37,029 bases of DNA. Source: Deltaproteobacteria bacterium. Lineage in GTDB: Bacteria; Myxococcota_A; UBA9160; UBA6930. The stretch covers positions 1-37,029 of the forward strand of contig NYZB01000093.1 in the NCBI GenBank assembly GCA_002687015.1, written 5' to 3'. Below, piece by piece: positions 1-37,029 of the stretch. The position numbers and the translations under genes were made by a program. Positions within the stretch are counted from its first letter, which is position 1; every line of letters begins with the position of its first letter. The notes under the pieces were generated by a model. That model had not been told where the DNA came from. It was given only the letters and a program-made list of their open reading frames with translations, and made no database searches.

Positions 1-1
1 G

Positions 2-154
2 ACCGGCCCCACCGGCGTGGGCCAGGTCTGCGAGATCACCCGCCAGCTGCGCGGCGAGGCCGGCCCCCGTCAGCACTCGGAGGGCCGCACCGGCCTCGCT
101 CACATGGTTGGCATCGGCGCAGTGTGCGTCGTGCACGTGTTGCAGAGGGAATGA
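2..154 (+). CDS. Thiolase family protein, C-terminal end (partial at window edge)
   Basis: Frame 2 reads TGPTGVGQVCEITRQLRGEAGPRQHSEGRTGLAHMVGIGAVCVVHVLQRE*, typical thiolase/SCP-x C-terminus (QLRG, GLAHMVGIGAVC). Confidence 0.8.
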   Translation, partial: TGPTGVGQVCEITRQLRGEAGPRQHSEGRTGLAHMVGIGAVCVVHVLQRE

Positions 155-243
155 CGGGGATCCGATCGCGCCGACGGCGGGACTCGAGGCGAGTTTCGCG
201 TTCGCGTCGTATCGATGAGCGAGCCGGACCCTCGCGCGGCGAG

Positions 244-590
244 TCACCAACCGAGCGCGGCCGCAACTTCATCCAGGCAACGCTTCACCGCGTTGTAGTG
301 CTGCCTCCGGCCAGGCGAACGCCAACGCGGTGCGCCCTCAGGGAATTCTGGGCGATCGGCTGTTCCATCCGCGCGAGACCTCCGCGCCAAGTGTCCGGAA
401 TCGCTGCGAAGAGATCTGCTCTGCAGGCAGGGGGCCCCTCTTCGAGCCGTGGCGCGCCCAGGAGGCAAGCCAAGAAGTCGCGCGCGCGCGGCCGAGGAAC
501 GGCGTCGCCGAATCCGTGCCTCATGGCGGCCTCTCCGTATCTGGTTCCGAGAGACCCGGCTTCGCACCACGCGGAGGTCGTGCGAGGACG
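244..590 (-). pseudogene. C-terminal remnant of an unidentified protein, apparently frameshifted
   Basis: Minus frame reads ..TSAWCEAGSLGTRYGEAAMRHGFGDAVPRPRARDFLACLLGAPRLEEGPPACRADLFAAIPDTWRGGLARMEQPIAQNSLRAHRVGVRLAGG; protein-like text continues in another frame as HYNAVKRCLDEVAAALGW*. No start codon region. Confidence 0.35.
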
Positions 591-634
591 CTCGGTTCAG
601 CCAGCGTTTGGCAAGACCAGCCGCGTAGCCACCC

Positions 635-1609
635 CTATCCCTCCATGGTCAGGACCACGGTTCCCGTTCGGCGTCCACTGTCCACGTAGGCGTGGGCTTC
701 GGCGGCCTTCTCCAGTGGGTATCGCCGATCGATGGCGGCGCGGATCTCGCCCGCTTCGGCGAGCTCCTTGAGGACCACCAGGTCCTCGGGCCTGGAGCGG
801 GCGAACTGGGTCAGCACCTTCTTGTCGCTGGTCCGGTTGGTCCAGCGCGCGCGCAGCAGCGACGCGAAGAGGGGGTTGGCAAGGATGTAGCGGCCCTTCG
901 GGTTCAGCGCTGCGATCGCGCGGGTGTAGGAGCTCTTCGGAACCAGGTCGAAGATCACGTCGTAGGTCTTTCCGACTCGCGTGTAGTCCTCGACGGCGTA
1001 GTCGATCACGTGGTCCGCGCCGATGTCTCGCAGAGCGTCGAGCTTCTCGGCGCCGTCGACCGCAGTCACCTCGGCGCCGTAGTGTCTGGCGATCTGCACC
1101 GCCATCACGCCGATGTTCCCGCCGGCGCCGTTGACCAGGACGCGCTCGCCGGGCTGGACCTCGGCCAGCCGAAGGAAGTGGAGCGCGTTGTCGCCGCCGG
1201 TCGGGATGCCGGCGGCCTCCGCATAGCTCGTGTTCCGGGGCATGTGCGAGACGGCGCGTCGGCTCGACAGGCAGATGTACTCGGCGTGAGCTCCAAAGCC
1301 GAGACCAGGCGACGCAAAGACCCGATCTCCGGGCTCGAAGCGCGTCACGTCCTTGCCGACCACTTCGACGTCTCCGGCCAGCTCCTGACCGAGCACGGGC
1401 CAGCGCGGCTTGCGGATCCCCATGGCCAGGCGCAAGGGCAGCCAGAACCAGAGCGGGAACGAGAAGCTGCGCGCCTCGCAGTCCCATGTGCCGACCGTGG
1501 AAGCCCGGACCCTCACCAGGATCTCATGGTCCCTGGGGGTGGGCTTCGCGACTTCTTCGATCCGGATCACCTCGGGCGATCCGTACTCGTTGTAGACGGC
1601 GGCCTTCAT
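635..1609 (-). CDS. NAD(P)-dependent zinc-type alcohol dehydrogenase / quinone oxidoreductase
   Basis: 324 aa, MKAAVYNEYGSPEVIRIEEVAKP..., GQELAGDVEVVGKDVTRFEPGDRVF, nucleotide-binding NGAGGNIGVMAVQIA. Confidence 0.9.
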   Translation of the reverse strand: MKAAVYNEYGSPEVIRIEEVAKPTPRDHEILVRVRASTVGTWDCEARSFSFPLWFWLPLRLAMGIRKPRWPVLGQELAGDVEVVGKDVTRFEPGDRVFASPGLGFGAHAEYICLSSRRAVSHMPRNTSYAEAAGIPTGGDNALHFLRLAEVQPGERVLVNGAGGNIGVMAVQIARHYGAEVTAVDGAEKLDALRDIGADHVIDYAVEDYTRVGKTYDVIFDLVPKSSYTRAIAALNPKGRYILANPLFASLLRARWTNRTSDKKVLTQFARSRPEDLVVLKELAEAGEIRAAIDRRYPLEKAAEAHAYVDSGRRTGTVVLTMEG

Positions 1610-1990
1610 GGCGATCTCCTGTTCAGATCCCGAAGTGGAGTCCGTCCCGGGCGAGCTGGCGGTACTTGCGCTCGTTCGGAGACGACACAGTCGACCATGA
1701 GCTCGCCATGCGGGTCTTCATAGGTGTGGGGTACTTCGTCACTCTGTGTGATGTCGATATCAAGCTTCGTGTAAGATGGACACGAAGCCGAGTGCTCGCC
1801 AATGGAAATGCAAGGTTGTGTGGATTCGCGGCTGCGTTCCTACCCATGCTGATTGCAGCACCTCTGTTGAAGGGATGGAATCCTGCTAAGACGGCCCCGC
1901 CCAGGATGATCGTCGAGCAAGGCAGCGCCACCTTCATTCTGCAACGGCGAACTGTGTGACCCGCGAAGGGAACCCGGCTCCGGAGACGCC

Positions 1991-3229
1991 ATGACGCGCC
2001 TGGTCGTCGTCCTCATCGTCATCGCGACCTTGTTCGTGGTGGGCCAGCTGTACCTGCGTTCTCGCCGCCGCAAGGCCGCCGGCCTGATCGAGCGTCTTGC
2101 GACGAGTCTCGGCGGTTCGCTGCGGGGCAACCACATCGACCTGCTCGTGGGGAGCCACCACGTCGTTCTCGATTCCCAGGTCACCCGCGACGACAGGCCG
2201 GAGGAACTCCGGTTGACCCTCGTGTCGAACCTCCTCGGTGACTTCCGACTGACGGAAGCGGCCGGTGCAGAGTACTACGACGATTGCAGGTTCAGAGAGC
2301 CCGCGGAGCCCGGCGAGCCCTTTGCGGGTTGGCACCTGCACTCGGAGGTCCCCGACCAGCTCGTGGCCCTCGCCTCGGACGGGCGCATTCTTCGATCGTT
2401 GGAAGGACTCGCGGCACTTGGATTCACACGCATCGAACTCGGGAATCGGAGACTCCGGGCTCATTGGCCGGACTTCTCGCGGAAGCCCGACGATCACGAC
2501 TGGGATGCAAGAGGGACCGACGCACTTCCGGAGCGTGTGCGCGGCGCGGCAGAAGCGCTCTCGGAACTCACGTGGGCTGCGGAGGCGGCTCTTGGATCGC
2601 GTGGGAGCCTCGGTCGCGGGCTGCGTATTCGCGTCGTCTTCACGGCTCTCATGCTGGTCCCCATTCTGCTGATGGTCGCCGGCCTCTTCGCCATCTTTCA
2701 TCTCTACGATGCGTATCCGATCCTTCGCGAGGGCCGACTGCTGGCGCTGATGGGTCTCGCGGGCTCTTCTCTCGCGCTGATCTGCGGCGCGATCTCCTTT
2801 GTCTTGCTGCGAAGGAGCATCCAACGCGGCGCGCGTGCGGTCCTGGTCGGCTTCCTCTCCCTCTTCGGCTGTTGTCTGTTCAGCGGCGCCCTGATCCTCT
2901 GGTGGAATGGCACCGGCCCGCAGGGCCCCGCCCAAGCGGTGACCGTCGAGGTGGTGAGGCTCCAGCGGGAATCGGCGCTCACCTCCTTCAGGGGGAGGAT
3001 TCTGCAGGAGTTGATCGGAGAGGGCAGTCCGATCGAGGAGTGGGCGGCGAGCTATCGTGCCGTCGTCCCATCGTGGCACGACGATTCCCTGTATGGCATC
3101 ACCCTGAGCGCGGAGGACTTCGAAGCGCTTGCTTCGAACGGCGGCAGCCTCTCGCTCACCGTGCTTCCGGGAGCCCTGGGTCTCGAGTGGTACTCCCAGG
3201 TCGTCGTGCTCGGGAGGGCAGGGCCTTGA
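1991..3229 (+). CDS. Hypothetical membrane protein
   Basis: 412 aa ORF with N-terminal TM and two central hydrophobic segments (LMLVPILLMVAGLFAIF, LALMGLAGSSLALICGAISFVLL). Confidence 0.7.
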   Translation: MTRLVVVLIVIATLFVVGQLYLRSRRRKAAGLIERLATSLGGSLRGNHIDLLVGSHHVVLDSQVTRDDRPEELRLTLVSNLLGDFRLTEAAGAEYYDDCRFREPAEPGEPFAGWHLHSEVPDQLVALASDGRILRSLEGLAALGFTRIELGNRRLRAHWPDFSRKPDDHDWDARGTDALPERVRGAAEALSELTWAAEAALGSRGSLGRGLRIRVVFTALMLVPILLMVAGLFAIFHLYDAYPILREGRLLALMGLAGSSLALICGAISFVLLRRSIQRGARAVLVGFLSLFGCCLFSGALILWWNGTGPQGPAQAVTVEVVRLQRESALTSFRGRILQELIGEGSPIEEWAASYRAVVPSWHDDSLYGITLSAEDFEALASNGGSLSLTVLPGALGLEWYSQVVVLGRAGP

Positions 3230-3306
3230 GAACGAAGTCGCCACCGGGGCAGGAAGATCACCGAAGGATCGGTCCAGCGGACCCCTTCGACCAGGGAGGG
3301 AACAGG

Positions 3307-4224
3307 TTGAAGTTCGAGACGATGCTCTACGAGGTCGACGATGCGATCGCAACGATCACCCTCAACCGGCCCAACCACCTCAATACGATCGTGCCGCCCA
3401 TGCCCGACGAGCTGGAGAGTGCCGTCATCGCCGCGAACCGCGACCCCGGCGTTCGCGTCATCGTTCTGCGCGGGGCCGGCCGCGCCTTCTGTGCGGGCTT
3501 CGACTTCGGGGGCAACCTCGAGCACTGGGGCAACGGCCTGCAGACCGAGGGGCGCTGGGATCCGGGCAAGGACATGGTCGGAGTGACGAACCCGGCGTGG
3601 GCTCCGGTGCCGAAGTTCATGAGTCTGTGGCGAAGCTCGAAGCCCGTGATCGCCCAGGTGCACGGCTGGTGCGTGGGCGGCGGCTCGGACATGGCGTTGT
3701 GCGCCGACCTCGTCATCGCCTCCGAGGATGCGCGCATCGGCACGCCGTACTCGCGCATGTGGGGCTGCTACCTCACCGGCATGTGGATCTATCGCCTCGG
3801 CCTCACGAAGGTGAAGGAGGTGGCGCTCACCGGGCGTCCGCTCTCGGGCAAGCAGGCTGCCGAGGCCAGCCTCATCAACCGGGCAGTGCCCTTCGACCGT
3901 CTCGAGGCCGAGGTGCGCGCCGAGGCCGAAGCCCTCGCACAGGAGCCGCCGGCGCAGCTCGCCGCCATGAAGCTCATCGTGAACCAGGCCTTCGAGAACA
4001 TGGGCCTGGCGAGCACCCAGACGCTCGGGCCGATCCTCGACGGCTACATGCGCAACATCCCCGAGGCCGAGCAGTGGATACGCCTTGCTGCGGAGGAAGG
4101 TGTAGGTGCGGCGGTCGCCCAGCGCGACGGACCCTTCGGCGACTACAGCCAGGGCGCCAGAGAGGACAAGCCCGATCCGAACAACGTCATCACGCCGCGC
4201 GGAGGTGGCAAGAAGGAGGGCTGA
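3307..4224 (+). CDS. Enoyl-CoA hydratase/isomerase family protein
   Basis: TTG start 3307 (or ATG 3322); ATITLNRPNHLNTI, GAGRAFCAGFDF, VHGWCVGGGSDMALCADLVIASEDARIGTP crotonase signatures. Confidence 0.9.
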   Translation: MKFETMLYEVDDAIATITLNRPNHLNTIVPPMPDELESAVIAANRDPGVRVIVLRGAGRAFCAGFDFGGNLEHWGNGLQTEGRWDPGKDMVGVTNPAWAPVPKFMSLWRSSKPVIAQVHGWCVGGGSDMALCADLVIASEDARIGTPYSRMWGCYLTGMWIYRLGLTKVKEVALTGRPLSGKQAAEASLINRAVPFDRLEAEVRAEAEALAQEPPAQLAAMKLIVNQAFENMGLASTQTLGPILDGYMRNIPEAEQWIRLAAEEGVGAAVAQRDGPFGDYSQGAREDKPDPNNVITPRGGGKKEG

Positions 4225-4281
4225 AGGCTCATGGGGTGGGGCTGCCTGCCGGTCCGAAGAACCCATCCCGAGGCCCAACAC

Positions 4282-4749
4282 CTAGTCGAGTGCGTCGAGG
4301 ATCCGCTCGGCTTCGTCGAGATCCAGACCCTCGTGCACCTCGTCCCCGATCCACATCAGCGGCGCTGCCGAGCAGGCCCCGAGGCAGACCTCCTCGCCCA
4401 GCTCGATCCGGCCGTCCTCACTGATCCCGTCGACTAGAACTCCGATCCGCTCGGAGAGCGCGTTCAAGAACTCGCGGGCGCCGTCACGGAGGCAGGCTCC
4501 TCCGACGCAGATCTTCACCTGGTGGCGGCCACGCCTCCGGGTGTTCAGGACATTCGAGATCTCGACGACCGCGAGGACTTCGCTCGGTCTCATCTCGAAG
4601 ATCTCGGCGAGCTCGCTGGCTGCGCCTTCGCTGATGTCGCCGCAAGCCTGATGGACGCGGTGCAGGGCGGGAAGGAGCCCGCTGCGAAGCCGGGGCAGCT
4701 CCGCATTCTGGGCGGCGATCTCCTTGCGGAGCTTGTCGGAGATTCCCAT
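4282..4749 (-). CDS. NuoE/FdsG-like thioredoxin-fold [2Fe-2S] subunit (NADH dehydrogenase 24 kDa family)
   Basis: MGISDKLRKEIAAQNAELPRLRSGLLPALHRVHQACGDIS...KICVGGAC...EEVCLGACSAAPLM: CX4C and CX3C cluster motifs. Confidence 0.85.
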   Translation of the reverse strand: MGISDKLRKEIAAQNAELPRLRSGLLPALHRVHQACGDISEGAASELAEIFEMRPSEVLAVVEISNVLNTRRRGRHQVKICVGGACLRDGAREFLNALSERIGVLVDGISEDGRIELGEEVCLGACSAAPLMWIGDEVHEGLDLDEAERILDALD

Positions 4750-5234
4750 CAGGGTTCTTCCTGGAGGTCGCGAACCCGATCGGGCGACTCCGCGCCTTCT
4801 TCCTTCCAGCGCAAGGACAGCGCGAGGCCGATCACATTGCGCCCTACGTACTCGACGAAGAGCAGCAAGTAGATCAGCGGGATCAGGGCGCGATAGCGGA
4901 AGAGAACGATGACGTACAAGCAGGCCATCAGGAGCTGCAACCAACCCCATTGGGCAATGAAGGAGACCACCGTCTTCGCGCCTTCAGCCGAGTAGGAGTC
5001 GAGTGGAATGGTCGCAATCGATTGTGCGCCGCTGTCCGGCAGGAGGAGATGAACACCGCCCCGATAGAAGGTCAGGAGCGTGATGGGGACGAGGATCCAG
5101 AGCGCGACCTGGCTGCCGCGGTATCGGTTGTCGATCGAGCGAGGCAGGAGCCGGTCGAGCACGCGCATCCCCTTTTCGTGGAGGCGGATGTCCGCGCGGA
5201 GAGGTTGCGACACCCGAGCCAGAAGTGCATACAT
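4749..5234 (-). CDS. Small multi-pass membrane protein
   Basis: MYALLARVSQPLRADIRLHEKG... three to four hydrophobic helices; stop overlaps the start of the NuoE-like gene (TGATG). Confidence 0.65.
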   Translation of the reverse strand: MYALLARVSQPLRADIRLHEKGMRVLDRLLPRSIDNRYRGSQVALWILVPITLLTFYRGGVHLLLPDSGAQSIATIPLDSYSAEGAKTVVSFIAQWGWLQLLMACLYVIVLFRYRALIPLIYLLLFVEYVGRNVIGLALSLRWKEEGAESPDRVRDLQEEP

Positions 5235-5450
5235 GATCCCCAGTCCTGCTGCTGCTAGAGGGTGCGGCTCTGGACGGGTCTCCAAGGCCCCGCGGGTCGC
5301 GGCTTCCAGGCCCCACATTGCCTCGCGCCATACGCTCCCGGCCGTTCCACCCGCCCAGGGCCGTTCGCGGGTCTTCCATTCTGCCGTCCGTTGCCGAGGC
5401 CTTCCAGGAGATCGTGGAGGGCAAGGCCCTCCATTGGGCGAGCTCCGCCG

Positions 5451-5745
5451 CTAGTCCGAGATGATCGTGGGGTTCTCGAACCGGGCGGTCAATGGCCGGT
5501 TCGCGAGGCAGCGCACCCGGTGGGTCATGGGATCGAAGGGCGAAGCGGCCCTGAGCGCGTCGATGGCGCTCGCGGCGACGGTGTGGTCGCCCGTCTGCTG
5601 GAAGTGGATCGAAGCCGCTGAACCGTTCATGTCGAGCTGGAAGCTCAGGGCCACGTCTGTCGTCCTCGCGTTCCTGGGCAACGTCCAGCGCGAGATGGTC
5701 CGAAGCTTCACTCTTTCGAGGTAGGCCAGGACCTCCGGTCGAGAT
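5451..5745 (-). pseudogene. TonB C-terminal-domain-like protein, 5'-truncated
   Basis: RPEVLAYLERVKLRTISRWTLPRNARTTDVALSFQLDMNGSAASIHFQQTGDHTVAASAIDALRAASPFDPMTHRVRCLANRPLTARFENPTIISD*; no N-terminal TM/start; homologous text ends at ~5740. Confidence 0.55.
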
Positions 5746-6518
5746 CTGTCTGTGCGCGTCGATTCGGCCGTCACTCGGCGCGGAGACGGAGTTGGCGAAG
5801 CGGCTCGTGAATTCAGTCGGGCCTTGGAGCGCATGGAGGCGGCCGACGAGTACCGGAAGGTCCTGCTTCGAGACATCTCGCACGAGCTGCACGAGCCCTT
5901 GACCCGACTTCAAGTGGCTGTGGGAATCGCGTTGCAGGCCAGTCGGCGCAACGACCAGGCCCTGGGCAAGGAGCTGGAGCAGGTGCGGCGAGAGGGCAAC
6001 CGGTTGGACGAGCTCATCGGGCAGATCCTGGATCTCTCTCGCCTCGAGTATCGATCGGGCCTGCAGCGACAGCTCATCGAGGTCGACCGGCTCGTGGCTA
6101 CTGTCGTGGAGGATGCCGAACCCCTTGCTGCGAGCCGGGGCAGTCGCATCATCGTGGAGGCGAATCCTCCAATGTGTCTCAACGGAGACGCGTACTCGTT
6201 GTCCACAGTGGTGGACAATCTGGTTCGGAACGCGCTCGTCCCCACGCCCCGGGTTACGACGGTGCGCGTCCGCGTTGGCGACGTCGGTGAGGCCATCCAG
6301 ATCCAGGTGGAGGACGACGGTCCGGGCGTCAGCGAGGAGTTCGCCGGGCGCATGCTCGACCCCTTCGTGCGCGGGAGGGCCAGTCCGGCGTCACCCGGAG
6401 CCGGTGCCGGGCTGGCGCTGGTGAGCGTGCGGTCGAGGCTCATGGGGGCACGGTCAGCGCGGGTTCGGGGCAAAATGGGGACGGTCTCGTCATGAGTGTG
6501 ATCCTGCCCAGTGGGTGA
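5735..6518 (+). pseudogene. CpxA-type sensor histidine kinase, 5'-truncated and frameshifted near its 3' end
   Basis: Partial HAMP DLSVRVDSAVTRRGDGVGEAAREF, H-box LLRDISHELHEPLTRLQ, N-box VVDNLVRNAL, G-box VEDDGPGVSEE; C-terminal HGGTVSAGSGQNGDGLVMSVILPSG* lies in another frame ending at 6518. No sensor domain. Confidence 0.8.
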
Positions 6519-6716
6519 GCGGGTGCGCCGGTCGGTCCACACCCATTCCCCTGGGGATCGGACACTCCATCCACGTACGCGCTCGATAGCCGGGCGCGAG
6601 CCATGTCGAGCCGAGCGACTTGCGCCGTGGCGAGCGGGAACCATGATTCTCCTTCGACCAAGGCCATCGGATCGGACGGAGCGCACCGGATCCGGCGGTA
6701 TCCAAGAGAGGACCCC

Positions 6717-7727
6717 GTGAAGAAGCCCCAGCTCATTTCGCGACCGCTCGCCCTGCTTCCGATCTCCCTCCTGCTCGTCTTTGCGAGCGAGGTCCAGGCG
6801 GAGGACCTTGCTGCGCTGCGGGCGCGCGTGAAGCCGATCTTCGGGAGCCTGCCCGCGGAAGTCGTGAACCCGGCCAATCCGGTCACGGAGGCGAAGGTCG
6901 AGCTCGGCCGGAGGCTCTACTTCGAGACCCGTCTCTCCAAGGCCAACGACATCTCGTGCAACTCCTGCCACGACCTCGCCCGCTTCGGCGTCGACGGCGA
7001 GCCCACCTCGCCCGGGCACGAAGGCCAACGCGGCGGGCGCAACTCGCCCACCGTGTACAACGCGGCGGCTCACGTCGCGCAGTTCTGGGATGGACGCGCG
7101 GCGGACGTGGAGGAGCAGGCCAAGGGTCCGATCCTGAATCCGATCGAGATGGCGATGGACTCCGAGGAGGCCGTCCTGGCCGTGCTGGCCGCTGACCCCG
7201 ACTACCCGGCGCTCTTCGCAGCCGCCTTTGCAGACGACGCCGAGCCCCTCAGCTACGACAACCTGGGCAGGGCGATTGGCGCCTTCGAGCGACGCCTGAT
7301 GACTCCATCGCCTGTCGATGCCTTTCTCGCAGGCGACGACTCGGCGCTGACGGAGGCCCAGCTCACGGGGCTCGAGGAGTTCGCGCGCGTCGGCTGTGCG
7401 ACCTGTCACTACGGCCCCGCAGTCGGAGGCGCGGCGTTCCAGAAGATCGGGCTCATCCAGCCCTATCCGACGAAGGACCTGGGGCGCTTCGAGGTCACGG
7501 GCAAGGAGAGCGACAAGTACGTGTTCAAGGTGCCCTCCCTGCGGAACATCGCGAAGACCGCGCCCTACTTCCACGACGGCAGTGTGTCGAAGCTCGAGGA
7601 GGCGATCCGCCTGATGGCACGCCACCAGCTGGGCGTCGAGCTCGATGACGCGCAGGTCGCCTCGCTCGCTGCCTTCGCGGGCGCGCTCACGGGTGAGATC
7701 GACGAGGACTACGTGAAGCAGCCCTGA
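6717..7727 (+). CDS. Di-haem cytochrome c peroxidase (MauG/CcpA family)
   Basis: GTG start after signal-like MKKPQLISRPLALLPISLLLVFASEVQA; two CXXCH (CNSCH, CATCH); VPSLRNIAKTAPYFHDGSV. Confidence 0.92.
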   Translation: MKKPQLISRPLALLPISLLLVFASEVQAEDLAALRARVKPIFGSLPAEVVNPANPVTEAKVELGRRLYFETRLSKANDISCNSCHDLARFGVDGEPTSPGHEGQRGGRNSPTVYNAAAHVAQFWDGRAADVEEQAKGPILNPIEMAMDSEEAVLAVLAADPDYPALFAAAFADDAEPLSYDNLGRAIGAFERRLMTPSPVDAFLAGDDSALTEAQLTGLEEFARVGCATCHYGPAVGGAAFQKIGLIQPYPTKDLGRFEVTGKESDKYVFKVPSLRNIAKTAPYFHDGSVSKLEEAIRLMARHQLGVELDDAQVASLAAFAGALTGEIDEDYVKQP

Positions 7728-7824
7728 GAGCGGCCGCGAATCCGGGATGGGCTGCCCTTCCGCTACCATCGCCAGGTGCCGATAGGCTAGTCAGACTTCG
7801 AACGAGGCGCCTCCGCTCCGCTCG

Positions 7825-8300
7825 TTGCTGGCCTGCTTGCTGGAATCAACGAGCGAGAGCAGCACCGGGCCGGAGCGTCTTCACTACCTCGACAGCATTC
7901 GGGGATTGGCCGCCCTTTCCGTGGTGTGGTCCCACTTCACGGTCGCCTTCGGACTGCTCCCGTATCAGGACTTCCTGACCTACACGCCGGTCCACATCTT
8001 CTGGGACGGCTACGCCGCCGTGGCCATGTTCTTCGTGCTGAGCGGCATGGTGCTCTCCATCAAGCACTTCTCCCCGCCGGTGAGCCAGGCGCTCTCCATG
8101 GACCTGCCCGGGTTCTACGTCACGCGCATCTTCCGGATCCTGCTCCCCTTTGCCGCAATCGTCTTCGTGAGCTTTGTGTTCCAGAGAGGGGTCTACAGCC
8201 GGGTCGTCACCGACCCGAACGCAAGCGCCTGGCTCTACGGCTTCTGGATCAGCCCGGAACCCCTCCGAGAGGCAGCGCTGCTCATTCCCCCGCCCAGGTT
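7825..8300 (+). pseudogene. Acyltransferase 3 family, N-terminal ~160 aa only
   Basis: HYLDSIRGLAALSVVWSHF...FFVLSGMVLSIKHF...FYVTRIFRILLPF, then abrupt unrelated PPPRFRPAGARWST*. Confidence 0.75.
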
Positions 8301-8678
8301 CAGGCCCGCCGGTGCACGGTGGTCGACGTGAGCATCGAGGAGCTGGAGCCCTGGAACGGGGCCTACCTCGAGGGACGCTACGCCGTCCGCTTCCTCCTGC
8401 AGGACGAGGAGGGCGGGCAGGTGTACGAGAACGTGCCCCTGACCCAGCCTCCGACCTGGTACTTCGACGAGGCCGCTCTGCACCGGGCGGTACTGCCCTA
8501 CACGCCGGGCGCCCCGACCGGCTGCAGGGGGGCGCCGGATGGAGAAGGGGCGGTGATTCGAGCGCGGGGCGGCTGGGCGCTGCTCGTGTACTTCCTGCCC
8601 GTGTTCTTCGGCGTGGTGTTCCTCGTCACCGGCGTCTTCCTGTTGCGGCCGGCGGCGTGGTGCGATCGGAGAGAGTGA
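8300..8678 (+). pseudogene. DUF3592-like membrane protein, C-terminal part only
   Basis: Frame 3: VVDVSIEELEPWNGAYLEGRYAVRFLLQDEEGGQVYENV...WALLVYFLPVFFGVVFLVTGVFLL; no plausible start, overlaps end of acyltransferase fragment in another frame. Confidence 0.55.
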
Positions 8679-8693
8679 GCCCGGGCTGCGGGC

Positions 8694-9401
8694 CTACCAG
8701 ATGCCGGGCACCAGGCGATACGGCGTCTGCTCTGCGTACTCCGGATACCCCTGGAGCTCCCCTTGCAGGGTCCGGTCTTCCAGTGAAGTGCGGAGGATGA
8801 ACAGCACGATGAGTGCTGCGGCGGGGATCAGCGCGAAGCGCGAGCCGAGGGCCGTCGGCAGCGCGAGCACCAGGAGGATGATCCCGGCATACATCGGGTG
8901 ACGCACCACGGCGTAGGGCCCTGTCGTGATCACCGCGTGTCCGCGCTCCTCGTCGATCTTCACAACTCGGGAGAGAAAGGTGTTCTCCCGCGTGACCCAG
9001 TGCATGAGGGCGAAGCCGGGCAGGTGGAGGAGCATCGCCGCGATCTCGACCGGCGCCGGAAAGGGCTGGCTCCAGCCGAAGCGTTGCACGTCGAGCCCGG
9101 GCACGACGTAGAGGCCGATTCCCGCCGCGAACATCCCCAACATCACGACCTTGTCCCAGGCCTTCTGACCCTCTTGCGTCGGGCTCGCCTTCGCTCGCTC
9201 CGCCAGCAGCTCGGGATCGTGGCGCGCCAGGAACACGGTGCTTCCGATGGCGAAGCCCGCCCAGAGGCTGATGACGCCCCAGGCCTCGGGCCAGCGCCAG
9301 GTGCCCGCGGGCAGAAGGAAGATCAGCGCGAAGAGGGTCAGGCGGACGGCGAGGGTCAGCCACAGCTTGGCACCGGGACCGGACGGCGCGGCTTCGTTCA
9401 T
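8694..9401 (-). CDS. Isoprenylcysteine carboxyl methyltransferase-like integral membrane protein
   Basis: MNEAAPSGPGAKLWLTLAVRL...; VITTGPYAVVRHPMYAGIILLVLALPTALGS...YPEYAEQTPYRLVPGIW. Confidence 0.85.
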   Translation of the reverse strand: MNEAAPSGPGAKLWLTLAVRLTLFALIFLLPAGTWRWPEAWGVISLWAGFAIGSTVFLARHDPELLAERAKASPTQEGQKAWDKVVMLGMFAAGIGLYVVPGLDVQRFGWSQPFPAPVEIAAMLLHLPGFALMHWVTRENTFLSRVVKIDEERGHAVITTGPYAVVRHPMYAGIILLVLALPTALGSRFALIPAAALIVLFILRTSLEDRTLQGELQGYPEYAEQTPYRLVPGIW

Positions 9402-9492
9402 GGGCCCAGGATGGGCGATCCCTCCCAGCTTCGCACCCGCTCTTCGTTGAGGGAGGTGGCGGGAAGCCACCCGGCGCCGCCCATCCACGCAT

Positions 9493-10698
9493 TCAATCGG
9501 CGTCGAGCTCCGGGCGCCAGAGGGCAGGGAGGAACTCGATGCCAAAGAAGGTGAAGGCCAGCCCGAAGAGGGCGCCGGCGATCCAGACCGTGGGGAGATA
9601 GCTCGACGGCCAGAAGACCGGGCCGAAGACCCGTACGGCGCCGGCCACCGTGACCAGGGTGAAGGCGCAGATCGAGAGGCGGCTCGCGACGATGGGTCGA
9701 CCGGTGTGGCCGAGCGAGACCCGGGCCATGATCCCCAGGATGAGCGATCCCATCCCGCCAAGGGTGAAGGCGTGAAGCGCCGAGGCGCCCGCAAACCCAC
9801 CGTGGAGCGAATGGATCGCGTGGCATGCAAAGCCGATCGCGAGCCACGCGTGGCCGGCCTGGAGGATCCACAAGAGCGCCTCGCTACGGCCCTGAATCGG
9901 CCGCCAGGGGACCTGGCGCAGGACCAGGAGCGGAGCCGCGAGTGCTGCGAGCGCACCGCCGGCGACACCCCCCGGCTGCCATAGATCGAGCACCATCGCT
10001 GCGATGCCTGCGCTCACGGCGGTCGCGCCGACTGCGCGCCAGCTCGAGACCTGGGTCTCGCGTCCCTGGCGCCGAAACGCGTTGCGAGTGAACAGCGGGA
10101 TGAGCCGACCCGAGATGACCAGGAGGAGCGCGACCGGCGCGTAGACCAGCGCGTAGGTGCCCGCGCGCAGGAGCGCGGGCCGATGACCGATCCACCCGAC
10201 GTCGATCGCGACGTTGGCGGCCGCGATCCCGAGCACCGAGGCGACCACGCCCAGGTTCCGCCACTTGCCCGAGCGCGCGATCGGTATGCCGATCGTCCAG
10301 GCGAGTGCGAACAAGAAGCTCGCATCGACGATCGCGACGATGGCGTGCGGAAGCAGGTCGCCGAGAAGCAGCGCGACGCGGCCGGCTGCCCACATTCCGA
10401 ACAGGGTCGCGCTCCTCGTTCGCGAGAAGCTCCCGATCCCGCACCATCTCGGCACGGAGGTCAGCAGGAACCCGGCGATCGCCGCGACGACGGTCCCGTT
10501 CACCATCTCGTGCGCATGCAGGATCTGTGGCGGCCAGCCCTGGGTGCCGATCGACATCCCGGCCAGGAAGAGCATCCAGGTCGCGAGCGAGGCCACTGCG
10601 TTCCACGCGCCAAAGAAGAAGAAGGGCCGGAAGCCCGCGGAGAAGAGGGCGCTCCGGTCTCGATTCGCAGTCGCTTCCGTTCGGCTCTGGATCGCCAT
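9493..10698 (-). CDS. nnrS: NnrS family protein
   Basis: FSAGFRPFFFFGAWNA, HAHEMVNGTVVAAIAGFLLTSVP, SGRLIPLFTRNAF, HAFTLGGMGSLILGIMARVSLGHTGRP. Confidence 0.9.
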   Translation of the reverse strand: MAIQSRTEATANRDRSALFSAGFRPFFFFGAWNAVASLATWMLFLAGMSIGTQGWPPQILHAHEMVNGTVVAAIAGFLLTSVPRWCGIGSFSRTRSATLFGMWAAGRVALLLGDLLPHAIVAIVDASFLFALAWTIGIPIARSGKWRNLGVVASVLGIAAANVAIDVGWIGHRPALLRAGTYALVYAPVALLLVISGRLIPLFTRNAFRRQGRETQVSSWRAVGATAVSAGIAAMVLDLWQPGGVAGGALAALAAPLLVLRQVPWRPIQGRSEALLWILQAGHAWLAIGFACHAIHSLHGGFAGASALHAFTLGGMGSLILGIMARVSLGHTGRPIVASRLSICAFTLVTVAGAVRVFGPVFWPSSYLPTVWIAGALFGLAFTFFGIEFLPALWRPELDAD

Positions 10699-10873
10699 CG
10701 ATCTCCCAACTTGCTGGCCTCGCCCCACCCGAGGTTGGCGACTGCCGCCGGCCAGCGGTAGTTCATTGCATTGGATCTCGGGTTCTCGCAAGGCCACCAG
10801 AATCTGCGACACTCCGAGGCCAGCGCCGCAACGCACCAGATCCCCTGAACCCGAGACAGAGCGAGGAGCGACG

Positions 10874-12130
10874 ATGCCGATTACGGATGGCACCGAGCTG
10901 GTCAGTCCCGACTACTACGGTGAGCACGGGCCCCCTCACGATCTCTTCACGCAGCTGCGTGCGGAATCTCCAGTGCACCTCTGCGAGTCCGAGGACTACG
11001 ACCCCTTCTGGGCGATCACGCGGCACGAGGACATCTGCTGGATCTCCAAGCACCCCGAGCACTTCCTCAACGAGCCCGGGATCACGCTCCGCCCCCGTAG
11101 CGACGACGTAGAGCTCGACCCCACCAAGGGGATCGGAGCGATGAAGACCATCATCGAGATGGATCCCCCGCGTCATCGCGAGTTTCGCAGGGTGGCGAGC
11201 CCGCACTTCACGCCGCGGGTCATGCGGGGTCTCGAACCGATGGTGGCGGAGAGTGCGCGCAACATCGTGGATGGGCTGGCGGGGACCACCGGCGAGGGAA
11301 GCTGCGACTTCGCCGTCGACGTCGCTGCGGCGCATCCGCTGCGGATCATCTCGACGATCCTCGGGGTGCCGCGGGAGCAGGAGCCCGTGATCCTCGATCT
11401 CACCAACCAACTCCTCGCGTCGGATGACAGCGAGCTGGGCCCGAAGGGCGAGGATCGCCAACAGGCCATCACGGAGCTGGGAGGCCGGCTCTATGCCCTC
11501 TTCGATGGCATCATCCAGGATCGCCGCGCCAACCCGCGGGACGACCTGGCGAGCGTCCTCGCGAACGCCACCATTGGTGGGGAGCCGCTGGGACCGGTGG
11601 AGACCTTCGGCTACTACCTCATCACCTTCACCGCCGGTCACGACACCACGAAGAACGCGATCGTGGGCGGGATGCAGGCCTTCCTGGAGAACCCGGCCGA
11701 GCTCGAGAAGCTGCGCGCGAACCTGGAGCTGGTGCCGAGCGCGGTCGAGGAGATCGTGCGATGGACCTCACCCGTCAACATGATGAAGCGGACCGCGGCC
11801 CGCGACATCGAGGTGGCCGGCAAGAAGATCCGCAAGGGGGATGCACTGGTCCTCCTCTATGCCTCGGCGAACCGCGACGAGAGTGTCTTCGAGGATCCCT
11901 TCGAGTTCCGGGTGGATCGCAACCCGAATCCCCATCTCGCCTTCGGCCATGGCGAGCACTACTGCCTGGGAACCCACCTGGCCCGACGATCGCAGCGCGC
12001 GCTCCTGCGCGAGCTCGCCGGTCGGTTGGAGCACGTCGAAACGGCGGGGCCTGCCGACCGGATCCGGTCGAGCCTGATCGTGGGGTACAAGCACCTGCCG
12101 ATCCGCTACCGCCTCGCGAGCGCGTGCTGA
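10874..12130 (+). CDS. Cytochrome P450 (CYP) #1
   Basis: I-helix TAGHDTTKNAI, ExxR EEIVRWTSP, haem motif FGHGEHYCLGTHLARR. Confidence 0.95.
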   Translation: MPITDGTELVSPDYYGEHGPPHDLFTQLRAESPVHLCESEDYDPFWAITRHEDICWISKHPEHFLNEPGITLRPRSDDVELDPTKGIGAMKTIIEMDPPRHREFRRVASPHFTPRVMRGLEPMVAESARNIVDGLAGTTGEGSCDFAVDVAAAHPLRIISTILGVPREQEPVILDLTNQLLASDDSELGPKGEDRQQAITELGGRLYALFDGIIQDRRANPRDDLASVLANATIGGEPLGPVETFGYYLITFTAGHDTTKNAIVGGMQAFLENPAELEKLRANLELVPSAVEEIVRWTSPVNMMKRTAARDIEVAGKKIRKGDALVLLYASANRDESVFEDPFEFRVDRNPNPHLAFGHGEHYCLGTHLARRSQRALLRELAGRLEHVETAGPADRIRSSLIVGYKHLPIRYRLASAC

Positions 12131-12167
12131 CCCCCCGGGAGGTCTCCCCCCGCCTGGCAGCGGGTCG

Positions 12168-12700
12168 CTAGCGGCGGAGAAAGTGCCGCCACCAACGCCG
12201 CCACGGGGGGCGCCTGTAGGGCTCCGTGCAGGGCCGGTGCAGGTGACCCTTGTCACGCACGAAGTCCTGGATCTCCTCGTCGACGACGGTGTGGCTCTCG
12301 TCGATGCCCATGTTGAGGGTGTAGTCCTGGGGCGTGCCGTCGGGGTCGAAGACCGCGACGTAGTAGGTCACACCGGGGGTCGCGACGGGCGCGACCAGCG
12401 TGTCCGACACGAAGCAGTTGGGGAAGACCTCGCCCTCCGCGTTCTCTTCGAGGAAGCAGCCATTGGGCAGGAACCAGGAGAGGTTCAGGGGCGGGTCCGC
12501 GTCCTCGTCGGGCAGCTCGAAGATCTCGCGCTTCTCGCGCCAGAGGGCCGGGGTGTTGTAGACCACGTGCACGCCGTGGCCCTCCGGCACGGTGAAAGGC
12601 AGCGCGAGCAGGGCCGGATCGTAGAGCGTCGCCATGCTCGCGCCGTAGGGCGCCACCAGCACGGTCGCCGGGTAGTTGTGGCGGGTCTGGTGGCAGGCCG
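12168..12700 (-). pseudogene. Hypothetical secreted protein, probably 5'-truncated
   Basis: CHQTRHNYPATVLVAPYGASMATLYDPALLALPFTVPEGHGVHVVYN...VTYYVAVFDPDGTPQDYTLNMG; PPC-like C-terminus; no signal peptide; abuts SnoaL fragment. Confidence 0.45.
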
Positions 12701-12711
12701 GTGGCAGGGCA

Positions 12712-12917
12712 TGGCCGACACCGAGGGGCTCTCCCTCTCCTGGCAACCGATCCGGGCCTTCGTCTCCGACTCGGGCGACATGGCCTGGGACTACGGCAAG
12801 GGGAAGCTCACCTCCCCCGACGGTCTCGTGCAGGACGTGAAGTACGTCGTCGTCTGGCACCGGATCGACGGTGAGTGGAAGATCGTCATGGACATGTTCA
12901 GCCCCAACGCGGGCTGA
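12712..12917 (+). pseudogene. SnoaL/DUF4440-like domain, C-terminal fragment
   Basis: MADTEGLSLSWQPIRAFVSDSGDMAWDYGKGKLTSPDGLVQDVKYVVVWHRIDGEWKIVMDMFSPNAG*, about the second half of a normal domain. Confidence 0.65.
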
Positions 12918-12968
12918 ACCCTGGCCTGCCTGCGTCGTCCACCCTGCGTGTAGGGGAATCCGGAGCGC

Positions 12969-13607
12969 TCACGAAGACGGGCCTTGGTTTCGGGCCTTCC
13001 AGAGAAGGGTCAGCAGGAGCGCCGGGTAGACGAGATCTCCCACCAGGGGTGTTCCGATGTTCAAGGGGGAGTAGTTGGCGTGCGCGATGGCGTCCACGAG
13101 GTGGACGTAGGCGGCGCCCAGCAGGAAGACGGACTTCGCGACGACGACCGCCGTGATCAGGTGGTCGGTGATCCAGATGGCCAGCAGGGCTGCGAGCGAG
13201 AGGCCCAAGGTGGCGAAGGCCAGCTCCGTCTGGAAGGGACTCCCGGTGGGCCATCCGATCTGCGAGGCCACCCAATCGGCCATGAAGAGGTGGCCGGTGG
13301 TGGACCAGAGGCCACCAAAGCCGATGAGGATGACCACGAAGTACTGGAGCAGGAGCGCGGGCGGCAAGCCCGGGAGCCCGCGCTCCTGGGCGTGCCGGCG
13401 CGCGCTGAGCGGCACCAGGACCAGCATGTAGACGAAGCCGCCGATCCAGGGAATGAGCGAGAAGAGCCAGTAGCCGAAGAAGGTCTGCGGGACGTAGCGC
13501 CAGAGCAGCCGCGGCCAGTGCGCAAAGGGCGGGGCGTCAGGTGCGCGGCGCAGCAGGGCACCGAAGGGCACCAGGAAGTCGAGCAACTGGAGCGCGGCGG
13601 CGGTCAC
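12969..13607 (-). CDS. DUF6790-like multi-pass membrane protein
   Basis: GTG start 13607 with GGAGG upstream; MTAAALQLLDFLVPFGALL...LLQYFVVILIGFGGLWSTTGHLFMADWVASQIGW. Confidence 0.7.
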   Translation of the reverse strand: MTAAALQLLDFLVPFGALLRRAPDAPPFAHWPRLLWRYVPQTFFGYWLFSLIPWIGGFVYMLVLVPLSARRHAQERGLPGLPPALLLQYFVVILIGFGGLWSTTGHLFMADWVASQIGWPTGSPFQTELAFATLGLSLAALLAIWITDHLITAVVVAKSVFLLGAAYVHLVDAIAHANYSPLNIGTPLVGDLVYPALLLTLLWKARNQGPSS

Positions 13608-13729
13608 GGGTCCTCCCTCCCCATGCAGGGACAGCGGCCGGAAAGGACCCAAGGATGCCATTCCGACGGGCGGGGAGTGTAGGTGGTGCTGGATCGAAGT
13701 CCGCTTGCGGGCGAGGTAAGCTCGAACGC

Positions 13730-15297
<1,568 letters not shown>

Positions 15298-15360
15298 GGG
15301 TCGGGATGGTCTGGGCCCTGCACCTTCCCGGAGGGCCGCCCGAGGGTCGCTGAGGTGTCG

Positions 15361-16392
15361 ATGGCCGCGAAGATGGTGCGTCCCGCAAGCGTGCGTCTTG
15401 CAGAGCGGCTCTCCGTGGGGCCGCTCGCTCTGGGGCTCGGGCTGGCCGCCGCGCTCCTCGCTGGCTTGATGTTGCTGCTCGCGGCGAGCGGAGACCTGGC
15501 CCGGATCGTCTCGGGCGAGGGAACGATCGAGCTGGGGCAGGACTTCCGGGTCGGCATCGTGCTGGCCGTGATGCTCGCCTTCCTCCCGGCCGTCGAGCTC
15601 TTCGCGATCCGAAGGGCGCAGCGTGCGCTCGACGAGCTGGCGCCCGTCCTCGAGCTGGCCGCCGAGGAGCTGGATGCCCATCGGCTCGCGCTTGCGCGGG
15701 TGAGCCGCGCACGGAACCTCCGGGCGGGTGTCATCGGCGCAACCGTCGTGATGGGCGTCTTTCTCCCCGAGGCGATCGTGGAGCCCGTCTTCGATCCGAG
15801 GCTGATGGGCGCGCTCCACATCGCGCACCGCGTGATGGCTGCGGTGCTGGGCTTCCAAGCGGGTGCTTCCGTTCGCCTTGCCGTGCGCAACTCGCGCCGT
15901 CTCGGGCGCTGGGCTGCGGAGAGCGGGCAGCTCGACCTGCTGGACCCCACGGCCTGGGCGCCCCTGGCGCGGGTGGGGCTCGGCAACGCCTTCGTGAGCA
16001 TGGGCGTGATCTCGCTTCTCCTCCTGCTCGTGCCCGACCGGGACGCGGGGGTGGGGCTCGCCGGGGGCCTGGCCCTCTTGATCGCGGCCTCGCTGGTGAT
16101 GGGCGGGATGGGCCTGGTCCTGCCCCTCCTGCCCGTGCGGGCGCGCATTCGGGCGGTGAAGCAGGCGGAGCTGGCCCGTTGCAACCGACGCATTGCGGAG
16201 CTGCGTCGGGCCTCGGCCGCCGCGGGCGAGCTCGCCGATGCGATCGCCTATCGGGGGCTCGTCGACGGTGTCTCCGAGTGGCCCATCGACGTGCCGCAGC
16301 TGGGCCGCTTTGCCCTGGTCTTCGGTCTACCCCTCGCGTCCTGGATCGCAGCGGCCCTGGTCGAACGGCTCATCGACACGGCCTTCGGCTAG
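15361..16392 (+). CDS. Hypothetical multi-pass membrane protein
   Basis: 344 aa ORF with ~6 hydrophobic segments. Confidence 0.7.
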   Translation: MAAKMVRPASVRLAERLSVGPLALGLGLAAALLAGLMLLLAASGDLARIVSGEGTIELGQDFRVGIVLAVMLAFLPAVELFAIRRAQRALDELAPVLELAAEELDAHRLALARVSRARNLRAGVIGATVVMGVFLPEAIVEPVFDPRLMGALHIAHRVMAAVLGFQAGASVRLAVRNSRRLGRWAAESGQLDLLDPTAWAPLARVGLGNAFVSMGVISLLLLLVPDRDAGVGLAGGLALLIAASLVMGGMGLVLPLLPVRARIRAVKQAELARCNRRIAELRRASAAAGELADAIAYRGLVDGVSEWPIDVPQLGRFALVFGLPLASWIAAALVERLIDTAFG

Positions 16393-16504
16393 CGGAGGGG
16401 CCGCTCCGGGAGGCCCGGTCAGGGCGGTGGGCACGACGAGATGGCCCGGCGTGAGGTCGAGCGCCTGCGCCGCGGCTCCGGATGGGGAGCTCCAGGCTTC
16501 GCGG

Positions 16505-17977
16505 CTATTGGATGTAGCCGAGAGCGCGCAGCTCCTCTTCGATCTCCGGGGTCAGGCTCCGGGTGCCGCCCGACCCGACCATGGGGGCGGTGCGCTCCTC
16601 GAGGGCCTGCCAGAACTCGAGGTACGCCTTCAAGCGCCCGGTGACCCCCGGACGGGTGGCCGAGAGCTCCCGGTCCTCCCCCCGGTCTGCCTCCAGATCG
16701 AAGAGCTCCAGCTCTCCGCGGGCACGCTGGTACAGGACGTGCCCCTCGGCGCGGACCGAGTGCTCTCTCTCGTACACGCTCGAAGGGGCGCTGAGCTTCG
16801 CCGGGTCGGCGTCGTCCGGAACCGGCGCGAACAGGTCGCGACCCGGGAGGAGGGAGGGGAGCTCGGCCCCGGCAAGCCGCGCCAACGTGGGATAGAGGTC
16901 GATACTTCGCACCTGACGGGGGTCCCTCTGGCCCCCCGCAATCCCCGGGCCCACGAAGAAGAGGGGTACGTGCACCGTGGCTTCGTCGAGGAAGGCTCCG
17001 TGGCCGAGATTGCCGTGATCGAAGAGCCGCTCTCCGTGATCGGCCGTGAAGACGATGAGGGTGTTCTCGGCGCGCCCGGCCTCCTCGAGAATCTGGGGCA
17101 CGCGACGGAGGGCGGCGTCGAGCTGGGCCAGCTCGGCATCGTAGAGGTCGACGTAGCTCTTGACGCCGGGGGTCTCCACGTCGATGCGGCCCGCCTTGAA
17201 CTCCTTGCGGACCCCGAGTGCCCACTGCCGCACGTCGCGGGGAAACCCGGCGTAGGCTTCGGCGGTGGGAAGCGGCTCCGCCCGATTGAAGCGTCGGAAG
17301 ACCTCGTAGTCGGGGTTGAAGGTGACGTGCGGGTCGCGGCTCAGCATGAAGAAGAAGAAGGGCTCGTCGCTCGGCGTCTCGGCCAGGAAGGCCTCGAGAC
17401 GATCGACGAGGCCGCTCGTATCGAGGCGGTAGCTCTCGTTCCTCGTCTCGAAGCCCTGCACGAGATTGAAGAACTCGCTGATGTGGCTGTTGTTGATGGC
17501 GGCACCCGTTGCGTAGCCCGCATCGCGCAGGGCCTCGGGCAAGGTCACGATCTCGTCGGCCAGGATTCGACTCGGCTTCAGGTCGTCGCTGCCCGGCTTC
17601 GGCGGCTCGTAGAAGTCGGTCATCCCGTGGACCTGTGAGGTCAAGCCCGTGAGGATCGATGCGACCGAGGGCTTGGTCCAGGAGGAGGAGCTGGCGGCGT
17701 TCTCGAAGAAGAGCCCCTTGCCGGCGAGGGAGTCGAGGAAGGGTGTCGTGTTCCGCCCGTAGCCCGCCGCTCCCATGTGCGAGTAGCGGAAGGTGCAGAT
17801 GGTGATCAGCAGGATATTGGGGCGGTCTCGTGCACCTGACGCGCGCGGGTCCCGACCACAGCCCGACATCGCGCCCGACAGGAGGGCAGCGACCGCGAGC
17901 ACGGCGAAGAAGGTCCGAAGCCTCCGGTTCTGGATCGGGCCTCGGAGCGCCTGGTGTCGGTTCGCAGCCGAAGTCAT
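16505..17977 (-). CDS. Sulfatase-family (alkaline phosphatase superfamily) lipoprotein-like protein
   Basis: Lipobox-like LLSGAMSGC; RPNILLITICTFRYSHMGAAGYGRNTTPFLDSLAGKGLFFENAASSSSWTKPSVASILTGL; VFTADHGERLFDHGNLGHG. Confidence 0.88.
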   Translation of the reverse strand: MTSAANRHQALRGPIQNRRLRTFFAVLAVAALLSGAMSGCGRDPRASGARDRPNILLITICTFRYSHMGAAGYGRNTTPFLDSLAGKGLFFENAASSSSWTKPSVASILTGLTSQVHGMTDFYEPPKPGSDDLKPSRILADEIVTLPEALRDAGYATGAAINNSHISEFFNLVQGFETRNESYRLDTSGLVDRLEAFLAETPSDEPFFFFMLSRDPHVTFNPDYEVFRRFNRAEPLPTAEAYAGFPRDVRQWALGVRKEFKAGRIDVETPGVKSYVDLYDAELAQLDAALRRVPQILEEAGRAENTLIVFTADHGERLFDHGNLGHGAFLDEATVHVPLFFVGPGIAGGQRDPRQVRSIDLYPTLARLAGAELPSLLPGRDLFAPVPDDADPAKLSAPSSVYEREHSVRAEGHVLYQRARGELELFDLEADRGEDRELSATRPGVTGRLKAYLEFWQALEERTAPMVGSGGTRSLTPEIEEELRALGYIQ

Positions 17978-18189
17978 GGCGGCTCGCAGCGTAGTCGACG
18001 CCGGATCTCTCGGCCTCGGCGCTCGCGGCGCGCCGGCGCGCGGCGACGGGTCCCACGAGGCGCCCTTCGCCGCGGGCCCCGGGGGGACTGGCTCGAGGGT
18101 GCTCTTCTGGCCGGAGAGCGCGCCAGCGGCCGATGGGGTCCTCCGAATGACGGGTGCCCGACTCGTGGCCGGGTGGTAATCCTCTAGGG

Positions 18190-18699
18190 ATGTCGGTGGA
18201 ACTCCCCGCACTGGTCATCGCCCGGGAAGACGGCGCCGTCGTGGCACAGAACGCTCCGGCCCGGCGCCTCATGGGGTCCGGTCTGGGAAGGGCCTGCTGG
18301 GACCTCGTGGGCGGGATCGAGGGAGCCGAGGGGCTGCCGTGCTCCCGCGGCGGCGCCCAGCGCTTGCTGGCGCGGCGTCCCCTGCGGCCCGCGGACTCGT
18401 GCGTCTCGCTCGAGGGCGAGAGCCATCACCTCGCCTGCATTCCCATGAATGGCTTCGTCGTGTGCCTGCTCAACCGCGGAACCGAGGCCCCGGCACAGGC
18501 CGTGCGCCTCCTCACGTCGCGGGAGCGCGACGTGCTTCGGCTGCTCGCCGAAGGCGAGGACACGGCGGCGGTATCCGACCGGCTCGGGCTCAGCGAGTCG
18601 ACGGTGCGAACCCACGTCGAGCGCATGCTCCACAAGCTCGGAGCGAGCAATCGCGCGGCGCTCGTCGCGCTCGGCTTCCGGCTCGGCTACCTCGACTGA
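18190..18699 (+). CDS. LuxR-family transcriptional regulator with PAS-like N-terminus
   Basis: LTSRERDVLRLLAEGEDTAAVSDRLGLSESTVRTHVERMLHKLGASNRAALVALGFRLG. Confidence 0.88.
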   Translation: MSVELPALVIAREDGAVVAQNAPARRLMGSGLGRACWDLVGGIEGAEGLPCSRGGAQRLLARRPLRPADSCVSLEGESHHLACIPMNGFVVCLLNRGTEAPAQAVRLLTSRERDVLRLLAEGEDTAAVSDRLGLSESTVRTHVERMLHKLGASNRAALVALGFRLGYLD

Positions 18700-18791
18700 A
18701 GGCCCCACCTCCCTCCCCGCGGACGCCCGCTCGGAGCCTCTTTGGAGGCTGCCAGGGGGTGAGGGTATGATGGCCCAGGGAGGCAAGCGCC

Positions 18792-20003
18792 ATGCGATTC
18801 GGGGTCTTCTACGAGCTCCAGCTGCCGAAACCGTGGGACGATCGATCGGAGCTCCGGATGATCCAGGAGGCCATCGAGCAGGTCGAGATCGCCGATCGGA
18901 TCGGGATCGACTACGCGTGGGCGGTGGAGCACCACTTCCTGGAGGAGTACTCGCACTGCTCGGCCTCCGAGGTGTTCCTGAGCGCCCTGGCGGCCAAGAC
19001 CGAGCGGATCCGCGTGGCCTTCGGCATCCGCCAGGTGATCCCCTACTACAACCACCCGTCCCGTACGGCCGAGGCCGTGGCCATGCTCGACCTGATCTCG
19101 GGGGGTCGCGTCGACTTCGGGATCGGAGAGGGCGCCACCCGTCTCGAGCTGCACGGCTACGGGGTGCCGACGAAGCGCAAGCAGATCCTGTCCTTCGAGG
19201 CCGCCGAGCAGATTGCCAACATGATGGTCATGGAGCCGTACCCCGGCTACGAGGGGGAGGGCTTCTCCATGCCCTGTCGCAACGTGCTCCCGAAGCCCCT
19301 GCAGAAACCCCACCCGCCGATGTGGCTCGCCTGCACGAACCGCAAGACGATCGAGACCGCCGCGCGAAACGGCCTGGGGGCTCTTGCCTTCACCTTCGTC
19401 GATCCCGAGGAGGCCAAGACCTGGGCGGACATCTACTACTCGATCATCCGCTCCGAGGCCTGCGTGCCGCTCGGCCACTCGGTCAACGCCAACATCGCGC
19501 TTGTGACCGGATTCTCCCTGAACGAGGACGCCGAGGTGGGGCGCGCGCGGGGTGCGGATGGCTTCGCGTTCTTCCGCTACGCGATCAATGCCCTCGTCGC
19601 CAACGATCATCGGCCGGGTCGAAGCCGGCTCTGGGACGAGTACGAGGAGCTGCGCGGCCCCGATCTGCCCACCATCCCGTCTCCCGGGATCGGAACACCG
19701 GGAGCCTTCAGCGAGCACATCCGGGAGTTCCAGGAGGTCGGCGTCGACCAGATCATCTTCCTTCAGCAGAGCGGCAAGAACCGCCACGACCACATCTGCG
19801 AGAGCCTCGAGACGTTCGGACGCGAGGTGCTGCCGGAGTTCATGGAGGGGCGCGAGGAGCGGGAGGCGCGCAAGGCTTCGGAGCTGGCACCGCACATCGA
19901 GAAGGCGCTCGCGCGCAAGAGCTGGCTGGCGGAGCTCGGGGACGACGAGATCCCGATCGTGGAGGCGTCCCGGGAGCGCGAGGCCTTCTACCGCAAGGAC
20001 TAG
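18792..20003 (+). CDS. LLM-class flavin-dependent oxidoreductase
   Basis: MRFGVFYELQLPKPWDDRSE...DYAWAVEHHFLEEYSHCSASEVFLSALAAKTERIRVAFGIRQV...AVAMLDLISGGRVDFGIGEG. Confidence 0.92.
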   Translation: MRFGVFYELQLPKPWDDRSELRMIQEAIEQVEIADRIGIDYAWAVEHHFLEEYSHCSASEVFLSALAAKTERIRVAFGIRQVIPYYNHPSRTAEAVAMLDLISGGRVDFGIGEGATRLELHGYGVPTKRKQILSFEAAEQIANMMVMEPYPGYEGEGFSMPCRNVLPKPLQKPHPPMWLACTNRKTIETAARNGLGALAFTFVDPEEAKTWADIYYSIIRSEACVPLGHSVNANIALVTGFSLNEDAEVGRARGADGFAFFRYAINALVANDHRPGRSRLWDEYEELRGPDLPTIPSPGIGTPGAFSEHIREFQEVGVDQIIFLQQSGKNRHDHICESLETFGREVLPEFMEGREEREARKASELAPHIEKALARKSWLAELGDDEIPIVEASREREAFYRKD

Positions 20004-20047
20004 GGCCGGGGCCGGCGTCGATCGCGCCTGGGGCCTTGACCGGGAAA

Positions 20048-20076
20048 CGAATACGAATTAGCGTTCTCAGTATTCG
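20048..20076. promoter_or_regulatory. Inverted repeat CGAATAC-N15-GTATTCG upstream of TetR gene; candidate operator
   Basis: Perfect 7-bp arms at 20048-20054 and 20070-20076, 15 bp before the GTG start. Confidence 0.4.
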
Positions 20077-20090
20077 CCCATGAATACAGC

Positions 20091-20786
20091 GTGATATCCC
20101 ACGTCGTGACCGACCATCCCCACTTCCGGTGGACTCGGCCCGTGCGCCAGGCGCGCAGCCAGGAGACCCTCGAGCGGCTCCTCGACAGTGCGGAATCGCT
20201 GCTCGCCAAGAAGGGCTTCGAGGGCATCACGGTCGCCGAGATCGCGCGCCGAGCCGGCGCCTCCGTGGGCGCCCTCTACTCGCGCTTCCGCGGCAAGGAC
20301 GCGGTGCTGCAATGCCTGCTGGATCGCTTCGTCGCCGAGGCGCGGGCGACCACCTCCGAGACGCTCGATGTCGAGCGCTGGCAGGGCGCCTCGACCGAGG
20401 AGATCGTCACCGAGTTCGTCTCCTTCCTGGTCGAGATCCACCGCACGCGGGTCGGCCTGCTCCGCGAGCTCGTGGCGCGCGCTCACAGCGCCGCGCCGGT
20501 GATCGAGCGCAAGGAAGGGCTGATCCAACACATCGGCGATCGGCTCTCCGCACTGCTCCTCGTGCGCTCGGATGAGATCGCTCATCCCGACCCCGCCTAC
20601 GCCGTGAGCTTCGGTGTGCGGCTCGTCCTCGGCTGCCTCGAGCAGGCGATCCTCTCGAACGACTCGGACACCTACTACGGGCTGCCTGCCTCCGACGAGC
20701 GTCTCGCCGCGGAGCTCACGCGGACCTATCTCAGTTACCTCGGCGTGAAGCGCGGAAGCGATGTCGCCGCTCGACCGATTTCATAG
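20091..20786 (+). CDS. TetR/AcrR family regulator
   Basis: RSQETLERLLDSAESLLAKKGFEGITVAEIARRAGASVGALYSRFRGKDAVLQCL. Confidence 0.92.
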   Translation: MISHVVTDHPHFRWTRPVRQARSQETLERLLDSAESLLAKKGFEGITVAEIARRAGASVGALYSRFRGKDAVLQCLLDRFVAEARATTSETLDVERWQGASTEEIVTEFVSFLVEIHRTRVGLLRELVARAHSAAPVIERKEGLIQHIGDRLSALLLVRSDEIAHPDPAYAVSFGVRLVLGCLEQAILSNDSDTYYGLPASDERLAAELTRTYLSYLGVKRGSDVAARPIS

Positions 20787-20807
20787 GAAGACAGAGGAGA
20801 AAGAAGG

Positions 20808-21245
20808 ATGGCAATCAAGTTCCCCTCCGTGGAGTTCTTTCAGGAGCTGGCGAATCGCATGCAAGGCAATGCCGCAGAGTTCGAGAAGCTGGGCTTCTGC
20901 GACACCGTCATGGCGGTCAAGGTGGACGGAGGCGATCCCCACCTCTACGGCCTGACCTTCTCGTGCTTCGACTGCACCGACGTCCGGGAGCTCGGGGGCG
21001 CCGACGAGCTCGAGCTCGACTTCACCCTGGTGGCACCTCTCGCGCTCTGGCGGGAGATGTTCGAGTCGATCCAGAAGTCGGGCATTCCGGAGCCCGCCTA
21101 CACACTGAACAGCCTCTCCCACGTCGGAGATCGCATGGCGGTCGTCTACGACGATCCCGAGGGGCACGACAAGTTCTACCGCTTCATGGCCACCATCCAG
21201 GCCTTCGTGAACCAGGCCTCCGACCTCGACATCGAGTGGGCCTGA
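20808..21245 (+). CDS. SCP2 sterol-binding-domain-like small protein
   Basis: MAIKFPSVEFFQELANRMQGNAAEFEKLGFCDTVMAVKV...GDRMAVVYDDPEGHDKFYRFMATIQAFVNQASDLDIEWA; SCP2-like layout, tentative. Confidence 0.55.
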   Translation: MAIKFPSVEFFQELANRMQGNAAEFEKLGFCDTVMAVKVDGGDPHLYGLTFSCFDCTDVRELGGADELELDFTLVAPLALWREMFESIQKSGIPEPAYTLNSLSHVGDRMAVVYDDPEGHDKFYRFMATIQAFVNQASDLDIEWA

Positions 21246-21272
21246 GAGCCGCACGAGAGAAGGAGACGAGAG

Positions 21273-22403
21273 ATGAGCTACTACGGATCCACCGACTACT
21301 CGTACAACTCGGATTTCAACCTGCGGGTCCGGGACATGAAGAAGGGAAACCTCGACTTCGGGTGGCTCGACGACGCCCGTGACAAGGTCGAGGTCCGGCG
21401 CCAGGACCCGCGCCGCGGCCTGATGCTGCAAGACATCGAAGTCGGGGACTACGCCATCGAGAACACTCCCGAGGTGGTGCGGGAGAATCGGGGGCTCGCC
21501 CCGCGCGGCGCGATCCTGGCCGAAGGCAGCGACCAGCCGGATCTCGGTCCGACGCTCAACAAGAAGAGCGACGTCTGGGGCTACCGCGTGCAGAGCTACT
21601 GGGAGGAGGCCATGAGCCGCCAGTGGAACGTGACCACCGACGTTCCCTGGCAGGACATGGACAAGTACGAGATCCCCGAGGAGATCGAGTTCGCGTTCTG
21701 CCAGCTCTGCACGCTGCTCTCGGAAGTGGAGATGATCGCCACCGACCTGCCGTCGAAGTGGAGTCATCACATGAACAGCCAGTTCCAGGAGGTGAAGGGC
21801 TTCATCGCCACGCAGTGCATCGACGAGGCGAGGCATGCCGAGGTCTTCCGCAAGCGCGCGCTGGCCAACGGCGTGGGCCTGCTGCGCGCCAGTGTTCGCG
21901 GCGAGCACGCACTGAAGGGGATCCTCGAGGCCGACAGCTACAGCGAAGGGAGTGTCTTCCTGCACGTCCTGGGCGAGGGCTTCATCCTGACCCTCTTCCG
22001 CTCCAGCGAGTTCATCTCGCCCACGCCGGTGGAGCAGCGCATGTTCCAGCTGGTGATGCAGGACGAGGCGCGGCACGTCTCCTACGGCCTGCAGCACCTG
22101 AAGTACCTGATGGACGAGTGCCCCGAAGCCCGGCCGCAGATCAACGGCTTCCTCGACGAGGCCGAGCGGCACCTGACCGGCCTCTTCAATCCCGATCAGC
22201 TCGAATCGATGATCGTGCTCGGGGGCAAGGGCACCAGCCCCGAGTGCATCAAGCGAGGCGTCGAGACGGTGGGGGCCTTCCAGGGCAAGCAGATCCAGGA
22301 GTACTTCCACCGGGCCGAGCGCGCGGGGCTTCCGGAGCGCAGGGAGCGGAGCCCGCTTCTCGAGCTCCAGCAGCGGATGCTCACGGCGATCCAGGCGGTC
22401 TAG
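21273..22403 (+). CDS. Ferritin-like diiron oxygenase-type protein, ligand set intact
   Basis: 376 aa; LCTLLSEVEMIATDLPSKW, CIDEARHAEVFRKRA, LGEGFILTLF, MQDEARHVSYGLQHL: two EX2H (EARH) motifs plus partner glutamates. Confidence 0.8.
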   Translation: MSYYGSTDYSYNSDFNLRVRDMKKGNLDFGWLDDARDKVEVRRQDPRRGLMLQDIEVGDYAIENTPEVVRENRGLAPRGAILAEGSDQPDLGPTLNKKSDVWGYRVQSYWEEAMSRQWNVTTDVPWQDMDKYEIPEEIEFAFCQLCTLLSEVEMIATDLPSKWSHHMNSQFQEVKGFIATQCIDEARHAEVFRKRALANGVGLLRASVRGEHALKGILEADSYSEGSVFLHVLGEGFILTLFRSSEFISPTPVEQRMFQLVMQDEARHVSYGLQHLKYLMDECPEARPQINGFLDEAERHLTGLFNPDQLESMIVLGGKGTSPECIKRGVETVGAFQGKQIQEYFHRAERAGLPERRERSPLLELQQRMLTAIQAV

Positions 22404-22433
22404 GAAGGCGAGAGAGGGAAGAGGAGAGGACGA

Positions 22434-23533
22434 TGGCGTACTACGCACGCGACGACTTTTTCAACAATCCGGAGGTCCTCGAGCGCTCGGTCGAGATCTT
22501 CAAGGGCAAGCTGGACATCGGGTGGAAGAACCTCGACATCGAGAGGGTGAAGTGCCGGCCCAGTGATCCGCGGCGGGGCCTCACCTTCGACGATACGAAC
22601 GTCGGCTCCTACGGCTGGGACCAGATCCCCGAGAAGATCCGACACAACTACTCCATGGCGCCGCGGGGCGCCGTCCAGCCTCCCGGGCTCCCGCACCTGG
22701 GCTACGACATCAACCGCAAGAGCGAGGTGTGGGCCGACAACGCTCCCGCGCTCTACGAGGAGTCCAAGGCCAGGCACTGGATCCCCACCCGGGAGGTTCC
22801 CTGGGATGCGGTGGAGCAGCTCGGCCACTCCGACGAGCTCGAGCGTGGGCTGGCCCAGCTCTGCACGGATCTCACCTGCATGGCCACGGCACTCGGCGAC
22901 ATCCCGTCGAAGTGGGTCTGGCACATCAACCAGGAGCTCCTGGAGCTCAAGATGTTCCAGTGTGCGCAGATGTTCGATGCCGCCCAGCTGGCCGACGTCT
23001 TCCGCAAGCGGGCCATCGCCGGGGGCACGGGCCTGGGGCGCGACCACGCGCCGCTTGGCGAGCTGCTGAAGTGCGTGCTCGACGCGGGGAGCTTCCCCTG
23101 CGCTTCGGCCTCCACCCACATCCTGCTCGCGGGGCTCATGCAGGTCCTGCTTCGGCACATGGGCGCCTGCTCGCCCAACGCGGCCGATGAGACGATCGCG
23201 CGCTTTGGCGTGCAGGATGTCTCGCGCTCGATCGCGTATGGCGTGGAGCACATGCGATCCCTGCTGAAGGAGCGCCCCCACGAGAGCACGGGCCTCCGGG
23301 GGCATCTCGACGAGGTCGAGAACGCCCTGGTCGGGTACCTGGCTTCGCCCATGCTCTTCTCGGCGCTGGCTCTCGTGACGGCAGGGGGTCGCGAGAAGGC
23401 GGCCGAGGCCGTGCCGCAGGTGACCGCCCTCTACCGGAAGTTCGCCGACGAGCATCTGGAGAGACGCGAAGCCGCGGGTATCGGGAGTGAGACGAGCCCG
23501 CTGCAGGCCTTCGTGAGCGAGCTCGAAGCCTGA
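22434..23533 (+). CDS. Paralogue of the preceding diiron protein lacking iron ligands (pseudo-diiron subunit)
   Basis: 366 aa, homologous along its length (DPRRGL, APRGA, SEVW, REVPWD, DIPSKW, VFRKRAIA) but DEARHAEVF is DAAQLADVF and QDEARHVSYG is QDVSRSIAYG. Confidence 0.8.
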
Positions 23534-23560
23534 GGGCGAAGCGCGGGGGCGGGTAGCTGC

Positions 23561-23579
23561 CGCGGAAGGCCCTTCCGCG
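23561..23579. terminator. Hairpin between convergent genes, candidate terminator
   Basis: CGCGGAAGG-C-CCTTCCGCG, 9-bp perfect arms, no U-tract. Confidence 0.35.
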
Positions 23580-23602
23580 CTTGATATCCTATTGGACGGG
23601 CT

Positions 23603-23983
23603 CTACTCGCCGAGCCCGCGGACCTCCGCCACCTTAACCTTCACCGCATTCTGGATCGGGGGCAGCGTCAGCCCCTTCTTGTCGATGTCGGCTGCGAGCA
23701 GGTCGTAGACCGGCCCCTCCTTCGAGAGCTCGACCGTGCCCTTGAACTGGAATCCCTGGAACTTCTCGGGCCGGCAAACGTAGACCGACACCTGCTTGTT
23801 CTCCGCGAGATTGGCCCGCGTGCCGGGGCTCATGATGTCGGCAAAGGCCAGATGGTCGTCGTCGACCACCAGGATCGAGCCCTTCGGACTGACGTTGGGC
23901 TGGCCCTCGCTCGAGGCCGTGGCGACGTAGCAGAGGCCCACCTCCGCGATGAGGCTCTTGTGGGTGTCTTCGATCATTCCCAT
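23603..23983 (-). CDS. Pyridoxamine 5'-phosphate oxidase-family (FMN/F420-binding split barrel) protein
   Basis: LCYVATASSEGQPNVSPKGSILVVDDDHLAFADIMSPGTRANLAENKQVSVYV. Confidence 0.85.
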   Translation of the reverse strand: MGMIEDTHKSLIAEVGLCYVATASSEGQPNVSPKGSILVVDDDHLAFADIMSPGTRANLAENKQVSVYVCRPEKFQGFQFKGTVELSKEGPVYDLLAADIDKKGLTLPPIQNAVKVKVAEVRGLGE

Positions 23984-24100
23984 TGCGATCTCCTTCGATT
24001 GGCCTCGGATCGTGGCACAGGGCAGGTCCTTCGCCCATGCCCGGCTCGGGATCTCCTGTGGCGGCGGGTGGCCCGCGTGAGGCGCGAGAGCGCCCGGCGC

Positions 24101-24910
24101 CTATCCGCGCACACCGCCCGCGATCATCCACAGCCCTTGCGCGCGGTAGACCGTCGGCTCGAACCCGGCCTCGACCAGGAGCGCCCGCAGCTCGTCCTCG
24201 GCGAAGAGGTGGACGCCGAGGAGCCCACCGAGATCTGCGGCGAGACGCCCCGCAAGGCCCGCCGGACGCCGGAACACTCCCAGGGAGATCCGCCCCCTGG
24301 CCCTCAGTACACGGTGGAGCTCTCCGAGCACGCGGCGGACATCCGGAAACAGGTGCAACGCGCCACAGCAGTTGGCCGCGTCGAGCGAAGCCTCTCGGAA
24401 GGGCAGGGCGTGGGCGTCCCCATGGAGGTAGGTGAGGTTCTCGAGGCGCTGTTCCCGCGCGAGGGCGCTCGCCCGGAGGAGCATGGGCCATGCGACGTCC
24501 AGCCCGACCACCTCTCGATCGCTCTCTCCCAGGGCGAGACGTCGAGCAAATAGACCCGGACCGCAGGCGAGGTCGAGCACCGTGCGGGCAGGCCCGGCGT
24601 CGACGATGTGCGCGACCAGGGAGATCTCCTCCTCGAGACGGATCTGCGCGGTCCACGCGAAGAACGGGCTGCTACGCCAGGCCTTCCCCTCGTAGATCCG
24701 GACCAGGGGTTCCCACTCCATGAGTCGCTGCAACGGCCCTCTCGGTCCGCTCACACCGGGCAGGAAGTCGATCACCCCGTCCACCTCGGGGATCTCGCGA
24801 TCGCAGCCGCTGCAGGTGAAGTGCCGGGTCTCGCCCGTGCGAGGCTCTCGAGGAGCGGTGCGAAGCTCGCCCCCGCAGTCGGGACAACGGATCCAATCCT
24901 CGATCGCCAT
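24101..24910 (-). CDS. Class I SAM-dependent methyltransferase with N-terminal zinc-ribbon
   Basis: CPDCGGEL...CSGCDREIPEVDGVIDFLPG; VLDLACGPGLFARRLA; LHGDAHALPFREASLDAANCCGALHLFPD. Confidence 0.88.
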   Translation of the reverse strand: MAIEDWIRCPDCGGELRTAPREPRTGETRHFTCSGCDREIPEVDGVIDFLPGVSGPRGPLQRLMEWEPLVRIYEGKAWRSSPFFAWTAQIRLEEEISLVAHIVDAGPARTVLDLACGPGLFARRLALGESDREVVGLDVAWPMLLRASALAREQRLENLTYLHGDAHALPFREASLDAANCCGALHLFPDVRRVLGELHRVLRARGRISLGVFRRPAGLAGRLAADLGGLLGVHLFAEDELRALLVEAGFEPTVYRAQGLWMIAGGVRG

Positions 24911-25000
24911 GGGACGCCTCCCTCTCCGCTACCGGTCTCGGCTTGCTACAGTATATGAGCTAATGCTCGCCTTTTCGGCTCGCGTTCGGGAGGCCAACGG

Positions 25001-25618
25001 GTGGGACAGGAATCGAGGGGAAGCAGCCGGAGGACACCCGTTCAGCAGCGCTCGCGGGAGACGGTGGAGGTCATCCTGGAGGCCACTGCTCAGGTTCTGG
25101 TGGAGCGCGGCTTCGAGGGCGCGAGCACGAATCGGATCGCCCGGCGCGCGGGTGTGAGCATTGGCTCGCTCTACCAGTACTTCCCGAACAAAGAGGCGTT
25201 GGTCTCCGCCCTGATCGAGCGCCACCTCGCCGAAAGCGTGGCACTGCTTCCGCGCGAACTCAAAGAAACGGCCGACCTGCCGCTTCGGGCGGCGGTTCGC
25301 CTGGCAATCGACTTCGGGATCGCCGCGCATCGGGCGAATCCGGAGCTGCATCAGGTCCTGACGGAACAGATCCCGAGACTCCTCGCCAGGGAGGCCCAGA
25401 CGCAGTGGACGCGGACACTCCACGCCCTCGTCCACGACTACCTGGAAAGACACCGCGCCGAGGTCCGGCCGAGGAACCTGCGAATCGCCGCCTTCCTGCT
25501 GGCTCAGGCGGTCGAGGCGGCGACCCACGGAGCCGTCGTCCACTATCCGGAGTACCTCGTCGGAGACGAGCTGGCCGACGAGCTGGTCGAGCTCGCGCTT
25601 CGCTACCTCGAGGAGTAG
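25001..25618 (+). CDS. TetR/AcrR family regulator
   Basis: GTG start; QQRSRETVEVILEATAQVLVERGFEGASTNRIARRAGVSIGSLYQYFPNKEALV. Confidence 0.93.
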   Translation: MGQESRGSSRRTPVQQRSRETVEVILEATAQVLVERGFEGASTNRIARRAGVSIGSLYQYFPNKEALVSALIERHLAESVALLPRELKETADLPLRAAVRLAIDFGIAAHRANPELHQVLTEQIPRLLAREAQTQWTRTLHALVHDYLERHRAEVRPRNLRIAAFLLAQAVEAATHGAVVHYPEYLVGDELADELVELALRYLEE

Positions 25619-25804
25619 GGCCGAATTGGGGCACCGGAGCGCCCCAGCGGTGCGTCGCCGTGCCCTTGGTCGGCTCTTCCCCCCGGCGCGTGCTCCGTGC
25701 TACGATACAAAACAAGCGTTTCGGAAACCGTCTCGCCCAGGAAACGTCCCGGCTGGATGATCCGAAGATCGGCTGATCCGGCAAGACGATTCGCCGAGCC
25801 CCCC

Positions 25805-26461
25805 ATGCCCAAGATCGTCGATCGCGATGTCCAGCGCGAAGAGGTGCTGCTGGCGACGTGGCGCAGGATCGCCCGCCATGGCGCGGCCGGCGTCACCATC
25901 CGGGGGATTGCGGAAGAGGCCGGCGTCTCGACGGGCTTCATCACGCACTACTTCCGGGACAAGGACGAGGTGCTGGCTGCCGCGCTCCAGCTCTGCAACG
26001 AGCGCGTCTCGGAGCGTGTGGCTGCCCGCGGGCAGGGGCTCGCGGGCATGGCCGCTTTGCGCGCACTGATCGATGCGGTCTTGCCCCTCGACGAGGAGCG
26101 CTTTCTCACCTGGCAGATCTGGCTCAGCTTCTGGGGCCGGTCCGGAGTCGGCGAGCCGCTGCGCCGCGAACAGCGCCGCGGTCGCGAGTCGTGGCGCGGG
26201 GCCCTGCACCGCGTGCTCGGCGAGGCCCACCGTGCGGGTGAGATCCGTCCCGACCTCGACCCATCCTACGAGGCCGAGCGGCTCATCGTGCTGGTCGGCG
26301 GCATCGGCCTGCAGAGCCAGATGCAGCGCCCGCGCTCGTTCCGGCGCAGAGCCTGGTCCTACGTCGAAGCCCACCTCGACGGCCTGATGGGCCCGGCGCC
26401 CCGCTCGGGGGCGGCTCTCCCTGCGGACTCGGATACCACCGTGACAGGAGGATCACCATGA
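25805..26461 (+). CDS. TetR/BetI-like regulator
   Basis: MPKIVDRDVQREEVLLATWRRIARHGAAGVTIRGIAEEAGVSTGFITHYFRDKDEVLAAAL; stop overlaps next start (ATGA). Confidence 0.9.
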   Translation: MPKIVDRDVQREEVLLATWRRIARHGAAGVTIRGIAEEAGVSTGFITHYFRDKDEVLAAALQLCNERVSERVAARGQGLAGMAALRALIDAVLPLDEERFLTWQIWLSFWGRSGVGEPLRREQRRGRESWRGALHRVLGEAHRAGEIRPDLDPSYEAERLIVLVGGIGLQSQMQRPRSFRRRAWSYVEAHLDGLMGPAPRSGAALPADSDTTVTGGSP

Positions 26462-27402
26462 AGCGCGAGTTCCCTTTCCCCGCCTACCCGAACGGCTGGT
26501 TCGCGATCGCCTACGGCGATGAGGTCGCGGTCGGCAGCGTCAGCCCGGTGGAGTACTTCGGCCGGGAGCTCGTCGTCTTCCGGGGCGAGGACGGCGGCGT
26601 GAGGGTGCTCGATGCGCATTGTCCCCACCTGGGAGCCCATCTGGGCTACGGGGGAAGGGTGGTGGAGGACTCCGTGCGCTGTCCCTTCCACGCCTGGCGC
26701 TTCGGCGACGGAGGCAACTGCGTGGAGATCCCCTACGCGAAGCGCATTCCCAAGAAGGCGAAGGTTCGCGCCTGGGAGGTTTGCGAGCAGAACGGCCTGA
26801 TCTTCATCTGGCACCACGCCGAAGGCCTCGCACCCGAGAAGAGCATCCCCGTCATCGAGGAGTACGGCCCCGAGGGCCGGGGCGACTACGTACGCGCGCG
26901 CTGGGTGGTCAAGAGCCGGATGTACGACATGGGCGAGAACCCGGTCGATGCCCAGCACTTCAAGTACCTGCACGGAGGCGTCGCGCCGGATTTCCGGCAG
27001 GTCGGGGATGGCCGGGGAGGGATCCGCAACGAGGCGGATCTCGGCATGCCGACTCCGCGTGGGGACGTCAGAGGGTCGATCACGAGCGAATCCTACGGGC
27101 CGGGCTTTGGCATCGTGCACGTCCGAGGAGTGCGCCACACGATCATCGTGATGGCCAATACCCCGACCGATGAGGAGCACGTCGAAGTCCGGTTCGGGTA
27201 CCTGCAACCTCCCACCGACGACCCGAAGCTCCAGCGCCTGGGTGATGCGATGATCGAGGAGCTCAAGCGGCAGCTGGAGGCGGATATCCCGATCTGGGAG
27301 CACAAGCAGTACCTGACCGAACCGCTGCTCCTGCCCGAAGACGGTCCCATCGCCGAATATCGGAGGAAGGCGAGGAGACACTACACGGGCGAGTTCTTCT
27401 GA
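26458..27402 (+). CDS. Rieske [2Fe-2S] non-haem iron oxygenase, catalytic subunit
   Basis: CPHLGAHLGYGG...VRCPFHAW (CXH..CX2H) and catalytic GENPVDAQHFKYLHG. Confidence 0.92.
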   Translation: MKREFPFPAYPNGWFAIAYGDEVAVGSVSPVEYFGRELVVFRGEDGGVRVLDAHCPHLGAHLGYGGRVVEDSVRCPFHAWRFGDGGNCVEIPYAKRIPKKAKVRAWEVCEQNGLIFIWHHAEGLAPEKSIPVIEEYGPEGRGDYVRARWVVKSRMYDMGENPVDAQHFKYLHGGVAPDFRQVGDGRGGIRNEADLGMPTPRGDVRGSITSESYGPGFGIVHVRGVRHTIIVMANTPTDEEHVEVRFGYLQPPTDDPKLQRLGDAMIEELKRQLEADIPIWEHKQYLTEPLLLPEDGPIAEYRRKARRHYTGEFF

Positions 27403-27448
27403 TGACGCAGGGTCTGGGCATTTCGCAGGGCCCGCGGAGGACGGAACG

Positions 27449-28633
27449 ATGATCGAGATCGACTTTCCGATATTCGACGCAGACAACCACTACTACGAGA
27501 CGCGGGACTGCTTCACGCGCTACATCGAGCCGAAGTACCGCGACAAGGCGGTGCACGTGGTCCAGGATGCCAACGGCCAGGATCGGGTCATGGTGGGGGA
27601 CAAGCCCTTCAAGTTCCTCACCGGGCTCTTCTTCGAAGAGGTCGTCAAGCCCGGCAAGCTCCGCGAGATGCTGCGCGGTATGGGCAAGTCGAACCAAAGG
27701 AGCGAAGGGACGGTGGAGCCCGTACAGCGCGAGTACGTGAACCGCGACGCGCGGCTCGCGATGATGGACAAGCAGGGTGTCCAGGCCTGCTTCATGTTTC
27801 CGACCCTCGCCGTGTGCCTCGAGGAGGACATGAAGGACGACCCCGAGCAGCTCTACGCGAACGTCCACTCCTTCAACCGCTGGGTCGACGAGGAGTGGAA
27901 CTTCAACTGCCGGGATCGGATCTACGCGCCGCCGGTGCTGTCACTCCGCGATCTCGACAGCGCAGTACAGGAGCTCGAGTGGGTCTTGGCACGCGGCGCG
28001 CGGGTCATCGCGCTCCGGCCAGGCCCGGCCTACGGCCGGTCGCCGGCGGATCCCTACTTCGATCCCTTCTGGGCCCTTGCCAACGAGGCGGGCGTGACGG
28101 TCCTCTACCACATCGGCGAGTCCGGCTACAACGCCATGATGAGCGTCCACTGGGGAGAGAAGGCATACCCGACTTCCCACCGTCAGTCGGCCTTCCAGTG
28201 GACCAACTTCTATGGGGACCGGCCGATCATGGACACGATCTCGGCCCTGATCTTCCACAACCTCTTCGGGCGATTCCCGAAGCTGCGCATCGCCAGTGTG
28301 GAGAACGGTGGGTACTGGGCGCCGTACCTCGTGAAGGCCATGGACAAGATGGGCGGCATGGGGCGCAACGGCCCCTGGATCGGTGGGCGCATCACCGAGA
28401 AACCGAGCGCGATCTTTCGTCGGCACGTCTTCGTGATGCCGCATCACGAAGAGGACTTCGCCGGGCTGGCTCGGGAGATCGGCGCCTCGCAGGTGCTCTT
28501 CGGCTCCGATTTCCCGCACGCCGAGGGCATGGCGGAGCCGCGCCAGTTCGTGGACTCGATTGCAGAGCTGCCTCGGGACGAGATCCGCATGATCATGGGA
28601 GAGAATGCGAGAGGGCTCGTAGCCGAGGCCTGA
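27449..28633 (+). CDS. Amidohydrolase family (amidohydrolase_2/ACMSD-like) #1
   Basis: IFDADNHYYE, LYHIGESGYNAMM, HNLFGRFPKLRIASVENGGYW, LFGSDFPHAEGMAEP. Confidence 0.9.
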   Translation: MIEIDFPIFDADNHYYETRDCFTRYIEPKYRDKAVHVVQDANGQDRVMVGDKPFKFLTGLFFEEVVKPGKLREMLRGMGKSNQRSEGTVEPVQREYVNRDARLAMMDKQGVQACFMFPTLAVCLEEDMKDDPEQLYANVHSFNRWVDEEWNFNCRDRIYAPPVLSLRDLDSAVQELEWVLARGARVIALRPGPAYGRSPADPYFDPFWALANEAGVTVLYHIGESGYNAMMSVHWGEKAYPTSHRQSAFQWTNFYGDRPIMDTISALIFHNLFGRFPKLRIASVENGGYWAPYLVKAMDKMGGMGRNGPWIGGRITEKPSAIFRRHVFVMPHHEEDFAGLAREIGASQVLFGSDFPHAEGMAEPRQFVDSIAELPRDEIRMIMGENARGLVAEA

Positions 28634-28666
28634 GGCAAGACCCCACTGGGGAGAGGAGGCGAGACC

Positions 28667-29752
28667 ATGGTTCGGGAACGCATCATTTCAGCGGACTCCC
28701 ACGTGACGATTCGCGACGAGGCCGTGCTCGAGCATCTTGCGAGGAAGTACCACGGCGCCTACCAGGAGGCCCGCACGGCCCATCTGATGCGCATGGCAAA
28801 GCGCGCCAGGCGAGACGAATCCGACGAAGGGCTCCCGATCGCTCAAGCGGAGCGGCCCTGGGAGGCCGCGGGCCGCCCCGGCGAGCACGACTCCGCCGAG
28901 CGGCTGAAGGACATGGACATCGACGGAATCGAAGCCGAGCTCCTCTACTCCGACATCGAGGCCGGCAGCGCCTTCAACGGCCTCGAGGAGGGGGGACGGC
29001 TGGCCGCGTTTCGCGCCTTCAACGATGCTGCTCTCGGCTTCGCCGCTGCCGATCCGAAGCGGCTCCTGATCGTGTACCTGATCCCGATCGTCGATATCGA
29101 CGAAGCGGTTGGCGAGGTGGAGCGGCTCGCAGGGGAGGGCGCCCGCGCTCTCATGCTGCCGGCCTATCCAGGAGCGGTGGGCTTGCCGCCGTACTTCGAT
29201 GCGCGTTACGACCGCCTCTGGGCCGCGATCGAAGAGACGGGCATCCCGATCAGCCAACACGTCGGAGCCAATGAGGCGCTGTGGCAGATCTACGGCTACG
29301 ACTCCACGCAGGCCAAGGGCGTCTTCCAGTCGTTGCCCCCGATCTTCATGGCCGAGATCCTGGCCAACTGGATCGTCGGTGGTGTCTTCGAGCGCTTCCC
29401 GAAGCTGCGCGTCGTTCTCGTGGAGTCCGGGCTGGGTTGGATCCCATATTTCATCGAGCGGCTCGACACGATGCAGCGTCGCCACGGCTGGGACCACTAC
29501 GAGATGATCCGCGAGGCTCCGAGCCACTACTGGCAGCGCAACATGATGGCGACCTTCGAGGAGGACACCTACGGGATCAGTCAGCGCCATCGCCTGGGAA
29601 TCGACAACCTGATGTGGGCGACCGACTACCCCCATCCGGACTGTACCTGGCCCGAATCGCAGAAGGTCCTCGAGACGCATTTCGAGGGAGTCCCCTCGGA
29701 AGAGGCGCGTCAGATCATCGGAGGCAACGCGGCGCGCATCTATCGCCTCTGA
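28667..29752 (+). CDS. Amidohydrolase family (amidohydrolase_2/ACMSD-like) #2
   Basis: ISADSHVTIRDE, PISQHVGANE, GGVFERFPKLRVVLVESGLGWIPYFIERLD, MWATDYPHPDCTWP. Confidence 0.92.
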   Translation: MVRERIISADSHVTIRDEAVLEHLARKYHGAYQEARTAHLMRMAKRARRDESDEGLPIAQAERPWEAAGRPGEHDSAERLKDMDIDGIEAELLYSDIEAGSAFNGLEEGGRLAAFRAFNDAALGFAAADPKRLLIVYLIPIVDIDEAVGEVERLAGEGARALMLPAYPGAVGLPPYFDARYDRLWAAIEETGIPISQHVGANEALWQIYGYDSTQAKGVFQSLPPIFMAEILANWIVGGVFERFPKLRVVLVESGLGWIPYFIERLDTMQRRHGWDHYEMIREAPSHYWQRNMMATFEEDTYGISQRHRLGIDNLMWATDYPHPDCTWPESQKVLETHFEGVPSEEARQIIGGNAARIYRL

Positions 29753-29794
29753 ACCTCGCGTCGGCCGGCATCGCCCTCGTCGGGGAGGCGGAGG

Positions 29795-30466
29795 TCAGGG
29801 AGTGGCGTCCCCGCCCTCCAACACGATGGCCCTCACCGCGTCGAGCAGGGTCTGCTTCAGCCCGGCCGCCTGCTTGCGAAGCAGGGGCGGCCGCGACGCA
29901 CTCAATGTGATCCAGGCTCCGAGTGTCAGAGTCAGCAGCTGATAGGATCTGGCGCTGCAGGCCGCGGGGGAGCAGTCGGGCCGGGCCCGCTGGATGATGG
30001 CCGCGTAGGATCGATGCAGCCAGCGGTACCACTCGTCGCGCAGGGCGCGTTGCTCCGGATGCCGGGCCCAATACGCGAGGCTCTCGAAGAAGTACCCGTC
30101 CGCCCCTTGCATGATGAAGCCCAGGTGCAACGCAATGCTCTCCTCGAGCTGCGCCATCGGATCTGCATGGGGGTCGTCCAGGATTGCCGAGATGGCCTCT
30201 CCCATCTGTGCCAGGGATCGGCCGAAGCAGGCGGCGACCAGCTCGTCCTTGGTCGGGAAGTAGTGTCGAAGCGTGCTCTGGGAGATGCCGACCTGCTTCG
30301 CCACGGCTTCCTGGGACAGGGCCGAAAACCCCTTGCTCGTGACGATCTCGACGGCGGCATCGAGAATCGCCCCGAGAGTGCGCTCTCCCTTCGGCGAACG
30401 CGCCGAGGGAAGACGGGGGTCGGGAGTGCGCCAGCCTTCCTTCTCGCTCTTCTGGTCGCGTGCCAC
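29795..30466 (-). CDS. TetR/AcrR family regulator
   Basis: GAILDAAVEIVTSKGFSALSQEAVAKQVGISQSTLRHYFPTKDELVAACF. Confidence 0.93.
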   Translation of the reverse strand: MARDQKSEKEGWRTPDPRLPSARSPKGERTLGAILDAAVEIVTSKGFSALSQEAVAKQVGISQSTLRHYFPTKDELVAACFGRSLAQMGEAISAILDDPHADPMAQLEESIALHLGFIMQGADGYFFESLAYWARHPEQRALRDEWYRWLHRSYAAIIQRARPDCSPAACSARSYQLLTLTLGAWITLSASRPPLLRKQAAGLKQTLLDAVRAIVLEGGDATP

Positions 30467-30499
30467 GAGCCGAATGATGCCCCCGAGACCGTCGTCACA

Positions 30500-30535
30500 A
30501 AACCACTTGACTAAGTGGTTTCAGCTCTTATCTTA
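30500..30535 (+). promoter_or_regulatory. Palindromic operator overlapping a candidate sigma70-type promoter, between divergent TetR and TauD genes
   Basis: AAACCACTT-GACT-AAGTGGTTT (9-bp arms, 30500-30521); TTGACT at 30507-30512 and TATCTT at 30529-30534. Confidence 0.6.
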
Positions 30536-30627
30536 CCTCCCACGGCTCCTACGACAAGGGCTCTCCAGGCAGTCCGCCCACCCTCCGTGGCTGGCCACGG
30601 CCCAGACGAGGAAACGAGGAGACATCC

Positions 30628-31677
30628 ATGGACCGAATGGACCCATCCCCCGTCCAGTCGCGTGCTTGCTGGCGTGCAAGGGACATCGCGGCGGCGACGA
30701 AGGAGTGGATTCACGAGCTCACGCCGGCCGAGATCGACGAGCTCGACGCGGCGTTGGCACATGCCAGGAGCAAGGGGCTCTCCGGCACGCAGGTGACGCG
30801 AAGCGACTTCCCCCTTCCAACCCTCGCCCCGCTGCTGGAGCGGGTCAACGACGAGGTCAGCCGGGGCCTCGGGCTCTTCCTCATCCGCGGTCTACCGGTG
30901 CGCAACTACTCCAAGGAGGACGCGAGCACGATCTTCTGGGGCGCCGGCACCCACATCGGGCTTCCCTGGCCCCAGAACCGCAGCGGCGACCTGCTCGGCA
31001 ATCTCCTCGACACGGGAAAGAAGCCCGACGATACGAGCGTTCGCTACTACGAAACCAACGAGAAGCTCGGCTTCCACACCGATGGTGCGGACATCGTGGC
31101 CTTGCTGTGCCTGCGGGTGTCCAGGAGCGGCGGGGGGAACCACTTCGTCAGCTCGATGGCGGTGCACGACGAGATGGCCAGAACGGCCCCGGAGCTTCTG
31201 GAGTGCCTCTACGAGCCCTTCCACGTCGACTGGCGCGGGGACCATGCGCGGGGCGCGAAGCCCTACTACTCGATGCCGATCTTCACTCGCGACGAGGGGC
31301 ATGTCAGCAGCTTCTATCTCGGCGAGTACATCGAGAGCGCTCAACGATTCGACGAGGTTCCCAGGCTGACCCGGCGTCAACGCGATGCACTCGAGTGCTT
31401 CGAATCGCTCTGCTGGAGCGACGAATTCCGGATCGACCTGCAGCAGGAACCCGGCGACATGTCCTTCATCAGCAATCTCGTCACGCTCCACGCTCGCGAG
31501 GCCTTCCAGGACTTCGACGATCCCGAGGAGAGGCGCCACCTGCGGCGACTCTGGCTCGCCTCGGCCAGGACGGCCCATCGCCCGCCGCTCCTCCAACTGC
31601 TCTACGACCAGCGGATCGGGGAGGCCCGGAGGGAGCTGGCGGAGTCGGGGGCCTCGTCGCCCGCGTTGCAGAGATGA
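30628..31677 (+). CDS. TauD/TfdA-family 2-oxoglutarate-dependent dioxygenase-like protein
   Basis: GLFLIRGLPV, LGFHTDGADIVALLCLRVSRSGGGNHFVSSMAVHDEM, GDMSFISNLVTLHAREAFQDF. Confidence 0.88.
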   Translation: MDRMDPSPVQSRACWRARDIAAATKEWIHELTPAEIDELDAALAHARSKGLSGTQVTRSDFPLPTLAPLLERVNDEVSRGLGLFLIRGLPVRNYSKEDASTIFWGAGTHIGLPWPQNRSGDLLGNLLDTGKKPDDTSVRYYETNEKLGFHTDGADIVALLCLRVSRSGGGNHFVSSMAVHDEMARTAPELLECLYEPFHVDWRGDHARGAKPYYSMPIFTRDEGHVSSFYLGEYIESAQRFDEVPRLTRRQRDALECFESLCWSDEFRIDLQQEPGDMSFISNLVTLHAREAFQDFDDPEERRHLRRLWLASARTAHRPPLLQLLYDQRIGEARRELAESGASSPALQR

Positions 31678-31730
31678 GATCGGCCGCGTAGCGGCGGATT
31701 CTCGCCCCATCTGTCGCCGCAAGCCAGGTC

Positions 31731-31780
31731 TGTCGATTCTCACGAGGATGACCCAGGTATTCTCACGGGGTTGACCCATG
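31731..31780. repeat. Terminal tandem repeats of the IS21-type element (istB-distal end)
   Basis: gATTCTCACGaGGaTGACCCAgg followed by tATTCTCACGgGGtTGACCCAtg, 23-bp period. Confidence 0.55.
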
Positions 31781-31824
31781 GGTCCCGGGCCGGCTGGATG
31801 AAGTAGCACTCTCCTCGGTGTGAG

Positions 31825-32631
31825 TCAGCGGGCTCGGGTTCGGCGGCGGTTCTTGGTCTTCGGCTTTTCGGAGGCCGGGGTCTGCGAAGCGCCAGGGCGC
31901 TGCTGCCTGCGGTAGCTCTCGCCCTCGATGACGACCTGGTAGGCGTTGTGGGCGAGCCGGTCGAGAGCGCTCTGAGCGAGGATGGGGTCGTCGAAGAGGG
32001 GGATCCACTCCTCGATGACGCGGTTGCTGGTGACGATGGTCGAGCCGCGGCGGTGGCGTTCGAGGATGACTTCGTAGAGATCGCTCGATTGCTCGGGGGA
32101 GAGGCGTCGGAGACCAAAGTCGTCGAGGATGAGGAGGTCGGGGGCGAGAAGCCTGCGGAGGATTTTCTCGGTCGAGAGGTCGGCTCGGGACTGGTGAAAC
32201 CAGTGGAACATGCGGTCGGCGCGGAGGAAGAGGACGTTGTGGCCGGCTCGGCAGGCCGCATGGCCGAGAGCGGAGGCCAGGAAAGTCTTGCCCACGCCGA
32301 CGGGGCCGAGCAGGATCACGTCCTCGTGGCGATCGAGGAAGCCGAGCGAGAAGAGGTCGCGCACGCAATCGCGATCGAAGGTGACCGGTGCGTCCCAGTT
32401 GAAGGCTTCCAACGTCTGCTCTTCCTCGAAGCCAGCGCGGGAGAGGCGCGTCTCGAGGCTCTTGTGGTCCCGGCGATCGACCTCGTCCTGGAGGACGAGT
32501 TCGAGGAAGTCGAGCTCAGGAAGCTTCGTCTTCCGGGTGTACGCCACGCGATCGGGGAGCGTGGCGAGCATTCCCGAGAGCTTCAGGCGCTTGAGCAGGG
32601 TCTTGAGGGAGGGGCTGATCTCGGTCGTCAT
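31825..32631 (-). CDS. istB: IS21-family helper ATPase IstB
   Basis: VILLGPVGVGKTFLASALGHAACRAGHNVLFLRADRMF...LLILDDFGLRRLSPEQSSDLYEVILERHRRGSTIVTSNRVIEEWIPLFDDPILAQSALDRLAHNAYQVVIEGESYRR. Confidence 0.95.
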   Translation of the reverse strand: MTTEISPSLKTLLKRLKLSGMLATLPDRVAYTRKTKLPELDFLELVLQDEVDRRDHKSLETRLSRAGFEEEQTLEAFNWDAPVTFDRDCVRDLFSLGFLDRHEDVILLGPVGVGKTFLASALGHAACRAGHNVLFLRADRMFHWFHQSRADLSTEKILRRLLAPDLLILDDFGLRRLSPEQSSDLYEVILERHRRGSTIVTSNRVIEEWIPLFDDPILAQSALDRLAHNAYQVVIEGESYRRQQRPGASQTPASEKPKTKNRRRTRAR

Positions 32632-32823
32632 CGGTCGGGGTCTCCTTCTTGGGGTTCTCGTTCGGGTGGGTGAAGTGCCCTTGCGGGCGTAGAAAGCGGG
32701 GCGGGAGCAGCAGGAGCTGTCCCGGTGTCGGCGGACGTGATATTCGGGACCTAAGAGGACACGAAGTTTTCCGCACCTCCTACTGAGCGATGGCGTGCAT
32801 TCTCCCCGGAGGGAGATCGATGC

Positions 32824-33920
32824 ATGGCCAGGCGACTGAGACAGGAGGAAGTGATGACGATCGAGGTCTTGCATGAGAAGGGTTGCTCGAACCGGGAGAT
32901 CGCCCGCAAGCTGGGGATCGATGAGAAGGCCGTGCGCTACCGGCTGAAGCGGCTGGCGGAGAGCGCGGAGGACGGTCGAAGCGGGAAGGCCTTTCGGGCG
33001 GAGGGTCTTCACCGGGTGATCGAGCACTGGCTCGAGGTCGAGAGCCCGCGTGGCGCGAACCTGCAGGCACTCTACGAGTTTCTGGTGGGGGAGCACGGCT
33101 ACGAGGGCTCGTACAAGTCTGTGCAGCGTTACGTGCGGGCGCGTTTCGCGAAGCCGAAGCTCCGGACGCGTCGCCGGGTAGAGACGCCTCCCGGCGCGCA
33201 GTCGCAGACGGACTGGGGCGAGTTCCGGGGCGTGCGGGTCGGGGGCGAGGCGATCGACCTGCATGCCTTCCACCTGGTGCTCTCGTACTCGCGCCAGGAG
33301 GCCATCGTGTGGTCGGAGCGGGCCGACACGCTGGCGTGGCTCGACGTGCACAACCGGGCGTTCGAGCGCCTGGGAGGCGTGGCCGCCTGCAACCGCGTGG
33401 ACAACGTAAAGACGGCCATCAGCAAGGGCGCGGGCCCGTGGGGAACGGTGAACCCGGCCTACCGTGCGTACGCGAAGACCCTCCGCTTCCACGTGGACGC
33501 CGCACGACCCCGACAGCCCCAGGAGAAGGGCAAGGTCGAGCGCCGAATCCTGGGCCACCGGACGAGCTTCGATCCGCGACGGGAGGCGTGGTCGAGTCTC
33601 GGCGAGCTCCAGGGCTGGACGGACGAGCAGGTCGAGCGGTCGAGCCGCCGCCGTAGGTGTCCGGTGACGGGCACGTCGGTGAAGGAGGCCTGGGAGGAGG
33701 AGAGGCCTTGGCTTGGAAGGCTCCCCGATCTCCTGCCGGAGCCCTTCGATCTCGTGCGGCAGCGGTGGGTAGGTCGCGACGCCACGATGCACTTCGAGGG
33801 CCGGGCCTACAGCGTGCCTTTCACGCTGGCCGGTCGATTCGTGGAGGTGCGCGGATGTGCACGCACGGTGCAGGTTTGGAGCGAGGGCAAGCGTGTGGCC
33901 GAGCACCCACGGGTCGAGCG
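32824..33920 (+). pseudogene. istA: IS21-family transposase IstA, 3'-truncated
   Basis: HTH ...GCSNREIARKLGIDEKAVRYRLKRL; TDWGEF / NRVDNVKTA / KGKVERRI DDE residues; ends abruptly where IS66 tnpC begins on the opposite strand. Confidence 0.9.
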
Positions 33921-34571
33921 TGGAAGCTCGACGCCGATGCGCTTCAGCGCCACCTCCTGGCGGTAGAGCGGCATCCCGTCCACGAACTTCTGGGTGGCCA
34001 CATGGGCGAGGAGCGCCGGCGAGGCGATGCTCTTCGGGATCGGCTGGAGTGGCGCCTTCGCCACCTTCACACCTCGCTTGCAGGTGGGGCACCCGTACTT
34101 GGGCCGGATGTGCCGCACCCGGCGGAGCTTCGCCGGGATGATCTCCAGTTGCTCACTCTCCTCACGCCCGATCTCCACCAGGCGAGAGCCGTCCCGCGCG
34201 CAGACCTTCTCCTCCTCGGGAAGGTCGTGGATCACCTCGATGCAGGGGAGTGATTCGGGAAGAGGCCGCCGGCCCCCTTTCTTGCGCGTGTGCGCGGGAA
34301 CCTGGATCTCGTCTCGTTCCTTCGCCCGAGAGATGGCCTCAGCCACTTCCCGCTCCGCCTCGTTGAAGATCGAGAGCTGATCCGGAGAGACCTTCTCGCT
34401 CTTCTTCCCGAAGCGCTGGTGGCGCAGCAGTCGCACGTACTCGCGAAGCTGGGCAATCTCGGCATCGCGCGCCTCGAGCTCGGCGTTGCGTTCTTCGAGT
34501 TCGTCATTGCGCCGGAGAAGCAAGACGCGAAGCGCTTCGACCGTACTCGGGAGCGGCTCCGCAACGTCCAT
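33912..34571 (-). pseudogene. tnpC: IS66 transposase TnpC, N-terminal part only (no DDE domain)
   Basis: LRHQRFGKKSEKVSPDQLSIFNEAE...CPTCKRGVKVAKAPLQPIPKSIASPALLAHVATQKFVDGMPLYRQEVALKRIGVELPRST. Confidence 0.92.
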
Positions 34572-34603
34572 TGCGATACGGATCTTAGACGCTGCTTCCC
34601 GCG

Positions 34604-34957
34604 CTACAAGGTCGACTCGTAGAAAACCTCCTCGTGAGGACGAAGACGAAAGAAGTCGATGCCGTCGAGCAGCCAGCCGATCTCTCGACGTCCGACGACG
34701 ATCGTCGCCTCACCGTCGTCCGGCCACGGAAAGCGATCTTTCTCGAGCCGCTTCAGCCACAACGCGAAACCGTTGCGGTCCCAGTACAAAAGACGCGCGC
34801 GATCTCGGCGACGGTTCGTGAATGCGTAGACCCGCTTCGCAAAGGGATCCGCCTCCATCTCCTGCTCCACCATCAGCACGAGACCATTGATCTGGCGGCG
34901 AAAGTCGACCGGCTCCCGGTGGAGCCAGACCTCCACCTCCTCGGTGAGCGCCATCAT
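34604..34957 (-). CDS. tnpB: IS66 accessory protein TnpB (IS66 Orf2)
   Basis: VWLHREPVDFRRQINGLVLMVEQEMEADPFAKRVYAFTNRRRDRARLLYWDRNGFALWLKRLEKDRFPWP. Confidence 0.95.
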   Translation of the reverse strand: MMALTEEVEVWLHREPVDFRRQINGLVLMVEQEMEADPFAKRVYAFTNRRRDRARLLYWDRNGFALWLKRLEKDRFPWPDDGEATIVVGRREIGWLLDGIDFFRLRPHEEVFYESTL

Positions 34958-35310
34958 CGAAGCTGGCTCACGGCACCGAGCACACGGGCAAGATCGACTC
35001 CGCACGCGCCTTCCCATTCGACCAACGCCCCGTTCGCCAGCCGCACCCGGTACCGGGCCTTCGGCGCTGCAGCCACCTCGACGCGCGCGAACCCACCTCC
35101 GGACCCCGGCTTCGCCTTCGACCGTCGTTCCGCCGCAGCCTCCAGCGCACCCCTCGCCCGCAGCCGCTTGCGTGCCTGGTAGAGACCCTGGATCGAGATC
35201 CGGTGCCTTCTCGCGTAGGCCTTCGCCGTCAGTCCCGACTTCTCACACGCATCGTGGTGCCGGAGCCAGTAGCGATCCCGCTCCCTCAGCGTTGCCACCC
35301 CCTTCGCCAT
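34954..35310 (-). CDS. tnpA: IS66 accessory protein TnpA
   Basis: WLRHHDACEKSGLTAKAYARRHRISIQGLYQARKRLRARG; overlaps tnpB start. Confidence 0.88.
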   Translation of the reverse strand: MAKGVATLRERDRYWLRHHDACEKSGLTAKAYARRHRISIQGLYQARKRLRARGALEAAAERRSKAKPGSGGGFARVEVAAAPKARYRVRLANGALVEWEGACGVDLARVLGAVSQLR

Positions 35311-35382
35311 GTCCTTCCCCCTTGACGAGGAAGATCGCGAGATGGGCTGCCCGGCGAAACCTGGGGATTACGCACCGCTTAC

Positions 35383-35601
35383 GAAAAAGGCAAGCAAGGC
35401 GGTCTGGAATATGGCGCCGCCCAGGGCGCCGATCCCGCCCGCCACCGCGCCAAGGGCAACGACTCCGACCGCCTGACCCATGGCGTCCTGGTCGTGCTCG
35501 ACCTCTTCGTAGACGCTCGCGTCGAGCATCAATGCGCCGATCAAGCGCTCCTGGAAGCTGCGGCCGCCGCTCGTGGTGGGGACATCGGGATTCTCAGCCA
35601 T
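35383..35601 (-). pseudogene. Yip1-like membrane protein, N-terminal part, interrupted by IS66
   Basis: GRSFQERLIGALMLDASVYEEVEHDQDAMGQAVGVVALGAVAGGIGALG...; reading frame runs into the IS66 end and stops (VSGA*). Confidence 0.7.
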
Positions 35602-35749
35602 GACGGATCTCCTTCGGGCCCAGCATGCGCGCTGGGCACGCTTCGAGGCAAGCCAATTCCTGCCTTCCCAAGCGAGGGGGCGACACCCCAGAGCTGGAAC
35701 GGGGTTTCAGGTTCGGAGCTACGCTTCCTTCCACGCGATCGGAGGTTCC

Positions 35750-36994
35750 ATGAGCACCGACCTCTTCCAGAACCCGCCCGACGATCCCTTCTTCGAGGCC
35801 GTGGCCGCGGACGACCCGAACGACGCGTACGCCATCCTCCGGGACCTTCGCGAGCACGACCCGGTGCACCCGGTCCCCGGCCTGGGCTTCTGGCTCGTGA
35901 CCCGCCACGCAGACGTGAAGCGGCTCTTCAACGACCCGGAGAACGTGACCAACGATCGCCGCGCCTACGAGCATTACGTGCCGCGAGGCGAAGAGGGCTC
36001 GCTGGTGCGTTGGGCCGAGAACAACGGGCTCTTCGCGATGGCGCCCCGGGATCACGCGCGCGTGCGCCGCCTGGTCTCGGTGGCCTTCCGGCCCCGTGCA
36101 GTGCGCCGCATGGACTCGCAGATCCGGGACGTGGTCGAGCAGTATGCGGCTCCGCTGCGCGGGCGCAGCGGTGAGACCCTCGACCTCATGAACGACTTCA
36201 CGAACCCGATCCCCAATGCCGTGATCAGCCGGATCACGGGCGTGCCCCCGGGTGGCGACGAGGTGCGCTTCCGGGAGCTCGCCCAGCGGGCCATCCGCGG
36301 CTTCTTCACCTTCACGAGCGATGAGGTGAAGACGGACTCCGAAGCAGCCTTCACCGAGCTCGCGACCTGGGTGCGCGAGATGGCCAAGGAGCGCCGCGAT
36401 GCGCCGCGGGAGGATCTGATCTCCGACCTGATCCGCGCGCAGGACGACGACGAGCGGCTCCAGGACGACGAGATCATCACCCTGATCACCGGCCTGATCA
36501 GCGCCGGGAGCGAGACCACGGCCCTGGGCGGCCTGGTCGCGATTCGCGCGTTGCTCGAGCACACCGAGGCCGCGGAGCGCATGCGCGCCGACCGCACACT
36601 GATTCCGAACGCGATCAACGAGATCCTGCGCTGGGGCTTCGGCGGACCCGGGGGGCTGCCTCGCTACGCGATCCGGGACTTCGAGCTGCGGGGTCAGAAG
36701 ATCCGCAAGGGTCAGATGCTGATGCTCTCCTTCGGCGGCGCCAGCCGCGACCCGCGGGTGTGGCCCGACCCCGACCGCTTCGACATCGAGCGCGATTGCC
36801 GCGAGCTCACCGTCTTCGGCGGCGGCCCGCACTACTGCATGGGCGCCAACCTGGCCCGCAGCGAGATGGGCGCCATGGTCGATTCCGCCCTCGACATCCT
36901 CCCGCCCGGCTCCCGCCCCCGCGACGACCTCATGACCTTCGAACCTGCGGGCTTCTTCAAGCGCCCCACCAACCTGCCAATCGAGGTGGCCTGA
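35750..36994 (+). CDS. Cytochrome P450 (CYP) #2
   Basis: I-helix SAGSETTALGG, ExxR NEILRWGF, haem motif FGGGPHYCMGANLARSE. Confidence 0.95.
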   Translation: MSTDLFQNPPDDPFFEAVAADDPNDAYAILRDLREHDPVHPVPGLGFWLVTRHADVKRLFNDPENVTNDRRAYEHYVPRGEEGSLVRWAENNGLFAMAPRDHARVRRLVSVAFRPRAVRRMDSQIRDVVEQYAAPLRGRSGETLDLMNDFTNPIPNAVISRITGVPPGGDEVRFRELAQRAIRGFFTFTSDEVKTDSEAAFTELATWVREMAKERRDAPREDLISDLIRAQDDDERLQDDEIITLITGLISAGSETTALGGLVAIRALLEHTEAAERMRADRTLIPNAINEILRWGFGGPGGLPRYAIRDFELRGQKIRKGQMLMLSFGGASRDPRVWPDPDRFDIERDCRELTVFGGGPHYCMGANLARSEMGAMVDSALDILPPGSRPRDDLMTFEPAGFFKRPTNLPIEVA

Positions 36995-37029
36995 AGCCGA
37001 TCGCGCGGAGGCCGGGACTCGGCGAAGAA

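Follow-up and report, generated by a model that had tools for sequence, protein, structure and literature searches.

The 37,029-bp window (the whole stretch of DNA analysed here) contains a four-gene unit that we predict, with moderate confidence, to encode a multicomponent diiron oxygenase, in which a catalytic subunit and a paralogue devoid of metal ligands would form a heteromer and an SCP2-like protein would hold the substrate. Its features are as follows.

20036..20060, + strand: promoter/operator-like element, with TTGACC at 20036-20041 and the conserved core GAATACGAATTA at 20049-20060
20091 (GTG) or 20106 (GTG) to 20786, + strand: TetR-family regulator (Pfam TetR_N 5.3e-14, TetR_C_15 2.8e-6)
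20808..21245, + strand: 145-aa protein with a predicted SCP2-like fold (AlphaFold pLDDT 94.5; best Foldseek match SCP2)
21273..22403, + strand: 376-aa catalytic diiron carboxylate protein with six invariant ligands and a predicted R2/R2lox-like fold
22433..23533, + strand: 366-aa pseudo-diiron paralogue without metal ligands, under purifying selection and in a clade of its own (support 100/100)

A preliminary description of this DNA had proposed a co-directional four-gene unit at 20091-23533 with gaps of ~20-30 bp. This is confirmed, as all four genes lie on the + strand with intergenic gaps of 21, 27 and 29 bp, and both the end coordinate of 23533 and the length of 145 aa were exact. The paralogue starts at 22433, and the ORF listed from 21623 is the same open frame extended 5′. 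Three architectures are present among the relatives: type A (TetR, SCP2-like, catalytic, pseudo), which includes the window; type B (SCP2-like, pseudo, catalytic), which lacks TetR; and type C (catalytic, SCP2-like), which lacks the pseudo gene. The same gene order and strand recur in 14 type A loci, 12 of which have the TetR gene, and the four-gene layout thus exceeds chance. The genes flanking type A loci vary between genomes, indicating that the operon stands alone.

Relatives were sought with the diiron alignment in one genome per species, yielding at least 565, and the best 80 loci were read; their gene calls were made with a codon-model script and then checked by profile search. The SCP2-like gene adjoins the diiron gene in 76 of these 80, the other four being at contig ends, and this adjacency is not a selection effect, as only the diiron protein had served to find the loci. 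Conserved gene neighbourhood had been suggested as a check on the unit, and the adjacency is indeed kept across phyla, with loci (from MAGs and genomes) labelled Deltaproteobacteria, Myxococcales, Binatota, Acidimicrobiia, Chloroflexi, Mycobacterium and Gammaproteobacteria. In the reverse search, which ran the SCP2-like profile against 284 genomes from the phylum, the strong matches sit at diiron loci and the solitary matches are divergent and weak. Divergent SCP2-like relatives (about 47-79 bits) either stand apart from any diiron gene or form a second copy (L150-L153, L059:11422-11832), and L177 has an extra pseudo-plus-catalytic copy with no adjacent SCP2-like gene. An apparent SCP2-diiron fusion in L078 results from a masked stretch of N and is an artefact, and no relative of the unit was found in the plasmid collection.

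The 376-aa protein was correctly described as a catalytic diiron protein, and all six ligands are intact (E153, E185, H188, E235, E265 and H268). These positions read EEHEEH in 107/107 complete catalytic homologues, a count for which catalytic and pseudo proteins were sorted by the ligand site itself; the assignment is clear-cut for every homologue and agrees with the tree. The protein carries DEARH motifs and an R2-type six-ligand site, and its Pfam matches, to R2, DUF455 and AurF, are all sub-threshold. A sequence profile identifies a VlmB homologue as the best PDB match (E 4.4e-5). The AlphaFold model is modest (pLDDT 66, pTM 0.68, with the first 72 residues unresolved), and Foldseek places R2lox (the best match), R2 and VlmB at the top. 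We interpret it from these sequence and model comparisons as a ferritin-like diiron carboxylate protein of the R2 type, which would activate O2 at a carboxylate-bridged dimetal site within a four-helix scaffold, the metal presumably being iron. The position of the R2 radical tyrosine is F192, and it is F in 107/107 homologues, which rules out a tyrosyl-radical R2; Tyr-free R2 classes are still compatible.

The 366-aa protein was likewise correctly assigned as a pseudo-diiron protein, having A, A, L, A, V and S at the six ligand positions (0/6 kept). Its clade is supported at 100/100, and the trees trace the paralogue to one duplication, which parted it from the catalytic clade at the root of the three-gene group; close to this split lies the branch of the two-gene locus L069, whose exact placement is unsure. 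Within the paralogue clade the branching into subclades parallels that of the catalytic tree, a sign of joint inheritance. All six ligands are lost in the paralogues of types A and B, and up to two remain in a third group (L068-L077). The catalytic proteins share 62 positions with conservation of at least 95%; of these the paralogue retains 30 of the 56 non-ligand ones vs none of the six ligands, for which our own arithmetic gives a chance of about 0.015. In close pairs its dN/dS is 0.07-0.13, compared with 0.03-0.08 for the catalytic gene, and a value of about 0.1 argues that the paralogue is under purifying selection and functional. Having kept the scaffold and lost the metal site, it most likely substitutes for one half of an ancestral homodimer, which would result in a catalytic/pseudo heteromer. 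Separate inactivated duplicates are indicated by the tree in Dehalococcoidia (NAHDKH) and in L160 (EYHNCH), each adjoining a catalytic gene and an SCP2-like gene, although the independence of the L160 duplicate is less sure because of its long branch.

The SCP2 assignment of the 145-aa protein had been offered tentatively, and it holds at the level of the predicted fold but not at that of the profile HMM, as the Pfam SCP2 model (PF02036) matches neither the window protein nor four relatives at E<=1. As a single sequence the protein has no match in Pfam, NCBIfam or PDB, and its sequence profile finds only the Thermus SCP2 chains 1wfr and 2cx7 in PDB, weakly (E 0.12). The AlphaFold model, built with 26 relatives in the alignment, has a pLDDT of 94.5 and a pTM of 0.89, and the same two structures are its top Foldseek matches (E about 3e-5). 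Matches of SCP2 fold (1wfr, 2cx7, 6ovp, 6h6n (UbiJ) and 1ikt) range from E 3e-5 to 7e-4 with TM of 0.48-0.65 by query, and those at E <0.001 are all sterol carrier proteins, including the UbiJ SCP2 domain, except for the methyltransferase MycE; MycE and a second methyltransferase, SpnK, are matched via SCP2-like accessory regions. Because the model matches SCP2 while the sequence libraries give nothing, we regard the protein, on its modelled structure, as having an SCP2-like fold in a sequence family not listed in Pfam or NCBIfam. Known members of this fold are mostly lipid binders. The protein would be an obligate partner that delivers or holds and presents a hydrophobic substrate (acyl or terpenoid-like). 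In the ubiquinone metabolon, the SCP2 domain of UbiJ has been proposed to bind intermediates by their hydrophobic tail for the biosynthetic enzymes (PMC9499169), but UbiJ works for an enzyme complex and is longer by a C-terminal region, whereas the window protein stands alone and is paired with one diiron enzyme. A six-frame search found no second SCP2-like gene of the same family elsewhere in the window.

The regulator has a clear TetR_N helix-turn-helix (52.2 bits, above the cut-off of 24). A GAATnCGAA-type core lies 39-111 bp upstream of TetR in 11 of the 12 TetR-bearing type A loci, exactly as GAATNCGAATTA in eight of those 11, and is divergent in the twelfth (L037); it is absent upstream in both type A loci without TetR. 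A TTGAC(A/C) box is positioned just 5′ of the core in several loci, the window included. The exact core GAATACGAATTA occurs once in the 4.88-Mb genome, at the window's operon, and across 15 genomes eight of ten matches to the operator core are at the operon. Matches in G028 and G042 were set aside as chance occurrences, as they are located within long ORFs. A conserved motif upstream of TetR that is unique in the genome supports a single autoregulated operon, which is self-contained and probably self-regulated; TetR would bind this motif and repress the promoter until the substrate or product binds.

The preliminary description had noted the lack of a nearby reductase, and this is correct locally, but relatives do carry a dedicated ferredoxin. 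A dedicated 2[4Fe-4S] ferredoxin gene follows the type C genes in Mycobacterium, some Chloroflexi and the majority of actinobacterial loci, often with the gene of a 71-aa zinc-ribbon-like protein in between. One ferredoxin-bearing type C locus is in the window's order (L042, in G004) and another in its class (L156, in G151), and L160 unites ferredoxin, catalytic, pseudo and SCP2-like genes. Among the trios of the window's clade, none has a linked ferredoxin; a six-frame search found no ferredoxin of the relatives' family elsewhere in the window, and the window's genome has only generic ferredoxin matches (best 37 bits). As relatives lacking the paralogue often carry a dedicated ferredoxin directly downstream, electrons for the window's operon are probably supplied by a ferredoxin acting in trans. 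The suggestion that the upstream LLM flavoprotein (18792-20003) is the partner finds no support, and we reject it as an operon member, since LLM genes are no commoner near the unit (3/520) than farther off (4/693). In four Mycobacterium loci (L131, L134, L135 from Mycobacterium nebraskense, and L136) the diiron, SCP2-like and ferredoxin genes are followed by a canonical PF02036 SCP2 gene, giving two SCP2-fold proteins per cluster.

MmoB belongs to methane monooxygenase and PaaB to phenylacetyl-CoA epoxidase, and the SCP2-like protein could be a coupling or effector subunit, or a structural one, as these are, rather than a carrier, in which case the substrate may be small. Its obligate adjacency suits an effector as well as a carrier, and the SCP2-like regions of MycE and SpnK among the fold matches are accessory ones. 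We nevertheless consider this reading rather unlikely, given the lipid-binding habit of most proteins with this fold and the gain of a second, canonical SCP2 gene in the Mycobacterium clusters.

A more doubtful reading still would make the diiron protein an R2lox-type ligand-binding oxidase, for which a dedicated reductase would be unnecessary. The best structural matches are R2lox, and the two share a four-helix dimetal carboxylate site with E/ExxH/E/ExxH ligands, as does class I RNR R2; R2lox also holds a long-chain fatty acid and has a V72-Y162 ether cross-link (PMC6060897). However, the NCBIfam R2lox model (NF006200) scores 27.8 bits, far below its cut-off of 194, and the cross-link positions, mapped by ligand offset, correspond to A156 (A in 107/107) and M/L/I230, so that by this residue comparison the protein is not an R2lox. 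The linked ferredoxins of relatives also argue against it, and neither R2lox nor R2 resembles the window's protein in being genetically tied to an SCP2-like protein. A ferritin-like module for metal or redox sensing, or for storage, with no oxygenase activity, is the least probable. The superfamily fold agrees with it, but the six-ligand R2-type site with DEARH motifs does not, the nearest folds are O2-activating enzymes, and ferredoxin and SCP2-like partners are ill-suited to storage.

The predicted diiron oxygenase has counterparts of similar composition. In the multicomponent diiron oxygenases soluble methane monooxygenase (alpha/beta) and PaaA/PaaC one paralogous subunit is inactive, and they too combine a catalytic subunit, a metal-less paralogue and a small protein. 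The window's diiron proteins, however, have no Pfam match to those families, the small subunit is SCP2-like, a reductase gene is absent, and the paralogue arose within its own diiron family. The VlmB/AurF-type N-oxygenases belong to the same fold family, but the AurF score (PF11583) is 13.2 bits vs a gathering cut-off of 29.6, and the partner genes differ.

We tentatively suggest that these loci represent a widespread, undescribed class of diiron oxygenases with substrate hand-over by a dedicated SCP2-like subunit, in which a dead copy of the enzyme may have been recruited as a partner subunit at least three times (the Deltaproteobacteria/Myxococcota trio clade, Dehalococcoidia and L160). Partial coverage of the literature found no paper tying SCP2 to a diiron protein in such a unit. 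The proposal provides a function hypothesis for two large protein families unnamed by Pfam and NCBIfam, in lineages whose oxidative chemistry is poorly mapped (Acidimicrobiia, Chloroflexi, Mycobacterium and Myxococcota-like bacteria). Repeated recruitment of a metal-less copy also offers a natural experiment on why diiron enzymes gain inactive subunits, as two-gene and three-gene forms are directly comparable, and the fold, partner and candidate ferredoxin guide the choice of a co-expression set.

Elsewhere the window encodes two P450s, a KshA-type Rieske protein, a TauD protein, an enoyl-CoA hydratase and an AMP-binding enzyme, which fits a lipid/terpenoid lifestyle without a link to the operon. 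A separate catabolic cluster at 25001-29752 contains TetR genes, a KshA-type Rieske protein and amidohydrolase-like proteins, and short ORFs at 31825-35601 resemble insertion-sequence genes by eye. A distant sister family in Myxococcota (L172-L176) has a diiron protein that is extended at the N terminus (about 376-403 aa); its gene adjoins that of a 280-aa protein starting with a GAVAYDPKV motif and often also a 373-aa protein that is acyl-CoA dehydrogenase-like by eye, and the SCP2-like gene is absent (six-frame check of L172-L175). The trio at locus L072, from a MAG record titled Klebsiella pneumoniae, is of deltaproteobacterial type and almost identical to the one in L074; the record is probably mislabelled.

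Follow-up and report, generated by a model that had tools for sequence, protein, structure and literature searches.

Several enzymes combine a catalytically active dimetal subunit with a paralogue that binds no metal; examples are the methane and aromatic monooxygenases, phenylacetyl-CoA epoxidase and yeast ribonucleotide reductase (RNR). In soluble methane monooxygenase (sMMO) and the toluene and phenol monooxygenases, a catalytic diiron subunit is paired with a ligand-less ferritin-like paralogue. Phenylacetyl-CoA epoxidase contains a heterodimer of similar folds, catalytic PaaA and structural PaaC (PMC9493321). Yeast Rnr4 lacks the residues needed for the diiron centre and pairs with Rnr2, and a chaperone role has been suggested for it (PMC3824934). 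R2lox, a further protein of interest here, has the metal ligands E69, E102, H105, E167, E202 and H205, carries a Val72-Tyr162 cross-link and co-purifies with a fatty acid (PMC6060897); alkane hydroxylation has also been reported for R2lox (PMC10867098).

The DNA analysed in this work (the window, a stretch of 37,029 nucleotides) encodes two adjacent full-length paralogues, A and B, preceded by the gene of a small protein, S. The original prediction described A as a diiron protein with intact ligands and B as its partner with all expected ligands replaced. We consider it reasonably probable that the product of the S-A-B operon is a heteromeric R2lox-like dimetal oxidase or oxygenase, in which B is a non-catalytic subunit.

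Organization of the S-A-B operon

The conserved unit consists of three proteins, S, A and B (Table 1). A and B are encoded on the same strand with an intergenic gap of 29 bases; the B gene starts with ATG at 22433 and ends at 23533. Among 80 genomes from the order of the window we found 13 close orthologues of B (group B1, the window's own included) with 65-100% identity, and a second group, B2, with 45-48% identity. Gene order is S-A-B in A1/B1 and in Binatota, and S-B-A in A2/B2. Of 42 B loci, 39 have S, and two of the three without it lie at contig ends; S also accompanies solo A at loci without B. The TetR-family gene ends about 20 bases before S, and a TetR gene is located upstream of S in 10/13 A1/B1 context loci; the encoded protein probably regulates the operon. 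The Binatota units have genes for a DsbA-like protein, an ABC transporter and an Smr protein as neighbours. Among the locus contexts compared, Binatota included, no gene beyond S-A-B was consistently linked and no reductase or ferredoxin gene was conserved nearby.

Table 1. Positions of the S-A-B operon and of other features in the window.
Feature	Position	Strand	Basis
Luciferase-like monooxygenase	18792..20003		
TetR-family regulator	20091..20786	+	Pfam TetR_N, E 5e-14
S, 145-aa SCP2-like (sterol-carrier-fold) protein	20808..21245	+	PDB profile matches, Foldseek
A, 376-aa R2-like dimetal-carboxylate protein, full ligand set	21273..22403	+	Alignment, NCBIfam, PDB fold
B, 366-aa paralogue of A, every ligand replaced	22433..23533	+	Alignment, selection, adjacency to A, model
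Rieske oxygenase (KshA-type C-terminus), two adjoining Amidohydro_2 proteins, TauD-family dioxygenase	26458..29752 and 30628..31677		
IstB-like ATPase (IS21 transposition), long frame	31825..34092	-	

The luciferase-like monooxygenase gene lies just 5' of the TetR-S-A-B operon. Since a homologue was found near the A/B pair at only one other locus (L045), this gene is probably outside the unit. On the other side of the operon, the Rieske, Amidohydro_2 and TauD-family genes look like a ring- or lipid-degradation region, and a mobile element marked by the IstB-like ATPase is found at a distance of about 8 kb.

A and B align end to end with 35% identity over 365 columns, and the BLASTP E value of 2e-73 indicates that the similarity is not due to chance. 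The tandem full-length paralogues had been placed correctly at 21273-23533, and the four motif pairings originally aligned by eye are all gap-free in the A/B alignment. The ligand set of A comprises E151/E153 (helix 1), E185xxH188 (helix 2), E235 (helix 3) and E265xxH268 (helix 4). The corresponding residues of B (A numbering) are C/A at 151/153, A at 185, L at 188, A at 235, V at 265 and S at 268.

Linkage of B to A and the predicted complex

We surveyed 378 genomes of Myxococcota, the phylum of the window. Thirty B genes are carried by 22 of these genomes, and A is adjacent on the same strand in 30/30 cases. A candidate B without A (G211:C522) was rejected, as the A gene is found there, truncated by the contig end. 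In a wider scan with the B profile against a collection of 85,462 species, 47 loci were detected, 42 of them with B, and A is located next to B in 40/42. The two exceptions are L109, at a contig end, and L095, a metagenome-assembled genome (MAG) in which B is unlinked from A and S-A is found on another contig (L113). Both surveys thus bear out the expected co-occurrence of the ligand-less paralogue with the intact one, and the opposite situation, a B normally found without A, did not occur.

The carriers of S-A-B are uncultured soil and marine bacteria, represented by MAGs labelled Deltaproteobacteria, Myxococcota or Candidatus Binatia/Binataceae. One record (L111) is titled Klebsiella pneumoniae; its S-A-B unit is almost identical to that of a Deltaproteobacteria MAG (L099), and the label is most likely wrong. 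A plasmid search for an annotated relative gave one weak match only (27% coverage, in a Nonomuraea record). At L085 (6679-6995; the same locus as L118 and L126), S is split over two frames by a frameshift in the gene or in the assembly. An apparent S-A gene fusion at L112 was discarded as an artefact, the joined frame passing through a stretch of N bases in the assembled sequence.

A also exists without B: the A3 group and loci L097, L100 and L114 have intact A and S only. The S-A units of the A3 group, L097 and L100 indicate that B is not needed for basic activity. They also bear on an alternative role of B as mainly a maturation partner, which keeps A able to take up metal or the right cofactor and stays outside the working catalytic complex. 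Such a role has a precedent of the same fold class in Rnr4, the Rnr2 partner without diiron residues for which a chaperone function has been suggested (PMC3824934), and it would agree with the 1:1 linkage of the B and A genes; however, A retains all its ligands in S-A units without B, so metallation does not generally need B, and we regard a maturation partner as unlikely. The gene order, S-A-B or S-B-A, is uninformative either way.

At several loci A and B share a reading frame that is interrupted by just one stop, so that natural DNA read through the stop gives an A-linker-B chain. The AlphaFold2 model of the L012 chain has a pTM of 0.89 and a mean pLDDT of 87, with disorder only at the N-terminus and in the linker. 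Mixed alignments of linked and single chains were left out because A rows fell on the B half, or S rows were split. A pTM of 0.89 for two separate domains means a confident mutual placement in the model, which agrees with an A/B heterodimer and does not by itself prove one: the linker may favour contact and homodimers are common in the R2 fold, so the value is also compatible with separate homodimers of A and of B. The heteromer of the original prediction is predicted by modelling of the linked pair, with the two homodimers still compatible. By Foldseek, the nearest folds of the model are R2lox, then MMO hydroxylase alpha, class I R2 and VlmB.

Separate homodimers would suit another alternative, in which B no longer takes part in oxidation chemistry but forms its own homodimer with a separate role, e.g., binding or sensing of a hydrophobic ligand in what was once the substrate channel, its only tie to A being co-expression. 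The median dN is 0.166 for B vs 0.072 for A, a roughly twofold difference in rate, and the ligand positions of B carry hydrophobic residues, both in line with a changed function, but the near-perfect linkage, the adjacency kept across Myxococcota and Binatota in either gene order, and the confident joint placement with A in the model argue against it and make a separate role of B rather improbable.

Protein S had no Pfam match, and PF02036 was unmatched in 17 S members at E up to 10. The best PDB matches of the S profile are the SCP2 chains 2cx7 and 1wfr (E 0.02); no match of the profile to SCP2 sequences from related genomes was obtained, and the alignment was poor. A read-through S-A-B chain (L068, 921 residues) was modelled with a lower pTM, 0.73, and with shallower rows for A and B. 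The S fold in this model matches 1wfr, a Thermus SCP2-like protein (Foldseek E 0.021, prob 1.00, TMt 0.66, 147 columns), and S is predicted to have an SCP2-like fold. Docking of S on A/B is therefore unsupported by this chain, although the test was a weak one. Distant S-like proteins were found at L177, L178, L179 and L180 (E 1e-10 to 1e-20), some of them in genomes of the order in which no A was found (G070, G017, G043), which suggests a wider SCP2-like subfamily with other partners.

Loss of the metal site in B

All seven ligand positions are retained in 51/51 distinct A-type sequences and lost in 21/21 distinct window-type B sequences (B1 and B2), in agreement with the replacement of every ligand in all B1/B2 orthologues examined in the 80 genomes. 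The helix-1 ligand is either E151 or E153; both residues are invariant in A and gone from B1/B2. The replacement residues in B1/B2 are S, A, C, G, V, L, I, M, T, F, P and Y, with Asp, Glu or His in 0/21 sequences. One residue that does not vary among B1/B2 is Cys177. In the full set of 44 B, E235, E265 and H268 are absent from 44/44, and E185 is retained in 5, H188 in 9 and E151 in 20, all of Binatota type. Ligand loss is therefore graded: some Binatota B keep E151, E185 and H188, and B1/B2 keep none. The predicted replacement of all ligands holds for window-type B, whereas in Binatota B the loss is only partial.

The residues retained in some Binatota B, E151, E185 and H188, form one side of the site and could be taken to indicate that B has kept the ability to bind one metal, or relies on different ligands, as a half-site or changed-site enzyme. 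We find this very unlikely: the three residues of the other side are missing from every B, Asp, Glu and His are absent from all the ligand positions in window-type B, and in several lineages the partial sites that are left are eroding.

The median dN/dS was 0.08 for A1, 0.14 for B1, 0.11 for A2 and 0.23 for B2. B is under purifying selection and is not decaying, as had been proposed from its sequence and is now supported by the dN/dS of about 0.14 for B1 and by the 13 orthologues with 65-100% identity. A decaying duplicate without function, as the loss of all ligands and the faster evolution might suggest, can practically be dismissed, since it is contradicted by the dN/dS range of 0.14-0.23, by the full length of B, with no stops and with B-specific positions conserved across two phyla, and by the retention of a single old duplication in every lineage with the pair.

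In an unrooted tree of 95 sequences, all A are separated from all B on one branch with support of 100/100. A and B come from a single old duplication, and the one-branch split indicates that B arose once. A and B each diverge along the same lineages, and their distances correlate at 0.975 over 44 loci, a value that includes shared species history. On the unrooted tree, the simplest reading is that the common ancestor of B had already lost the C-terminal half of the site and that what remained decayed afterwards on more than one occasion. Of everything found, A is the closest relative of B, which supports the view that this metal-less partner was made independently of the known monooxygenase beta subunits. 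The independent version of the catalytic/non-metal pairing first envisaged from the sequence would thus have arisen by duplication inside the A/B family, with no Pfam match to known monooxygenase families.

Working model and comparison with known systems

In the heteromeric enzyme that we favour, A would hold the dimetal site (Fe/Fe or Mn/Fe) and activate O2. B, a duplicate of A without the metal site, is predicted to pair with A as the non-catalytic subunit; it may stabilise A and influence how substrate or electrons reach A, in the manner of PaaC towards PaaA and of MMO beta towards alpha. S could hold or deliver a hydrophobic substrate, fatty-acyl or sterol-like, the lipid analogy being drawn from the SCP2 fold of S and from R2lox, with its bound fatty acid (PMC6060897) and the alkane hydroxylation reported for it (PMC10867098). 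The operon would be controlled by the TetR protein, and the electrons would be supplied by a shared donor whose gene lies elsewhere. The B-A linkage, the single A/B split with divergence of both along the same lineages, and the constraint on B were observed directly; together with the confident linked-chain model, the R2lox, MMO alpha and R2 folds as nearest matches, the company of S with A, and the small or hydrophobic residues at the ligand positions of B, they speak for this heteromer. Against it stand the use of a linked chain, the lack of a conserved reductase or ferredoxin, the unsupported docking of S, the S-A units that have no B, and the unlinked B of L095.

More tentatively, the unit may represent a new three-component oxygenase class, with an R2lox-like A/B heterodimer, a stepwise loss of the B site (the C-terminal half, then the N-terminal half in several lineages), and a dedicated SCP2-type carrier presenting a lipid substrate. 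If so, the pairing of a catalytic subunit with a dead paralogue would have been invented independently once more, here with surviving intermediates. S-A units lacking B, B with a partial site and B that has lost the site entirely all occur in living lineages, so that the sequence of the loss and what B contributes are directly testable. If S delivers the substrate, a diiron enzyme would here have a lipid carrier of its own, in bacteria (labelled Myxococcota, Deltaproteobacteria and Binatia) whose O2-dependent lipid chemistry is poorly mapped.

R2lox (NF006200, PDB 4hr0 and related) is both the nearest sequence family and the nearest fold to A. NF006200 is the best NCBIfam match of A (E 1.4e-6), with 27.8 bits vs a cut-off of 194; the A-type relatives score 22-35 bits, and A is below every curated family cut-off. 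Weak Pfam matches of A were to the RNR small chain, DUF455 and AurF. The top Foldseek matches (TMt 0.50-0.69) have the R2-like fold, and the Glu/ExxH/Glu/ExxH pattern, equivalent to the six R2lox ligands, is present in 51/51 A and lost in B. A differs from R2lox in its low identity (∼14%), its greater length and the absence of a Tyr ahead of the helix-3 Glu: by motif spacing, A has Leu/Met at position 230 and no Tyr in 227-243, vs Tyr162 of R2lox, 5 residues before E167, so that the Tyr of the cross-link is lacking in A. A is R2-like by fold and ligands and is not R2lox by membership. To our knowledge, no metal-less partner or SCP2 gene accompanies R2lox. The genome that carries A (G000) encodes about 10 further proteins with local similarity to A around ExxH (E 3e-12 to 3e-4), on contigs C174, C146, C7, C31, C71, C240, C168, C111 and C18, so that R2/AurF-like dimetal proteins are numerous in it. 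The SCP2 family resembles S in fold and, weakly, in sequence (1wfr, 2cx7); S fails to reach the Pfam model of this family.

The soluble diiron monooxygenases resemble the S-A-B unit in having a small extra protein in the operon, and MMO alpha is among the Foldseek matches of the A/B model; they differ by a separate duplication and by the reductase gene that S-A-B lacks. Neither A, B nor 31 related rows matched the hydroxylase alpha/beta families in Pfam (E up to 1), S had no Pfam match to the effector family, and no reductase or effector genes of this type are conserved near S-A-B. PaaA/PaaC is the closest architecture to A/B; the same sequences (A, B and 31 related rows) had no Pfam match to PaaA_PaaC, and no PaaB, PaaD or PaaE genes or CoA-ester pathway are conserved around the unit. 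Yeast Rnr2/Rnr4 likewise combines an active R2 with a paralogue without diiron ligands, but it is eukaryotic and radical-generating and has no SCP2-like gene. The genes and ligand states of A and B fit the pairing of a catalytic subunit with a ligand-less partner, and their complex is predicted. The original prediction recognized the A/B pair and missed S, the graded ligand loss, PaaA/PaaC and Rnr2/Rnr4; in view of the latter two precedents, the principle is less unusual than it implied. No published description of the A/B family was found in the open-licence literature. The combination of a catalytic subunit with a dead paralogue is already known from MMO, PaaA/PaaC and Rnr2/Rnr4, and what appears to be new is the A/B family itself, its independent origin, its SCP2-like partner and its surviving intermediates of ligand loss.
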